A stretch of 64,000 nucleotides of DNA, taken from Bergeyella sp. GTDB taxonomy: Bacteria; Bacteroidota; Bacteroidia; Flavobacteriales; Weeksellaceae. Where the stretch lies: contig SZYB01000001.1 in assembly GCA_030263285.1 (NCBI GenBank), positions 124,001-188,000 of the forward strand, read 5' to 3'. The translations under genes and the position numbers were made by a program. Positions 1 through 64,000 of this stretch are shown here, one piece after another (position 1 is the first letter of the stretch; each line of letters opens with the position of its first letter). Under the pieces are notes generated by a model. That model worked only from the letters and a program-made list of their open reading frames with translations, ran no database searches and had not been told where the DNA came from.

Positions 1-333
1 ATGATGCTCACAAAAAGAGTATACCGTAATATCTTTCTCCACGAGCATTTGTCTGTACTTATATTTATTGGGAAAAGTAGATACTTCCGGGGTGTTCTCC
101 GGTAAAAGTCCTCCAAAAATTTCGTTCACGTACATTTTTGCAACCCTCTTGGGAGAGTCTTTTAAAGAATCATCGGTCATGTCAAGTCCGAGAGTGTACA
201 TAATTTCCGAAAATAGCTTTTCTATTTTTTTTTCTTTTTCTTTAGGAGAAAGTAAAAAGGCATCCCTTCTCAGGGGAGTGTGTTCCTTTCCCTTAAATAC
301 ATCATCATCTTCCGTCAAACCCATATCCCTCAT
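1..333 (-). CDS. folE: GTP cyclohydrolase I, N-terminal part (cut by window edge)
   Basis: First enzyme of folate/pterin synthesis, converting GTP to 7,8-dihydroneopterin triphosphate in the cytoplasm. The minus strand reads openly from an ATG at 331-333 to base 1, giving 111 residues. The end reads KYRQMLVEKDITVYSFCEHH: the CEHH at the edge is the zinc-binding Cys-His signature of FolE, and SPKRVAKMYVNEIFGGL is the usual helix before it. A second ATG at 322-324 (MGLTED) is an alternative start. The catalytic second half lies outside the window. Family assignment is firm; the start is less so. Confidence 0.9.
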   Translation of the reverse strand, partial: MRDMGLTEDDDVFKGKEHTPLRRDAFLLSPKEKEKKIEKLFSEIMYTLGLDMTDDSLKDSPKRVAKMYVNEIFGGLLPENTPEVSTFPNKYKYRQMLVEKDITVYSFCEHH

Positions 334-929
334 TGTTTTTTTCTTATTTCCTGGCCAAAAATAGCGAATTATTAAAGAAACACAAGTATTTTTATTTCAT
401 TGGGGAGACGGATAAACGGTAAAAATAAACAATAATACGTCGTACATTTGGGAAGCGATTTATAAATTTTAAATGGCAGAAACATTGTTTTAAGGTGTGG
501 ATGACTACGGATAAATTAGCAGCAGAAATTTTGGTGGATGGTAAACTTAATTTTGCTCACTATTTTCACTACAGCAAACATTTTTGTAGACGGAAAGAAA
601 TACTTTATCGCAAAGACAAAGAGAGGGAACACGACCGGTGATTGCCAAGGTATTTTTACAAAGGGAAGTAAGAAGGATCAAAATAAACCGGAGAGCAATA
701 TTCCTTTCTCTAAGTATTAAAAAGAAAAATGGTAGAATACTCAAATAAAAGGGCAGTCTCTACGGAATATTGTCAGGCTTTGTTAGGTATGGTACAGAAG
801 ATGAAGAAGATTTTGGGGGAGAGAAGGGGATCTCATTCAGACTTTTACTAATAAGTCTCCACACAAAAAACATTTGCAGTTAAAAAATAAAAAAACCACC
901 CGACTATCAGACGACCAATTGTAAAAAAG
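334..929. other. gene-free stretch between folE and tRNA-Gln
   Basis: About 600 bases without a recognisable gene. Short open frames exist (for example an ATG frame at 501-641 coding 46 residues, and one at 730) but none resembles a family I know. The frames break into each other, so this could be an old gene remnant or simply non-coding DNA. I see no RNA gene or clear repeat. Confidence 0.5.
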
Positions 930-1000
930 CAGACCCACAGGGATTCGAACCCCAGATGACTGAACCAAAATCAGTAGTGTTACCGCTACACCATGGGTCT
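930..1000 (-). tRNA. tRNA-Gln (anticodon TTG)
   Basis: Read on the minus strand it folds as a standard tRNA: acceptor stem AGACCCA/TGGGTCT, anticodon arm ACTGA-TTTTGGT-TCAGT with anticodon TTG, and a T arm containing GGTTCGAATCC. The discriminator base is G and CCA is not encoded. It stands alone, with no adjacent tRNA. Confidence 0.95.
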
Positions 1001-1105
1001 TTTGTTCTTTAAAGAAGAAGGTGGTGCAAATTTAAAATTATTTTCTTTAATTGCAATCCCTTCTCTTAAAAAATATTTTTTGATTACTGTTTGCAAGAAG
1101 TTGTT

Positions 1106-2119
1106 ATGCTTATTGATTTTTCGCAGTCCTCCATAGAATCTCTAGTTCCAAAAACGGATTTCCAGAGAAGCGTTATCACATTTTTAGAAGAATGGTATTC
1201 TCCCTTTGCTACCGTAAAGGTACAGACTTCTGGTTCTACCGGAATGCCAAAAACTCTATGTGTAGAAAAAGAGAAAATGAAACATTCGGCAAAGGTGACT
1301 TGTGATTTTTTAGGACTGCAAGAAGATGACCTCGCCTTACTTTGCCTTCCTGTAGAATATATTTCGGGTAAAATGATGATTGTGCGTGCCATTATGAGAA
1401 AGATGAAGCTATGTGTCGTTTCTCCTTCCCTCACACCACTAGAAAATTTGCAACAGAAAATAGATTTTTGTGCCATGACACCGTTGCAGGCAGAAAAATC
1501 TTTTTCTAAAATTCATGACATAAAAAAACTCATTATAGGAGGCGCTCAGGTCTCCGAAGGTCTCAAAAAGAAAATTTCTTCGCTTTCTATTCGGGTGTAC
1601 GAAACCTATGGGATGACAGAAACACTTTCTCATATTGCGTTGAAGTTATTGGCTCCCAAAACAGAAGACTATTTTTGTGTTTTGGATGATATTACGGTTT
1701 CTCAAGATAAACGAGGTTGTCTGGAGATTTGTGCACCCCACCTGCACCATGAGATTATACAAACCCACGATAGAGTAGAGTTAAGGGACGAGAAATCGTT
1801 TCGATTTTTGGGTAGAGAAGACAATGTAATCAATTCTGGAGGTATTAAGATTTTTCCGGAAGAGTTGGAAGCCATTGCGAAAAAAGAAATTACTGAAGAA
1901 GTTGTTTTTTTGGGCCTAAAAGATAAATTTTTGGGAGAAAAGCTGGTTTTAGTTGTAGAAGGGCAGAAAACAAGGGATGTATGTGACAAAATAGGCGCTC
2001 TTTCTTTTTCTAAAAAATACCATGTCCCCAAGGAGATATTTTTCCTAAAAAAAATTCCCAGAACGCCCAATGGAAAAATAGACCGAAAAGAGCTTCGGTC
2101 TGTTGTGGAGGAAAAATAA
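1106..2119 (+). CDS. menE: o-succinylbenzoate-CoA ligase (MenE-like), AMP-binding family
   Basis: Adenylate-forming enzyme that activates a carboxylate as acyl-AMP and then acyl-CoA; in the menaquinone pathway the substrate is o-succinylbenzoate. Residues 41-49 read TSGSTGMPK (phosphate loop), around 165 YETYGMTET (A5 motif), then the hinge GREDNVINSGGIK and, near the end, PRTPNGKIDRKEL with the catalytic lysine. At about 337 residues it is short, as is usual for MenE of Bacteroidota, which lacks much of the N-terminal subdomain. The ATG at 1106 was chosen over a TTG 15 bases upstream. No other men gene lies in the window, so the substrate rests on family resemblance. Confidence 0.8.
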   Translation: MLIDFSQSSIESLVPKTDFQRSVITFLEEWYSPFATVKVQTSGSTGMPKTLCVEKEKMKHSAKVTCDFLGLQEDDLALLCLPVEYISGKMMIVRAIMRKMKLCVVSPSLTPLENLQQKIDFCAMTPLQAEKSFSKIHDIKKLIIGGAQVSEGLKKKISSLSIRVYETYGMTETLSHIALKLLAPKTEDYFCVLDDITVSQDKRGCLEICAPHLHHEIIQTHDRVELRDEKSFRFLGREDNVINSGGIKIFPEELEAIAKKEITEEVVFLGLKDKFLGEKLVLVVEGQKTRDVCDKIGALSFSKKYHVPKEIFFLKKIPRTPNGKIDRKELRSVVEEK

Positions 2120-2154
2120 TATTTTTAAATTGCGGGGACATTATAAATTTACAG

Positions 2155-3129
2155 ATGGGTAAGCCTGTTACAGAATTCTTAGAAAGATATTATCTGCATT
2201 TTAATGCCGCGGCTCTTTTGGATGCATCAAAGGGTTATGTAGCGCATTTAAAAGACGGAGGGAGAATGATGATCACTTTGGCAGGTGCTATGTCTACTGC
2301 AGAGCTTGGAAAGATTTTGGCAGAAATGATCCGCAGGGACAAGGTTGCTGTCATTTCTTGTACGGGGGCTAATTTGGAAGAAGATCTTATGAATCTTGTT
2401 GCGCATTCTCACTACAAAAGAGTTCCGAATTACAGGGATCTTACGCCTCGGGAAGAATGGGATCTCTTGGAAAAGGGACTGAATAGAGTTACGGATACTT
2501 GTATACCAGAGGAGGAGGCTTTCCGTAGATTGCAGAAACACGTTTTCTCTTTATGGGAAGAAGCTGAGAAAAAAGCAGAACGCTATTTTCCACATGAGTA
2601 CATGTACCGGTTGCTGCTTTCCGGTGTCTTGGAGCAGTATTATGAGATCCCGAAAGAAGATTCGTGGATGCTTGCTGCGGCGGAGAAAAATCTTCCTATA
2701 GTGGTCCCTGGTTGGGAGGATTCTACTATGGGAAATATTTTTGCCTCCTATTGCATAAAAGGCCAGTTAAAGCCCTCTACCGTAAAATCTGGGATTGAAT
2801 ATATGATGTTTTTAGCAGATTGGTACAAACGAAACTCTGGTGGTAAAGGGGTGGGCTTTTTTCAGATAGGAGGTGGTATTTCGGGAGATTTTCCTATATG
2901 TGTGGTACCTATGCTTTATCAAGATTTAGAAATGCATGACATTCCGTTTTGGTCTTATTTTTGTCAGATTTCGGATTCTACCACTTCTTATGGCTCCTAC
3001 TCCGGTGCAGTGCCTAACGAAAAAATCACTTGGGGAAAACTCGATATCCATACCCCAAAATATATAGTAGAAAGTGATGCTACCATCTGTGCCCCTCTCA
3101 TGTTTAGTTATATTTTGGAAAATTCGTAG
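2155..3129 (+). CDS. deoxyhypusine synthase family protein
   Basis: 324 residues resembling eukaryotic/archaeal deoxyhypusine synthase, an NAD-dependent enzyme that moves the aminobutyl group of spermidine. Bacteria lack the eIF5A substrate, and bacterial homologues have been linked to homospermidine or other polyamine synthesis. The decisive segment is EKITWGKL near the C terminus: it matches the catalytic EAVSWGKI of the family and keeps the lysine (about residue 295) that forms the enzyme-substrate imine. GGGISGDFPICVVPMLYQD and YGSYSGAVPNEK are also typical. It lies 35 bases after menE on the same strand. Family is confident; the substrate is not decided by the sequence. Confidence 0.8.
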   Translation: MGKPVTEFLERYYLHFNAAALLDASKGYVAHLKDGGRMMITLAGAMSTAELGKILAEMIRRDKVAVISCTGANLEEDLMNLVAHSHYKRVPNYRDLTPREEWDLLEKGLNRVTDTCIPEEEAFRRLQKHVFSLWEEAEKKAERYFPHEYMYRLLLSGVLEQYYEIPKEDSWMLAAAEKNLPIVVPGWEDSTMGNIFASYCIKGQLKPSTVKSGIEYMMFLADWYKRNSGGKGVGFFQIGGGISGDFPICVVPMLYQDLEMHDIPFWSYFCQISDSTTSYGSYSGAVPNEKITWGKLDIHTPKYIVESDATICAPLMFSYILENS

Positions 3130-3167
3130 GTCCCCGTAGAGTTTTGCAGGCAGAAATTCAAATAAAA

Positions 3168-3187
3168 ACTCCCTTTAGAAAGGGAGT
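3168..3187 (-). terminator. rho-independent terminator of htpG
   Basis: Perfect 9-bp stem ACTCCCTTT/AAAGGGAGT with a very short loop. Read on the minus strand it is followed by TTTTTATTT, so it best serves htpG, but its position between convergent genes means it may also stop the upstream plus-strand transcript. Confidence 0.75.
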
Positions 3188-3225
3188 CTTCTTAAGGTTT
3201 TCATTTGTGTTTTCTCCCCGAAATT

Positions 3226-5127
3226 TTACTTTTCTGATTCCAAATTTCGATAAGATTTTTGAATAAATTCCGTGAGTTCTTTCCCCTTGAGTAGGTTTTG
3301 AGAAAGTTTTGCCAAATCTAGTGCATAAGTTATTTTTTCTTTTTTCTCCTCTTTTTTCTTGAGACTTAGTAATGTGGCAGCCAGCTCGCTATTGGTATTC
3401 ACCACCAGCGTGTACATTTCCGGAAAATTTCCCATCCCAAACATCCCGCCTCCGCCGGTAGCCTGCATGTCTTTCATCCTTCTCATAAATTCCGGTTGTG
3501 TGATGATGAAAGGGGCTTCGTTGCTGTCCAGATCTTCTAACTGAAGAGTGAATTTTTTATCATCAATGATCTCTTCTATCGTCTTTTTGAGAGACTCTTT
3601 CTCCTTATCATTAAGCTTTGAAACCTGGGTTTCTTCTTTTTTGATAAGGTTGTTGATATGATCTGCATCTACTCTTGCAAAGGAAATATTTTTCTTCGTT
3701 GTTTCTAGTTTCTGGATAAGATGCGGTACAATAGGCGAATCCAGCAGTATTACCTCATATCCTTTCTCTTTTGCAGACTGAATATAGCTGTACTGCTCTT
3801 CTCGGTGAGTTGCGTACAGAATAATGAGTTTTCCGTCTTTGTCCGTTTGCACAGGCTTTATTTTACTTTCCAACTCATTCCACAAAAAGTATTTTCCTTC
3901 TACATTTGGGTAAAGTGCAAACTTATCGGACCTTTCATAAAATTTATCTTCTGAGATCATTCCGTATTCTATCACAACCTTTATATCATTCCATTTTTTC
4001 TCATAGTCCTCTCTGTTTTCGTTGAAGAGAGAAGCCATTTTGTCGGCTACTTTTTTGGTGATATAAGAAGAGATTTTCTTTACAGCCCCATCGGCTTGCA
4101 GGTAAGACCTTGACACGTTGAGCGGGATGTCCGGAGAATCTATTACTCCTTTCAGGAGCGTGAGAAAATCGGGGACAATCCCTTTCACCTCATCGGTCAC
4201 AAATACTTGATTCTGATAAAGCTGTATTTTGTCCTTTTCTATGTTGATATTATTGCCCAGTTTTGGGAAATATAGGATACCCGTAAGATGAAAAGGATAA
4301 TCTACATTAAGATGAATGTTGAACAAAGGCTCCTCAAACTGCATGGGGTAGAGCTCTCTGTAGAAATCAAGATAATCTTTTTCCTTTAAGTCTCCCGGAG
4401 CCTTTGTCCAGGCTGGAGATGGATTATTAATGATATTGTCTACTTCTTTTGTCTCTGGTTTTGTGTCTTTTTCAGCTCCTTCCGGAAGAGGTAAAGTCTC
4501 TGTTTTTGTGCCAAATTTTATGGGAACAGGCATAAATTTGTTGTACTTCAGCAGCAATTCCCGTATTCTGTATTCTTCCAAGAACTCTTTGGCGTCCTCT
4601 GCAATATGAAGGATGATCTCTGTTCCTCTTTCTTTTTTGTCAGATTTTTTTAGAATAAACTCGGGGCTTCCGTCACATATCCAATGTACGGCAGGGGTAT
4701 CTTCTTTGTAGGATTTGGAAACGATTTCTACCTTTTCGGCTACCATGAAAGCCGAATAGAACCCCAACCCAAAATGCCCGATGATCCCGGCATCTTTTGC
4801 AGTGTCTTTATACTTTGATAAAAACTCCTCTGCTCCGGAAAAAGCTATCTGATTGATATATTTTTCTATTTCTTCCGCGCTCATCCCAATGCCTTGATCA
4901 GCAATACTGAGTATTTTTCTGTCTTTATCTATCTTTACTTCTATTATGGGGTTTCCATACTCTACTTTAGCTTCTCCTATACGGGTGAGGTGCTTTAGTT
5001 TTAGCGTGGCATCTGTGGCATTTGATATAAGCTCTCTCAAGAATATCTCGTGATCGCTGTAAAGAAACTTTTTTATCAGCGGAAAGATGTTTTCTACTGA
5101 TACATTGATATTTCCTTTTGTTGTCAT
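3226..5127 (-). CDS. htpG: molecular chaperone HtpG (Hsp90 family)
   Basis: ATP-driven cytoplasmic chaperone that helps late folding steps and stress recovery. The 633 residues match the full family length. The N-terminal GHKL ATPase domain shows FLRELISNATDA, the DQGIGMSAEEI motif and GHFGLGFYSAFMVA (lid and glycine box). The middle domain carries the usual PYHLTGILYFPK-like strand and LNVSRSYLQ with the catalytic arginine. It has its own promoter region and a terminator downstream. Nothing odd is seen. Confidence 0.97.
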   Translation of the reverse strand: MTTKGNINVSVENIFPLIKKFLYSDHEIFLRELISNATDATLKLKHLTRIGEAKVEYGNPIIEVKIDKDRKILSIADQGIGMSAEEIEKYINQIAFSGAEEFLSKYKDTAKDAGIIGHFGLGFYSAFMVAEKVEIVSKSYKEDTPAVHWICDGSPEFILKKSDKKERGTEIILHIAEDAKEFLEEYRIRELLLKYNKFMPVPIKFGTKTETLPLPEGAEKDTKPETKEVDNIINNPSPAWTKAPGDLKEKDYLDFYRELYPMQFEEPLFNIHLNVDYPFHLTGILYFPKLGNNINIEKDKIQLYQNQVFVTDEVKGIVPDFLTLLKGVIDSPDIPLNVSRSYLQADGAVKKISSYITKKVADKMASLFNENREDYEKKWNDIKVVIEYGMISEDKFYERSDKFALYPNVEGKYFLWNELESKIKPVQTDKDGKLIILYATHREEQYSYIQSAKEKGYEVILLDSPIVPHLIQKLETTKKNISFARVDADHINNLIKKEETQVSKLNDKEKESLKKTIEEIIDDKKFTLQLEDLDSNEAPFIITQPEFMRRMKDMQATGGGGMFGMGNFPEMYTLVVNTNSELAATLLSLKKKEEKKEKITYALDLAKLSQNLLKGKELTEFIQKSYRNLESEK

Positions 5128-5290
5128 TGTATTTTTGATTTATTTATTTTCTTAATTTAACGTTACCTGTCCCGACAAAAAAAATACCACCGTAAAGAAC
5201 AGGACATTTTGACATTTTTTAGCAATTGGACTTTTGTTCAGCGAGAATGTGTAGAGAGTTTCATGTAGAAAGTGATGAGGATAAGACAAA

Positions 5291-5314
5291 AAAATCCCAT
5301 ATAGTTGGGATTTT
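5291..5314 (-). terminator. rho-independent terminator of recA
   Basis: Stem AAAATCCCA/TGGGATTTT, 6-base loop. On the minus strand it is followed by a T-rich run (TTTTTTGTC), downstream of the recA stop. Confidence 0.75.
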
Positions 5315-5364
5315 ATCTATGCTGCATTTTATCTAACTTTGTGAAAAATTAAACATGTGGAGCG

Positions 5365-6366
5365 TTATTTTTTGGTGTTGATTGTTTCTTTTATTTTGTT
5401 TTCCAGCTCCTCCATGAGTTCTGGATTGTCTTTTAGTACGTCTTTTACCGCATCTCTCCCTTGCCCTAGCTTTGTCTCCCCATAGCTAAACCAAGAGCCA
5501 CTTTTTTTTACGATCCCCATTTCGGTGGCTTGATCCAGAATTTCCCCGGTTTTGGAGATTCCTTCTCCGTACATGATATCAAACTCTGCTTGCTTGAATG
5601 GGGGAGCCACTTTATTTTTCACCACTTTTACTTTTACGCGGCTTCCTATCGCTTCATCTCCCTGCTTTATAGGGGTACTCGCTTTCCTTATGTCTATCCT
5701 TACAGAAGCGTAGAATTTAAGTGCATTTCCGCCCGTGGTAGTTTCCGGATTCCCAAACATTACCCCTATTTTTTCTCTTAACTGGTTGATGAAAATTACG
5801 GTACACTTTGTTCTGGAAATACTTCCCGTAAGTTTTCTTAATGCCTGAGACATTAGTCTTGCATGAAGTCCCATTTTAGAATCGCCCATTTCGCCTTCTA
5901 TTTCTGCTTTTGGCGTAAGGGCAGCAACCGAGTCTATTACGACAATATCTACAGCGCCAGAACGAATGAGGTTATCGGCAATTTCCAATGCCTGTTCTCC
6001 GTTGTCAGGCTGAGAGATGATAAGATCTTCCAGATTAATTCCTAACCTGTTTGCATAGTGCCGGTCAAAGGCATGTTCTGCATCTATAAAGGCTGCAATA
6101 CCGCCTTGATTCTGAGCCTCCGCAATTGCGTGCAGGGTAAGAGTGGTTTTTCCTGAAGATTCCGGTCCGTATATTTCTATAATTCTCCCCTTGGGATATC
6201 CTCCCACTCCCAATGCCAAATCTATTCCTAAAGATCCCGACGGAATTATCTCTATATTATTGTCCACAGAATGGTCCCCCAAGGTCATTACTGTACCTTT
6301 TCCGTAAGTTTTATCCAGTTTCTCCAAAACCAGGGAAAGTGCTTTTTTTTTGTCTTCAGTACTCAT
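5365..6366 (-). CDS. recA: RecA recombinase
   Basis: Forms ATP-dependent filaments on single-stranded DNA, drives strand exchange and, where LexA exists, the SOS response. The 333 residues have Walker [10 protein letters not shown], the Walker B segment [11 protein letters not shown], loop L1 [12 protein letters not shown] and L2 [20 protein letters not shown], followed by a complete C-terminal domain. The start was set at the ATG at 6364-6366 ([10 protein letters not shown]), which fits family length; the frame stays open 19 codons further upstream, but that part is not RecA-like. Confidence 0.97.
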
Positions 6367-6572
6367 TTTGTTGTGTGTTGTTAAGCAATGATTTTTCTTT
6401 GTAAATGACTTCGGGCACGGCACTTCGGGTGTTCTCCTCTCCTAAGATCAACTGATGAATTTTGTCAAGTTACGTTAAAGCATGCAGACCGCAAAGATAA
6501 AACTTTAGTTTGGAACTACGCACAATTTTGATCGGGTAGGTCTGTGCTATTTTGTCGTCTTTTATAAAAGAA

Positions 6573-6602
6573 CTCTCCTAAGAAAAATTGGCCTCAGGAG
6601 AG
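6573..6602 (-). terminator. probable terminator of the fad operon
   Basis: Inverted repeat CTCTCCT/AGGAGAG around a 16-base loop just beyond the fadE-like stop codon, followed on the minus strand by a T-rich stretch (TCTTTTAT). Confidence 0.5.
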
Positions 6603-6625
6603 CTAGTCAGGACTGTTTTTCAGTA

Positions 6626-8401
6626 TCAGTACTTTCCTTTTTCTACAAAATGTTTGGCAATTGTATCCGTAAGTTCTGCGATATTAGGGTAATCGGTATA
6701 TTTTGTAAACCGCCTCAATCCGGAAAGCATCATTTTTTGTTCATCTCCACAAGCAAAAGAGATAATTCCTTCCTTGGCTGCTCCAATTATTTTTTCCGTG
6801 GCTTTATACAGATTGAGTCTCGCCATGGCAGCTTCTGCAGAGTCCCGAGAAAAATATTTTTCTGCCCTTAAAATTCCGGATTCCGCCATATAGATTTGTA
6901 TAAGAATTTCTGAAGCATTAAGAAGTAGAGTCTGTTGTTTTTCTATTTCTGTGGTGTATTTTTGTAGTGCAGCCCCGGACACCATCAGAAAAACTTTTTT
7001 CAGATTAGCAAGAAGAGCTCTTTCCTGACTCATGTATGCAGAATAATCGGGTATATCAAAAGAAGGGATGCCCGTGAGTTCTTTTGCGATATTCATGGCA
7101 GGAGTAAGGAGGTCTATTTCACCTTTCATTGCTCTTTTTATCAGCATCCCTACCGCCAGTAACCGGTTGATTTCGTTAGTGCCTTCGTAAATTCTTGCGA
7201 TTCTGGAATCCCTCCACGCCTGTTCCATAGGAGCGTCTTCCGAAAAGCCCATTCCCCCATATATTTGTATCCCTTCGTCTGCAATATGCTGTGTGATATC
7301 GGATACATATACCTTCAGTATGGAACATTCTACGGCAAATTCTTCTATCCCTTTCCGTTCTGCTTCCTCTTTTGGGAGGCCTTTTTCAACAAGTTCATCT
7401 ATTTTGTTCTCTATATTCTTTGCAGCTCTGTAAGTTCCAGCCTCTGATATAAATACACCAGTGGCCATTTCTGCAATTTTCTTTCTTATAGCCCCAAAAG
7501 AGGAGATGGCGACCCCAAATTGTTTTCTTTCATTGGCGTACCGAATAGAGAGCGAGAGAGTTCTTCTCTGTCCGTCCAGACTAGCAGCTGCCAGCTTGAG
7601 CCTTCCCACATTTAAGACATTGAGGGCAATCTTGAATCCATTATTCCTTTCGCCCAATAAATTTTCTACTGGAACTTTCATATCGTTGAAAAATACTTGA
7701 CGGGTAGAGGAGGCCCGAATCCCCAGTTTGTGCTCTTCTTCCCCAAGGCTTAGGCTTTCCGGATTTTCCAGTTCGGATTTGTTAATGATAAAACTCGAAA
7801 TATTTTTGTCATCATCTATTTTCGCAAAAAAGGTAAACGTGTCGGCAAATCCCGCATTGGATATCCACATTTTTTGCCCGTTAATGAGATAATATTTTCC
7901 GTCTTCGCTCAGCTTAGCTTTTGTTTTGCCCGAATTTGCATCAGAACCAGCTTCCGGCTCTGTGAGGCAGTAGGCACCAAATTTTTTACCGGTAGCCAGA
8001 TCAGGCAGATATTTTCTTTTGAGTTCTTCTGTTCCGTAAAATAGGACAGGCAGGGTACCTATGCCCGTATGAGCCCCTATGGCGGTCCCCATAGAACCCG
8101 ATGCTCCCGAAAGATAATCGCAGGCAATTATGGTATCCATAAAACTCATTCCCATACCTCCATAAACTTCCGGTACGGAAATGCCCAGCATTCCCATTTC
8201 TCCCAACTTTTTCATGCATTCTTCCGTGAAAGCGTAGTCTTTTTTCTCAAAGCGCTCTCTGTTCGGGATGACCTCTCTATCAATAAATTCTATGGCAGAA
8301 TCCCGGAGCATCTTTTGCTCTTCGCTCATTTCTTCAAGACCAAAAATCTCGTTTGCCGGAGTCTCTTTTACAAGAAATTCACCTCCTTTTATTAGATCCA
8401 T
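6626..8401 (-). CDS. fadE: acyl-CoA dehydrogenase (FadE of the fadNAE type)
   Basis: FAD enzyme for the first step of beta-oxidation, acyl-CoA to trans-2-enoyl-CoA. 591 residues: N-terminal helical domain, FAD-binding beta domain with YCLTEPEAGSDANSG and MWISNAG, the C-terminal helical domain with QIYGGMGFSEDAPMEQAWRD, and RIYEGTNEINR containing the catalytic-type glutamate. A further ~150-residue helical extension follows, as in long-chain members. It is the last gene of the marR-fadN-fadA-fadE operon, 16 bases after fadA. Chain-length preference cannot be read from the sequence. Confidence 0.9.
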   Translation of the reverse strand: MDLIKGGEFLVKETPANEIFGLEEMSEEQKMLRDSAIEFIDREVIPNRERFEKKDYAFTEECMKKLGEMGMLGISVPEVYGGMGMSFMDTIIACDYLSGASGSMGTAIGAHTGIGTLPVLFYGTEELKRKYLPDLATGKKFGAYCLTEPEAGSDANSGKTKAKLSEDGKYYLINGQKMWISNAGFADTFTFFAKIDDDKNISSFIINKSELENPESLSLGEEEHKLGIRASSTRQVFFNDMKVPVENLLGERNNGFKIALNVLNVGRLKLAAASLDGQRRTLSLSIRYANERKQFGVAISSFGAIRKKIAEMATGVFISEAGTYRAAKNIENKIDELVEKGLPKEEAERKGIEEFAVECSILKVYVSDITQHIADEGIQIYGGMGFSEDAPMEQAWRDSRIARIYEGTNEINRLLAVGMLIKRAMKGEIDLLTPAMNIAKELTGIPSFDIPDYSAYMSQERALLANLKKVFLMVSGAALQKYTTEIEKQQTLLLNASEILIQIYMAESGILRAEKYFSRDSAEAAMARLNLYKATEKIIGAAKEGIISFACGDEQKMMLSGLRRFTKYTDYPNIAELTDTIAKHFVEKGKY

Positions 8402-8417
8402 AACTTTATTTTTCTAG

Positions 8418-9599
8418 CTATTTTAAACATTCTATTATACTGGCGGCACCTTGTCCCGTGCCCACGCACATGGAGACCAAACCGTATTGTATTTTTCTTT
8501 TTTTCATCTCGTCTATCAGTTGTACGGTAAGTTTGGTTCCTGTACATCCCAGAGGGTGACCAAGCGCAATTGCTCCTCCATTTACATTAAGAATGCCGGG
8601 GTCCAGTTCTAGTTCTTTTTTTATGGCGACGGATTGTGAAGCAAAAGCCTCATTCAGCTCTATTAGTCCAATGTCTTTCAGATTTAGTCCCGCTTGTTTT
8701 AGCGCTTTTGGTATGGCATATACGGGTCCCATTCCCATGATTCTGGGTTCTAGACCCGCTGTGGCATAAGCAACCAGTCTTGCTTCGGGTTCTATATTGA
8801 GTTCTTTGAGTTTCTCTTCTGATACAATGACCACAAAGGCAGCCCCATCACTCATCTGAGATGAATTGCCCGCAGTGACACTTCCATCTTTTGAGAACAC
8901 AGGTTTCAATCTCGCTAGTTTTTCCAGGCTGGTTTCTCTCATGGGTCCTTCGTCTACGGAAAAATCATATTTTAGGGTTTGTAGTTCTTGATTTTCGTCC
9001 AAAAAATTATATTCCACGGGAACAGAGACTACTTGATTTGCGAAAACATTTTTCTCCATTGCGCTTAACGCCTTTTGATGAGAATCAAAAGCAAACTCGT
9101 CTTGTTCCTGTCTGGAAATTTTGTATCGTTTTGCCACTTCCTCTGCTGTATATCCCATTCCCCAGTAATAGTCGGGGTGATTTTTTGCCATATTAACTTC
9201 CGGAACGGGTTTGTATCCTCCCATAGGGATGTAGCTCATACTCTCTGTACCTCCCGCAATAATGCAGTCGGCCATTGAAGACTGAATTTTTGCGGAGGCT
9301 ATTGCTATAGCCTCCGAACCCGATGCACAATAGCGGTTGATGGTAACCCCGGGTACTTTATTTGTATTTAGTCCCATAAGGGAGATGAGACGAGCTACGT
9401 TGAGACCTTGTTCTGCTTCCGGCATCGCATTTCCTACAATGAGATCATCTATTTGATTTTGTTCCAGTTGCGGAAGTTCTTGCATGAGTTTCTCTATGAC
9501 AGTAGCGGCCATTACGTCGGGTCGGGTAAACCTTAAACTTCCTCTAGGTGCCTTACCTACAGCAGTTCTGTAGCCTTTTATAATATATGCTGTTTTCAT
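8418..9599 (-). CDS. fadA: acetyl-CoA acyltransferase (3-ketoacyl-CoA thiolase)
   Basis: Last step of beta-oxidation: cleaves 3-ketoacyl-CoA with CoA to acetyl-CoA and a shortened acyl-CoA. The 393 residues contain the nucleophilic cysteine in NRYCASGSEAIA (about residue 91), NEAFASQ, the histidine in GGAIALGHPLGCTG, and the second active-site cysteine in MCVGTGQGAA near the end. Full length. It sits between the fadN-like and fadE-like genes on the same strand, so a degradative role is more likely than a biosynthetic one. Confidence 0.93.
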   Translation of the reverse strand: MKTAYIIKGYRTAVGKAPRGSLRFTRPDVMAATVIEKLMQELPQLEQNQIDDLIVGNAMPEAEQGLNVARLISLMGLNTNKVPGVTINRYCASGSEAIAIASAKIQSSMADCIIAGGTESMSYIPMGGYKPVPEVNMAKNHPDYYWGMGYTAEEVAKRYKISRQEQDEFAFDSHQKALSAMEKNVFANQVVSVPVEYNFLDENQELQTLKYDFSVDEGPMRETSLEKLARLKPVFSKDGSVTAGNSSQMSDGAAFVVIVSEEKLKELNIEPEARLVAYATAGLEPRIMGMGPVYAIPKALKQAGLNLKDIGLIELNEAFASQSVAIKKELELDPGILNVNGGAIALGHPLGCTGTKLTVQLIDEMKKRKIQYGLVSMCVGTGQGAASIIECLK

Positions 9600-9636
9600 T
9601 TTATTTGTGATTTATGTACTTTCTTGTATTAAAAAA

Positions 9637-12042
9637 CTAATTTCTCAACGGCTTACCCTTTTGCAGCATATGTTGGATCCTCTCCAAAGTCTTTCTTTCT
9701 CCACAAAGTTGCAAAAAGGTCTCCCGCTCCAGATCCAGCAAATACTGCTCACTTACTTCGGTAGACTCGGAGAGGTTGCCTCCCACCATAACATAGGCTA
9801 ATTTGTTTCCTATTTTTTTATCACGCTCGGAGATAAAGTTTCCTGCAAGCATTTGGTCTGTACCTACGTAGAACATCCCCAAAGCATCTCTTCCCAAGAC
9901 TTTTACCTTCTCCTCAATGGGTCTGGTATATCCTCGTTCTGCCAAAAGTTTGGCCACTTTTTTGGCTTCTTTTATTTGTCTGTTCCTATTCACGATTACT
10001 ATATCTTTTCCTTTTTCAAGAATTCCCATATCATAGGCTTCATAGGCAGAGGTAGCCACTCTCCCCATGGCAATATTCATAAAAGCCTCCCTTATTCTGT
10101 TGTTCTTTACATCGTCTTTGTGAAAATCTTTGGAGGTTCTACGTACCATTTCTTTTGTCCCCCCCCCTGCGGGGATTACTCCCACCCCCACTTCCACTAA
10201 ACCGATGTACGTTTCTGCGGCTGCCACTACGCGGTCTGCGTGCATAGACATTTCGCATCCACCACCTAAGGTAAGGGCATGAGGAGCTACTATCACGGGT
10301 ACAGAAGAATATCTTACTCTCATCATGCTTTTTTGGAAGTAGGTAATTGCCCTGTTTAGCTCGTCCCAATCCTGCTCTACAGCCATCATGAGAATCATGG
10401 CCAAGTTTGCTCCAGCAGAAAAGTTAGTCCCTTGGTTGGCAATGACGAGTCCGTCGTATTTATTTTCTGCAAGATCTATAGCACGGTTAAGCCCCTCTAA
10501 GACTTCTCCGCCCAGGGCATTCATCTTTGAGTGAATTTCAAAATTGATAATCCCCTCCCCAAGATCTATGATAGAAGATCCGGAATTATTCCAAAGAGTT
10601 TTGTTTTTCCTGATTTGATCCAGTGATATAAAAGTTTTTTCTCCTAAAATAGGGGAGTAGGAGAGCAGGTTTTGGTTATAGAAAGTTTTTTTGCCTTCCG
10701 GTGTTATTTTATAAAATGTTTCTTTATCCTCTGCCATCTTTTTTATCCAATCAGATAAGGTATATCCTGCATTTTTGGCCAGTTCTGCTCCTTTTTCTAT
10801 TCCCACGGCATCCCAAATTTCAAAGGGACCGTTTTCCCAGCCAAAACCGGCACGCATGGCATCGTCTATTTTGTGTATTTCGTCGGATATTTCTGGAACC
10901 TTGTGAGACACGTAGGAAAAAAGAGCGCCCAACGTCTTTCTGAACAGTTCTCCGGCCTTGTCTTTTCCCGTAATTAAAACTTTGAAACGGTCTATAGGCC
11001 TATCAATATTTTTTGTAAACTCAAGTATGGGGAAAGAAGTTTTTTTTGGACTTTTATATTCCAGACTTTCTAGATCTAGTTCTAATATTTTTGAGGTGTC
11101 GTCTTGACTTTTTATTTTTTTATAAAAACCCGATTCAGATTTGGCACCCAAAAAATTATTCTTTATCATAAAGTCCAAGTAGTGGGGAAGAGTAAAAGTA
11201 TCGGTAAATTCTTCACTTTCCTTTTTGCTTTCTTTTATTCCGGAAGCAACATGTGCCAGAGTATCTATACCCACTACGTCCGCCGTCCTGAAGGTGGCCG
11301 ACTTCGGCCGACCGATCAGGGGTCCTGTAAGTTTATCTACCTCTGAGACAGTAAGTTTAAGTTCTTTTACGTTATGTAGTAAATTCATGATAGAAAAAAC
11401 ACCAATTCTATTGGCAATAAAAGCAGGGGTGTCTTTTGCCAGGACAGTGGTTTTCCCCAAAAATTTTGATCCATATTCCATAAAGAAGTCCACAACTTCC
11501 GGCAGAGTATCTTTGGTGGGGATGATCTCCAATAAGGGGAGATATCTTACGGGATTGAAAAAATGCGTACCCACAAAATGATTTTTAAAATCTTCGCTTC
11601 TTCCTTCTGTAAGCAGACGAATGGGGATCCCGGAAGTATTGGATGACACCAGCGTACCTTGTTTTCTGTACTTTTCTATTTGTGCATAAACCGTTTTTTT
11701 TGTGTCCAGTCTCTCTACTACCGCTTCTATCACCCAGTCCGAATCTTTTATCTTGGGCAGATCATCTTCAAGATTTCCTACACTTATTCTTTCAATAAAC
11801 TTCTGAGAATAGAGGAGAGCCGGGTTTGATTTTTTTATTTTTTCTATACTCTCTAAAGCTATTTTGTTTCTTACCCTCTTATCCTCTTTTGTGAGTCCCC
11901 CTTTTTTTTCTTCTGTAGTGGCTTCTACCGTGGTTCTGTCCAGCAACATTACTTTTACGCCGACATTTGCCAGTTGGGCAGCAATCCCACAACCCATTAT
12001 TCCCGAACCTATTACCGTTACGTTATTTATTCTTCTTCTCAT
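9637..12042 (-). CDS. fadN: 3-hydroxyacyl-CoA dehydrogenase / enoyl-CoA hydratase (FadN type)
   Basis: Bifunctional beta-oxidation enzyme that hydrates enoyl-CoA and oxidises the hydroxyacyl-CoA with NAD. The 801 residues are arranged like Bacillus FadN, dehydrogenase first and hydratase last, the reverse of E. coli FadB. The N terminus has the NAD fold VTVIGSGIMGCGIAAQLANVG and the dehydrogenase segment VGTHFFNPVRYLPLLEI; a second dehydrogenase C-terminal domain is near residues 370-450; the hydratase/isomerase fold near 500-680 has FSAGANLAMI and GGCEMSMHAD. Its ATG overlaps the end of marR by 4 bases, so the two are translationally coupled. Confidence 0.93.
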   Translation of the reverse strand: MRRRINNVTVIGSGIMGCGIAAQLANVGVKVMLLDRTTVEATTEEKKGGLTKEDKRVRNKIALESIEKIKKSNPALLYSQKFIERISVGNLEDDLPKIKDSDWVIEAVVERLDTKKTVYAQIEKYRKQGTLVSSNTSGIPIRLLTEGRSEDFKNHFVGTHFFNPVRYLPLLEIIPTKDTLPEVVDFFMEYGSKFLGKTTVLAKDTPAFIANRIGVFSIMNLLHNVKELKLTVSEVDKLTGPLIGRPKSATFRTADVVGIDTLAHVASGIKESKKESEEFTDTFTLPHYLDFMIKNNFLGAKSESGFYKKIKSQDDTSKILELDLESLEYKSPKKTSFPILEFTKNIDRPIDRFKVLITGKDKAGELFRKTLGALFSYVSHKVPEISDEIHKIDDAMRAGFGWENGPFEIWDAVGIEKGAELAKNAGYTLSDWIKKMAEDKETFYKITPEGKKTFYNQNLLSYSPILGEKTFISLDQIRKNKTLWNNSGSSIIDLGEGIINFEIHSKMNALGGEVLEGLNRAIDLAENKYDGLVIANQGTNFSAGANLAMILMMAVEQDWDELNRAITYFQKSMMRVRYSSVPVIVAPHALTLGGGCEMSMHADRVVAAAETYIGLVEVGVGVIPAGGGTKEMVRRTSKDFHKDDVKNNRIREAFMNIAMGRVATSAYEAYDMGILEKGKDIVIVNRNRQIKEAKKVAKLLAERGYTRPIEEKVKVLGRDALGMFYVGTDQMLAGNFISERDKKIGNKLAYVMVGGNLSESTEVSEQYLLDLERETFLQLCGERKTLERIQHMLQKGKPLRN

Positions 12043-12497
12043 TTGTTCTGTGGTTTATTTTTAGAATTTAGTTCAAGGGAGATTTTTAAAATTTCGTGCA
12101 TCACTTCCTTGAATATTTTTATTTTCCCTTGGGGGATCTTGTCCAATATTTTTTTGTTAAAGTTGAGCACGGCTTCTTTTGTTATATCTCTATATTCCAA
12201 TCCTTTTTTTGTAAGCTTTATAATAACTTCTCTTTTATCCAAAGACGTTTTTTCTTTATAGATATACCCATTTTTTTCTAGAAATTTTATAATTCTCGTC
12301 AGGGAAGTGGGTTCTATGGACATCTTGGGTCCCAAGTTGGTACTTCTGGTTCCCTTTTTTGGGTTTATTTTTAGTAGAGTAAGAGCTTGTACCGCGGTAG
12401 AGTTATGTTGAGCCGCCATCTCCGAATACATCTTCGATACGGAGATCCAAGTCTGTTTCAAGATGAGATCTATGTTCTCCAGCTTTTTTTCTGGCAT
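12039..12497 (-). CDS. MarR-family transcriptional regulator of the fad operon
   Basis: 152 residues with a winged helix-turn-helix (about residues 35-110: ALTLLKINPKKGTRSTNLGPKMSIEPTSLTRII, wing YIYKEKTSLDKREVIIKLTKKG). MarR proteins usually repress their own operon until a small ligand binds. It is the first gene of the operon and overlaps fadN by 4 bases, so control of beta-oxidation, with an acyl-CoA or fatty acid as ligand, is the natural inference. A 28-bp perfect palindrome and a 19-bp tandem repeat lie just upstream and are candidate operator sequences. Confidence 0.88.
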   Translation of the reverse strand: MPEKKLENIDLILKQTWISVSKMYSEMAAQHNSTAVQALTLLKINPKKGTRSTNLGPKMSIEPTSLTRIIKFLEKNGYIYKEKTSLDKREVIIKLTKKGLEYRDITKEAVLNFNKKILDKIPQGKIKIFKEVMHEILKISLELNSKNKPQNK

Positions 12498-12530
12498 TTT
12501 ACTTCAAGTTTTAGAATGCTATCAAAATAC

Positions 12531-12568
12531 TAAAATATGACCCCTACTCTAAAATATGACCCCTACTC
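12531..12568. repeat. 19-bp perfect tandem repeat upstream of marR
   Basis: Two identical adjacent copies of TAAAATATGACCCCTACTC (12531-12549 and 12550-12568), 34 bases before the marR start. They lie in the expected promoter region of the fad operon. They may be binding sites or a simple duplication. Confidence 0.8.
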
Positions 12569-12574
12569 AAATAT

Positions 12575-12602
12575 AACGATATTATGCATGCATAATATCG
12601 TT
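12575..12602. promoter_or_regulatory. 28-bp perfect palindrome, candidate MarR operator
   Basis: The half AACGATATTATGCA is followed at once by its exact reverse complement, with the centre between 12588 and 12589. It lies about 80 bases upstream of marR. MarR dimers bind palindromes, often in their own promoters, so an operator is the simplest reading. A cruciform or terminator is less likely because no T run follows on either side. Confidence 0.6.
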
Positions 12603-13527
12603 TCTGATATAGTAATATGTGTTTATATTGATTATCAATTATATAAATATTATGAATGCCATAATAGTTGTATTTCTATAGAGTTTTTTATGCTGAGGGA
12701 TAGGTTAACCGCTGCCTAAATTACACAAAATTTAGTCATGATAAGCTGATTATTTTAATGATTATCAATTTTTTATAAGTGTAAAGGAGATAGAGATTAA
12801 AAAACAAAAACTAAAGGAATTGGTGTGAGAATCTTAAAGTTTTTTCATTTGTTTGGAATAGAAAACTTTTACGTCACATAAAAAACCAAATCAAGCCATT
12901 TACTTGTTACTTGCAAAGTGGCGATTTTTTCTTTTTAGTCTTTCTTTGGTGAAAGGGCCAATGGATTGTTCCGTTTTCTCTCCTTTTCGGAAAAACGTAA
13001 AAGGGACTATTTTTTGCTGTTCCACAAAGTAAAATTCTCGGAGAAAAATTCTTTGCGTTTTGCGTTCCTATTACTGTACTCTTCTATAGTGTATAAGGGG
13101 AGGAGGTGATTCCTAACCCTTTCCTTGAGGGAATAAGTTTTGATTTCTAAAGATCGTTTCTGTACAGGCTTATGAATCTAAATTTTACGGTTTTGTTCTC
13201 TAATTCTGTTTGTTTTTGAGTAAAAAAGGGGAACTTTCTCCATTGCATGGCTTACACTGGGTAGCAAAGAAATTATCAACGTAAAGCATATTGTTCCTTC
13301 TCTTTAAGAATTTAGTAAATTTCCCTGTAGAAAAGACCTTTAGGGTCGGAACAGTGTTTTTTTTATATTTCACGCTCTTTTGAAATCTTCAAGTGGAATT
13401 TTTCTTTACCCTCTTCGCTTTTTTTGTTTTTGCAAATAGTACGGGGGAAACAATTCCAACAAAATAAAGTAAGTAGAAAAATTTATCCCTATTTTTGTTT
13501 TTGATTACTTTTTGGCTCTTTTAGGTG
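12603..13527. other. long gene-free stretch with two copies of a Fur-box-like motif
   Basis: More than 900 bases without a recognisable gene on either strand, very AT-rich in its first 200 bases. TGATTATCAATT occurs twice (12629-12640 and 12759-12770) and resembles part of the iron-regulator consensus GATAATGATAATCATTATC. The rest shows scattered T runs and no RNA fold I can name. It could hold long leaders for the flanking genes or a decayed gene. Confidence 0.45.
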
Positions 13528-14649
13528 ATGACACAACCGACACGGAAAGAAAAGCCTTCTGTCTTCTACAGGTTAAAGGTAGTGAATAAAAAACACCTCA
13601 CAAGGGAGGTTTTCGCCTTGGAGTTGGAGGTTCCTCATATATACAGAAATGTATTTGATTTTGAGTCAGGGCAGTATGTAACACTTAGTTTTTTTTATAA
13701 AAACACGTTTTGTTTTAGAGATTTTTCTATCACCTCGGCACCATATGAAGAAAAAATCTCTTTGGGGATAAAGGTAAGGTCCGAAGAAAGCGCAGCACAA
13801 GAACTGCTAAATATGGCTGCGGGGGATTCTGTTTTGGTGAGCCCTCCAAAGGGGAGATTTATCCTGGAGTCTAAACCAGATGAAAGCAGAACCATTCTTT
13901 TATTTTCTTCGGGGATAGGGATTACCCCTATTTTTAGTCATCTTAAAAATCTTCTTTATACAGAGCACAAAACCAGAGTTTTTTTGTTTTATGGAAATAA
14001 AACGCAAGAAAGCATTGCGTACAGAGAAGAGTTAGATTTATTAAAATCTCAATATTCTGGTCGTTTAGAGATTTATTATTTTTTGTCTCGTGAAAGATCT
14101 GCCAACCCACTTTTGTATGGAAGACTTGACGAAAAAAAACTTTCTCTCATCATCAACCAAATACTTCATACCGACGATAGGGATGAAGAATCTACTCTTT
14201 GGGATTCGGTAGATGAAGTTCTCATATGCGGTAAAGGAGAGATGGTTAAGACGTTGGCCAATGCTTGTTACCATCGGGGCATACCCAAGAAAAATATACA
14301 TTTTGAGTTGTTTGAAACCTACAGTGAAGACATTTATCCACAAGAAATTTCTTATCCTCTCATAAAGGCGATAAATATTGATTTTACCTTACAGGGAAAA
14401 TATTATTCTGCTGAGATTGAAGATAACCGTTTAAAACTTTTGCAAGCACTTTTATCACAAAAATATCCTATTCCCTATTCTTGTAAATCGGGGATATGTG
14501 GAAGTTGCGAGTGTCAGTTAGAGGAGGGTGAAGTGGAGTTGCTGGAAAATGAATATCTCACGGAAAAGGAAAAAAAACAGGGTCGTATTTTGGTTTGTAT
14601 GTCTGTGGCGTTAAGCAAAAAGATAAAGCTTAATTTTGACCTGGTTTGA
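13528..14649 (+). CDS. FAD/NAD(P)-dependent reductase with C-terminal 2Fe-2S domain (PaaE-like)
   Basis: 374-residue electron-transfer flavoprotein that passes electrons from NAD(P)H through FAD to a plant-type 2Fe-2S cluster. The FAD domain shows RDFSITSAP (RxxS motif), the NAD domain SSGIGITPIFSHLKN, and the ferredoxin domain YSCKSGICGSCECQ plus a later cysteine (ILVCMS) that completes the four ligands. It resembles PaaE/PaaK, but no phenylacetate oxygenase genes are nearby, so the partner is unknown; Bacteroidota often carry such stand-alone ferredoxin-NADP reductases. The ATG at 13528 was preferred to the GTG just before it. Confidence 0.85.
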   Translation: MTQPTRKEKPSVFYRLKVVNKKHLTREVFALELEVPHIYRNVFDFESGQYVTLSFFYKNTFCFRDFSITSAPYEEKISLGIKVRSEESAAQELLNMAAGDSVLVSPPKGRFILESKPDESRTILLFSSGIGITPIFSHLKNLLYTEHKTRVFLFYGNKTQESIAYREELDLLKSQYSGRLEIYYFLSRERSANPLLYGRLDEKKLSLIINQILHTDDRDEESTLWDSVDEVLICGKGEMVKTLANACYHRGIPKKNIHFELFETYSEDIYPQEISYPLIKAINIDFTLQGKYYSAEIEDNRLKLLQALLSQKYPIPYSCKSGICGSCECQLEEGEVELLENEYLTEKEKKQGRILVCMSVALSKKIKLNFDLV

Positions 14650-14651
14650 GT

Positions 14652-15269
14652 ATGATTAGTGCATTTTCTAGGGGAGGCGCATTTTTTCTGGAGTTTTTGT
14701 TCCTTTTTTTGCTGTATCTCAACATGTGGGTGTTTAGTGTTACGGAACAAAAAACTTATGCTAGAGTATCTCAAGTTCCTTTTCGGAATACGGCGCTTGT
14801 TTTGGGTACTTCTCCCAGAATGAAATCTGGAGATGCAAATCCCTATTTTGTATCTCGTATGAACGCTGTGTCTCAGCTCTATTTTCACAAGAAAGTAAGA
14901 AAAATCTTGGTGAGCGGAGAGAAAAGTAAGGGGTATGATGAACCCGGCGCTATGAAAAAATATCTGGTATTCAGAAAGGGGATTCCGGAGGAGGTCGTTA
15001 CGGAAGATCCATATGGATTTAGTACGAAAATTTCTGTTTTTAACTGTAAGGAAATATATAAGGAAAAGGACGTTATAATTGTATCACAAAAATTTCATAA
15101 TCTGAGAGCGTTGTTGTATGCAGGGCGTTGTAAATTACATGCAGTGGCCTTTGATGCCCAGGATGTTCTTAAGAACGAGAATTTCTATAGAAACCAGTTT
15201 AGAGAATTTTTGGCGAGAGTCTACGCTTCTTTTCTGTTCTTTTTCTGGGATTGTGGGTATTGTGATTGA
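14652..15269 (+). CDS. SanA/YdcF-like DUF218 membrane protein
   Basis: About 205 residues with one N-terminal transmembrane helix (FLEFLFLFLLYLNMWVF) and then a DUF218 domain: NTALVLGTSPRMKSGDANPYFVSRM, ILVSGEKSKGYDEPGAM, VIIVSQKFHNLRALLYA. SanA of E. coli affects envelope permeability and vancomycin sensitivity; the biochemical activity is not established. It follows the reductase stop by two bases, so the two are probably co-transcribed. Confidence 0.82.
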   Translation: MISAFSRGGAFFLEFLFLFLLYLNMWVFSVTEQKTYARVSQVPFRNTALVLGTSPRMKSGDANPYFVSRMNAVSQLYFHKKVRKILVSGEKSKGYDEPGAMKKYLVFRKGIPEEVVTEDPYGFSTKISVFNCKEIYKEKDVIIVSQKFHNLRALLYAGRCKLHAVAFDAQDVLKNENFYRNQFREFLARVYASFLFFFWDCGYCD

Positions 15270-15315
15270 CCGAGAAAATTCAGAATTTTGTATGCCGAGA
15301 GTATAAAAAAGAGAT

Positions 15316-15816
15316 ATGGTAGGAATTATTATGGGAAGCAAAAGTGATATGGACGTGATGAAAGAATCTGCTGATTTTCTCGACTCTCTGGATATAGCGT
15401 ATGAGCTTACTGTTGTCTCTGCACATAGAACCCCAGAGAGGATGTTTGATTACGCAAAGAGTGCCAAAAAACGCGGACTAAAAGTTATTATAGCAGGAGC
15501 AGGGGGGGCGGCTCATCTTCCAGGGATGGTGGCCAGTTGCACCTCTCTTCCTGTCATAGGGGTGCCGATACGTTCCAGTAACTCAATAGGGGGGTGGGAT
15601 TCTGTCCTTTCCATGCTGCAAATGCCTTCGGGTATTCCCGTGGCCACAGTGGCGCTCAACGGAGCGATGAATGCCGGTATTTTGGCAACAAAAATATTGG
15701 CAACGGGAGATGAGAAAACAGCAGAAAAGTTAGAAAACTACCAGAAATCTCTTGAGGAAAAAGTGTGGGTTTCTGCAAAAGAACTCAAAAAAAAATATCC
15801 TAATCGGTACGATTGA
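15316..15816 (+). CDS. purE: 5-(carboxyamino)imidazole ribonucleotide mutase PurE
   Basis: Purine synthesis enzyme converting N5-CAIR to CAIR. The 166 residues show the class I signature GIIMGSKSDMDVM, VSAHRTPERM and IAGAGGAAHLPGMVAS, followed by GIPVATVALNGAMNAGILA. Class I PurE works with PurK, which is usually adjacent but is not in this window. Start ATG at 15316. Confidence 0.95.
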   Translation: MVGIIMGSKSDMDVMKESADFLDSLDIAYELTVVSAHRTPERMFDYAKSAKKRGLKVIIAGAGGAAHLPGMVASCTSLPVIGVPIRSSNSIGGWDSVLSMLQMPSGIPVATVALNGAMNAGILATKILATGDEKTAEKLENYQKSLEEKVWVSAKELKKKYPNRYD

Positions 15817-15872
15817 TCAGCCTTTGGATTCCTAATGGACTTGATAAATAGTGAATGGAACATAAAAGCGGG

Positions 15873-16745
15873 TCAGTGTATGTGTCTCTCTGCGTGGTAA
15901 GAACTTCTTACCAACGGAGAGCTTTCCACATGACGGAAACCAAGATTTTCTGCAAATGTTCGGTACTCTTCAAATTCCTCCGGAGTAACAAATCTTTTCA
16001 CGGGCAAATGATCTTTTGTGGGTTGTAGGTATTGTCCCAAAGTAAGGATGTCTACCTTTGCCTCTCGCACATCTTCTATTGTTTGAAAGACTTCTTGTTT
16101 TTCTTCTCCTAACCCCAGCATAATGCCTGTTTTTGTTCTTCTTTGTCCGGCTTCTTTCAGATATTGAAGAACCTCCAGGCTTCTTTCGTATTTTGCCTGT
16201 ATTCTCACTTCTCTGGTAAGTCTTTTCACGGTTTCCATATTGTGGGAAACTACTTCCGGAGCCACCTCCACTATTCTGTCAATATGTTTGTGAATGCCCT
16301 GAAAGTCTGGAATAAGAGTTTCCACAGTGGTGGCGGGAGAAATTCTTCTTACTGCGTTTACAGTCTCCGCCCACAAGATAGATCCCATATCTTTAAGGTC
16401 GTCTCTGTCTACAGAGGTCAGCACAGCGTGCTTTATCTTCATTAATTTTATGGAACGAGCCACTTTTTCTGGTTCGTCCCAACTCACCTCCAGAGGTTTT
16501 CCTGTTTTTACTCCACAAAAACCGCAGCTTCGTGTACAGATGTTTCCCAGTATCATAAAAGTGGCAGTACCAGCGCCCCAACACTCTCCCATGTTTGGGC
16601 AACTTCCGCTTTGACAAATCGTATTCAGTTTATACTTGTTCACCAACCCACGGAGTTCTCTGTAGTTTTTACCTGTGGGGAGCTTTACCCTAATCCATTT
16701 GGGCTTGCTTAAGTGAATAGGGTTTCGTTGTATTGTATTTTCCAT
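15873..16745 (-). CDS. lipA: lipoyl synthase
   Basis: Radical-SAM enzyme that inserts two sulfurs into octanoyl groups on lipoyl domains. About 290 residues. The auxiliary cluster cysteines are in [12 protein letters not shown] and the radical-SAM CxxxCxxC is CTRSCGFC, followed by the family's typical [12 protein letters not shown]; the C terminus has [14 protein letters not shown] with the conserved serine ligand. The start was placed at MENTIQ (16743-16745), which matches family length. It is preceded on the same strand by an ECF sigma factor gene. Confidence 0.95.
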
Positions 16746-16790
16746 AGAGATGCATAAGATAGAGAGACCCAAAATTACGGATTATTTTAC

Positions 16791-17354
16791 TTATAGATTT
16801 TTTTCTTTTAGAAGTTCTGCCAATTTTTTTTTTGCTCTCATGAGACGTATTTTTGTGTTGGAAATGGATAAATTAAGGGCTTGGGATATTTCTTTTATAC
16901 TCATTTCTTCAAAGAATTTTAGCCAGATAATTTTTTGGTATTTAGTTTCCATAGAGTCTAAAATACGAAGTATTCTTTTTCGTTCCTCTTCCAGTATTAA
17001 TAGGTCTTCTGGAGATTTTACCTGCTGGTTTTTGGTGTTTTCCAGATCTGTTTCTTGCCAGTGTATTGAGTTTTTTTTCTTTCTCCAGTGGTCTATAATG
17101 GTATTTTTTGCAATGGCGAATATCCAGACTTTAAAAGGAAATTTATTGTCATAGAGATGAAGTTTAGACAAGGTCTTAGAAAAAGTCTGTACGGTAATTT
17201 CATCTGCAGCGCTTTTGTCTTTTACTTTGTCTAATGTATAAGAAAAAACGTCTGTCCAAAAAGTGTTGATCAGTTTGGTTTGTGCTTTTGGGTTTTTGTC
17301 CTTTGCAGAGGAAATAATAGGAAGAAGTTCTTTGTTATTCGTGCTCTGATACAT
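16791..17354 (-). CDS. ECF-type RNA polymerase sigma factor
   Basis: 187 residues: region 2 (VFSYTLDKVKDKSAADEITVQTFSK, then KFPFKVWIFAIAKNTIIDHWRK) and region 4 (YQKIIWLKFFEEMSIKEISQALNLSISNTKIRLMRAKKKL) with a helix-turn-helix for the -35 element. No anti-sigma gene or TonB receptor is adjacent, so its regulator and regulon cannot be read from context. It ends 45 bases before lipA and may share its transcript. Confidence 0.9.
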   Translation of the reverse strand: MYQSTNNKELLPIISSAKDKNPKAQTKLINTFWTDVFSYTLDKVKDKSAADEITVQTFSKTLSKLHLYDNKFPFKVWIFAIAKNTIIDHWRKKKNSIHWQETDLENTKNQQVKSPEDLLILEEERKRILRILDSMETKYQKIIWLKFFEEMSIKEISQALNLSISNTKIRLMRAKKKLAELLKEKNL

Positions 17355-17410
17355 GTCTCACAAAATATTTTAGAAGGGAAGTCCCTGCGGACTAGGATTT
17401 TTTGTCTTCT

Positions 17411-18052
17411 TTATGTTTGAAGAAAAAAATCCATGAGGTCTCTGTAGTTTTTTGGGTTGATTCCGTGCCCGGACACGTACTCTTTAAAGGAGAAAAAACA
17501 CCCTAAATCGTAGAGCAAATCGACTGCTTTTCTTCCCCACTCTATAGGTATCACTGCATCTTCCGTGCCATGTGATATGAAGAACCGGAGTGGAGCGAGT
17601 TTTTTCCTGTCTTTTTCTATGTGATTCAGTATCCCCTTTTCGGGGTAGGCACTAAGACAGGCCACTTTAGAGAAAAACTGCGGGTAGCCAAGAGAGAGTG
17701 CATAACTCAAAATTCCTCCCTGACTAAATCCGCAGAGATGTACCTTGTGGGTATTGAGATTATAGTGATCCGTTATTTTTTTTACAGACTTTAGTATTTT
17801 GTTAAGAGATTCTGTTGCCTGTGGAATATTTATGAACTTTTCGGCAACCGTAAAATTGAGCTCATACCATGCATAGCTCCCATAGGAAAGTTCTATGGGA
17901 GCTCTGAAACTCACCACGATCATGTCCTCCGGAAGATCTGGAGTAAAAGAAAAAAGATCATTTTCATTACTCCCGTATCCATGTATAAGAAATAAGATTT
18001 CGGTTCTCTTTTTGAGCACCTCCGGCTCTCTTACAATGTAGTGTAGTTCCAT
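17411..18052 (-). CDS. alpha/beta-hydrolase, phospholipase/carboxylesterase family
   Basis: 213-residue serine hydrolase. LIHGYGSNENDLFSF gives the oxyanion-hole strand, LCGFSQGGILSY the nucleophile elbow GxSxG, ISHGTEDAVIPIEWGR the acid and SGHGINPK the catalytic histidine. There is no signal peptide, so it is cytoplasmic. The natural ester substrate is unknown. Confidence 0.88.
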   Translation of the reverse strand: MELHYIVREPEVLKKRTEILFLIHGYGSNENDLFSFTPDLPEDMIVVSFRAPIELSYGSYAWYELNFTVAEKFINIPQATESLNKILKSVKKITDHYNLNTHKVHLCGFSQGGILSYALSLGYPQFFSKVACLSAYPEKGILNHIEKDRKKLAPLRFFISHGTEDAVIPIEWGRKAVDLLYDLGCFFSFKEYVSGHGINPKNYRDLMDFFLQT

Positions 18053-18080
18053 TTTTTTGGATAAAATTTGGATAATACGC

Positions 18081-19376
18081 TTAGATCATCCGAATGACGA
18101 AGCAGTTTTTTTTTCCTTTTTGTAAAAGAAGATACTGCCCGTCTATCAAATGTTTTTGATCTGTCACGAAGGAATCGGTTATTTTCTTTTTGTTTACGGA
18201 AATAGCATTTCCTTTTATTTCTCTTTGAGCTTCACTTTTGGATTTTAAAAATCCGGACTTTTCAGATAACAAATCGATGATCCCTATGCCTAATATGTCT
18301 TCTTTTCTCATTTCCTTCTGAGGAACTCCCTCAAATATTTCCAGAAAAGTTTTTTCATCCAGCTGTAAAAGTTCTTCTTCCGTAGACCGACCGAAAAGAA
18401 TATCAGAGGCTCTTAGCGCTTTTTCATATTCTGCCTTCCCGTGTACCCATACTGTGACCTCCTCAGCGAGTTTCTTTTGTAGTTTTCTCTCGTGAGGATT
18501 TTCCAAGTGTTCCGCGGTCAAGCTCTCTATTTCTTCTTTGGAGAGAAAGGTAAAATATCTGATAAATCTCTCCGCATCTGCATCTGAGGCATTGAGCCAA
18601 AATTGATAAAACCTATACGGAGAGGTTTTATTTTTATCCAACCAATAATTTGCCCCTCCTTCAGACTTACCAAACTTAGAGCCATCGGACTTTGTGATAA
18701 GCGGGATGGTGAGAGCAAATGCTTCTCCCCGTATTTTTCTTCTGATCAGTTCTGTACCTGTAGTGATGTTACCCCATTGGTCTGATCCGCCCATCTGTAA
18801 TTTTACGTTTTTATTTTGGTAGAGATGCAGAAAATCATAACCCTGCAGAAGCTGATAGGTGAATTCTGTAAAACTCATTCCCTCTGCATTTTCGTCTCCT
18901 GAGAGCCTTTTCTTTACAGAGTCTTTTGCCATCATATAGTTTACGGTAAGGTGTTTTCCTATTTCTCTGGCAAAATCTATAAAATTGAAGTCTTTCATCC
19001 AGTCGTAATTATTGACGAGTTCTGCTTTGTTTTGTGCTCCGTTCTCAAAATCTAAAAATTTTGACAATTGATTTTTTATGCAATTTTGGTAATGAATGAG
19101 TGTGTCTTCATCCAGCAGGCACCGTTCTGCCAATTTTCCGGAAGGGTCTCCTATCATTCCCGTAGCGCCTCCTATCAAAGCTATGGGTTTATGACCGTGT
19201 TTTTGGAAGTGTACCAGTATTTTTATCTGTATGAGATTTCCGATGTGTAAGGAATCTGCAGTAGGGTCAAAACCAATATAGGCGCTGGTCACTTCTTTAC
19301 TGAGTTGTTCCTCAGTTCCGGGTATGAAATCTGCGAGAAGTCCTCGCCATTTTAGTTCTTCTATGAAAGGATTCAT
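18081..19376 (-). CDS. tyrS: tyrosyl-tRNA synthetase
   Basis: Charges tRNA-Tyr. The 431 residues match Tyr[18 protein letters not shown] contains the HIGH-type HIGN motif, [10 protein letters not shown] binds tyrosine, and [14 protein letters not shown] holds the KMSKS-type loop. A C-terminal S4-like RNA-binding domain covers the last ~80 residues. It is divergent from ligA. Confidence 0.95.
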
Positions 19377-21724
<2,348 letters not shown>

Positions 21725-22159
21725 GTTTCTTTATATTTTTCCTCCAATTGAAAGTTTTTCCAAACGGATTTTATAAGGGGGCGTAAGTGGGGGGTATTAT
21801 TTACCGATAGAATTTTGAAAAAATGATATGGTAGATTATGTATATAAGGGGGACTTGGAGTACTAAGAAAGGGAAACTTTTTACTCGGGAGATAAAAAGC
21901 ACTTAGCCGGAACGAACGAAGATTTGCCTACAGCGTTTGGAGCTAAACGAGGTTTTCTTATCATTTTTTAAGTGTTTTGATGGGTAATTAGGGAGTATTT
22001 ATTTAGCCTTTCATTTGTATTTACTCTTGTTTATGGGATAAATTCATTTATTGGAACTGCAAAAAGGCTTTTTAAAAAAGTTAAAATTTCATAATAGGAT
22101 AAGAATTTATATTGAGTCTCTCTTATAATGTAGAATCAATTTTGTAGATTCGCGGGGTG
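21725..22159. other. gene-free stretch upstream of the metal-efflux block
   Basis: About 430 AT-rich bases with no recognisable coding frame. It should contain the promoter of the DUF6660-like gene and perhaps of the whole czc block. A short inverted repeat GAATC...GATTC lies near 22133-22150. Confidence 0.45.
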
Positions 22160-22480
22160 ATGAGGATAGTTATTGTATCTTTGATGCTGATGTTTCTTAC
22201 CTTTCTTGTGGCTTTTCCGTGCCGAGACGGGAGGTTGGATACGGGAGTGTCTATTTCAGAAAGAGTTACAAATACACAGGATAACAAGGATAATCACAAG
22301 GGAATATGTTCTGTATTCTGCTTTTGCCATTGTTGTGGAGTGGTGCTAAGTGAGCATCAATTCTCTGAGTTTTCACAAGGTTATACAGAGGTAAAACAAA
22401 GTCCTGAAATTCTTTATTCAGAAGGCTTTATACCCATCAGGATACCTTTTGGTATATGGCAGCCGCCAAAATATTCCTAG
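22160..22480 (+). CDS. small Cys/His-rich membrane or secreted protein, DUF6660-like
   Basis: About 106 residues: an N-terminal hydrophobic segment (VIVSLMLMFLTFLVAFPC), a middle with clustered cysteines and histidine (HKGICSVFCFCHCCGVV), and the end PFGIWQPPKYS. Bacteroidota heavy-metal RND operons often begin with such a protein. The Cys cluster suggests metal binding, but this is inference. It is followed by czcA-like after about 140 bases. The ATG at 22160 was preferred to the GTG directly before it. Confidence 0.7.
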   Translation: MRIVIVSLMLMFLTFLVAFPCRDGRLDTGVSISERVTNTQDNKDNHKGICSVFCFCHCCGVVLSEHQFSEFSQGYTEVKQSPEILYSEGFIPIRIPFGIWQPPKYS

Positions 22481-22623
22481 CATTTACATTTTTACGTTGA
22501 AAAATAGAACGGGGAAAGATGTTTGTTTTCTGCGTTCCGTTCTTATTGTTAGATTGATTCAGTTATGGATTTTTGCAGTTAAAATCTATATATGATTATT
22601 AATTTCAAATTTTTTTAAGCAAG

Positions 22624-25600
22624 GTGTTAAATAATATAATCAAATTTAGTATTAAAAATAAGCTTATTATAGCTTTGATGACCTTCATGTTGATCGCTTG
22701 GGGAGCTTGGAGTGCCACCAAGCTCCCCATAGATGCGGTGCCTGATATTACGAATAATCAGGCGCAGATCATCACTATTTCTCCTACGCTTGCAGGGCAA
22801 GAAGTAGAGCAGTTGGTGACCTTTCCTATTGAACAGAGTATTCTTAACATCCCGGGTCTCAAACATCTGCGTAGCGTTTCTCGTTTCGGACTCTCGGTAA
22901 TTACAGCCATATTTGAGGAAGACGTTGATATTTATTTTGCCCGGCAGCTTATCGGAGAGCGGTTAAAACAGGCTGAAGAACAAATTCCCAAGGGGGTTGG
23001 AGTTCCGGAGCTCGCCCCCGTGAGTACAGGGCTGGGGGAAGTATATCAATATATAGTTCGCCCAAAAAAAGGAAGTGAAAAGAAGTATAATGCAAAAGAT
23101 TTGCGAACCCTACAGGATTGGGTAGTAGCCAGACAACTTAACGGTACCCCGGGAGTAGCAGAAATCAATAGCTTCGGAGGGGAAGTAAAGCAATATGAAG
23201 TGGCGGTAAATCCGGATAGGTTAAAAGCACTTAATGTGAGCATTCCGGAAATTTTTAAGGCGCTTGAATCCAATAACGAAAACACGGGGGGGGCGTACAT
23301 CGATAAACGTCCTAATGCCTATTTCATCAGAGGTTTGGGTCTGGTAAAGTCTTTAGACGACATCAGGAATATCGCCATAAAAAATATAGGGGATATCCCT
23401 ATTTTCATCAAAGATGTAGCAACGGTAGATTACGGAAAAGCGGTGAGATATGGAGCACTTACCTATAATGGGGAGGTAGATGCTGTGGGGGGAGTTGTAA
23501 TGATGCTGAAAGGCGCCAATAGCAACGAAGTGGTAAAAAGGGTAAAAGAAAAAATACCCAGAATACAAAAATCTTTGCCGGATGATATAGTCATAGAGCC
23601 TTATTTGGATCGCAGTGAATTGGTGAAAAGGGCAATCAACACCGTAGAGAAGAATCTTATAGAGGGGGCGCTTATTGTAATTTTTGTACTGGTATTATTT
23701 TTGGGCAATCTGAGAGCAGGGCTCATTGTGGCTTCTGCTATTCCACTGTCTATGTTATTTGCCTTGGCTCTCATGAATGTATTTGGGGTGAGTGCAAACC
23801 TTATGAGTTTGGGCGCAATAGACTTCGGTCTCATTGTGGACGGGGCAGTAATTGTGGTGGAGGCTACCCTACACCATTTGGGTGTGCGTAAGTCTATTAA
23901 AAAACTTACGCAGGACGAAATGGACGAGGAAGTTTTTTCATCTGCTTCCAAAATTAGGAGTAGTGCGGCATTCGGAGAGATTATCATTCTTATCGTGTAC
24001 ATTCCTATTCTTTCTTTGGTGGGTGTAGAAGGAAAGATGTTCCGTCCCATGGCGATGACCGTAGGTTTTGCCATTTTTGGAGCGCTTATATTATCAATGA
24101 CCTATATCCCGATGATGTGTGCTGCGTTTCTGCCTAAAAAGGTGAGTCACAAAGAGACGATTAGTGATAAGCTCATCAAATTTTTACAGGGCATCTATCT
24201 TCCATTGCTGGAAAAAGCAATGAGATTCCAAAAAATTATCATAGCCGGCACCATAGCGGTGCTTGTCATATGTATTTTTATTTTTAAAAGTCTTGGGGGA
24301 GAATTTATCCCAAATTTGCAAGAGGGGGACTATGCTTTTCAGTGTGTGTTACCTCAAGGGACTTCTTTAAGCCAAAGTTTGGAGACCTCTATGCAGGCTT
24401 CCAGAATACTCAAAAAGTTTGATGAAGTAAAAATGGTTGTAGGGAAGACGGGTGCCGCGGAGGTTCCTACAGACCCCATGCCCCCGGAAGCTACCGATCT
24501 TATTGTGGTTCTTAAACCTCAAAGTGAGTGGAAATCTAAAATTTCCTACAAAGAATTGGGAGACAAAATGATGGAGGCTTTAGAAAATATTCCTGGAGTC
24601 TATTTTGCAAAGAATCAGCCGATACAGATGAGATTTAACGAATTGATGACGGGAATCCGACAAGACGTTGCAATTAAAATTTTTGGAGAGGACATGGATA
24701 CTCTGTATAAATTGGCTCAGCAAGCCTCAGAAATTATTTCGTCCGTGAATGGGGCTTCCAGCCCACAAATTGAGAAAGTAGGGGGATTACCGGAAATCAG
24801 AGTGCAATACAACCGAACAAGAATTGCAAATTATGGACTTAATATTCAGGATCTTAATGGGATTTTGAGCACGGCTTTTGCAGGGAAAAGTACGGGGGTG
24901 GTATACGAAAACGAAAGAAGGTTTGATTTGGTCGTAAGATTAGATAGTTTGCATAAACAGTCCATAGATGATGTAGATAATCTTATGATTCCCACAAACA
25001 AAGGAACACAGGTGCCTCTTTATCAGCTTGCCCAAGTGTCTTACCAAGTGGGACCTTCTCAAATTAGTCGTGAGGCAGCGAAAAGAAGAATTGTAATTGG
25101 TTTTAACGTGAAAGACAGGGATGTGGAAAGTGTGGTCAATGATATTCAGGCGAAAGTAGACAAAAAGATGGATTTACCTACAGGGTATTTTGTGACCTAC
25201 GGAGGGGCTTTTGAGAACCTAAAAGAAGCCAGTGCAAGGCTCATGGTAGCAGTTCCGGTTTCATTGTTTCTGATTTTTTTATTGCTTTACCTCACATTTA
25301 ATTCTTTAAAGCAGGCCAGCCTTATCTTTATGGCAATCCCTATGAGTGCGATAGGAGGTATTTTGGGATTGGTGGTAAGAGGAATGCCTTTTTCGATCAG
25401 TGCGGGAATAGGTTTTATTGCCCTTTTTGGGGTGGCGGTGCTTAATGGAATCGTTCTAATAGGCACCTTTAACCAGCTACAAAAAGAGGGAATGACAGAT
25501 CTTAAGCAGCGGGTACTAGAAGGAACTAAGGTGCGTTTGCGTCCTGTGCTTATGACCGCTATGGTAGCATCTTTAGGGTTTTTCCCCATGGCACTGAGTA

Positions 25601-26985
25601 CGAGCGCGGGGGCAGAAGTACAAAAGCCTCTTGCTACCGTAGTCATCGGGGGGTTGGCGTCGGCTACATTTCTTACTCTGTTTGTATTGCCCCTTCTTTA
25701 TATGATGTTTAATACCAAGATAACAGTCAGGAAATTAAAGATCGGGAAGGGAATGGCAACAGTCGTGGTCATTTTATTAACGCTTTCAAATTCTTTATTA
25801 AAGGCGCAATCCCGTAATTTGACGCTTGATGAGGTTATTGATATGGCCCTGAAGAATAATCCCGCTTTAAAATCGAATGATTTGAGTATAAGGTCTGTTC
25901 AGGCGCTAAAGGGTACCGTAAAGGAATTGTCAAAAATGGATTTTCAAACCCAATTGGGTCAATACAACAGCGATAAATTTGATCAGTCTTTTTCCATTTC
26001 TCAAACTATTCCGTTTCCCACTATTTTTAAGGTAAGAAAAGATTTGATTGCCGAACAAATCAAGAACGAAGAGATCCAAAAGGAGATTACTGTAAATGAG
26101 CTTGTAAAGCAGGTGAGGAGCTATTTTTATCAGATACAATACCTCAAATTTAATGAGGAGAAGCTCACTTATCTGGACAGTATTTATGCAGATTTTGTTC
26201 GGGTAGCTAAGGTAAAATTCAACTCGGGGGATATCAAGAAGATAGAGATTAACACAGCCGAAACGAGACGGGGGGAAATTGATCTCTTGCTTTTGCAGAA
26301 TAAATTGTATCTAGAAAACGCGTACAAGAATCTAAAGCTCCTTCTCAATACGAAAGAAGATATTTCTGTTGCAACAGGGAGTGAGTACGAGCCTCTGAGG
26401 CTAAATAAAATTTTGGATAGTAGTGCCGTGGATAATCATCCTAGAGTTTCGGCTTTACGTCAGTATATGGAAGTTTTGGAGAAAAGTAAAAAACTTGAAA
26501 AAACACAAGGGCTTCCGGATTTCAGTTTGGGTTATACCAATCAATCACTTGTGGGATACTACGGAGTACCCGGACAGGAAAAATATTTTGATTCCAAAAA
26601 CCGTTTTCAATATTTCAATGTAGGGGTCAGCATTCCGCTTACTTACGGAGCGTACAAATCCAGAGCCGAATCTCTGGAGTACCAAAAAAAAATGACGGAA
26701 ACCAATATGAATTACCAAAAGCAACAACTCAGTACCCAGCTTGAAAATGCTGTTAGGCAGTACCATCAAAGCGTGCAACGATACGAATATTACGTAAACC
26801 AGGCAGTGCCAAATGCAAAGAAAATAACGAATGCGGCACAGGTTGGATACAAAACAGGAGATATTTCTTATGTAGAATATTTGTTTGCCCTACAGACTTC
26901 TACCGATATAGAATTAAAATACCTTCAGTCTATTCAGGAATTAAACAGTATTGTCGTAAATATTAATGCATTAATCAATAAGTAA
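22624..26985 (+). CDS. CusA/CzcA-type heavy-metal RND transporter fused to a TolC-like outer-membrane domain
   Basis: 1453 residues, the sum of an RND pump and an outer-membrane channel. Residues 1 to about 1035 are the proton-driven pump with twelve membrane helices; D400FGLIVDGAVIVVE is the HME-RND motif, with the acidic residues used for proton and cation transport by CzcA. A hydrophobic stretch at about 1044-1060 (MATVVVILLTLSNSLL) looks like a former signal peptide, and the rest (NLTLDEVIDMALKNNPALKSN onwards) is a TolC/CzcC-like domain. The start codon is GTG. The adaptor gene follows after one base. Substrate is likely Zn, Cd, Co, Cu or Ag; the sequence does not settle which. Confidence 0.9.
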   Translation: MLNNIIKFSIKNKLIIALMTFMLIAWGAWSATKLPIDAVPDITNNQAQIITISPTLAGQEVEQLVTFPIEQSILNIPGLKHLRSVSRFGLSVITAIFEEDVDIYFARQLIGERLKQAEEQIPKGVGVPELAPVSTGLGEVYQYIVRPKKGSEKKYNAKDLRTLQDWVVARQLNGTPGVAEINSFGGEVKQYEVAVNPDRLKALNVSIPEIFKALESNNENTGGAYIDKRPNAYFIRGLGLVKSLDDIRNIAIKNIGDIPIFIKDVATVDYGKAVRYGALTYNGEVDAVGGVVMMLKGANSNEVVKRVKEKIPRIQKSLPDDIVIEPYLDRSELVKRAINTVEKNLIEGALIVIFVLVLFLGNLRAGLIVASAIPLSMLFALALMNVFGVSANLMSLGAIDFGLIVDGAVIVVEATLHHLGVRKSIKKLTQDEMDEEVFSSASKIRSSAAFGEIIILIVYIPILSLVGVEGKMFRPMAMTVGFAIFGALILSMTYIPMMCAAFLPKKVSHKETISDKLIKFLQGIYLPLLEKAMRFQKIIIAGTIAVLVICIFIFKSLGGEFIPNLQEGDYAFQCVLPQGTSLSQSLETSMQASRILKKFDEVKMVVGKTGAAEVPTDPMPPEATDLIVVLKPQSEWKSKISYKELGDKMMEALENIPGVYFAKNQPIQMRFNELMTGIRQDVAIKIFGEDMDTLYKLAQQASEIISSVNGASSPQIEKVGGLPEIRVQYNRTRIANYGLNIQDLNGILSTAFAGKSTGVVYENERRFDLVVRLDSLHKQSIDDVDNLMIPTNKGTQVPLYQLAQVSYQVGPSQISREAAKRRIVIGFNVKDRDVESVVNDIQAKVDKKMDLPTGYFVTYGGAFENLKEASARLMVAVPVSLFLIFLLLYLTFNSLKQASLIFMAIPMSAIGGILGLVVRGMPFSISAGIGFIALFGVAVLNGIVLIGTFNQLQKEGMTDLKQRVLEGTKVRLRPVLMTAMVASLGFFPMALSTSAGAEVQKPLATVVIGGLASATFLTLFVLPLLYMMFNTKITVRKLKIGKGMATVVVILLTLSNSLLKAQSRNLTLDEVIDMALKNNPALKSNDLSIRSVQALKGTVKELSKMDFQTQLGQYNSDKFDQSFSISQTIPFPTIFKVRKDLIAEQIKNEEIQKEITVNELVKQVRSYFYQIQYLKFNEEKLTYLDSIYADFVRVAKVKFNSGDIKKIEINTAETRRGEIDLLLLQNKLYLENAYKNLKLLLNTKEDISVATGSEYEPLRLNKILDSSAVDNHPRVSALRQYMEVLEKSKKLEKTQGLPDFSLGYTNQSLVGYYGVPGQEKYFDSKNRFQYFNVGVSIPLTYGAYKSRAESLEYQKKMTETNMNYQKQQLSTQLENAVRQYHQSVQRYEYYVNQAVPNAKKITNAAQVGYKTGDISYVEYLFALQTSTDIELKYLQSIQELNSIVVNINALINK

Positions 26986-26986
26986 A

Positions 26987-28234
26987 ATGAATTTTTTATT
27001 TAAAATAATATCAATTTTTATCGTTTCCATTACACTAATCGATTGCGGGAATAAAGAAAATAAAGCCGTAGATTCTTCCCAAATCGTTAAAAATCAAGAA
27101 CCGGATACACCAAATGAAGAACCCAAAGAAAATGAAATGGTTACCTTTCTTACAGAGAGTCAGATAAATTCTGTGGGCATTACTTTTGGGAAAATTGAGA
27201 TGAAAAACCTCGCCTCGACCATTAAGGCCAATGGATATATAAAGGTGCCCAATAATAATAAGGCCAATGCAACATCTTTGTATAGTGGGGTAATCAAGTC
27301 TATCAATGTAATGGTGGGAGACCATGTGAAGAGGGGACAGGTAATTGCAACTATTGTGAATCAAGATTTTCTCAAGATTCAAGAGGAATATCTTACCATT
27401 GGAAGTCAGATTACTTTTGCGGAACAAGAATACAAGAGACAGAAGGAGCTGTATGAGAATGAAGCGGGGGCGAAGAAAAATCTTCAGAATTCGGAATCAA
27501 ATTTAAAGGCTTTAAGAACGAGAAGGGCTTCTTTGCAAAAACAAATACAGCTTATGGGTATTGACCCTTCGAGTCTTTCCAATGCAAGTTTACGCTCGGG
27601 TCTTACTGTTTTAGCTCCTATTAATGGGGTGGTTAGTGATCTGATGGCACAGATAGGAAGTTTTGTCAATGTTTCTTCTCCTGTTGCAGAGATTGTTGAT
27701 AATTCTTCTATTCATCTGGATCTTCAGGTATATGAACAGGATCTACACAAGGTAAAGGTAGGACAGAAAATCCATTTTACTCTCACAAACGATCCATCAA
27801 AAGAATATGATGCTCAGATTTTCCAGATAGGGGATTATTTCGAAAGCAATACAAAAACTATCCCCGTTCATGCAACCGTAATAGGAGATAAGAGAGGGCT
27901 TATAGACGGGATGAGTGCGACCGGACTTATAAGTATAGATTCTAAATTGACGGCAGCCGTACCCAATTCTGCAGTTGCCAGTTCTTATGGAAATAGTTAC
28001 ATTTTTGTGGTCCTTGACGAAAAAACTAAACAAGCAAATGATGGGGGGAATAAAGGTGGGAAGCAAAAAGAAAAATTAACTTTTTTTGAAAAAGTTCAGG
28101 TAGATAAGGGGGTTTCTGATGTGGGATATACTGCAATTACTCCTGTAAAAGAGCTTCCGAAAGATGCAAAAATTGTAACCAAAGGAGCTTATTTTATTGA
28201 TGCGAAACTAATCAATGTAGGAGAGGAAGATTAA
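26987..28234 (+). CDS. CusB/CzcB-type periplasmic adaptor lipoprotein
   Basis: 415-residue membrane-fusion protein linking the RND pump to the outer-membrane channel. The signal peptide ends in a lipobox (TLIDC), so it is membrane-anchored. The central part has the usual pair of lipoyl half-motifs around a coiled coil (GVIKSINVMVGDHVKRGQVIATI and VLAPINGVVSDLMAQIGSFV). The gene directly follows czcA and ends with a terminator, so the two are one transcript. Confidence 0.9.
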   Translation: MNFLFKIISIFIVSITLIDCGNKENKAVDSSQIVKNQEPDTPNEEPKENEMVTFLTESQINSVGITFGKIEMKNLASTIKANGYIKVPNNNKANATSLYSGVIKSINVMVGDHVKRGQVIATIVNQDFLKIQEEYLTIGSQITFAEQEYKRQKELYENEAGAKKNLQNSESNLKALRTRRASLQKQIQLMGIDPSSLSNASLRSGLTVLAPINGVVSDLMAQIGSFVNVSSPVAEIVDNSSIHLDLQVYEQDLHKVKVGQKIHFTLTNDPSKEYDAQIFQIGDYFESNTKTIPVHATVIGDKRGLIDGMSATGLISIDSKLTAAVPNSAVASSYGNSYIFVVLDEKTKQANDGGNKGGKQKEKLTFFEKVQVDKGVSDVGYTAITPVKELPKDAKIVTKGAYFIDAKLINVGEED

Positions 28235-28280
28235 AGATGCTTGTTATGTAATAACATTCTAATAGTATGAGAAATTAACG

Positions 28281-28326
28281 GGAGGTTCCACCGTTCAGTT
28301 TATGAGGGTGGAGTTCCTTCTTTTTT
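28281..28326 (+). terminator. terminator after the czc operon
   Basis: Hairpin with core TCCACC/GGTGGA and flanking wobble pairs, followed by TTCTTTTTT, about 50 bases after the adaptor stop. Confidence 0.65.
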
Positions 28327-28668
28327 CAAGAATCTTGTGCAAGGAAGTTTATTGTTGAAAAGTAGTTTTATGTGGGGCAGGGAGTTTGTGATTATGTAAT
28401 TTATTTACAAGAAATGTATTTTATTGAAATTCAATTGGTGGATGTAGAATATTAGGTAAAAATTTTTGGAGAGGGGGTTGTAACTTTTTGCGAAGGGTGC
28501 GTGGGAATTGTCTTTCTGCTCATCTGTCATGGCATTGCATAATTAGGGGGTTGTACCTTGTACACGGAGTTTTAATAGATTTACTCTATCTCTTGGATTT
28601 TTTATTGTGTAGAAGTTAATTCGATAAAAAAACGTAAATTTAGGAATAACCAATAAAAAAAATAGAAA
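28327..28668. other. gene-free stretch before the P-type ATPase
   Basis: About 340 bases between the czc terminator and the ATPase. AT-rich, no gene seen; presumably the ATPase promoter. Confidence 0.45.
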
Positions 28669-30624
28669 ATGAAAGATTGCTGTGGTACTACAAAGCCGGG
28701 AGGCAGAAGTGTTGCTCCGGAGCATTTTGATGGGGACGGTCACTCTCACGGGGCGGAGGATAAGACTCCGTTTCAGTTGTTTTTCCCGGCTCTGGTGTCT
28801 TTCGTGTTACTCATGACGGGGGTGGTTCTTGATAGCTATGTGAAGCCTCACTGGTTTAGGGACGGTGTTCGTTTGGCGTTGTATCTCCTGTCCTATTTGC
28901 CGGTGGGTTATCCGGTAATAAAGGAGGCAATCCGGAGCATACGTTATGCTGATTTTTTTTCGGAGTTTTTCTTGATGTCCATTGCCACTATCGGAGCTTT
29001 TATCATAGGAGAATATCCGGAGGGAGTGGCGGTAATGCTTTTTTATGCAGTAGGGGAGGTATTTCAGACCATGGCGGTTTCAAGAGCAAAAGCGAATATA
29101 AAATCTTTGCTGGATCAGAGGCCGGACGAGGTTACGGTTTTGGTAGATGGGAAGCCGAAAATAGTAAAAGCGGAGTCCGTGATTATAGGGGATATTATTC
29201 AACTGAAACCAGGTGAAAAACTGGCTTTGGATGGGGAGTTGTTATCAGAATCTTCTTCTTTCAACACCTCTGCACTTACGGGAGAAAGCAAACCGGATAC
29301 CAAAACAAAGGGAGATACTGTACTTGCAGGGATGATCAACCTTAATACCACGAGTCAGATAAGGGTATCTACGGCTTACACCGATAGTAAGCTTAGTAAA
29401 ATTTTAGAATTGGTAGAGAATGCAGCTTCTCAAAAGGCGCCTACCGAGCTTTTTATAAGGAAGTTCGCTAAGGTGTATACGCCCATTGTGGTTTTTTTGT
29501 CGGTTCTTATTTGTATAGTTCCTTATTTTTTTGTGAGTGATTATGTGTTTAGAGACTGGCTGTACAGGGCGCTCATCTTTTTGGTAATTTCTTGTCCTTG
29601 TGGTTTGGTGATTTCTATTCCTTTGGGCTATTTTGGGGGAATAGGCTCTGGAAGCAAAAATGGAATCCTTTTTAAGGGAAGTAATTTTCTGGATACCATG
29701 GCGGGGATCAGGAACGTAGTCATGGATAAAACGGGTACTATGACCGAGGGAGTTTTTCAGGTGCAGGAAGTCAGTTTTGCTCCTGGCGAAAATAAGGATC
29801 AGATTTTGAAATTGGTGAATGCAATAGAGGGCAACAGTACCCACCCTGTGGCTACGGCTATCCACGACTATGTGGGAGAAATTGATCATTCTGTAAAGCT
29901 GGAAAATGTAGAAGAGATACCCGGATACGGGCTTAGAGCTGTGGCAGAAAATAAAGAACTTTTGGTAGGGAACTTCAAATTACTGGATAAGTTTGGGATA
30001 GAGTACGATACAGACATTTCAAAAATTGTTTACACTCTTATCGCCGTGGCATATGACGGGAGATATATAGGCTTTATTACGATTGCAGACAGCATAAAAG
30101 AGGATTCTCAAAGGGCAATAGATTCGCTGAAAAAACTAAGGGTAAAAACTACCATGCTGAGTGGGGACAAGAGTAGTGTGGTGCAACATATTGCAAATAG
30201 GTTAGGTATAGAGAATGCATTTGGGGATCTTTTACCTGAGGACAAGGTGAACAAGGTAAGAGAGATAAAGGCGAAGAACGAAACCGTAGCTTTTGTGGGG
30301 GATGGCGTGAACGACGCTCCGGTGGTGGCCTTGAGTGATGCGGGGATTGCTATGGGAGGCTTGGGTAGTGATGCTACAATAGAAACGGCAGATATAGTGA
30401 TTCAGGATGATAAGCCGAGTAAGATTCCTATGGCTATCAAAATAGGAAAAGAAACAAAAAAAATAGTTTGGCAAAACATCGCTCTGTCTCTCGGAGTAAA
30501 GATTATTGTTCTTATTCTAGGAGCGGCGGGCAGTGCCACGATGTGGGAGGCTATTTTTGCCGATGTAGGAGTCGCTTTTATCGCCATTCTCAATGCTATA
30601 CGTATACAGAGGATGAAATTTTAA
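28669..30624 (+). CDS. heavy-metal-translocating P1B-type ATPase (Zn/Cd/Pb type)
   Basis: 651 residues, inner-membrane exporter of soft divalent metals driven by ATP. SCPCGLV (C309-P-C311) in helix 6 is the CPC signature of the ZntA/CadA group; ALTGESKP is the actuator loop; D353KTGT is phosphorylated; HPVATAI, GDGVNDAPVVA and the final membrane helices complete the core. It lacks a ferredoxin-like HMA domain and has instead a short Cys/His-rich tail (KDCCGTTK, HFDGDGHSHG) at the N terminus. It sits next to the czc operon, so both probably serve Zn/Cd resistance. Confidence 0.93.
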   Translation: MKDCCGTTKPGGRSVAPEHFDGDGHSHGAEDKTPFQLFFPALVSFVLLMTGVVLDSYVKPHWFRDGVRLALYLLSYLPVGYPVIKEAIRSIRYADFFSEFFLMSIATIGAFIIGEYPEGVAVMLFYAVGEVFQTMAVSRAKANIKSLLDQRPDEVTVLVDGKPKIVKAESVIIGDIIQLKPGEKLALDGELLSESSSFNTSALTGESKPDTKTKGDTVLAGMINLNTTSQIRVSTAYTDSKLSKILELVENAASQKAPTELFIRKFAKVYTPIVVFLSVLICIVPYFFVSDYVFRDWLYRALIFLVISCPCGLVISIPLGYFGGIGSGSKNGILFKGSNFLDTMAGIRNVVMDKTGTMTEGVFQVQEVSFAPGENKDQILKLVNAIEGNSTHPVATAIHDYVGEIDHSVKLENVEEIPGYGLRAVAENKELLVGNFKLLDKFGIEYDTDISKIVYTLIAVAYDGRYIGFITIADSIKEDSQRAIDSLKKLRVKTTMLSGDKSSVVQHIANRLGIENAFGDLLPEDKVNKVREIKAKNETVAFVGDGVNDAPVVALSDAGIAMGGLGSDATIETADIVIQDDKPSKIPMAIKIGKETKKIVWQNIALSLGVKIIVLILGAAGSATMWEAIFADVGVAFIAILNAIRIQRMKF

Positions 30625-30705
30625 TTTTTTCTGTTTAAATACTTTTGCAGGCAGTGTTTAAAAAAATAAACTCTTATCTTTGGGATAATAATAAAATGTA
30701 GTTTT

Positions 30706-31305
30706 ATGAGTGAAAATTTTGTGAGAAACGTAGTTGGTACAGTAAAACATTGGTATGTGCCGCTCGTTATTGGTATTGTACTTGTACTCGTGGGTTTTTG
30801 GGTGTTCAGGACACCTGTGGAGTCTTATGTGGCTTTGGCCACTATCTTTAGCGTGCTGTTCTTGCTGTCGGGCGTATTGCAATTGCTTTTTGCATTGGCA
30901 AATCGTGGGATGCAAGGCTGGGGATGGCAGTTGGCAGCGGGTCTTTTTTATACCGTTTTTGGTTTTATTCTCGTGGTGCACAGAGAGATTACGATGTTGT
31001 CTCTTCCTTTTTTTGTGGGATTCTATGTGCTGTTCCAGTCAATTAATGCACTCGGTGTGTCTATTGATTTAAAGAGTATGAAGGATAAGAATTGGGGCTT
31101 TTTGGCTTTTTTCAGCGTGGTAGGTATTTTGTTATCTTTCATTCTGCTTTGGGACCCTTTATTTGCAGGACTTTCTTTGGTGGTATATACCGCACTGTCC
31201 TTTATTTTTTCTGGTATTTCCAGTATCATATTTTCTCTGAGACTGAGAAAGCTTAATTCTCTTTCCAAGAAAATCCACCCATCATCTGGAGTGAAGCAAG
31301 ATTGA
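30706..31305 (+). CDS. HdeD/DUF308 family membrane protein
   Basis: 199 residues with six predicted membrane helices arranged as repeated pairs, as in HdeD of E. coli (acid resistance, biochemical role unknown). Characteristic pieces are PLVIGIVLVLVGFWVF, WGWQLAAGLFYTVFGFILV and a positively charged end. It follows the metal ATPase by about 80 bases. Confidence 0.8.
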   Translation: MSENFVRNVVGTVKHWYVPLVIGIVLVLVGFWVFRTPVESYVALATIFSVLFLLSGVLQLLFALANRGMQGWGWQLAAGLFYTVFGFILVVHREITMLSLPFFVGFYVLFQSINALGVSIDLKSMKDKNWGFLAFFSVVGILLSFILLWDPLFAGLSLVVYTALSFIFSGISSIIFSLRLRKLNSLSKKIHPSSGVKQD

Positions 31306-31402
31306 GTTTTGTGTGATGTACCAGGGGGAGTTTATGAAAGAGTTCCCTTGGTATTTATGTGGTAGACAGAAGATCTGTGTGTGTAGTATATCTTTATAAT
31401 AT

Positions 31403-31451
31403 AAACAGACAAAAGCCTGTTCAAAAAAAAGGGATAGGCTTTTGTCTGTTT
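31403..31451. terminator. strong bidirectional terminator
   Basis: Perfect 16-bp stem (31403-31418 with 31436-31451, core CAGACAAAAGCCT) and a 17-base A-rich loop. A T run follows on the plus strand. It lies between the HdeD-like gene and the convergent subtilase gene and can serve both. Confidence 0.85.
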
Positions 31452-31537
31452 TTTCTGGGTTCTAATAATGAATAGTTATGTTCAAGACCACCCACTTTAC
31501 TTTACCTTTTTTTGGTGAAGCAATTATTGTAATTCTC

Positions 31538-33613
31538 TTATTCTTTGATTATTTTTTTTATCTCTTTGCTGTTTTGGCTATCATCAGTAATCTGCAGAAG
31601 ATATACCCCACTTGAATAAGAAGAAAAATCAAGCTGGTAGTCTTTATCGATCGGGATACTTAGGAGTGCATTTCCAAAAAAGTCAAAAACAGAAAGGAGG
31701 CTGTTTTTTTTGACTCCGGTTATATTGACATAATCTCGGGTCTTGGTAGGATATATTTGAAGTCGACGTGGGGGAGTTTCCTCGGAATTATCTGAAGATT
31801 TAACTTTACTACTATATCCTGTAACGATAATTGAAAAACTTTGGTGAGGAATGTTTTTTCCATTTGTATCTACAAGATTTCTTTTATGGGAAACCTCTAC
31901 TCTGTAGACTCTGTCTGCAACAGGAGACTCCACAATCACTTGTTCTGCATTGTCTACTGTATTATCTCCTTTTATGGAGGGCGCGGTAGGATTTTTTATA
32001 TCTAGCTTCCATGGGTAGAGAATTTCAAAAGTTTTTGTGTCTACTATCCTTAGATCCAAATCATTGACGAGTCTGCTGGCGGTATTATAAATTTGGTCTT
32101 CTTCTTTGGTAAATGGTTCTGCTGCGGGATCTATCCACGAAATACTCGCTTTGAGAGGCTGCCCTCTTTTTCCTATAAATTCCTTGACAAAAGTAGAGCC
32201 ATTTTTAAGACTTACTTTCTCAAAATAGGCTAAACCGTTTTTTTTGTCTATAAGAACATTGGCTGCTTTTTTTGCATTTACCAGTCCATAGCCGTACCAT
32301 ACATCCGGACCTATATTTCCCGCTTCATTTGCAGTATGGATGAGTAAAGCTTTCATTTTGTCTGCAGTAAAAGTAAAATTTTTGTCGCCTGTAAGTATTC
32401 TGTTAAGTTGAGTAAGTCCTCCGGCTATACCTGTGACGACGGGCGCAGAAAAAGAGGTTCCCATATCTTTGGTGTAGGTGTCGTCTCTATTCTTACTAAC
32501 ATAGGAGGGGGTCACCACTTTAGCTCCCACTGCTACAAGGTCGGGCTTTATGGCGCCATCTTTTCTGGGTCCAGCACTGCTGTATTTCCATTTGGTAATT
32601 GTGGGGGAAGTATAAATATTTCTGAGTGTACTGAGTGGTTCTATGGCACCTACCACAATGATATTTTTGGCTAATGATCCTCTACCGATACAATTGTATC
32701 CTTTGCTACAGTTGTTTGCAGGAATTATGTCGGTCTCCCCAAAAGGAATAAAACTTCTTGAGGAATAATCGTACTTAAATTTTGGTTCATTCGCACCGGG
32801 TCCCTGTCCGTAGGTGTTACCTGCTGCTTTTATGATAATGTGTCTGGGGTTTTCATAAACTATTCTGTCAAAATTGGCATCTTCTGAGTAATATGTACCG
32901 CTATAGGTGTCTTTATTACTGAGGCGGTAATTTCCTACCCAGTACCATCCCGGCTTGTTGTATATGGAGTAAGGATGATGTATCCTTATCCAGCCCAGAT
33001 CTGTACCATAGGAATGGTTTGATATGTTCACGTTAGGAGCGGTAGCAAGTTTTGAAAAGCTGTCTTTGTTATTGCTTGTTCTGTAGGTATATGTGTCGAG
33101 TGTTACATTTTCTAGGACTCCTTTTGCATCCAGATTAATGCCTTTTGCCCCTATCATTCCCGCAACGGAAGTCGAGTGACTGCTGATGCGGTTCGCTGTG
33201 TTATCCCAATAAAAGATCCTAGATCCCTTGTTTTTGAATTCTTGATGTCCGTCAAACACATTCCCTGCATCCATCAAAAGTATTCGTATTTCGTCTCCGT
33301 CTATTTTATTATTGTCAAGTCCTTCGAGTGTTCCATCCTCCAGGGACGAAACTTCTGAGGCTTGATTGGCTCCGGCGTCCTGATTAGCAATAAAAACAGG
33401 AATGTCTCCGGCAAAACTGGAAAGCTTGTCTGTAATTTTACTCTGTGTTTTTGAAGGAGGAACCAGCGAACCAGAAAGATAAAGTTGGTTGTACTTTTCT
33501 ATCATTTGTTCTCTCTGATTTCTAAAATAGAGTGTTATGTCTTTTGCATCTTGGGCCCAGCACACCCACCAAACACTCAGGGAGAGAAAAGTCAACACTC
33601 CTCTTTTTTTCAT
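31538..33613 (-). CDS. secreted subtilisin-like serine protease (S8) with type IX secretion sorting domain
   Basis: About 691 residues. A signal peptide (VLTFLSLSVWWVCWA) leads to a subtilase domain: aspartate in ILLMDAGNVFDGH (about residue 115), histidine in SSHSTSVAGM (146), oxyanion asparagine in KAAGNTYG and serine in GTSFSAP (387). A jelly-roll region follows, then a C-terminal sorting domain (LQIYPTKTRDYVNITG ... SGVYLLQITDD ... KKIIKE) of the type A kind used by the Bacteroidota type IX secretion system. It is therefore exported and probably surface-attached or released. The start was set at MKKRG (33611-33613). Confidence 0.92.
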   Translation of the reverse strand: MKKRGVLTFLSLSVWWVCWAQDAKDITLYFRNQREQMIEKYNQLYLSGSLVPPSKTQSKITDKLSSFAGDIPVFIANQDAGANQASEVSSLEDGTLEGLDNNKIDGDEIRILLMDAGNVFDGHQEFKNKGSRIFYWDNTANRISSHSTSVAGMIGAKGINLDAKGVLENVTLDTYTYRTSNNKDSFSKLATAPNVNISNHSYGTDLGWIRIHHPYSIYNKPGWYWVGNYRLSNKDTYSGTYYSEDANFDRIVYENPRHIIIKAAGNTYGQGPGANEPKFKYDYSSRSFIPFGETDIIPANNCSKGYNCIGRGSLAKNIIVVGAIEPLSTLRNIYTSPTITKWKYSSAGPRKDGAIKPDLVAVGAKVVTPSYVSKNRDDTYTKDMGTSFSAPVVTGIAGGLTQLNRILTGDKNFTFTADKMKALLIHTANEAGNIGPDVWYGYGLVNAKKAANVLIDKKNGLAYFEKVSLKNGSTFVKEFIGKRGQPLKASISWIDPAAEPFTKEEDQIYNTASRLVNDLDLRIVDTKTFEILYPWKLDIKNPTAPSIKGDNTVDNAEQVIVESPVADRVYRVEVSHKRNLVDTNGKNIPHQSFSIIVTGYSSKVKSSDNSEETPPRRLQIYPTKTRDYVNITGVKKNSLLSVFDFFGNALLSIPIDKDYQLDFSSYSSGVYLLQITDDSQNSKEIKKIIKE

Positions 33614-33845
33614 AACGCACTCTTTTAACTGCAAAACGTAACCTACTAACCCTGTGACACTAAGTTACGACATTCGTTTGAAAACACGAAATTTTATGTT
33701 AAATTTACCAGTGGTTTTAATGAAAAAAGTACAGATTAAGTTCCCCAGATAGATATTTATTAAGTTCGGGATTATTCATAAAAAATGACTAGCTTTGCGT
33801 GGTGATTTAGCAAAATTTGTTCATATAACATTATTTAATTCAAAG

Positions 33846-35279
33846 ATGATGCGGCAAAAATGTAGTATCCTAAATGATAAACATTTGATTTTTTTTATCA
33901 AATCGTCTGCGCTATCGTTTTTATTGCCCGTTTTTTTCTATGGGCAGAAAATAATTGATCCGATATTGCATGAACCTATCCGGAGTGCTATAAATACAAA
34001 CTATGTATTGCTAAATAAACAATTGGATTTTCAGAAGACTCAACTCAATACGAGAAGTATAAAGGGTAAGCGATTACCCCATATTTTTGCCAATGCTGCA
34101 TATACCTATTTCAATATGAGTGGGTTTGTAGATCTTCCTAATCTCATGCTTTCCAAAATTACCCTTTTTGATGGCAATAGACCTTTGAGTACCAATGGCA
34201 GCTTCGTAAGTGTTGGGGTTACAGCGACTCAGATGATTTTTACAGGTCTACAACTTCCAAATGCTGAAAAAGCACTAAAGGAAAAGGAAAAGGCAGAGAA
34301 ATTTATGATAGAGGCCGAAAAAGAGGCGATTGCTAGAGAAGTCATTACTACTTTTGACCAGTTAATGCTGCTCTCTCAGGTAGAAGTTTTGATTTCCGAT
34401 ACAGAAAAAAGATTGGAAAAGGAAAGTAAGCGGGTCAGAAAAGCAATACAAAGTGGGCTTTTAATTCCTTACGACAGAGATAAGATAAAACTGGCTATTT
34501 TGGAATTAAAATCTAAAAAGGTAGAACTGGAGGGGAACAGAAAATTGCTGCGTCAGAGGCTTGAGGTTCTTACCCATCTCACAAGTGAGCGTATTGAGAA
34601 TATTGTCTATCCTCTTGAATCCATTTTTTTGTTAGAAGAAAATTGGAATACATCAAGGCGTAAAGAGCTGCAGGCATTAGGGTCTTCGGGCGAAGCTTAT
34701 AAATTCCTTTACCAAAAAGAAAAGGGGGGAGTTTATCCAAAGATCTTTGCATTTGGTTCAGTAAACTATATCAACTTTTTTAATACCCAACTTACTTTGA
34801 ATGGCATACTGAGCAAAAAAGACTTCAGTTTTAATACCAAGCAGTTGTCTCTGTTTCCCAACTTTTTTCTCGGCATAGGGGCGAGATGGAATATTTTTGG
34901 AGGGGGGGAGTACCACAATAAACTCGGTCAGGCCAAAATTGATATTTCTATTAACGAAAATAAGATAAAAGACACTCAAGAAAAATTAAATTTACTGCTT
35001 GAAAAGTCTAAGACAGATTATCAGACGGCTCTCCAAAAACTGGAGGTAGCCGAACAGCAAGTTCAGGTATCCGAAAATAACAGAATCTTAGCGATTAAAC
35101 AGTATCAGGAGGGGATAACTAATGTTACCGAAAGATTAGCAGCAGAAAATGAATATTATACTTCTTCACTAGGTTATTACAGTCAGGTTTTACATCAAAG
35201 AAAGGCGGCACTCGAATTGTTGTACTCTACGGGTAGCTTATTGGAAAAGTTAAGACTATCTCAAAATGAAATAAAATGA
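33846..35279 (+). CDS. TolC-family outer-membrane efflux protein
   Basis: About 477 residues with a signal-like segment (SALSFLLPVFFYG) and two repeats rich in long coiled-coil helices, typical of TolC channels (LMIEAEKEAIAREVITTFDQL; KTDYQTALQKLEVAEQQVQVSENN and YQEGITNVTERLAAENEYY). It forms the outer-membrane duct for the HlyD and ABC-2 proteins encoded next. Confidence 0.9.
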   Translation: MMRQKCSILNDKHLIFFIKSSALSFLLPVFFYGQKIIDPILHEPIRSAINTNYVLLNKQLDFQKTQLNTRSIKGKRLPHIFANAAYTYFNMSGFVDLPNLMLSKITLFDGNRPLSTNGSFVSVGVTATQMIFTGLQLPNAEKALKEKEKAEKFMIEAEKEAIAREVITTFDQLMLLSQVEVLISDTEKRLEKESKRVRKAIQSGLLIPYDRDKIKLAILELKSKKVELEGNRKLLRQRLEVLTHLTSERIENIVYPLESIFLLEENWNTSRRKELQALGSSGEAYKFLYQKEKGGVYPKIFAFGSVNYINFFNTQLTLNGILSKKDFSFNTKQLSLFPNFFLGIGARWNIFGGGEYHNKLGQAKIDISINENKIKDTQEKLNLLLEKSKTDYQTALQKLEVAEQQVQVSENNRILAIKQYQEGITNVTERLAAENEYYTSSLGYYSQVLHQRKAALELLYSTGSLLEKLRLSQNEIK

Positions 35280-35323
35280 TTAAGCATATTCTTGGGCAAG
35301 ATTTCAATTATACAAAAACAAAA

Positions 35324-36283
35324 ATGAAAGAAATAGGCTTATTACTGGTTTTTTTATTTATCACCGGTTGTGGAAATAAAAAAGAACCGAATTTAATTGT
35401 TGAAGGAAAAATAGAAAAGCAGCATACCTTCGTTTCGAGCAAGATTTCCGGAAAAATAGAAAAGATTCTGGTTGAAGAAGGACAGGAGGTGAAAAAAGGA
35501 GATACCTTAATCATTATTTCTGTGCCGGAAGTGGAGGCTAAAAAAATTCAGACACAGGGCGCCTTTATTGCGGCAGAAGCACAGTATGATATGGCTAAAA
35601 AGGGAGCAACAAATGAGCAGATTACGCAACTCAAGGCGAAGGTGAGTGGTTTTAAAGAACAGCTTGATTTTGCCGAAAAATCGCTTAATCGTCTAAAAAA
35701 CCTGTTAAAAGACAGTTTAGTTCCCCAACAAAAGTACGATGAAGTGTTTGCCAAATACCAGGCGGCAAAAACTCAATACATAGCAGCTGTTGCCCAGTTT
35801 GACGAGGCTTCTTCGGGAGCAAGGAAGGAACAGCAGACCATGGCCTTGGGACAACAAAAACGTGCAATAGGAGCCATGAGGGAAGTAGAAGTAGCGGCAT
35901 CAGAACGTTTTATAAAAGCGCCGGAAGACATGTCTGTGGAGACCCTTACATTAAAAGTCGGAGAACTTGCTTTGGCAGGGTATTCATTGGTATCGGGATT
36001 TATCGAGGGATCTTCTTATTTTCGTTTTACCATTGCAGAAAACAATCTGGGTAAAATTAGGAAAGGCCAAGAAGTTAACGTGAAAATTCCTTACGATAAA
36101 GGTAGGGTGGTTAAGTCCAAAGTCGTTTCCATAAAGCCTTTAGGTGCTTATGCCAACATAGCTTCTGCTTATCCGGATTTTGAACAGAATCAGTCTTTGT
36201 TTGAAATAAAGGTGGTTCCCGTGAATCAAAAAAATGCAGAAAATTTACTGGTAAAAAGCACTGCTGTTATCGAATTTAATTGA
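35324..36283 (+). CDS. HlyD-family membrane fusion lipoprotein
   Basis: About 319 residues: lipoprotein signal (MKEIGLLLVFLFITGC), lipoyl half-motif (KISGKIEKILVEEGQEVKKGDTL), coiled-coil hairpin, then a beta-barrel. It bridges the inner-membrane permease and the TolC channel. An earlier ATG at 35276 overlaps the previous stop (ATGA), but the later ATG gives the proper lipoprotein signal. Confidence 0.88.
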   Translation: MKEIGLLLVFLFITGCGNKKEPNLIVEGKIEKQHTFVSSKISGKIEKILVEEGQEVKKGDTLIIISVPEVEAKKIQTQGAFIAAEAQYDMAKKGATNEQITQLKAKVSGFKEQLDFAEKSLNRLKNLLKDSLVPQQKYDEVFAKYQAAKTQYIAAVAQFDEASSGARKEQQTMALGQQKRAIGAMREVEVAASERFIKAPEDMSVETLTLKVGELALAGYSLVSGFIEGSSYFRFTIAENNLGKIRKGQEVNVKIPYDKGRVVKSKVVSIKPLGAYANIASAYPDFEQNQSLFEIKVVPVNQKNAENLLVKSTAVIEFN

Positions 36284-36291
36284 GGTAAGCG

Positions 36292-37455
36292 ATGAAGAAG
36301 ATAATACAGTTGATAATCAGGGAGTTTAGGCTTTTTTTCGGTAATGATGTGCTTTGCATACTCTTTATAGGGGCTCCTATTCTCTATGGCGTATTGGTTG
36401 GGAATGTTTATAAGAAGGGAAAAGTGACCGATCTTCCTGTTGTGGTAGTAGATGAAGATCGTTCTATAACCAGCCAAAAATTGATTCAGATGTTTGAGGA
36501 AAATGAGGTTATTAAGGTGGTTCGTGTTCTTGGTGATCGTCAGAATTCTCAGAAAATAGCTTCGGAGAACGGGTCTTCCAGTGTGGTGATTGTTCCTAAG
36601 GATTTTGAGTCTGCCGTACTTACAAAACGTTATCCAGAGATCACTGTTTTTGTAGATGCATCCAATACTCTTACCGCAAACTTTGCGAGCAACGCAATTA
36701 ATGTTTGTGTCTCTGTTCTCAAAGCAGGGATACAAATCGAAACCTTAAAAAAACAAGGACTCCCAGAGGCAGTTGCCTATAGTCAGTTTGAACCGTTCAA
36801 ACTTACCTTTGTAAAGCAGAATATACGGAGTGGGAATTATCTGTATTTCATGCTTCCGGGAGTTTTGCTCACCGTATTTCAGCAGGTGCTGTTGCTTGGT
36901 TTGGCCTTATCGTTTTCTTCAGAGTTTGAGAAAAACACATTTAAAGATTTGGTGCGTCGGGTGAGCAATCCCTTTTTGTTGATCATGGTAAAGGTAATCC
37001 CTTATGCGTTGATGTCTATAGGAATTGTTGCTATATATTACGGTTTTTCGCTCTACTATAAACTCCCTCTTTATAGTGAGGTATGGCCGTTTGTATTGTC
37101 TACAACGGTATTCATTTTTTCTGTTTGTTTTCTGGGGATATTAGGCAGCCTTTTGTTTCCCACGCAGCTGAAAGCGACAGAGGTGCTCATGGTGGTGGCG
37201 ACCCCCAGTTTTATTCTCAGCGGATTTACCTGGCCTCTGAGCCAAATGCCTGCTTGGGTACAGAAAATTGCTTCTGTAATTCCGCTTACGCATTATCTTG
37301 AAATTTATAGAATTCTTTTTGTAGAACACGGAGGGAGTTCTAGAATTAAGTCTCCGCTTAATTCTTTGTTTCTTATCGGAGGGTTTTGTTTTTTTCTTGC
37401 CTTTGTTGTCTTGTGGATCAGGATTAGGAAGATAAATATGGGGGAGAACTCATAA
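36292..37455 (+). CDS. ABC-2 type transporter permease
   Basis: 387 residues: one N-terminal membrane helix, a large periplasmic domain (residues ~40-180) and five C-terminal helices (LYFMLPGVLLTVFQQVLLLGLALSF to the end), as in YhhJ/YbhR permeases. No ATP-binding gene lies in this operon, and only one permease is present, so the ATPase must come from elsewhere or the system is reduced. The exported substrate is unknown. Confidence 0.82.
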   Translation: MKKIIQLIIREFRLFFGNDVLCILFIGAPILYGVLVGNVYKKGKVTDLPVVVVDEDRSITSQKLIQMFEENEVIKVVRVLGDRQNSQKIASENGSSSVVIVPKDFESAVLTKRYPEITVFVDASNTLTANFASNAINVCVSVLKAGIQIETLKKQGLPEAVAYSQFEPFKLTFVKQNIRSGNYLYFMLPGVLLTVFQQVLLLGLALSFSSEFEKNTFKDLVRRVSNPFLLIMVKVIPYALMSIGIVAIYYGFSLYYKLPLYSEVWPFVLSTTVFIFSVCFLGILGSLLFPTQLKATEVLMVVATPSFILSGFTWPLSQMPAWVQKIASVIPLTHYLEIYRILFVEHGGSSRIKSPLNSLFLIGGFCFFLAFVVLWIRIRKINMGENS

Positions 37456-37857
37456 TCGGGTCAGTAGTAGAAAATTCAATTAAAATTTTACTTTTAGGGG
37501 GGGGATAAAACGAAATGTCCAAAAACATAAAAAACACGCTTTTTTGTTAATGGCGGTAGTTTTTTAACTCTTTTTATACTGTAGAATCGTGGGGGTTAAG
37601 GTACCCTTTTTTATAAATAAGTAAAGGGGGGGGATAAATCGGTATAATCTATAGGGTTAATATCCTAAAAATGCATATAAATCACGTTTTCTATAGAGTA
37701 TACATAATATAACTCGCTGGTTTAATTTTGTTTATGTAAACAATAACTTGTTTTAGTGGGTATATCCAGCACTTTCATGCAGTAAAAGTGTTCTGTATAA
37801 TTATAAAAACCCCCTTCTTTTTTATGAATAAAATTTACTACAACTTGGCAATGGAAA
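37456..37857. other. gene-free stretch with two copies of an A-G8-ATAAA motif
   Basis: About 400 AT-rich bases before the prophage. AGGGGGGGGATAAA occurs twice (37496-37509 and 37625-37638), which is striking in such AT-rich DNA. No gene or RNA seen. The left end of the prophage may lie here or slightly to the right, but I cannot see an exact end. Confidence 0.4.
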
Positions 37858-38064
37858 TTGAAAGTAAAAAGTCTAAAATTCTATCAAAAGGGTATTATTT
37901 CCAAGGTTCAGCACGTGAAAAATCTAACAGATCTCTCTGAACAGCTTGATGGTACATTTTTTGACCAAAAAAAATACTCCTTTATCTGTGATATTGTAAA
38001 TGAGAATAAAAACGAAAATGACATCGTAGATTTTGTTAAGAAAATAAAGATTCAGGAAAACTGA
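37858..38064 (+). CDS. small hypothetical protein, possibly 5'-broken
   Basis: A 68-codon frame reading KSLKFYQKGIISKVQHVKN, ending in a charged C terminus (DIVDFVKKIKIQEN). It has no in-frame ATG; a TTG would be the start. ATGs at 37824 and 37851 open a different frame over the same bases, so a frameshifted gene of about 78 residues is also possible. No family recognised. Confidence 0.3.
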   Translation: MKVKSLKFYQKGIISKVQHVKNLTDLSEQLDGTFFDQKKYSFICDIVNENKNENDIVDFVKKIKIQEN

Positions 38065-38103
38065 ATTTTTACCACACTCTATCTCTGTGTTTTTTTCCTT
38101 TCT

Positions 38104-38590
38104 TTATTCATGAGTTCCTGATTTTTTTCGCTCTTCCATCTCCCTAAAAAGAGTGCTTTTTATGATACCTACAATGAATGAGTTATCTATCGACTGCCTT
38201 GTCTCTATGGTAGTCACCGAATCATAAATCTCCTGTTGATTGTCTCTGTTTTCCTTTCTAAAATCTTCTATCATTCTTTTATTTGTCTCCTTAAGGTCTT
38301 CTGTCTTCTTTTTATTCTCAACCACCAAATTCATTAACGCATTAAGTTTTTCTTCTATAGATAATTTTTCAAAAGATGAGTCGGAGGATCTGTTGGATTT
38401 CTCTTCTTTCTTAATCACCTCACCTTTTCCTGTAAGAAGCCACTCAGCAGACAGATTGGGATAACACTCCAAGTATTTTAGACAAAAAAACATCAGAAGC
38501 ACTAGAATTTATATGATATTTATCTACAAAACCTTTTTTAAGTTCCGCTTTTTCTAAAAAATATTTCGGTCTTGTTTATTGATTTTCAAT
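38104..38590 (-). pseudogene. phage repressor-type protein, N-terminally truncated and frameshifted
   Basis: The C-terminal part (CLKYLECYPNLSAEWLLTGKGEVIKKEE, then a coiled coil) matches helix-turn-helix regulators of Bacteroidota phages, where YPNL-AEWLLTGKGE ends the DNA-binding domain. The preceding bases still encode EKAELKKGFVDKYHINSSASDVF in another frame; the shift lies in a run of seven T (minus strand; A7 at 38484-38490). The first part of the helix-turn-helix is gone, replaced at about 38600 by the end of a tail gene. It cannot make a working repressor. Confidence 0.75.
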
Positions 38591-38598
38591 AAAATATA

Positions 38599-39003
38599 TT
38601 ATCCTGGATTTAGATTGTGGCTTTTCACCGCCAGGCGGTTGAGCGGGGTAAAATACGCCTGACTCCATCCCTGCAGGGCAGCGTAGAGTTTTTGCTCTGT
38701 CTCCAAATATTCCAGACCTTTTTTCTTTACTTCTTCCGGTGCTTTATTCCAAGTGGAGCTGTGGCTTTCAAAAACGAGTTGTAGGAGAATTTGCACCTCC
38801 CCCAGTTGTATGCTTCCCGCCATATTGGAATAACCGGAGTGAGGAAAATCGATCAATACGGCGGGATAAGAGAGCGGGGGGCGCTCGGTTTCCCCTATCT
38901 GATGCAGTTGGCCCAATTGCTGCTCGATGAATCGTATTTGCGGGACCTTTTCCGAAATTCTTTTTTCGATATCCAGGAAAATTTGTGAAAAAAAGTAATT
39001 CAT
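38599..39003 (-). CDS. phage tail-terminator-like protein (Mu gp37 type), 3'-truncated
   Basis: 134 residues starting MNYFFSQIFLDIEKRISE with PPLSYPAVLIDF and LQLVFESHSSTWN; related Bacteroidota phage proteins have this layout and continue about 20 residues with a conserved strand (DLKVI.M.FKTS-like). Here the frame ends at SHNLNPG where it meets the truncated repressor. Known family role: closes the tail tube. Its end and the repressor's missing start mark a deletion junction. Confidence 0.55.
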   Translation of the reverse strand: MNYFFSQIFLDIEKRISEKVPQIRFIEQQLGQLHQIGETERPPLSYPAVLIDFPHSGYSNMAGSIQLGEVQILLQLVFESHSSTWNKAPEEVKKKGLEYLETEQKLYAALQGWSQAYFTPLNRLAVKSHNLNPG

Positions 39004-39558
39004 AAGGTGATGATTTTTTTTAAGTCTCGGGTGAGTTTTCTTTTAAGGGCTTCCATAAGTACAGGGGAAGGGCTTTGCGTTGTGGGGATAAATTGTCTTC
39101 GGGGCATGTTCAGCCTTCTCTTGTGGGCTTTGACGAAGCTTTCTCCGCTTTTTCCGGTCAGGGTTTTACGGCGGAGATTCCCTTTTGAGGTGGGAGTTTC
39201 CGTTAAAAAACGGGTTTTAGCATACCGATTTCTCGTGTGTGAGGAGATGCTGACCACCCCCCGAAACCCTTCGTTGTGAATTTTGGCGTAGGGCACTTCA
39301 TTTCTGACGGTCACCTGTGCGTTTTCTGATGAGTCGGCTGCCTCCTCTTAAATTGCCTGTTTTTACCAAAATGGTCCCGCCTCTTTTGTTTTTTTTCCAT
39401 CTTTTAAAAGCATTCCCCTGCCATCCCTGTGCGGAAAAATTTCCGTCGATAAAATCAAGTACGGTGTTCCCCGCCCTTTCAGGAAATCCATAGGCTGCGT
39501 ATTTTTTTACTTTTTTTTCTCTTTTTTTCAGCAGGAGATAAAATTCTTCCGGTTTCAT
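39000..39558 (-). pseudogene. phage virion morphogenesis protein (Mu gpG-like), frameshifted
   Basis: The first half (MKPEEFYLLLKKREKKV, FIDGNFSAQGWQGNAF, ILVKTGNLRGG) and the second half (VTVRNEVPYAKIHNEGFRG) are in different frames. One extra A in the AAAA near 39,325 explains the break: removing it joins RLIR to NAQVTVRNEV. The protein family takes part in head-tail completion. The last codons overlap the tail-terminator start by 4 bases, an intact operon feature. Confidence 0.8.
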
Positions 39559-39584
39559 TTTTTTTGTTAAATTTGTAAAGTCAT

Positions 39585-39683
39585 TTAAGACACGGGTAGG
39601 CCTAACCCGCCTTGGCCGTGCCCCCACCTGACAGAAGGGTCTTTTTTAAAAAGACCTTTTTTATTTTTTATAAAGCAATATTC
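39585..39683 (-). pseudogene. small phage peptide gene, remnant without start codon
   Basis: A frame reading KKGLFKKDPSVRWGHGQGG and ending LGLPVS. A second relic at 62.9 kb encodes a similar peptide (KKGLLKDLSVKWGG, GLPVS), which shows that this was once coding. No ATG remains in frame. Function unknown. The same bases form a hairpin GGTCTTTTTAAAAAAGACC that could also end the upstream transcript. Confidence 0.4.
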
Positions 39684-40879
39684 CTTTTCTTGATTTTTCT
39701 ATAGAGCCGGTAAATTTTGACTCAGTCAAATACAGGGATATCGCGTTAAAATTTTCGTCCACGACGAGTTTGATAGCCCCTTTGTCGTAGTATTTGATGT
39801 AGGTTCTGGTGTTCTTATCCATGGGATTCAGCCAGATCTCGTCCGGATTTTTCAAGATATTCACCACTTCGGTTGCGTACAGGTATCTTTTTTCTCCCGA
39901 TTTTCTTAAGATATGCCACTTAAAGTAATTGAACTTCGATTTTGATTTTCCTTCATGACCGGGGAGAACAATTTCGGTATTTAGTCTGTCGTTTACCACG
40001 AGGTCATCTCCCTGTTTTTTCTTTTGTTTTTCCCACCAGGCGAAATATTCTTCTTCCGTGGTTTCCTTGTAATGCGGCAGGTTTTGCAACTGAATTTTTT
40101 CTGTACTTTTCAGTCCGTACTGCTCCCAGCTTAAGTTCTGTATTTTTTCTCCGTTTTTCAAAAAATAGGGGTGGTTGTTTTTAAAGATCAGCCGGCTTTT
40201 CCCCACGTTATTGTCGAAAATGGTATTTTTCAGTTCGGGTTTCATGATTTTTCCCGCTTCCTCCGCCGTGATTTTCTTGTTTACTTTCTGCTCGTATCCC
40301 GGTATCACCGTACAGCGGCAGTTCCAGCCGTTTGGAGGATAGATTTTATTCCAGATCGGGTGGTTCTTGGGTGCGTTAAACCGGTGTAATTTTTTGTGCG
40401 ATGGACGCGTCCTGGCATCATTTACCGCACTGTATTCCAGATAGTCTCCGAGGATGGAGTCCCACTTTGACGCCATAATCGCCGACATGTGCGCATGGTT
40501 GTACTCGGCTTCCAAATACTCCCGGTTGAACAGCGCTCCTGTGTCGGCAATTCTCTGCATAAATTTGCTAAAGCTTACGATCTGACCCTCTTCCCCTATC
40601 ATCAGATCGCGATAGTACTCCATCTGTGTAAAGCTTTTTGCCGCACTGAAAGGGTAGATATTCTGCTTGAGGTAATACGCTAAATTTTTATTCCTACGCC
40701 GGGACCCAAAGCCACCTCCACGGCACCGGATAAAATACCCGCGGTTTTAAGATGCAGGTCGGCGTTGATCTTTACGTTCCCCCCCCTAAAATTTCCTCCC
40801 AATCGGGGTCTTTGTCGTTTAAATTTTCTACGTTTAACGGAGTACAAGAACGGCATTTTGCTGCATAAAGTTTATTGAT
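39661..40879 (-). pseudogene. phage head morphogenesis protein (Mu gpF-like) with C-terminal PBECR-like nuclease domain, frameshifted
   Basis: The long part (320 codons from 40623) holds the gpF domain: LAYYLKQNIYPFSAAKSFTQ, NDARTRPSHKKLH and PPNGWNCRCTVIP. Its last ~100 residues (WHILRKSGEKRYLYATEVV, IWLNPMDKNTRTYIKYYD, IKLVVDEN) look like the PBECR nuclease-like domain often fused to such proteins. The N-terminal part, INKLYAAKCRSCTPLNVENL, continues in other frames with breaks at a G8 run (C8 at 40779-40786 on plus) and near 40,690. No intact start is left. Confidence 0.75.
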
Positions 40880-40884
40880 TTGCC

Positions 40885-42172
40885 CTATTTTTGTAGGGCG
40901 TGGTCGAAAAAATCGGCCACTTTTTTAAAAACCCGGTCTTTAAAACTCAGAGGTTGGAAGTCGGTGAGCTCCCGTATTTTTTCTTTCAATACGTGAGTTT
41001 CTTTCTCTTTCTTTTCCTCTTTGCTTTCTTCTCGATCGGTGTGGAGCTTGGGGTTTTGGGGTTTGGGAATTCCGTACGTTTCGTACCAGTAATCCGGATC
41101 AAAAGGCACTTTCTCGGATACCTGCAGGTCGATTTCCAGCCGCTTTTTAAGCTTTTCTAAGTTCAGCTCTATATTGTACTTAAATTTTCCTCCCTCCACG
41201 GGGTAACCGTAAGAGGAGAGAATTTTAAGAAATCGCGCGCTGTTTAAGGTGTTTTCTATAAAAACCAAATCGGAGGCGGTGATCTCGTCTTGTTGCTCTG
41301 CATGTTCTTTACTTTGGGCATACCCCGAACTTCTAGAAGAGGAAGTGGTTTCGGTATTTCCCAAAATACAGATGGCCATTTCTTCATTGCAAGCATTTTT
41401 AAATTTGTCCTGAAGGTCTCCGTTGCCGTTGCTCTGCTTGCCATCCAGCATAGAAAACTTGGCTTGTTTCGGGATCATCATAAAAAGACCGTTGCCTGAT
41501 TCTCTCCCCAGTTTTCTGATTTCCTCTTTGGTTTTCGTGTCGTAGGCATCGTATTCCACGATGCGAACCGGTTGACCGAAAATCTCTACGTATTGCGCCC
41601 AGTCGCCCCAATTGCCCCGCTTATAGACCGCATAAAGCGAACAGGTGAGCAAAAGCCCCAGATGGTTTTTCTCCCCGATCACCCACACAAAGGGAAGCTC
41701 GTCTATCTTAAATTCATCATCATAGGCGTTGTATTGATTTTTGGCAATGACCCCTTGTTCAATCTTAATGTGCTTGCGGGGAATCTCTTCCAAGGCAAAT
41801 TCCCTTCCGACTTTAAATTCCACGCCCGAAAGCCCCCAAAACAAAGACTCGAGAATTAACCTGATGAGTTTTCTCCCTTCCTCCCCTCTCATCAGATGGG
41901 TGATCTCCCTATTTTCGTTGCCCTCTCTGTCGATAAATTTGAGCTTTTTTTCAGTACGGAAGCGATCCTCTTCTCTATGATTCCGGATAAAAAACCGTCC
42001 ATAGACACCACGTCGTGATAGAGGTCATAGAGCTGCACACGGTTGGGAAAAGCGACAGACTCGGCTCTGATGACTGCAGATTTTAAACTTTCGATATCCT
42101 TTCTATTTCTGTCGGGTGAGGTGACGGAAAGATCGTAAATCACCGGAGTTTCTGCTTTTGTTTTTTTTACCG
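40885..42172 (-). pseudogene. phage portal protein (DUF935, Mu gp29-like), frameshifted
   Basis: The N-terminal piece (TPVIYDLSVTSPDRNRKD, YDLYHDVVSMDGFLSGIIEKRI) and the C-terminal piece (MRGEEGRKLIRLILES, PFDPDYWYETYG) are in different frames. Adding one base to the seven-T run at 41945-41951 (A7 on the coding strand) joins KKKLKFIDREGNENREITHL to the second piece. No clear ATG precedes the first piece; a GTG at the V of PVIYD is possible. The portal is the DNA entry ring of the head. Confidence 0.82.
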
Positions 42173-42174
42173 TT

Positions 42175-42618
42175 TTAAAAACGATTGATTCTTCTGATGT
42201 CCGAGTTCCAGAAAAACCCCTCTGCAGTGTTTTCTTCTTCAGGAGTGGGTTTGTAGGGCCACTCGGGGTTGATTTTTCCTACCCTGATATCGTAAAGGTA
42301 GCCGGGTTCTTTTTCCGTGCCTATCCAGATCATCCGGTCTTCGTGAAACAAACTCAAGCTTACAGAGGGGTTGGATTTCCTGACCAGAAAATAGGATGCC
42401 ATTACTTTCACTACTTTTTTAAGCCCTTTATCCTGGACATTCGGGGGGTCTTCTTCCACTCCAAAAAGGGCTTTTAAATCGTATTTAAACAAAAAGCCTT
42501 TGGCGAAGTCTTCCGCCGCTTTGATGTGCAGGGGGATTTCTTTTCCGTCTGCACGAGTGATTTCCTCGATGACTTCGGGGTACAAACCGGTTTTAAGTTC
42601 TTCCGGGGTAATGATCAT
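42175..42618 (-). CDS. phage gp36-like protein (DUF1320)
   Basis: 147 residues from the ATG at 42616-42618: IITPEELKTGLYPEVIEEITR is the typical start, LKKVVKVMASYFL and the end FFWNSDIRRINRF match DUF1320 head-completion proteins. The small-terminase frame upstream runs into it without a stop, so as it stands it could also be made as a fusion. One of the few prophage genes without an internal break. Confidence 0.65.
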   Translation of the reverse strand: MIITPEELKTGLYPEVIEEITRADGKEIPLHIKAAEDFAKGFLFKYDLKALFGVEEDPPNVQDKGLKKVVKVMASYFLVRKSNPSVSLSLFHEDRMIWIGTEKEPGYLYDIRVGKINPEWPYKPTPEEENTAEGFFWNSDIRRINRF

Positions 42619-43118
42619 TTTTTTAAATTCTGTATTTTGAAAAAGTTCGCGGGATGATTTCCACCTCTCCCAGTGCCTGCGTGGACTGCAATTCTTCCCT
42701 TTAAGGGTTTTGTCGATGAATTCCCCGAAATATTTTGCGCAGGTTTTGGCCAAATCGCGGTCTATGTCTTGCAGGAACCCGATAAACTTTTACCGTTCAT
42801 CACCATTTCCCCTTCCAATTTGTAAATATTGGAAGTGATTTTACTCATGATGTCGGCTTCCAGGTTGGTCGGTATTTTTTTCTCGCGGTGTTCGATTTCC
42901 TCATTGAGCGCTTCCAGCTGGTTGTAAAAGGCCACCAGTTGGTTTTCTTTGGTGGCCAACAGGCTTTTTCTGAGTTTGTCCCAGTTGCCCTCCCGGGCCC
43001 AACGGCTGATGGTCCTCTCGCTTACCTTGACTCTTGTGGCAATCTCCCGAAAAGACACCCGATCGTTGACGTAAAGCAGTTGTGCGTGCTCCTTTTCCTC
43101 TTTTTTACTCAATTCCAT
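42619..43118 (-). pseudogene. phage terminase small subunit (gp27/DUF1804-like), frameshifted
   Basis: Starts MELSKKEEKEHAQLLYVNDR with a helix-turn-helix (VSFREIATRVKVSERTISRWAREGNWD) that binds phage DNA for packaging. After NIYKLEGEMVMNGK the frame fails (SLSGSCKT stop); adding one base in the four-T run at 42788-42791 restores KKFIGFLQDIDRDLAKTCAKY and the rest. In that frame it runs on into the gp36-like gene with no stop. No large terminase follows. Confidence 0.78.
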
Positions 43119-43173
43119 ATTGGTTCATTATTACGCGGCAAAATTGAGACACCCCGGGAAAGAATAAAAAAAA

Positions 43174-43190
43174 TAGGAAATGATTTCCTA
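43174..43190. promoter_or_regulatory. 17-bp perfect palindrome between divergent phage operons
   Basis: TAGGAAAT-G-ATTTCCTA, exactly symmetrical around one base, in the 137-bp gap between the small terminase (leftward) and the protease (rightward). A regulator site shared by both late operons is the likely role. Confidence 0.5.
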
Positions 43191-43255
43191 AGTATTTTTT
43201 TAAAACATGGGGAACTGCAATTTTTGCCCCAGAAAAGATTCCGATACAAAATCCC

Positions 43256-43763
43256 ATGAAAAAAAACTCCGTTAAAATCGAAAAAGAATTTTGCATTACC
43301 GACAATTCGGTCAATGTGTACAAATACCGATTACTGACCGAAGGCTTGCTGTTGGATGAAGTGACCCCTCCCGATAGGCTACCTGATGCACGATAGGGGT
43401 AAAGGTGTGGTAGTGCGCTGGGAGGATTTCAGGGTGGAGGGGGATAAGGTTTTTGCAAAACCCGTGATCAACCTTTTCCATCCGGAAGGGGAAAAAATTG
43501 CTGGACAGATAAAAAACGGGTTTTTGAACACCGCCTCAGTGGGAAAAATCACCGTTTTGGAAATCTCCAACGACCCCAAACTCAAGCTCAAGGGGCAAAC
43601 GCGCCCGACGGGCACCAAATGGTTTCCGAGAGAAATTTCCCTGGTGGATATCCCCGGAAATTACAACGCTTTTGCCAATCTGTATGACGCACAAGACAAC
43701 CTACTCAACCTTTCCGATTTAGAACAACTAAACCCAATAAAAAAATATGAATACCCCATCTGA
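43256..43763 (+). pseudogene. phage prohead protease / I-protein (Mu gp32-like), frameshifted
   Basis: Starts MKKNSVKIEKEFCITDNSVN, breaks after LLLDEVTPP, and resumes in another frame as GYLMHDRGKGVVVRWEDFRV with FHPEGEKIAGQIKNGF and ISLVDIPGN. One surplus C in CCCCTCCC (about 43,365-43,372) explains the break. The family processes the scaffold during head maturation. Its end overlaps the next gene by 17 bases. Confidence 0.78.
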
Positions 43764-44223
43764 TTTTCTGGCAAAAATTGCCACTGCCCTAAACCTGTCC
43801 GATCATTCGGAAAACGAAATTCTTCGATATATAGAAGACCTTCAAGACAAGGCCTCGCAAGCGGAGGGCTTAAAAACGAAATTATCCGAGGTTCAAGAAA
43901 AGCTGGAGAGTCTCAATGAAAAAGTCCTTTCTGAGACAGTAGAAAACTTGGTGGCCAAGGGACTCAAAGAAAAGAAGCTTACCGTGGCGCTGGCGGAGTC
44001 CTTAAAAAAAGACTATAAAACCAACCCCGAAGGCTTGGAAGCGCTGATTGAAAATATGCCGGTCCAGTATTCTGCGGTGGGCCAACTCCGGCGCGATATC
44101 CCCGAGAAATACCGGGGAAAAACCTACCGCGATTTATACGTCAGTGGGGAATTGGAAGAAGTAAAGGAACATTTTCCCGCCCTTTTTGAATCGCTGAAAA
44201 AACAAGACCATAAGAATAATTAA
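43747..44223 (+). CDS. phage scaffold-like coiled-coil protein
   Basis: 158 residues, largely coiled coil (AEGLKTKLSEVQEKLESLNEKVLSETVENLV), lying between protease and capsid, the usual place of a scaffold. The middle has a helix-rich domain and the end YRGKTYRDLYVSGELEEVKE. The role is inferred from position and composition; the frame is intact. Confidence 0.6.
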   Translation: MNTPSDFLAKIATALNLSDHSENEILRYIEDLQDKASQAEGLKTKLSEVQEKLESLNEKVLSETVENLVAKGLKEKKLTVALAESLKKDYKTNPEGLEALIENMPVQYSAVGQLRRDIPEKYRGKTYRDLYVSGELEEVKEHFPALFESLKKQDHKNN

Positions 44224-44245
44224 GAATAAAAACCCTCTTTAGATT

Positions 44246-45202
44246 ATGAATGAAAATAAAGTAGCTCAGTAGTTTTGGAACCCCTACATCGTAGAAAAAC
44301 TCTACAAGACCAATCCGCATTTACAGTATGCGACGGACGAAACGAAATACGTAAGGTCTGGCGCAATTGTCTACATTCCTCAGGCGGGGAGTGGTCCTGA
44401 AATCGTCAAAAACAGAAATACCTACCCTGCGGTGGCGAAACAGAGAGCCGATTCGGTCGTGAGTTATATTCTGGATGAATACACTACCGACCCGACGCAC
44501 ATTTCGTGGAGGGAAAACATGGAAATTTCCTACCAAAAAACCGACAGCGTGCTCAGCGGCCATGTCAATGGTCTTACCGAGAGGGTGGGAGAAGAGATTT
44601 TGTATTCGTGGTTAAGGGGGGTTAAGCCCGTTAAGGGAGGGTATACCCCGGAATATATCCCTTCTTCCCGTATTTTTTTCACTTCCGGTGCTGCGGCGGG
44701 GGTCAACGCGGACGACGGGCAGTCGGGGCAAAGGCTGGCACTGCATCACAGGGATCTTTCCAAACTCCAGGCAAAGTTCAACAAGGACAATATTCCGGCC
44801 ACGGGAAGGTATATAATGATCGAAAGCAATATGTACCAACAGCTGATCGACAGTCTTTCTCAAAACCAAATGGCGGCTTTCCAGGCTACGGCAGATCTGA
44901 AAAAAGGAATTTTGGGCACTTTTGCAGGGTTTACCCTCCTCCAAAGGGGCAGCGTGGTGGCTTTCAACAGCAAATTAGAGCCTTTGGAAGTAGGGCAGTC
45001 ACTGGAAAAAGAAGACAACTTGGGTACCCTGGCTTGGCAATCCGATTGCGTGACCAAGGCGATTGGAGCGACGAATTTTTATACCAACATCAACGACGCG
45101 TTGTACTACGGTGATGTCTTTTCCGCCGGAGTAAAAATCGGGGGAAGGGCAAGGCGACAAGACTGGAAGGGAATCGCGGTCATCCTTCAAAAAACGGCCT
45201 AA
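44246..45202 (+). pseudogene. phage major capsid protein, early amber codon
   Basis: From ATG 44246 the frame encodes MNENKVAQ, then TAG at 44270-44272, then FWNPYIVEKLYKTNPHLQ and about 300 further residues without a break (SWRENMEISYQKTDSVLSGH, RYIMIESNMYQQLIDSL, SVVAFNSKLEPLEV). It resembles major head proteins of Bacteroidota Mu-like phages. Internal ATG codons are too far downstream (44432) to give a full shell protein. Unless the amber is suppressed, no capsid forms. Confidence 0.8.
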
Positions 45203-45203
45203 A

Positions 45204-45626
45204 ATGATGCGACCTATCCGCTACATCGCCGTGCATTGTACGGCAACCTCACCGGAAGTACCGGTAAGCGCCATACAACAATATTGGAAAAGGGAGCTAG
45301 GCTGGAAATACCCGGGCTACCACTACCTCATCAAGGCCGATGGAAAAATTGTAAACCTTCTTCCCCTAAGTCAGCCCGCCAACGGGGTAAAAGGCCACAA
45401 TGCAACTTCCGTCAATATTAGCTACATCGGGGGGATTGATCTTTTGGGAAACCCCAAAGACACGCGGACCGATGCACAAAAAAGAAGCCTGTTGCAGCTC
45501 ATAAAAAGCTTAAAAAAACGCTATCCTGCAGCGCGGATTCAAGGGCATCGGGATTTTACCGGGGTAAAAAAAGCCTGTCCCTCCTTCGATGCAAAGGAAG
45601 AATATAAAAATATAGGACCTAAATGA
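45204..45626 (+). CDS. phage N-acetylmuramoyl-L-alanine amidase (endolysin)
   Basis: 140 residues of the T7-lysozyme-like zinc amidase family, which cuts the peptide from muramic acid in peptidoglycan at lysis. YIAVHCTATSP carries the first zinc histidine, GYHYLIKADGKIVNL the usual strand, GHRDF the second zinc ligand and ACPSFDAKEEY the cysteine ligand region. ATG at 45204 or 45207. It overlaps the spanin-like gene by 4 bases. Confidence 0.88.
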   Translation: MMRPIRYIAVHCTATSPEVPVSAIQQYWKRELGWKYPGYHYLIKADGKIVNLLPLSQPANGVKGHNATSVNISYIGGIDLLGNPKDTRTDAQKRSLLQLIKSLKKRYPAARIQGHRDFTGVKKACPSFDAKEEYKNIGPK

Positions 45627-46095
45627 AGACTTATGGAATGCTTATCGTTCTTTTTCTCCTTTCCTGCAGGACAAGGCCCGTGGCGATTGAAAATACCCGT
45701 GAGGTGGTTACCACCGTGCGGGATACCGTGTACACCGTGTCTTCGGATAGCGCTTATTATAAAGCCTATATCGAATGCAAAAAGGGCATTCCCGTGCTTC
45801 TTGCCTCGGGGAAAGAGACCCGAAAGGGAAAAAAAAGAACGTACCCAAAGTACAATTAACCCATAACCTCCTAGAGGTCGACTGCAAAAGGGAAGAGCAA
45901 AAACTCTGCAAACAATGGAAAGAAAGGCATGTAAAAGAAAGCCGGCAAAAACCGATCTATATCAGTAAACCCATTGCGGTGGAAAGGCCGCTGAAATGGT
46001 ATGAAAAAACCCAAATAGGGCTGGGTAGAATTTTCATCGCTATTCTTTCTGTTTTTTCCCTTCTGGGCGTCCTTAGGCTAAAAAAAAAACTATAA
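45623..46095 (+). pseudogene. phage spanin-like lipoprotein / membrane protein, frameshifted
   Basis: The first part (MKTYGMLIVLFLLSCR, a lipoprotein-type signal; ENTREVVTTVRDTVYTV) breaks at an A8 run (45829-45836). One more A joins KKNVPKVQLTHNLLEVDCKREE and an end with a membrane helix (WYEKTQIGLGRIFIAILSVF). Position after the amidase suggests a role in disrupting the envelope at lysis; this is inference. Confidence 0.6.
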
Positions 46096-46107
46096 AAACA
46101 AAAAAAA

Positions 46108-46419
46108 ATGAACACAAACAAAGCCCGATCTTTGGATTATTTTTTAAGACACCCCTTAAGCAACGAATGCCACATCGTGGAGGGAAGGATTTTTTACACA
46201 AAAGACACTGCGCAAAGTTTTTCCAACACGTTGGAACATGCGGAAGTGGAAAGTTTTTACCGTTCTAACCTTAAGGAAAACGAGGGGGAGGAAAAGAAAA
46301 CCGTCAGAAAAAACCCTGAGGGAAAAGCCAAAGAGGAAGTCAAAAAAAGGCCTTTCCAGGCGGCACAACAAAATAAAAAAGAGAAAACGCAACCCCAAGA
46401 AAAAACCGCAACCCCATGA
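46108..46419 (+). CDS. hypothetical phage protein with Lys/Glu-rich tail
   Basis: 103 residues: an ordered N terminus (SLDYFLRHPLSNECHIVEGRI, FYTKDTAQSFSNTLEHAEV) and a low-complexity tail of lysine, glutamate and glutamine (KKTVRKNPEGKAKEEVKKR). It overlaps the sheath start by 4 bases. No family recognised; similar small proteins precede sheath genes in related phages, as far as I can recall. Confidence 0.5.
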   Translation: MNTNKARSLDYFLRHPLSNECHIVEGRIFYTKDTAQSFSNTLEHAEVESFYRSNLKENEGEEKKTVRKNPEGKAKEEVKKRPFQAAQQNKKEKTQPQEKTATP

Positions 46420-47579
46420 ATCAAGGCACAGGAACACCGAAGGTTTCCGCACACATTTCCTCGGGAAATCTCCTCCGTAAACTCTCCGTCACCGACGGGG
46501 TGGCCGGGGTGATCATCACCGCCCGAAAGGCAGAGAACATCGGTCGGGTGGAGAAAATGTACTCTTTAAGCGATGCGGAAAGCAAGGGCTACACGGCAGA
46601 GGGTGAGCCTTTTATCTACCGATTTCTCTACGAATTTTATCTGGAGCTGGGAGGCAACACGGAGCTTTGGCTTTTGGGTGTGGAGGATACCATGACCATG
46701 GAGGAAATGGTAGAGAGCACCCATGAGAACGGGTGTAAAAAACTCCTTACGTTCTCCAAGGGGAAAATCAATCTGGTGGGCGTTGCCCGCCATCCCAACA
46801 AAGGAGAGGAAATCTCCGGGGGCTTTTTAGATAAGGACGTGGAAAACGCGCTTTTGGCTTCCAAGTCGCTGGCAGAGTACCAGCAGTCGATCAACCGACC
46901 GGTGAGAATACTCATCGAAGGCAGGATAAAGGACGCAACATCGGAGGATATTTTCGAACCTCGGGAAGCGGAAAACACCTATGCCGGAGTGGTATTGGGT
47001 TCTTCCAGACCCGACGGATCCGCCTCTCTGGGCACCGCTCTTGCCAGGGCATGCAAATACCCTGCCCACATAAAATTGGGCAACGGGCAAAACGGTCCCC
47101 TCAGCCTCACCCAAGCCTATATCGGCAAGCAGCCCATAGACGAAATCAACCCGACGGAGTTGGACAATTTATCCGATGCGGGGTATATTTTGATGCATAC
47201 GCGGGAGGGTTCAGCCGGCTACTACTTCGGCATAGACAATATGGCGGGCACTTATGATTTTAGATTTTTGGCCCACGGGCGGATCATCGACAAAGCCCAG
47301 CGCGTGGCCACGGCGGCAGCGACGCCTTTTCTGGAAACCCATATGAGGATGAGCAGAGAAGGGGAAATTAACGCCAGTGATGCGAAATATCTGGAGGAGA
47401 CGATCAAAGCCCAACTGAACACCTCCCTCGTGGATCAGGTAAGCGAGGTGGCGGTGCTGGTGGATATCGCGCAAGATCTCATCAATACGTCTACGCTTTC
47501 CATAGAGGTGAAGGTGCAGCCGTTGGGGTATCTCTCTTGGATCCGCATTACGTTGGGATTAACCACAAACACAGAATAA
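46416..47579 (+). CDS. phage contractile tail sheath protein (DUF2586-like)
   Basis: 387 residues, intact. Characteristic segments are DGVAGVIITARKAENIGRV, ENTYAGVVLGSSRPDGSASLGTALARA, GRIIDKAQRVATAAATPFLETHM and a C-terminal VEVKVQPLGYLSWIRITLG strand that fits the sheath's handshake interlock. It marks the phage as a myovirus type. The tube gene follows after 3 bases. Confidence 0.75.
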   Translation: MNQGTGTPKVSAHISSGNLLRKLSVTDGVAGVIITARKAENIGRVEKMYSLSDAESKGYTAEGEPFIYRFLYEFYLELGGNTELWLLGVEDTMTMEEMVESTHENGCKKLLTFSKGKINLVGVARHPNKGEEISGGFLDKDVENALLASKSLAEYQQSINRPVRILIEGRIKDATSEDIFEPREAENTYAGVVLGSSRPDGSASLGTALARACKYPAHIKLGNGQNGPLSLTQAYIGKQPIDEINPTELDNLSDAGYILMHTREGSAGYYFGIDNMAGTYDFRFLAHGRIIDKAQRVATAAATPFLETHMRMSREGEINASDAKYLEETIKAQLNTSLVDQVSEVAVLVDIAQDLINTSTLSIEVKVQPLGYLSWIRITLGLTTNTE

Positions 47580-47582
47580 AAA

Positions 47583-48026
47583 ATGAGCAACATCAACATC
47601 ACTTCTTCCGAGTGTGCGTGTGCGCACTTTGAGGTGCAAATTTTAGGAAGGGTCATCAAAGGCCTTCGGGGATTTTCCATCAATAAAACCGTGGACAAAG
47701 AGCATATCTATGGCTCGGGAAATGAGCCGCTCGACATACTGGGGGGAAATATAAAATACGAAGGCTCGGTAAAACTCTTGGGGTTCGAGGTGGATGCCAT
47801 GCATAGGGCAGCACAACTGGCGCAGTTTTCGGACATCACCGACGTGCCACATGAGGGCATTGTACTTTTTATCTCCTACAGAAAACGCCCCTTTGATCCG
47901 CTAAGAAGCTACACCGTGACGGGGGTATCTTTTACGGAAACCGGAGTCAACTTAGAGCAAAACGCGAAATACCGGGAGATCACCCTTCCCTTTATTGCGA
48001 TGAATATTGACCAAACGATACTTTAA
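47583..48026 (+). CDS. phage tail tube protein
   Basis: 147 residues, mostly beta: FEVQILGRVIKGLRGFSINK, VDKEHIYGSGNEPLDILGG, EGSVKLLGFEVDAM and REITLPFIAMNI. These match the tube-protein fold of Bacteroidota Mu-like phages, and the place right after the sheath is standard. Confidence 0.7.
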   Translation: MSNINITSSECACAHFEVQILGRVIKGLRGFSINKTVDKEHIYGSGNEPLDILGGNIKYEGSVKLLGFEVDAMHRAAQLAQFSDITDVPHEGIVLFISYRKRPFDPLRSYTVTGVSFTETGVNLEQNAKYREITLPFIAMNIDQTIL

Positions 48027-48036
48027 AAAAATCATC

Positions 48037-48617
48037 ATGTCAACACATAATTTAGAAAAGGCCTTTGCGGCCGGAAAAAAAGGGGAAAACAAGGGGAAGG
48101 AAACCCCCGAAAAAAAGAGAAAACGACCTCACTCCCTTTTACGAAAGGTTTACGGAGGGGAAAATAGAAGAGTGGAAAAAACAGTTTAAAGGGAGGGAAC
48201 TGATTTTTATCCGGGTAGAGCATTTTTTGGCGGTTTTAAGACCTCCCACGGTGGAAGACATCGCCAACTATCTTACCCTTGTGACGGGGGAAAATATGTC
48301 GAAAGCGGTGAGCGCGTTGTTGCAGGATTTGTGGCTGGATGGGGATTATGATTTAATTGAAGACGAAGACAATTTCATTGCGGTGTTTTTTCAAATCAAC
48401 ACGCTGATGGAGGGAAAAAAATCGGAATTTTTTCGCGCTTAGCGAGAGGGGAAAGAAGGACTATGAAGAGGAAAAAACCGGGCTGGAGGAACTCATCGTT
48501 TTTGGAAGTATGCGTTTTGGGGCCAATGCACTAAAGGAATGGGGTGAAGACCTGTTTTTTTACCGTACGGGAATCGCCTTAAAAATTTGGGAAAAGCAAA
48601 AATCTTTTTTAGAATGA
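48037..48617 (+). pseudogene. phage tail assembly chaperone pair, frameshifted, with candidate -2 slip site
   Basis: First part: MSTHNLEKAFAAGKKGENKG breaks in an A7 run (48110-48116) and resumes as ENDLTPFYERFTEGKIEEWK through LIEDEDNFIAVFFQINTLME, ending EFFRA at TAG 48440-48442. A second coding part (ALSERGKKDYEEEKTGLEEL, FGANALKEWGEDLFFYRTG) ends at TGA 48615-48617. A -2 shift on TTTTTTC (48428-48434) would fuse them, as known for the two tail chaperones of phage Mu. The TGA overlaps the ATG of the tape measure gene. Confidence 0.55.
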
Positions 48618-48976
48618 ATACCAATGCCGTCGAACTTGTCGTAAAGATGAAAGACCTGATGTCGAGAGGACTGGTCAGGCTTTCACAAAATTCCACTTCC
48701 GCCTTTGGAAAAATCACCCAAAAGGCCAAAACCCTTGCGGAGAGAAACAAGGCGGTAGCCGAGGCTTTTGGGACAGCGACAAGAAAAGCCAAAGAGCTGG
48801 AAAATACGGTAAAATCCTCGGGGGTGGAAGGGAAGCTCAGAACGATACGACAGGAAATACAAGCCTTACACAATGTAGGGAGAGGCGGGGGCATGGGCAC
48901 CAAAGGCGCGATGATGACCGCCACGGGAATCATAAATACCCTTGCAAATTCGACTATTTTATTTCTTTTTTTATAA
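48614..48976 (+). pseudogene. phage tail tape measure protein, N-terminal fragment
   Basis: About 120 residues: MNTNAVELVVKMKDLMSRGL, then coiled coil (NKAVAEAFGTATRKAKELEN) and a glycine-rich turn (GRGGGMGTKGAMM). Tape measure proteins are several hundred residues or more and set tail length. Here phage-like sequence stops near 48,945 and the frame ends in STILFLFL, so the rest of the gene and all baseplate and fibre genes are deleted. This is the right end of the prophage. Confidence 0.65.
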
Positions 48977-49087
48977 ACTTGCCCGTCTCTATTTTTTAGG
49001 ACATTTTGTTTTGCGGATTATTAATGGCTTGGGATAATTTTTTTGGCATAAAAATTCCCTAATTTCGCGGGAAATTAATCTTCCCGG

Positions 49088-52000
49088 ATGTATATCATAT
49101 TTGATACCGAAACCACAGGTCTCCCCAAGAATTTTAATGCGCCGCTTTCGGATTCGGCTAATTGGCCCAGGATGGTTCAGCTGGCTTGGCAAATTCATAA
49201 TGAAGCGGGGGATCTGGTAGACAATCAAGACTATATCATCAAGCCGGAGGGTTACGATATTCCCTACAATGCCTCCAGAATACACGGAATTACAACGGCG
49301 GTCGCAGAAAAAAAAGGGAGGGATCTTACAGGGGTCTTGCTGGAGTTTTGTGAAGCGGTAAGGGGCTGCAAAATAGGAGTAGGGCAAAATATAGATTTTG
49401 ATTACAAGATTGTAGGGGCAGAACTCTACAGAAAAAGTATAGAAAATATTCTTGACCCTTTAAAGCAAGCGGATACCATGCTTTTGGGGACAGAATATGC
49501 AGGGATTATTAATCCTAAAACGGGAAAATATAAACCACCAAAACTTGAAGAACTTTATCAGAAACTTTTTGGACATAAGTTTGATGAGGCGCATAATGCG
49601 GCGGCAGACGTAAATGCCACGGCTCGGGTTTTTTTTGAGATGCTTCGTTTGGGGATCATCACGGCAAGGGATCTTGGACTTGATGAAGCGGTAATCAAAT
49701 CTTTCAGGGAAAACCATCCGGAGGTAATATCGCTATTTCCTATTGAGATTCGAAGTCAGGTAACCGAATTTAAAAGGAACAAAAAAGAAGAGCACGGCAC
49801 CACTCCGGAGATAGAAATAGGGCAGTATTTTAATTTTCATAACCACAGTATATTTTCTTCTCTTCAGGCCTCTTCTCATCTTTCAGATTTTATAGATTCT
49901 GCACTGGAAAATAATTTTCCTGCAGTGGGTTTGGTAGATTTTGGAAATATGATGGGGGTTTTCAAGTTTATTTCGGAGGTAGAAAAAGCCAATATAGCGC
50001 TTAGGAAGAAATACGAAGAAGAAAGCACTCGGGGAGATAATCAAAATGTTCCTCCGGAGAAATTCCCCGGTTTGGTTCCTGTGGTGGGATGTGAGTTTTA
50101 TATTTCGGATAGACCTACACAGAAACAGTTTACTAAAGAAGATCCGGATCGAAGAACCAATGTAGTACTGCTTGCAAAAAATTTTAATGGATATAAGAAC
50201 CTGGCGAAACTTTCGAGTTTGGGATATCTTGAGGGCTATTACTTCGGGGTTCCCAGGATTTCGAAACAACAGATTAAGGAGTATAAAAAAGGTCTTGTTG
50301 CTCTTACCTCAGGGCTTTCCGGTGATGTGCCGAGTACGATTTTGGAATTTGGAGAGACGCGTGGTGAAGAGGTATTTAAGTGGTGGAAAGAGACTTTTGG
50401 GGACGATTTTTATGTGCAGATACAGAACCATGGGATAGAGGAAGAAGTTTATATCAATGCCGTTTTGGCGGATCTGGCGAAGAAATATGAAGTGAAGATT
50501 CTAGCTCAGAATGAGACCTATTATACAAGAGAGACGGACGCCCACATACAGGATATTTTGCTTTGTATAAAAGATGGAGAAAAACTTTCTTCTCCTGTGG
50601 GGGAAGGGTTTGGCAAACGAAAAGGCCTCAAGTCCAGGCAATTTTATCTGAAAAATAAAAAAGAGCTGAAAGAAACTTTCAAAAATTATCCTTATGCCTT
50701 TGAGGCTTATGAAGAGTTTTTGAAAAAGTTCGAACCCTATACGCTTACACGGGAGGTTTTGCTTCCAAAGTTTTTAATTCCTAAGGAGTTTCAGGATCCG
50801 GAAGATGAAAAGGATGGGGGTAAGAGAGGGGAGAATGCCTATCTGAGACATTTGACCTATGAGGGAGCCAAGGTAAAGTTTAAAGAGATGACTCCGGAGA
50901 TAAGGGAAAGATTAGACTTTGAGCTGGAGACGATTGCAAATACTGGATATCCGGGGTATTTTCTCATTGTACAGGACTTTTGTAATGAGGCAAGAAAAAT
51001 GGACGTTTGGGTGGGACCGGGCAGAGGATCTGCTGCAGGATCTGCCGTGGCGTATTGTATTGGGATAACCAACGTAGACCCTATAGAGTATGATCTGCTT
51101 TTTGAGCGTTTTCTCAATCCCGAAAGAATTTCCATGCCCGATATAGATATTGACTTTGATGATGAAGGGAGGGATAAGGTGATAAAGTGGGTAATAGAAA
51201 AATACGGAAAGATGAATGTGGCGCAGATCATCACTTATTCTATTTTGGGAGGGAAGTCGGCTATTACGGATGTGGGCAGGGTGATGGAACTCTCTATTCC
51301 CGAGACCAAAAATATTGCAAAACTGGTGCCTTCTTCTCCGGGGATGAATATAGCCAAATCTCTGAGTAAATACGAAAAACTTCCCCCCGAGGATAAGGTA
51401 TTGGTAGACGAAATAAAGTCTATTCTGGAAAATCCTCAAGACAGTAGATTTTCGGTTTTGTCTGCCGCTCAAAAAATGGAAGGATGCATAAGAAATACGG
51501 GAATTCATGCCTGCGGGGTTATTATTACTCCGGAAGATATTTCTCGTTTGGTGCCCATTACCATTGCTTCTAAAGATGCTGATATACTGGTCTCTCAATA
51601 CGATAATTCTGTGGCAGAAAACGCAGGGCTTCTAAAGATGGATTTTTTGGGTTTGAGAACGCTTTCTATCATTAAAAGTGCCATAAAACTCATTAAAGAA
51701 AGACACGGAAAAGAGATAGACCCGGATAAAATTTCTTTACATGACGAGAAAACCTACAAACTTTTTCAGGAGGGAAAGACTATAGGGATTTTTCAGTACG
51801 AAAGTTTGGGTATGCAAAAGTATATGCGGGAACTCAAGCCCACCGTTTTTGCAGATCTTATTGCCATGAATGCCTTGTACCGCCCGGGTCCTATTCAGTA
51901 TATTCCGAATTTTATCAACAGAAAACATGGGATCGAGGAGATTGTCTATGATCTGGAAGAGTGTAAGGAATATCTGGAAGAGACCTATGGCATTACGGTA

Positions 52001-53713
52001 TATCAGGAGCAGGTGATGCTTCTTTCCCAGAAGTTGGCCAACTTTACAAAAGGGGAGGCGGACACTCTGAGAAAGGCAATGGGAAAAAAGCAGATTGATG
52101 TACTCAACAAGATGTATCCCAAGTTTATAGAGGGGGGTAAAAAAAATAACTTGAACGAGGAGAAATTAGAAAAAATATGGAACGACTGGAAGGCTTTTGC
52201 AGAATACGCGTTTAATAAATCTCACTCGACTTGCTATGCAAAAATTGCCTATCAGACCGCTTTTCTGAAAGCCAATTATCCTGCCGAATATATGGCCAGC
52301 GTGATGACGCATAACCTAAATAATACCAAGCAAATTACGCTTTTTATGGAAGATTGTAAAAATCTTGGGATTGACGTATTGGGTCCGAACGTAAATGAGA
52401 GTACTTATGTATTTTCTGTGAATAATAAAGGACAGATACGTTTCGGCTTGGGAGCCATAAAAGGGATAGGGGAGGGCCCCAGTGAGGTTATAGTGAACGA
52501 GGTTAAGAAAGGGAAGTTCAGGGATGTATATGATTTTTTTGAGCGGATTCCGTATTCGCAAATCAATAAAAGGGTAGTGGAGAGTTTGATCGTGGCAGGG
52601 GCTTTTGATGAGGTAGATAATTTTCACAGAGCGCAGTATTTTGAGCCGGATGGTCTCGGGAAAACAGCGATAGAAAAATTGTTGCGTTATGGGCAGAGTT
52701 TTCAGGAATCGAAGAGCGAACTGGAACGTTCTCTTTTTGCCGATTTTGCTGAGGAAGTCAGGATTGAAAGACCCAAGATCTCTCCCTCTCCGCAGTGGCC
52801 CAACATGTTCAAACTCAATAAAGAAAAGGAGATAATTGGTTTTTATATATCGGCGCATCCACTGGATGAGTTCAAAATAGAGTATAGTTTTGTAGAAGGG
52901 AAACTGAGCAAAAAAGAGGTGCTTGCAGAAAAAAATGTGGAGAAGAGAGAGAGTCTAGCAGCAGAAATTAAAGTGGAGGCAGAGAATGTGAGTCTAGAAA
53001 ATGATGAGCAAGATGTGATGGATATGGACACGGAAAATACTGGGGTACTGTTGGAGAAAGATTCTCGGGAGGTGGAGGCAAAAGGACCGTTTAGATTTTT
53101 GAGCCTGGATAAGATAGACACATTTCGGGAGCAAGTGTTTGGTCCGGATCAGCTTAGAAGGTTTGGAGAGATGAAGAATTATCAGGATCGCCAGAGCCTG
53201 AACCAGTCTGTAAAGGAAAATATGGTGGCGGGGCTTATTACGGAGTTTACGGTAAGAGAGGGCAGAAATAGCGGGGAAAAGCTGGCTTTCGTTACCATGG
53301 AGGATTATTCGGGGAGTTATACTTTTCGTTTGGGAGACAAAGATTATCTAAAGCTCCGGGAGAAAATAGATCTTAATCGGTTTCTCATTTTCAGGATCAA
53401 GTTTTCCCTTTCCAAAGACCACCGTATTTTCCTCAATGTGTCAGATGTGATAGAGTTAAAAGAAGTTTTTGAGAAATACGCCAGCAGTCTTACCATAGTA
53501 AAGGACATAAAAGAAATAAGACAACAGGACATAGATCAGCTAAAAGAGGTATTGAAAAACAATAAAGGAGATCAGAATTTATTTTTTCATTTCAAAAATC
53601 AGGAAGACAAAAGTTTTATGGAAGTAAAGTCTCTTAAGTCAAACATAAAAATAAAGGCAGATCTTATAAAGAAACTTTCAGAAGAATTCAGATATACCAT
53701 TTTTTTAAACTAA
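49088..53713 (+). CDS. dnaE: DNA polymerase III alpha subunit with N-terminal 3'-5' exonuclease
   Basis: Main replicative polymerase, 1541 residues. Residues 1-190 are a DnaQ-like proofreading exonuclease (FDTETTG at 5-11, HGITTAVA, GQNIDFDYK, DEAHNAAADVNAT). A PHP domain (YFNFHNHSIFSS), the polymerase palm with PDIDIDF (about 684-690), fingers, helix-hairpin-helix (KGEADTLRKAMGKKQ region) and an OB fold follow. Exonuclease-DnaE fusion is usual in Flavobacteriia and makes a separate epsilon subunit less necessary. It begins about 110 bases after the prophage remnant. Confidence 0.95.
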   Translation: MYIIFDTETTGLPKNFNAPLSDSANWPRMVQLAWQIHNEAGDLVDNQDYIIKPEGYDIPYNASRIHGITTAVAEKKGRDLTGVLLEFCEAVRGCKIGVGQNIDFDYKIVGAELYRKSIENILDPLKQADTMLLGTEYAGIINPKTGKYKPPKLEELYQKLFGHKFDEAHNAAADVNATARVFFEMLRLGIITARDLGLDEAVIKSFRENHPEVISLFPIEIRSQVTEFKRNKKEEHGTTPEIEIGQYFNFHNHSIFSSLQASSHLSDFIDSALENNFPAVGLVDFGNMMGVFKFISEVEKANIALRKKYEEESTRGDNQNVPPEKFPGLVPVVGCEFYISDRPTQKQFTKEDPDRRTNVVLLAKNFNGYKNLAKLSSLGYLEGYYFGVPRISKQQIKEYKKGLVALTSGLSGDVPSTILEFGETRGEEVFKWWKETFGDDFYVQIQNHGIEEEVYINAVLADLAKKYEVKILAQNETYYTRETDAHIQDILLCIKDGEKLSSPVGEGFGKRKGLKSRQFYLKNKKELKETFKNYPYAFEAYEEFLKKFEPYTLTREVLLPKFLIPKEFQDPEDEKDGGKRGENAYLRHLTYEGAKVKFKEMTPEIRERLDFELETIANTGYPGYFLIVQDFCNEARKMDVWVGPGRGSAAGSAVAYCIGITNVDPIEYDLLFERFLNPERISMPDIDIDFDDEGRDKVIKWVIEKYGKMNVAQIITYSILGGKSAITDVGRVMELSIPETKNIAKLVPSSPGMNIAKSLSKYEKLPPEDKVLVDEIKSILENPQDSRFSVLSAAQKMEGCIRNTGIHACGVIITPEDISRLVPITIASKDADILVSQYDNSVAENAGLLKMDFLGLRTLSIIKSAIKLIKERHGKEIDPDKISLHDEKTYKLFQEGKTIGIFQYESLGMQKYMRELKPTVFADLIAMNALYRPGPIQYIPNFINRKHGIEEIVYDLEECKEYLEETYGITVYQEQVMLLSQKLANFTKGEADTLRKAMGKKQIDVLNKMYPKFIEGGKKNNLNEEKLEKIWNDWKAFAEYAFNKSHSTCYAKIAYQTAFLKANYPAEYMASVMTHNLNNTKQITLFMEDCKNLGIDVLGPNVNESTYVFSVNNKGQIRFGLGAIKGIGEGPSEVIVNEVKKGKFRDVYDFFERIPYSQINKRVVESLIVAGAFDEVDNFHRAQYFEPDGLGKTAIEKLLRYGQSFQESKSELERSLFADFAEEVRIERPKISPSPQWPNMFKLNKEKEIIGFYISAHPLDEFKIEYSFVEGKLSKKEVLAEKNVEKRESLAAEIKVEAENVSLENDEQDVMDMDTENTGVLLEKDSREVEAKGPFRFLSLDKIDTFREQVFGPDQLRRFGEMKNYQDRQSLNQSVKENMVAGLITEFTVREGRNSGEKLAFVTMEDYSGSYTFRLGDKDYLKLREKIDLNRFLIFRIKFSLSKDHRIFLNVSDVIELKEVFEKYASSLTIVKDIKEIRQQDIDQLKEVLKNNKGDQNLFFHFKNQEDKSFMEVKSLKSNIKIKADLIKKLSEEFRYTIFLN

Positions 53714-53774
53714 GTTCTTGGGTCGAATGAATATTCCAACCAATTGAAGATTGACTCCAACTATATCCTATGTT

Positions 53775-55601
53775 ATGCGCGAAGAAAAAAACCAAAATAC
53801 AGACCCCTATGGTTTTACTTTAGACCGCTTATCTGTCCCGGAAAAATTAGAAAAACTAAGAGAGGTGATGAGTGTCAATGGTGTAGATGCCTTTGTGGTA
53901 TATACGGCAGATCCTCACCTTAGTGAATACCTTCCCGAGAAATGGAGGGAAAGGGAATGGATTTCCGGTTTCACAGGGTCTGCAGGCAAGGTAGTCATTT
54001 CAATGGATAAGGCGGCATTATGGACAGACGGCAGGTATTTTCTCCAGGCCTCAAAAGAACTTTTAGGCTCTGGGATTGTGCTTATGAAAGAGGGGGTAGG
54101 TGATACCCCCGGCTATCTGAACTGGATTGCAAATCAAATAAAACCCAATGGCAGGGTAGCGGTAAATACTCTGGCGGTTTCTTATGCAGATTATGCTGCG
54201 CTGGAAAATGAATTAAAAAAGAACAACATTGACGTAATAGATTTTCCCTTGTTAGATCAGATATGGATTTCCAGACCAGAGGTGCCCAAAAATCCTATTT
54301 TTGTACACCCCGTAAAAAAGGCGGGGAAATCCGTAGAGGAGAAGTTACGTGTATTGCGCGAGATCATGAAAAGGAAAGAGATTTCTGCATATGTTGTATC
54401 TGGTTTGGATGAGGTGGCTTGGCTTCTCAACCTAAGAGGGAAAGACGTAGAGGCTAATCCTGTATTTTTGGGTTATGCTATTGTGTGGGAATCCCACGTT
54501 GTTTTGTTTGTAGAGGGTTCAAAACTTACTTATGAAGCGAAAGAACAAATGCAAAAGGCAGGAGTGGAGATTCGACCCTATGACGAGTTTTACCTTTACC
54601 TGAAAGGTATTTCCGGAGAAAACCCCCTTATTTCTTATAATACCAATCAATCAATATACAATCACCTCAAAAACCACAATGAAGTAGAAATTGGAAACTC
54701 TCCCATTAGTCTTCTTAAATCTCAAAAAAACAAGACAGAGATAGAAGGCTTTCGTTCTGCTATGCTAAAAGACGGTGTGGCCATGGTTAGTTTTCTCTAT
54801 TGGCTTAAAACAAAGGTGGGCAGAGAGGAGATCAGTGAGTATTCTATAAGGGAGAAGCTTTTGTTTTTTCGTTCCGGACAAGAGGACTTTGTGGGAGAAA
54901 GTTTTTCCAGCATTGTGGGGTACAAAGAAAATGGAGCCATTATTCATTACAAAGCAAATAAAACAGGAAGTAAGGAAGTAAAAGCCGAAGGGACCTTACT
55001 TGTGGATTCCGGAGGTCAATATCTGGAAGGGACTACAGACATTACGAGAACTTTGGCGTTGGGAAACGATGTTTCTACGGAGTTCAAAAGAAATTATACT
55101 CTGGTGCTCAAGGGTCTGATTTCGCTTTCAAGAGCTGTATTCCCAAAGGGAACATGTGGTGTACAGCTGGACGTACTGGCCAGACTCCCGCTATGGAGAG
55201 AGTACAAAGACTATGCACACGGTACAGGGCATGGGGTAGGGAGTTTTTTAAATGTGCATGAGGGACCACAGAATATAAGGAAAGACCTCAATCCTCAAGA
55301 ATTGCTTCCCGGTATGGTATGTTCTAATGAGCCGGGATTTTATTTGGATAACCGCTATGGGATACGTCTGGAAAATTTGATGGTGGTGGTTCCTGCGGAA
55401 AAATCCAGTTTCGGGGATTTTTATGCATTCGAAACCCTCACGCTGTGTCCGTTTTCCAGAGACTGTATTGTAAAGGAGCTTCTGTTGGAAGAGGAAGTCC
55501 GGTGGCTTAATGATTATCATGCGCTTTGCAGAAAAAAACTTCTTTCTTACCTTGAGGGCACGGTAAGAGCATGGTTTTTGAACGAAACAGAGGTAATTTG
55601 A
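53775..55601 (+). CDS. Xaa-Pro aminopeptidase (M24B family)
   Basis: About 608 residues, cytoplasmic, releases N-terminal residues before proline. Two creatinase-like N-terminal domains (YLPEKWREREWISGFTGSAG; AWLLNLRGKDVEANPVF) precede the pita-bread domain with metal ligands in LLVDSGGQYLEGTTDITRT, HGTGHGVGSFLNVHEGP, NEPGFYLDNRYGIRLENL. The ATG at 53775 was chosen; a TTG frame extension lies 24 bases upstream. Long form typical of Bacteroidota and eukaryotic XPNPEP1. Confidence 0.92.
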   Translation: MREEKNQNTDPYGFTLDRLSVPEKLEKLREVMSVNGVDAFVVYTADPHLSEYLPEKWREREWISGFTGSAGKVVISMDKAALWTDGRYFLQASKELLGSGIVLMKEGVGDTPGYLNWIANQIKPNGRVAVNTLAVSYADYAALENELKKNNIDVIDFPLLDQIWISRPEVPKNPIFVHPVKKAGKSVEEKLRVLREIMKRKEISAYVVSGLDEVAWLLNLRGKDVEANPVFLGYAIVWESHVVLFVEGSKLTYEAKEQMQKAGVEIRPYDEFYLYLKGISGENPLISYNTNQSIYNHLKNHNEVEIGNSPISLLKSQKNKTEIEGFRSAMLKDGVAMVSFLYWLKTKVGREEISEYSIREKLLFFRSGQEDFVGESFSSIVGYKENGAIIHYKANKTGSKEVKAEGTLLVDSGGQYLEGTTDITRTLALGNDVSTEFKRNYTLVLKGLISLSRAVFPKGTCGVQLDVLARLPLWREYKDYAHGTGHGVGSFLNVHEGPQNIRKDLNPQELLPGMVCSNEPGFYLDNRYGIRLENLMVVVPAEKSSFGDFYAFETLTLCPFSRDCIVKELLLEEEVRWLNDYHALCRKKLLSYLEGTVRAWFLNETEVI

Positions 55602-55678
55602 GTAGATCAAAATGAAAGTTTTGTCTACGATTGTATGCTTCAATTTCCACTTGGCGTGTGACTTGTGATTTCCTCGCC

Positions 55679-58600
55679 TTATAGCTGCCCGCCCACTCCT
55701 TTGAACTTGTCTATAAAGGCGCTGATTTCTCGGAATACACGCTGCTTTTTTATCAGATACCGAGGATCTAAAGGACGCATTTTAGGTAAAAGAGCATTAA
55801 GCTCCATACCGTTCTCACTGGCAAATTGGCGTTTTAAAGAAGCCGCTATGTATCGCTTTGTTTCTGCTTCTTTTAAATTCTCATTTTTAATCAATTCTAA
55901 AACTTCTATTTTCTGTTTTTTTTGCGCATATGCGAAGAATGAATCGATAATATCCGCTTTACCTTGAATGTTGTCAAGGTCTGTTTCGTTAATAAAATCA
56001 ACGATTAATCCCTCTTTTGCTCTATTGCCGATACTGGCACGGATCATCCTACGGATTTCTTCTATCAACGAGGCCTTGTCTTTGGTCTTTTTGTTATGTT
56101 CAAAAATTAATTCAAGAATATAATCAAGGTTAATCTCTTGGGATTTAAGCAGGTCTATTTCAAAGACTACATCGTCCCAATCTATTTTTGATTCTTCCGA
56201 TTCCTGACCACTCCTTTCACGCCTTAACCAATCACGAATATCGTTGTAAGTAGATCGATAATCTTGGATCACGCGATCAGAAAGTACCTCTATTTCCCGC
56301 ATTGTGGCAATATCCTCATCTGTCACAAAGTAAGTCTTTTTGAATGCTTCAACAGCTTTTGCATCGTTTACGTCTACTGCTTGAAGTGCTTTGAGATGGG
56401 TGAATTCATCGTAATTCTGGAGTATGTTTTCTACACGCAGGTACTCTCCGAATAGTTTTGAAAACTCCTTCTTGTCTCTCTCTGTAATTATGGCTTCCGG
56501 GTTGGGAAATTTTTCATTCAACTCTTTCACCACTTCAATATAACCTCTACGGGCTGCTCCTGTGGCGCGATCGGTAAAACCTTCCAAATACTCTTTGTAA
56601 CTCTTTTCGAGCACGACGTTTTTGGTATTGCTATCCCCAAACAGCGTAATGGCATCAATGGTCGCTTGTTCCAAATCTCTGAACGTGATAATGTTGCCAA
56701 AGGTTTTGGTAGCATCATGAATTCGGTTGGTACGCGAAAAGGCTTGTATCAACCCATGATAACGCAAGTTCTTATCTACAAATAAGGTATTGAGCATAGG
56801 CGCGTCAAACCCGGTAAGGAACATACCCACCACAATGATAAGATCCACTTCTTTGCTCTTTACTCGCTTGGCAAGGTCACGATAGTAGTTCTGAAATTCT
56901 TTACTCTCAACGCCGTAATTGGTTTTGAACATGGCGTTATAGTCATGGATGGCTTGGGTTAAAAACTCTTTGGAGCTTTTATCCATAGCAGAAGGCTCAA
57001 AGGTTTCCTCCCCGATTTCACCGACAGAATTTTGCTCTTCATTGGCTGCAAAGGAGAAGATGGTTGCAATTTTTAGCGGCTTTTCGCTCTCTTTTTGCAA
57101 ACGGTTCAGCTCCTCATAATAACATTTGGCAGCATCCACACTGCTGACCGCAAACATGGCGTTAAACCCTTTATTACTTCCCTGATTCCTGTGAGTTTTT
57201 ACCCTGAAATTCTGTAAAATGTATTGAGAAATTTCTTTGATACGGGTAGGATGAAGTAAGGCTTTTTTGTTTTCTGCGGCACTTAGCTTTTTCTCATCTT
57301 GTTCTGTTTCTATCTCCTTAAATTGAGGACGAACATCATTATAATCTACTTTGAATTTAAGCACTTTTTCGTCCCTAATGGCATCCGTAATGACGTAAGA
57401 ATGCAATTCACGTCCAAATACGCTTGCCGTGGTTTCCGAACCTAATGCATTTTGAGGGAATATGGGGGTTCCGGTAAAACCGAATTGACAGAACGTTTTA
57501 AACTTTTTCTTCAGGTTCTTTTGCGCTTCACCAAACTGAGAACGATGGGCTTCATCAAAGATGAATACCACTTTCTTTTGATAAATGGACAGATTATTCT
57601 CATTTTTTATGAGGTGATTCAGTTTCTGAATGGTGGTGACTATGATCTTGTTGTCATCCTTTTCAATATTTCTTTTTAGCCCGGCCGTACTATTGGACCC
57701 GTTCACACTATCGGGAGAGAACTTTTGATATTCTTTCATGGTCTGGTTATCGAGATCTTTACGGTCTACCACAAAGAATACTTTATCAATAAAATCCAGT
57801 TGTGTTGCCAACCGCGCAGCTTTAAAACTGGTGAGGGTTTTGCCTGATCCTGTAGTGTGCCATATAAATCCGCCACTTTCGGGTGTAGACCATTTTTTTG
57901 AATGATAGGAACTTTTAATTTTCCATAAGATTCTTTCCGTTGCCGCAATTTGATACGGTCTCATGATGAGCAGCCTATTATCGGTGTCAAAAACCGAATA
58001 GGTGAGCAGTACATGCAACAGGGTGTGTTTCTGAAAAAAAGTGACGGTAAAGTCTTTAAGGTCTTTGATGGGCGTATTGTCTGCTTTTGCCCAATTCATG
58101 GTAAAGTCAAAGCTGTTTTTGCTTCGCTCGGTGGTATTTGCAAAATAACGACTGTCCGTACCGTTGGAGATCACAAAAATCTGAATGTATTTGAAGAGTG
58201 AGTTTTTACTATTAAAACTCTCTTTGGTATACCGATGTACCTGATTGAACGCTTCACGGATCGCCACCCCGCGCTTTTTTAGTTCTACTTGGACTAAAGG
58301 CAGGCCATTGACCAATAGGGTCACGTCATACCGATTGGCATGCGTTCCTTTTTGTGCAAATTGTGAGATGACCTGTACTTTATTACGGGCAATCTCTTTT
58401 TTATCCACCAGGTAGATGTTTTGGATATGTCCGTCGTCAAAAACAAAATCATAGATATAGTTGTCATGTATTTTCCTGGCTTTTTCCATAAGGGTATCAC
58501 CGGGTTTATCCAGGTATTCCTCTACATAACGGGCCCATTCTCCATCCGTAAACACCACGTTATTCAGTGCCTGAAGCTGTACTCTTGCATTGTCAAGCAG

Positions 58601-58795
58601 GGCCTCTGCGGAGGTAAGACCGGAAGGGTTTTCATACCCCTGATCGATCAGGTCCTGGATGAATTCACGCTCAAGATCTGCCTCTGTCTGATAGACGGCA
58701 GGTGCCGCATTGATCTCCGAATATCGGGTGTATTGGTCAAGAATAATGAAATTATTTGATTCTGCTATAGTTTTATACTGTGTCATTTCCTTCAT
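55679..58795 (-). CDS. hsdR: type I restriction enzyme, R (endonuclease/translocase) subunit
   Basis: Motor and nuclease of a type I restriction-modification system, 1038 residues. The PD-(D/E)xK nuclease is at about 157-173 ([16 protein letters not shown]). The SF2 translocase has Walker A TTGSGKT (about 314-320), DEAH (414-417), GFTGTP, and helicase C-terminal motifs MFLTGFDAP and QAFSRTNR. A helical C-terminal region binds the HsdM2-HsdS core. Its ATG lies inside the end of the PrrC-like gene (overlap 23 bases), so translation of the two is coupled; a second ATG is 9 bases later. Confidence 0.96.
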
Positions 58796-59912
58796 TTATG
58801 CTATGATTAACCCTTGATTTGAAACCGTACATCCTTTTTACTTCATGTACCAAATGCTTTAATACTCTTTTTTCATTATCCCCAACTACTGAAATTTCTT
58901 TATCTGAAGATTTACTGTGGCTTGATAGGTTAATGATACGAATATAATATCCTTTACTAGATCCTTCTGCTTCATCAGGTAAAAGATCTTTCCAATTATC
59001 GTAACCGAGAAAAGTAGAAGTTTTTTCTAAAATGTTTCGAAGAAAGTTGAAGTGATACTTTTTAATATCATCCGATTGTATAGCTTTCTCTAATTCAAGA
59101 AAAAGATATAGATGATAAGAAAAAGGCGAATCATGGGAGTGTTCACCAAGTGAAAAAGTACCATCTTCATTTTTATCTAATATATAACAACAAAACTTAT
59201 TTAATTCATTGAAAAGTACATTATAGAACAACGGATTATGTGTTGTAATAATGAACTTTAACTTCTCATATTGGCTTGATTTTATTAACTCAGCAATATC
59301 TACCGCCAACTCAATCAGGTGCGTATCATCCAGGGAACTTACCGGGTCATCAATAAATATATATTGAAGATCGTCAAACTGATTGGTTTCGCGTTCATTC
59401 TTTTCTGTAACATTTAAAACTTCAACAATATGTTCCAGTAAACTGTAAAACACACACCAAATGAAATTGCTTTCTTCTCCTTTGGAAATCTTTATATTTT
59501 CAATATTTTCATCATTACCCCCTGCAATAGAGAATATGACTTCATCGTATTTTTCATTGAAATGTGGCGTTAATTTGTCATTGGTATAACGTTGGAAGTG
59601 CGCCTTTATATTCTTTTCTTTTCCTTGTTCTTGAAGAACCCATTTTGTAAACTGGTTAGGTCGTATGAGAAGTTTTCTGTTTACGCCGGTATCCAGATCA
59701 TTATCCCAATAAAAAAGATCTTCTGTAAATGCATTATAGTAAAGCACTTTAATTTTTTTCTCCTCTTCGTCTTCAACATCTTTAGGTACAATTAATCGTT
59801 TAAACTCACGGGATAGCCGTGTCTTTCCTGTCCCATTAAATCCATAGATTAACTGTACTTTTTTCTTAGCATCTCTAAGGGTTTGTGCTATTTCTGTTAA
59901 TTGTTGTCCCAT
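58773..59912 (-). CDS. prrC: PrrC-like anticodon nuclease (ABC-type ATPase with candidate R-E-H triad)
   Basis: 379 residues. ATPase part: Walker A GFNGTGKT (24-31), ABC signature-like ISKGEESN (142-149), Walker B with D-loop [15 protein letters not shown] (184-198), switch histidine ITTHN. C-terminal part: R292-NIL-E296 and H332 (NLSSHS), with spacing close to the Arg320-Glu324-His356 catalytic triad of E. coli PrrC, which cuts the tRNA-Lys anticodon loop. PrrC is 396 residues and lies between hsdS and hsdR, exactly as here. Expected role: held silent by the restriction complex and released when a phage inactivates it. Nuclease activity and tRNA target are inferred. Confidence 0.75.
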
Positions 59913-59921
59913 ATTATTCCT

Positions 59922-61028
59922 TTAATTGTCCATAGGAAATGTTAATAACAGATCCCGATAGTATTCATATTGTTTTTTTCTTAGCGCGATCTCCCGGGGT
60001 AGCCCCTCACTAAGGGAGGTGGTTAGGGCATCGAATTTGTCTAAGATACGAACAATCTCTTTTTGTACCTCAAGTGGGGGAATAGGAATAGGTATTTTTA
60101 CCATTTGGTTGCTCATTAGCTTGGGGTTTCCCATACCCGAATAAACATGTTTTTTAGCTTCAATTGAAAGCCAGTAGTATAAAAATTTATAATTCAATTC
60201 TTCATTATTATTTATTGTAATAAGACCACAAACATTTGTAATTGAAAATTTTTCATTTCGGTAAAAGACAGTACCTGCATTTGCTCCGTCTGTTGTCCAA
60301 GAAACGTACTCTCCTGAAAAATCAAAAGAGGTAATTTTTCCAATTTCCCCATTTTTTTCCGTTTGTGAGCTATACACAGGGTATTTGCCAATATTTTCAG
60401 AAAGATATGTTTTAGACATTACTCGACCTCGTTTTAGTTCCGCCACTTCTCCCAACCTCTTCCATTCCACTGTCCCGTCTTCAAAACTGAGCAACTTCTC
60501 CCGATAGTAATAATATTGTTTTTTACGAGTTGTAAGTTCAGTTGTAAGTTCAGTTGTAAGTTCAATAAAAACATCTAAGATACGAACAATTTCTTTTTGT
60601 ACCTCAAGTGGGGGAAGGGGGATAGGATATTTTTCAAGCATTGGTTTTCTAATAGATGTGGCGGTTGCTCCAACACTTTTTGATAGTATATATTGTTTAA
60701 AATTAGCACACATTAAATAGTACAAGAATTTTGTATTTAAATCATTTGTATAAATCTTAATTCTATAAGCACGCTGGTGTAATGCATATTTCCCCTGGAT
60801 GTAATGGAAAATATCGCCAATTCCGCCCTCCCCAGGTATTACAATAGCAGTTTCATCAAATTGAAAAGTATTTGTTTTCAAAATATTTTTTGATCTAACA
60901 TAAAAAGGGTACATCCCATTTTCTGATTCATCCTTTTTATTAGAATTTCCGGTTCCTATTTCCGCCACTTCCCCCAACTTCTTCCATTCTATCTCAACGC
61001 CTTCCCATAATTTCTCTAGATTCCTCAT
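59922..61028 (-). CDS. hsdS: type I restriction enzyme, S (specificity) subunit
   Basis: 368 residues with two target-recognition domains, each ending in a conserved helix ([18 protein letters not shown] and [18 protein letters not shown]), which set the two halves of the recognition sequence. The first spacer helix contains TTEL three times (60529-60564), a tandem repeat. The second domain starts with [15 protein letters not shown], mirroring [17 protein letters not shown] of the first. Start overlaps the hsdM stop by 4 bases; the PrrC-like gene starts 9 bases after its stop. Confidence 0.94.
60529..60564. repeat. three perfect 12-bp repeats inside hsdS
   Basis: GTTGTAAGTTCA three times without a mismatch (coding strand TGAACTTACAAC), giving [12 protein letters not shown] between the first target-recognition domain and the spacer helix. 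In EcoR124I-type enzymes the number of a comparable TAEL repeat sets the spacing between the two recognition half-sites. Confidence 0.9.
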
Positions 61029-62569
61029 GCCCCAATCTCCTTTATTATCGTATCAATATCGGCACGCAGTTTGTCTATCTTTTTCACGGTTTCTGATATT
61101 TCTGTATTCAGCTCAGTGATGTTGATGACCTCCCTGTTATCTTTCGCTTCCACATAAGAGCTAACGGAAAGGTTATACTCATTTTCGGCAATCCGTTGGT
61201 TGTCCACAGAGGTTGCCAGGTGCGCCACCTCCTCTTTGGCGTCAAATAGCTCCATAATCCTCTCAATGTGTTGGTCTTCGAGCACATTGTTATTGGTGAC
61301 TTTTTTGAAGAAATCTTCCCCGCTTGCATTGATAAACTGCGTTTTGGTATCCGTCTTATGTTTGGAAAGCACCAGAATATTAACGGCGATAGAAGTCCCG
61401 TAGAATAAGTTGGGCGCCAAAGAAATGACCGTCTCCACAAAGTTATTTTCGATGAGGTACTTTCGGATCTTCTGCTCTGCTCCTCCGCGGTAAAAGATGC
61501 CGGGAAAACAGACGATGGCGGCTCGGCCTCTACCGGAAAGATAACTCAGTGCATGCAGTACAAAGGCAAAATCTGCTTTTGATTTAGGGGCAAGAACACC
61601 GGCAGGTGCAAAACGGTCATCGTTGATCAGTGTAGGATCATCGGCACCGATCCAGTTGACCGAATAGGGCGGATTGGAAACAATGGCATCAAAAGGTTTC
61701 TCATCGCCAAAGCGGGGGCTTATCAGGGTATCTCCCAGTGCAATATTAAAGTGGTTGTAGTTGATGTTGTGCAAAAACATGTTCATCCGCGCAAGGTTAT
61801 AGTTGGTATGGTTGATTTCCTGACCAAAGAACCCTTCTTCGATTATATGATGCTCAAAGTGTTTTTTGGCTTGAAGAAGCAAAGAGCCCGAACCTGCCGC
61901 AGGGTCATAGATTTTATTTACCGTCGTTTGCCCATGTAGGGCAAGCCGTGCGATAAGCTTGGAGACATGCTGAGGCGTAAAAAACTCCCCGCCCGACTTT
62001 CCTGCATTGGCGGCATATTTGGAGATAAGAAATTCATACGCATCGCCAAAAAGGTCAATTTGGCTGTCCTCAAAACTTCCAAAGTTCAGTTCTTCCACTC
62101 CTTTCAATACCGCTGCCAAACGACGGTTTTTGTGTTCTACCGTATTGCCCAGCCGGGAGCTGGTGGTGTCAAAATCGGCAAATAATCCCTTTATGTCTCC
62201 TTCAGACGGATAGCCGTTTGCCGAACTTTCGATGTCGTCAAAAATCGCTTTTAACTTGGTGTTGAGATTGGGGTTATGATGGGCAGTTTTGGCGATATTA
62301 ACAAAAAGTTGATTTGGATAAATAAAATATCCTTTTGCCTTGACCGTATCGTCTTTGATTTCCGAGGTGATATTTTCATCGGGGAAGGTTTCGTAGTCTA
62401 CGCGGTTCCCCCCACCCATATAATTAGCGAAATTTTCGCTAATGAAACGATAGAAAAGGGTACCCAATACAAACTGTTTAAAATCCCATCCGTCCACAGA
62501 CCCACGCACTTCGTTGGCTATTTTCCATATTTTATTTTGTAATTCCTCCCTTTGATTGATGCTTGTCAT
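61025..62569 (-). CDS. hsdM: type I restriction enzyme, M (methyltransferase) subunit
   Basis: About 514 residues, N6-adenine methyltransferase that protects host DNA and forms the core with HsdS. N-terminal helical domain ([22 protein letters not shown]), then [17 protein letters not shown] motif [10 protein letters not shown] and catalytic NPPY ([10 protein letters not shown]). The start [10 protein letters not shown] (62567-62569) fits the family; the frame is open 24 codons upstream. First gene of hsdM-hsdS-prrC-hsdR. Confidence 0.95.
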
Positions 62570-62884
62570 TTTATACTTCTTAAATATTGTGAGTAGGTTA
62601 TATGGCTGTTCTTGGGTAAAAATTTTTTGGCAATCAGCCAAACTTTAAATAAGGCCCAAACCTACGCATTATGCTGACCTTAATCTGTATACTTGATTTT
62701 TTCACGGTTTCTGCTTTTGAAGAATTAGATCAAAATGGCAATTATGCCGAGATGATGCATCCTAATAAATAATAACCTAACTGTTCTTCCTTTGGGATTT
62801 AGAAAAAATAGGAATCATCTTGAAACAAAGTGAAAAACAGGTTTTAAAAAACAGGTTTTTAAAAAAACTAAATAACAAAAAATT
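62570..62884. other. gene-free stretch upstream of hsdM
   Basis: About 310 AT-rich bases that must contain the hsd promoter. A short plus-strand frame (ATG at 62671, FEELDQNGNYAEMMHPNK) is not recognised. A repeated AACAGGTTTT(T)AAAAAA occurs around 62835-62865. Confidence 0.4.
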
Positions 62885-63175
62885 TATTATTAAAAAAAGG
62901 GGGAATATTTTTATTAAAAAAGGTCTTCTAAAAGACCTTTCTGTCAAGTGGGGGGGTACAGCCTCGGCTGATTAGAGGCTTACCTGTGTCTTCCATGACA
63001 GCACAAGTGCAAGAAAAAAAATAAAACTGGAAGAATCTCAACGGCTGCTTACAAAAAAGCCAAGGGATTTAAGCGGTATGCAGCCTACGGTTTTCCGGAG
63101 ATAGCGGAAAGGATATGCTTAATTTTGTTGAGGGAAATTTTGCCGCCCAAGGTGTTCAAGGGGAGGCCAGCCTAG
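62885..63175 (+). pseudogene. second Mu-like prophage relic: small peptide gene and gpG-like fragment
   Basis: Plus-strand homologue of the minus-strand stretch at about 39,690-39,430. It holds the hairpin AAAGGTCTTCTAAAAGACCTTT, the small-peptide frame (KKGLLKDLSVKWGG, later GLPVSSMT) and a gpG-like start whose ATG is now ATA (KLEESQRLLTKK). RYAAYGFPEIAER and MLNFVEGNFAAQGVQGEA match KYAAYGFPERAGN and VLDFIDGNFSAQGWQGNA of the prophage but lie in different frames. Clearly diverged, so it derives from a related phage or an old duplication. Confidence 0.7.
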
Positions 63176-63293
63176 TTTTTGTACTTTGTTTCTGCTCATT
63201 GTGAAGTTTAGGGGGGATAGAACTCTACGAATCAACAACACCTACAAATTGGGCACTATTATTTTAACACACAAGGGTGGACCATGTTGTTTG

Positions 63294-63380
63294 CAGAGAG
63301 GAAGGGATTCGAACCCTCGATACGGTTACCCGTATACTACCTTTCCAGGGTAGCTCCTTCAACCACTCGGACACCTCTCT
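63294..63380 (-). tRNA. tRNA-Ser (anticodon GGA)
   Basis: 87 bases with a long variable arm (TATACGGGTAACCCGTAT). Acceptor stem AGAGAGG/CCTCTCT, anticodon arm CTACC-CTGGAAA-GGTAG with anticodon GGA, T arm GGTTCGAATCC. Discriminator G; CCA not encoded. Its 3' end faces the phage relic and the restriction locus. Confidence 0.95.
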
Positions 63381-63429
63381 TCAAGGACGTTGCAATATTA
63401 CTAATTTTTTGTCACAAAAATAGGCTAAA

Positions 63430-64000
63430 CTACGGACTCTTTTCTCCTTTTAGGTTTTTAGAAAATAGGTCAGAAAAACTTTCTTCCTTATATCTGGGAT
63501 TGTCAAGAAGATGTAAAGTCTTGACAAAAGCACTTTCCAGTGTCATATCCCCGGCACTTATTGCGCCCAGATGATTAAAAAGATTGCTGTTTTCGTATTT
63601 ACCAAAACAGATTTTTCCGGAAATACATTGGCTGAGCACTATGATTTCTATACCCGAGTTTCTTATCTTTTCTAACGAAGTGAGGGTATCTTTTGCACCG
63701 GATAGTGTTCCGGTGCCATATACTTGTAATAAGAGTATTTTTGTATTGGTGAGGACAAGTATATTTTTCAAGTTTTGCAGAGAAACTCCTGGCAATACTC
63801 TCCAGAAAAATACTTTTGTGGAGAGGTGTAGGTCTGCGAAAAAATCTTTTGATGCGGTACGCCAGAGATTTTCTTTGTTGATCTGTAAATTAACCCCGGA
63901 AGATCCCAATAAAGGATAGTTGGGGCTTTTGTAAGCATCAAAGTTTTCTGCAGAGTATTTTAGTGTCCTGTTGGCTCTAAAGAGTTTGTATTCAAAGTAA
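63430..64000 (-). CDS. L-asparaginase (type I), C-terminal part (cut by window edge)
   Basis: Hydrolyses asparagine to aspartate and ammonia. About 190 C-terminal residues are present and the frame is open to the right edge: FRANRTLKYSAENFDAYKSP, PLLGSSGVNL, LLLQVYGTGTL (the small C-terminal domain's GTGN-like loop), IEIIVLSQCISGKI, LGAISAGDMTLESAFVKTLHLL. These match cytoplasmic AnsA-type enzymes. The active-site N-terminal domain lies outside the window. Confidence 0.88.
   Translation of the reverse strand, partial: YFEYKLFRANRTLKYSAENFDAYKSPNYPLLGSSGVNLQINKENLWRTASKDFFADLHLSTKVFFWRVLPGVSLQNLKNILVLTNTKILLLQVYGTGTLSGAKDTLTSLEKIRNSGIEIIVLSQCISGKICFGKYENSNLFNHLGAISAGDMTLESAFVKTLHLLDNPRYKEESFSDLFSKNLKGEKSP

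Follow-up and report, generated by a model that had tools for sequence, protein, structure and literature searches.

Bacteriophage fF4 of Flavobacterium columnare has been described as resembling the transposable phages (PMC7761591). By its tail sheath it is a distant relative (24% identity) of the element analysed here, which lies in a Flavobacteriales chromosome between an ABC-transporter gene and dnaE, the probable insertion site of a Mu-like (fF4-type) transposable prophage. The window, the whole 64,000-nucleotide stretch of DNA analysed, is part of contig 12 (930 kb) of a genome of 1.68 Mb in 30 contigs. With the intact sheath as query, IMG/VR returned four contigs, three of them ~61% identical. 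IMG/VR 2922497737_000001 (31.7 kb; hereafter G059), whose sheath is about 62% identical to that of the window, has a complete Mu-like gene set: MuA, MuB and early genes, together with a head module that runs leftward, a protease-capsid-lysis-tail module that runs rightward, and genes resembling baseplate and fibre components, all named from position and resemblance. Alignment of the portal gave 67 viral contigs and ten bacterial loci, of which six belong to Chryseobacterium or Epilithonimonas; the named genomes with relatives of the prophage belong mainly to these two genera, so the host probably belongs to the Weeksellaceae or to a neighbouring family of Flavobacteriales. A DNA search of the host's nearest relatives (same family or order, none of the same genus) found no copy of the element, and a sheath scan of genome contigs gave no match.

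To call lesions, each G059 protein was aligned to the DNA of the window, permitting changes of frame. Every gene that is broken in the window is one open frame of near-constant length in the relatives examined (portal 441-456, protease 316-335 and large terminase 510-522 aa), and the capsid gene is likewise open (318-322 aa; 359 in the most distant one). About one third of a Mu-like phage remains in the window.

The head module runs leftward, on the minus strand. To its left is the remnant of an XRE-like repressor (38104..38590), identified by a 33-residue match to phrog_9710 and a three-frame reading; its N-terminal part is missing and a frame change, read by eye in three frames, falls at a run of seven bases near 38483-38489. 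The adjacent conserved Mu-like structural gene (phrog_6911; 38599..39003) aligns to residues 1-130 of the relative's 168, its C-terminus being lost where it abuts the repressor remnant. The genes that lie past it in the relative (MuA, MuB and the early genes) are absent from the window, with none of them between the repressor remnant and the structural genes. One frame change is found in the gpG-like virion morphogenesis gene (39000..39627), within 39298-39350 (53 bases, no run longer than 4), and two in the gpF-like head gene (39661..40870; Phage_Mu_F and PBECR2 domains), the first within 40772-40874, which contains a G8 on the coding strand, and the second within 40680-40749 (70 bases, no run longer than 5). 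The stretch of gpF that encodes its C-terminal PBECR2 nuclease-like domain (39661-40623; E 3e-9) is still open; in several gpF relatives (L025-L027, L029) the alignment ends at about residue 282, and these apparently have another C-terminus or none. The Mu-type portal gene (Portal_Mu; 40885..42167) has a single frame change within 41892-42027, an interval containing an A7, and is followed by an intact gp36/DUF1320-like gene (42178..42618), which over its full length has 79 of 147 residues in common with the relative. All that alignment to the relative recovers of the large terminase is its last ~24 codons (42626..42697); the other ~486 codons (510 aa in G059) are deleted. The small terminase (42700..43118) has one frame change within 42762-42792 (31 bases, no run longer than 4). 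The Mu-type head assignment comes from domain matches to Portal_Mu (5.7e-52) and Phage_Mu_F (2.3e-14), and from synteny and alignment for gpG and gp36.

The second module runs rightward, on the plus strand, from the protease to the tape measure. The protease/scaffold gene (43274..44223) has two frame changes, one within 43362-43396 (35 bases, no run longer than 4) and one within 43738-43763, which contains an A7. A natural split of protease and scaffold was considered and rejected, as every relative examined has a single open frame here. The major capsid gene (44246..45202) has a premature TAG at codon 9 (44270-44272) and is otherwise open, with no frame change. An intact N-acetylmuramoyl-L-alanine amidase (endolysin; 45204..45626) is followed by a spanin-like gene (45623..46095) with one frame change within 45760-45859, which contains an A8. 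Next come a small conserved phage protein with an intact frame (46108..46419), the intact tail sheath (DUF2586; 46416..47579) and the intact tail tube (47583..48026; 100 of 147 residues shared with the relative), the last two both being components of a contractile tail. The tail assembly chaperone (48037..48442) has one frame change within 48053-48189, which contains two A7 runs. The tape measure is cut after the first ~108 of 581 residues (48593..48940) and the rest of the tail module is deleted: past the cut there is no baseplate or fibre gene, all tail-tip genes are lost, and dnaE starts ~150 bases beyond the tape measure end.

A further change of frame at the end of the chaperone was considered as damage and rejected. 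Just ahead of the stop codon an extension is entered in another frame (48426..48616, plus strand), which is open and conserved. The TTTCG at the overlap is invariant in 21 of 21 rows of relatives, mostly as TTTTTTCGC and in some as TACTTTCGC, a few of these rows being one prophage present in two collections (L011 12040-12240; L013, L025-L029, L035, L037-L044, L047, L050-L052, L068). Judged from this conservation, it is most likely a normal programmed event. The overlap fits either a +1 or a -2 frameshift, the latter being known for phage Mu (PMC5009743), and the TACTTTCGC forms fit better with +1 (UUU to UUC).

Against the intact relatives there are ten frame changes in eight genes: two each in gpF and the protease, and one each in the repressor, gpG, portal, small terminase, spanin and chaperone. 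The sequence-only reading had named all of these but the second protease site, and the comparison bears it out; the capsid TAG, the large terminase deletion, the cut tape measure and the absence of MuA and MuB are likewise additional to its list. Its description of a prophage broken almost gene by gene goes a little too far, since five frames are intact (gp36/DUF1320, amidase, the small protein, sheath and tube). Nine of the frame changes were confined, by stop codons in both frames, to intervals of 26-137 bases. Five of these nine (gpF first site, portal, protease second site, spanin and chaperone) hold a run of at least 7 bases, compared with 1.4 expected for intervals scattered randomly over the element (P about 0.006), and with the repressor, read by eye, six of the ten changes lie in stretches with a 7-8-base run. 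The other four (gpG, gpF second site, small terminase and protease first site) lie in stretches with no run longer than 5, and runs of 3-5 bases are ubiquitous in the sequence. Slippage runs are favoured as lesion sites, as expected from slippage, yet not all lesions occur there; the initial placement of every frame change at a homopolymer is only partly borne out. The contrast with the flanks, where it had described genes rich in runs and nevertheless intact, stands: intact host open reading frames of at least 150 aa (46.3 kb) contain 79 runs of at least 7 bases, and damage at such runs is 5 of 30 in the prophage versus 0 of 79 in the host frames (Fisher P = 0.001), which were picked by length and are biased to intact ones but make up 88% of the flanks.

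Six of the ten frame changes lie at 7-8-base runs and the genome is a draft in 30 contigs, which speaks for miscalled bases or collapsed reads of related copies confined to this region. We regard such sequencing or assembly error as very unlikely overall, although any one run may carry a miscall. The capsid TAG, the kilobase-scale deletions and the four frame changes away from long runs are not producible by homopolymer miscalls, which therefore favours decay. Poor base-calling should also harm the runs of neighbouring host genes, which are intact; the lesions are neither restricted to homopolymers nor shared with the neighbours. The only other copies found in the genome are a 94-base piece at 97% identity and a 239-base piece at 71%. 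Comparison with intact relatives shows the frame changes, the TAG and the deletions, and the host flanks are undamaged; the nonsense codon and deletions are stronger evidence of decay than the homopolymer lesions. Genuine decay of a prophage silenced not long ago, the preferred account from the outset, is thus supported by the deletions, the nonsense codon, the non-homopolymer frame changes and the undamaged host runs. Loss of mismatch repair was rejected as the cause of the indels: the genome has both mutS and mutL as open frames, so no such defect is needed.

The idea that another, intact copy provides the missing genes was also rejected, as none was found for MuA, terL or the DNA of the region. 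The MuA of G059 has no match in the genome, and the only terL relative is a 101-residue fragment with two stops (G000:C12:86217-86519, L105; two internal TAA codons), another phage remnant. The 94-base piece, from the portal, is isolated just past the ribosomal protein genes rplT and rpmI (G000:C12:94920-95013; L019 9921-10014). The 71% piece, from the gpG/gpF region, lies at 62915-63152 of the window beside a type I restriction-modification locus and a tRNA-Ser, and is a remnant of another related prophage. Left of the prophage, an intergenic stretch (37490-37640) has two G8 runs, each followed by ATAAA, and parts of it have matches elsewhere in the genome (L004, L005).

The surviving coding sequence of the prophage amounts to about 3,200 codons and contains one nonsense codon. 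Taking 4.3% of single-base changes to create a stop, and assuming neutrality and no hidden stops, this corresponds to ~0.24% neutral divergence since inactivation (Poisson range 0.006-1.3%), which suggests that inactivation is recent, at roughly 0.2% neutral change with a wide error. At sites invariant among relatives (figures added up by hand) the broken genes of the window differ at 93 of 651 (14%), and its intact gp36, sheath and tube genes at 30 of 270 (11%); the corresponding figures for G059 are 40 of 598 (7%) and 16 of 256 (6%). Because broken and intact genes are changed nearly equally, most of the divergence is older than inactivation, and away from their lesions the broken genes show little more erosion than the intact ones, as fits a recent loss. 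By gene, the capsid is high (30/144), and the intact tube is also fairly high (12/72).

The five open genes, sheath and tube included, are a point against decay. Intact sheath, tube and amidase frames might mean that the host retains these for its own use, for example as a tailocin or lysis module. Such a device would be without baseplate or fibres, with a cut tape measure and broken spanin and repressor; relatives-invariant residues are changed nearly as often in intact as in broken genes, and the intact frames are explained by the short time since inactivation, so that we consider domestication extremely improbable. Just as doubtful is continued expression by transcriptional slippage at poly(A) runs, described for the endosymbionts Buchnera and Blochmannia (PMC5009743). 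Five frame-change intervals do contain runs of 7-8 bases, but the run cited for those hosts is longer, at 9, and slippage has no way to make good the capsid TAG or the loss of terL, MuA/MuB and the tape measure; it could rescue single proteins at most. A remnant that is partly domesticated rather than dead, in which certain products (sheath, tube, amidase or slippage-rescued proteins) continue to be produced and to serve the host, is likewise highly unlikely.

We instead favour, at a probability of about 0.93, a Mu-like prophage that inserted, was deleted in parts and is decaying by slippage, indels and nonsense mutation. Deletion has removed the transposition genes, the large terminase and most tail genes; what remains would now drift without selection, replication slippage at 7-8-base runs and other small indels shifting most surviving frames and one nonsense mutation striking the capsid gene. 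The order and age of these events, and the lack of any present function, are what we infer from the lesions. The biology is ordinary, that of a defective prophage, a dead virus remnant. Its interest is as a clean case of early prophage decay, with many intact relatives against which to judge its lesion spectrum (about ten frame changes per nonsense codon, along with deletions).

The element shares a syntenic, divergent head and tail layout with G059 and the Chryseobacterium/Epilithonimonas prophages (L025-L030), at about 38-68% protein identity to G059. In these the genes are open, and G059 also has the MuA, MuB, terL and full tail that the window remnant does not. With fF4-like Mu-type Bacteroidetes prophages it has in common the Mu-type portal, gpF, gpG, gp36/DUF1320 and contractile tail; unlike them it is shortened, broken and devoid of MuA/MuB (gene order was compared with G059). 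On gene content it is a remnant of such a Mu-like phage, predicted to be non-functional since MuA and MuB are absent here and present in the relative. Large terminase, tape measure, baseplate and transposition genes are gone or shortened relative to intact relatives, and in its deletions, small indels, nonsense mutation and missing mobility genes the element shows no notable difference from defective or cryptic prophages generally.

Follow-up and report, generated by a model that had tools for sequence, protein, structure and literature searches.

A probable programmed +1 frameshift site, UUU_CGY, in the tail assembly chaperone gene of Mu-like phages of Flavobacteriales

In a 64,000-nucleotide stretch of a Bergeyella sp. 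contig (hereafter the window), a short prophage gene ends just after a run of six T's, and a second coding stretch reaches the same point in a different frame. Are these two halves joined by a programmed ribosomal frameshift and, if so, in which direction does the ribosome slip? The run (TTTTTTC, 48428-48434) follows a GAA codon and is read in the zero frame as TTT TTT CGC GCT TAG; the sequence and its translation give the EFFRA end and the TAG stop at 48440-48442 that a preliminary description of this locus had reported. The shift site as a whole (48428..48442, plus strand, like the tail genes described below) thus has the form TTT_TTT_CGC_GCT_TAG, with UUU in the E site, UUU in the P site, CGC in the A site, one further codon and the stop. 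The second coding stretch is also real. Its frame is open from 48408 to a TGA at 48615-48617 (translation FFALSERGKKDYEEEKTGLEELIVFGSMRFGANALKEWGEDLFFYRTGIALKIWEKQKSFLE), and it is the frame reached either by slipping two bases back, as the preliminary description had proposed by equivalence with phage Mu, or by slipping one base forward. Our preferred reading of the sequences, with a probability of roughly 85%, is a programmed +1 frameshift in a tail assembly chaperone gene, carried by a Mu-like phage whose sheath is of the contractile type.

The genes around the site follow a recognisable order. Upstream lie a tail sheath gene (DUF2586, 46416..47579), identified by Pfam PF10758 (E 6e-28) and PHROG 907 tail sheath (E 1.4e-17), and next after it a putative tail tube gene (47583..48026). 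The latter matches PHROG 4579 tail protein (E 9.7e-5) and, better, PHROG 9206 'major head protein' (E 4.6e-12), and we call it a tube gene from its position. The chaperone gene comes next, and we refer to its two halves as G and T. The G part comprises an N-terminal piece that begins at ATG 48037 (48037..48189) and a zero-frame stretch, open from stop to stop, that ends in EFFRA (48056..48442). The T extension follows in the +1 frame (48432..48617; 61 residues counted from the slip codon, then TGA), and its stop overlaps as ATGA the truncated 5' remnant of a tape measure gene (48614..48976; PHROG 1535 tape measure, E 0.007 for the query 48587-48976). A homologous locus, L064, has the same gene order as the window and a 568-aa ORF at the position equivalent to this remnant. 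In both loci the chaperone gene therefore lies between the tail tube and tape measure genes, these two being assigned partly by position. The prophage also carries a Mu-type portal (PF06074 in a Pfam search with the 40885-41892 ORF, the longer of two). This portal gene (40885-42143, minus strand) is apparently split into two touching ORFs, 41892-42143 and 40885-41892.

Relatives of the G part were sought at several depths. Within the family, 26 of 296 genomes gave matches at 28 places, 14 of them at E <1e-35 (window included) and 14 weaker; the 13 homologous places in other genomes share 50-57% identity with the window G part, and six of the 28 places, all weak matches, were left out of the locus set. 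A scan of GTDB genomes gave 14 loci in records titled Chryseobacterium, Kaistella, Epilithonimonas and Flavobacterium, and profile scans of viral contigs gave 30, 41 and 40 loci with large overlap among the scans; a scan of the same contigs with the window protein alone gave nothing. Searches at the levels of order and phylum, with 395 genomes drawn for each, found matches in 10 and 2 genomes, respectively. No +1-type member from outside the order appeared in these order-level and thin phylum-level samples, the hosts of the viral contigs being unassigned. The window G part and one extension had no tblastn match in 50,697 phage records, nor had the fused L064 protein any in plasmids. In the window's genome the exact 15-mer TTTTTTCGCGCTTAG has a single occurrence. 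It is also present in 57 viral-contig stretches, 15 of which are the chaperone gene by profile; among the remaining 42, no stretch combines 40 or more open codons ahead of the 15-mer with 30 in the +1 frame behind it.

The resulting set holds 154 loci (L001-L154). Both parts are present in 139, with T in the +1 relation to G in 132 and in the -1 relation in seven; the remaining 15 match the G profile only. The 132 loci of the +1 clade reduce to 42 distinct sequences, the window being one, and the seven -1 loci are all distinct. For comparisons of codons we used 35 representatives of the clade, whose last 100 G codons are <92% identical in nucleotides. The tree of G parts has 41 of the 42 sequences, since the L065 group, which runs off the end of its contig, has a G part identical to another's.

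Every one of the 42 sequences ends its zero frame in [TTT/TAC] TTT CG[C/T] NNN TA[G/A] and continues in an open +1 extension, a recurrence well beyond what chance would give; in each case the stop lies nine bases from the start of the TTT. Relatives that encode the two parts in one continuous frame were looked for, and none exists among the 139 loci with both parts. Because 42 of 42 share the out-of-frame layout and none has a single frame, the frameshift would be a programmed one, and the proposal that it joins two halves of a probable tail chaperone stands. Both halves are also maintained as protein. Between representatives, synonymous change approaches saturation (median pS 0.77 for T and 0.81 for G). 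The codon comparisons indicate that purifying selection acts on the T part (ratio of median pN to median pS 0.31, from 595 pairs of the 35 representatives; dN/dS median 0.14 and maximum 0.40 over the 226 unsaturated pairs of 595) and on the G part (dN/dS median 0.09, maximum 0.30, 133 pairs).

Despite this near saturation, the codons of the site itself are constrained. The shift-site Phe is TTT in 42 of 42, against 235 TTT to 111 TTC in the remainder of the same genes in the 35 representatives, and of the 21 columns in which a degenerate residue is invariant it is the sole one with an invariant codon. If the representatives are taken as independent, the Phe usage of these genes gives P 1.3e-6 for a chance occurrence of TTT in all 35, a figure that serves as a guide only because they are related. 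The following Arg codon is CGC in 39 and CGT in three of the 42 (32 and 3 of the representatives), and CGC supplies 20 of 181 Arg codons elsewhere; part of this constraint arises from coding in the +1 frame, where GCN is Ala. The stop is TAG in 31 representatives and TAA in four. The codon before the slip codon is TTT in 25 representatives and TAC in ten. Where it encodes Phe it is TTT in 25 of 25 (about 68% expected for each), and where it encodes Tyr it is TAC in ten of ten, yet the same genes use 97 TAT to 62 TAC; TTC and TAT never occur there. The TAC codon precedes UUU_CGC in L024, L046, L048, L050, L052, L057, L061, L064, L088 and L095.

The direction of the shift is best judged from these two groups. 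The preliminary description had suggested comparing the length of the run among relatives, and the comparison divides: the six T's recur in 31 of the 42, but the other 11 read TAC TTT C, with a run of only three. The conserved element is therefore TTTCGY and not the T6 run. A programmed -2 shift on TTTTTTC as in Mu would move tRNA-Phe from 48431-48433 to 48429-48431, followed by TTC, and would require a T at each of 48429-48431. Such re-pairing is possible in the 31 sequences with six T's, including the window copy, where the upstream Phe is always TTT, and Mu itself makes its chaperone by a -2 shift (record AF083977, and extracts of the review PMC5009743). In the 11 sequences with TAC TTT CGC, by contrast, the tRNA would have to re-pair on ACT. 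We searched the overlap of the two frames for every zero-frame codon whose tRNA would meet a synonymous codon after a step of +1 or -2. For +1, TTT_C at the site offers this in 42 of 42 and is alone in doing so, the next best being AAA_G in 33. For -2, the candidates are the site TTT in 31 of 42, the last codon before the stop re-pairing two bases upstream on Ala GCG in 27, and AAA re-pairing on AAA in 19. None of these is shared by the whole set of 42, and in L061 the 70 nt next to the stop offer no -2 option even when only the first two letters have to agree. The best G tree, moreover, requires no fewer than three switches between TTT and TAC in the codon before the site while TTTCG stayed unchanged, and each switch would mean the loss or regain of a -2 mechanism. 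Because of the TAC relatives we dropped -2 as the main reading and regard both that direction and the equivalence with Mu as improbable. A +1 shift is the most likely direction, since the 11 TAC sequences bar re-pairing of tRNA-Phe two bases back and UUU_C allows it one base forward in all 42; slippage forward on UUU_C is a single mechanism that would fit every sequence. Our confidence in +1 is not higher because the upstream TTT of the T6 group would also fit a -2 shift.

The same comparison bears on a slip by RNA polymerase, in which the T6 run would shift the frame in a fraction of the mRNAs. Six T's are indeed present in 31 of the 42 distinct sequences, but a six-base run is short for transcriptional slippage, and 11 of the 42 keep an identical layout with a run of only three T's, which makes this reading very unlikely. 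Even less credible is that the extension is a separate, coupled protein translated after the stop. The stop and the extension do overlap closely, a GTG stands at extension codon 1 in three of the 35 representatives and start codons further upstream occur in another count of three of 35, but 29 of the 35 have no ATG, GTG or TTG in the T frame before codon 20, and the first ATG usually falls at codon 26 or 27, where initiation would remove conserved residues.

In the window the prophage is decaying but has retained the frameshift site, as judged from a frame break in the N-terminal region of its G gene and from the tape measure ORF ending at 48976. The G start codon (ATG 48037) and its N-terminal piece are out of frame with the G body (48065-48442), a second frame break in this gene that we attribute to decay or to an assembly error. 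In 40 of the 42 distinct sequences the zero frame has an ATG that opens a product of 125 aa or more, the exceptions being the window copy and the L095 group. Runs of seven A's lie at 48075-48081 and at 48110-48116, the latter within the region of the N-terminal frame break. The tape measure ORF ends after about 120 codons, shortly before a long ORF at 49088 that we take to resemble DnaE with an exonuclease-like start. The decay of this copy speaks for the preliminary description's alternative of a relic, in which a one-base deletion split a continuous gene. We reject that alternative as extremely unlikely, since the out-of-frame layout recurs at the same codon, with both parts under purifying selection, in each of the 41 other distinct sequences, which come from other species and from viral contigs.

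For the preferred reading, a +1 slip on UUU_C, we propose the following mechanism; the occurrence of slippage, its direction and its efficiency we infer from the alignments. Most ribosomes would read TTT TTT CGC GCT TAG and release the short G protein. In the others, tRNA-Phe (anticodon GAA) would slip one base forward at the tetranucleotide UUU_C (48431..48434; codon-invariant), from UUU to UUC, on which its wobble G would gain a Watson-Crick pair, and reading would continue in the +1 frame (GCG CTT AGC ...) to give the G-T fusion. UUU-pyrimidine sites were reportedly studied with reporters in E. coli by Schwartz and Curran in 1997. The tRNA set of the host is consistent with this scheme: among the 33 tRNA genes of the genome (Rfam model; ARAGORN on 24 loci covers them), Phe is read only by GAA, and Arg by ACG, TCG, TCT and CCT, one gene each. 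Outside the prophage the window has 22 ORFs of at least 200 aa, and no sense codon is rarer in them than CGC (24 of 13,282 codons, 1.8 per 1000); in 60 kb of each of three related genomes it stands at 2.0, 2.1 and 2.7 per 1000 and is tied second rarest, rarest and fifth rarest, respectively. The use of TTT only for Phe and TAC only for Tyr before the site points to an effect of the E-site codon, as in the PA-X site of influenza A virus discussed below. We prefer this to a -2 requirement as the cause of the invariant upstream TTT because the other lineages use TAC only and never TAT, and the TAC-only Tyr may likewise reflect an E-site codon rule for +1 frameshifting. No further stimulator was identified between RNA structure and Shine-Dalgarno-like elements. 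RNAalifold on the 35 sequences, over a region reaching 30 nt upstream and 150 nt downstream of the site, found no conserved structure (five weak pairs, -0.4 kcal/mol, no compensatory change), and the 35 representatives have no Shine-Dalgarno-like element at a fixed spacing upstream, both the strength and the place of upstream pairing with an approximate anti-Shine-Dalgarno sequence being variable.

Signals of this kind have been described in eukaryotic viruses. Influenza A virus makes PA-X at UCC_UUU_CGU, where the +1 direction was shown by a junction peptide (PMC3498833), and a UUU_CGN +1 site has been proposed for plant amalgaviruses (PMC5052127). Firth et al. 2012 predicted a +1 class composed of UUU_C together with restricted A-site and E-site codons and left its use by cellular genes open (PMC3498833). 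The phage site resembles these in its P-site UUU followed by C, its CGN in the A site, its probable +1 shift and its restricted E-site codon. It differs in belonging to DNA phages of bacteria, in an E-site codon of UUU or UAC, in an A site of CGC or CGT only and in a stop nine bases from the start of the UUU. The features of the UUU_CGN class are found here one by one: all 42 sequences have the UUU_C P site, the CGN A site and the +1 extension, the E-site codon of the 35 representatives is restricted to the two given above, and the A-site codon is rare by CGC usage in the window and the three related genomes. A keyword search of open-licence PubMed Central papers, as far as their indexed extracts go, found no UUU_CGN frameshifting in a bacterium or phage, and the extract used of a survey of prokaryotic frame transitions, which puts chaperone frameshifts at about 7% or below, makes no mention of Flavobacteria or UUUC (PMC3711429). 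UUU_CGN +1 shifting being known from eukaryotic viruses, the new element, as far as we have searched, is the use of UUU_CGY by bacterial phages. Natural bacterial examples with synonymous constraint at the P, A and E sites would make the rule of Firth and colleagues testable in a simple bacterial system.

Frameshifting in phage tail genes is known in all three directions, and lambda G/GT and related chaperones are examples (review PMC5009743, citing Xu et al. 2004). Like lambda G/GT, the gene studied here lies between the tube and tape measure genes and would have a short G product and a long G-T product with the shift near the end of G; the lambda type is a -1 shift, whereas the window clade would use +1 on UUU_C. 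Mu gene 41/56 shares with it the Mu-type portal, the order of sheath, tube, chaperone and tape measure genes and the same target frame. Unlike the -2 site of Mu (AF083977), however, the clade does not conserve -2 re-pairing, and its G profile shows no similarity to gp41: when a profile built from 14 sequences was compared with the one Mu protein in hhalign, the probability was 0.3%, though such a comparison could miss distant homology. The +1 sites of the Listeria phage tsh and cps genes (CCC_UGA and CCC_UCC; PMC5009743) are likewise +1 shifts on the P-site tRNA in phage structural genes, but they use a Pro codon with a stop or UCC in the A site and lie in tail shaft and capsid genes, not in a chaperone gene.

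It is probable that the gene encodes a tail assembly chaperone of the G/GT type, a role that we infer from gene order and the two-frame layout. By analogy with lambda, the G:GT ratio would organise the tape measure and tube proteins in tail assembly. Neither G nor T matched a named chaperone family in Pfam (above cut-off) or PHROGs. PHROG 19076, of unknown function, matches the window G part (E 2.9e-12), and in all it matches both +1 sequences tried (window, L064) and all four of the -1 sequences tried (L019, L070, L111, L115); gene order and the two-frame layout suggest that this family is the G part of a tail assembly chaperone, and our finding would thus suggest a function for it. AlphaFold models had a mean pLDDT of 86.5 for T and 79 for G. 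Fold searches of the PDB returned nothing significant (best for G 3fgx, E 0.11; none for T), and a profile search of PDB sequences returned a single match at E 0.97. For annotators, the two ORFs of such genes in phages of Flavobacteriales would be joined.

More distant relatives have a -1 layout, and for this reason the mode of recoding appears to have changed within one family. The G parts of these relatives (L111-L114 and L152-L154; farther away L016-L021, L070-L076, L115 and Flavobacterium phage FPSV-S1) are matched by profile A3; they differ from the +1 clade in their -1 layout and, in the seven loci with both parts, in the heptamer A_AAA_AAA. In these seven distinct sequences (L111-L114, L152-L154) the G and T parts are both homologous to those of the +1 clade but stand in the -1 relation, and CTA_AAA_AAA or GTA_AAA_AAA lies a short way upstream of the zero-frame stop. 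The product of a -1 shift there, KKKxFFExLxxG, aligns by eye with the KKxEFFALSExG that +1 slippage would give. The tree calls for a single switch between the -1 and +1 modes, with the +1 sequences on one side of a branch whose support is weak (40/29); much of its branching order is unresolved, and its alignment still included the residue before the site. A single origin of the +1 mode is the simplest reading, and its derivation from -1 the natural one. We consider it fairly likely that UUU_CGY, with UUU or UAC only in the E site, is a genuine prokaryotic recoding signal of the influenza and amalgavirus +1 class, independently reached in Flavobacteriales phages by way of a codon rare in the host, and that one lineage of this chaperone family moved from a -1 slip on an A run to a +1 slip a few codons away that yields the same fused protein.

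The 15 loci with a G part only (14 distinct) and FPSV-S1 have an open -1 frame after G, and several of the 15 have a shorter open +1 stretch too. Some of these sequences carry A_AAA_AAG, G_GTT_TTT or A_AAA_AAA, and others have no obvious heptamer. FPSV-S1 was matched weakly (E 4e-3, with the L019 protein as query), in a search that matched nine phage records, two of which were examined. In its record (L253 2135-2847) the G part is annotated as 'hypothetical protein', and the -1 extension that precedes the tape measure gene is unannotated.
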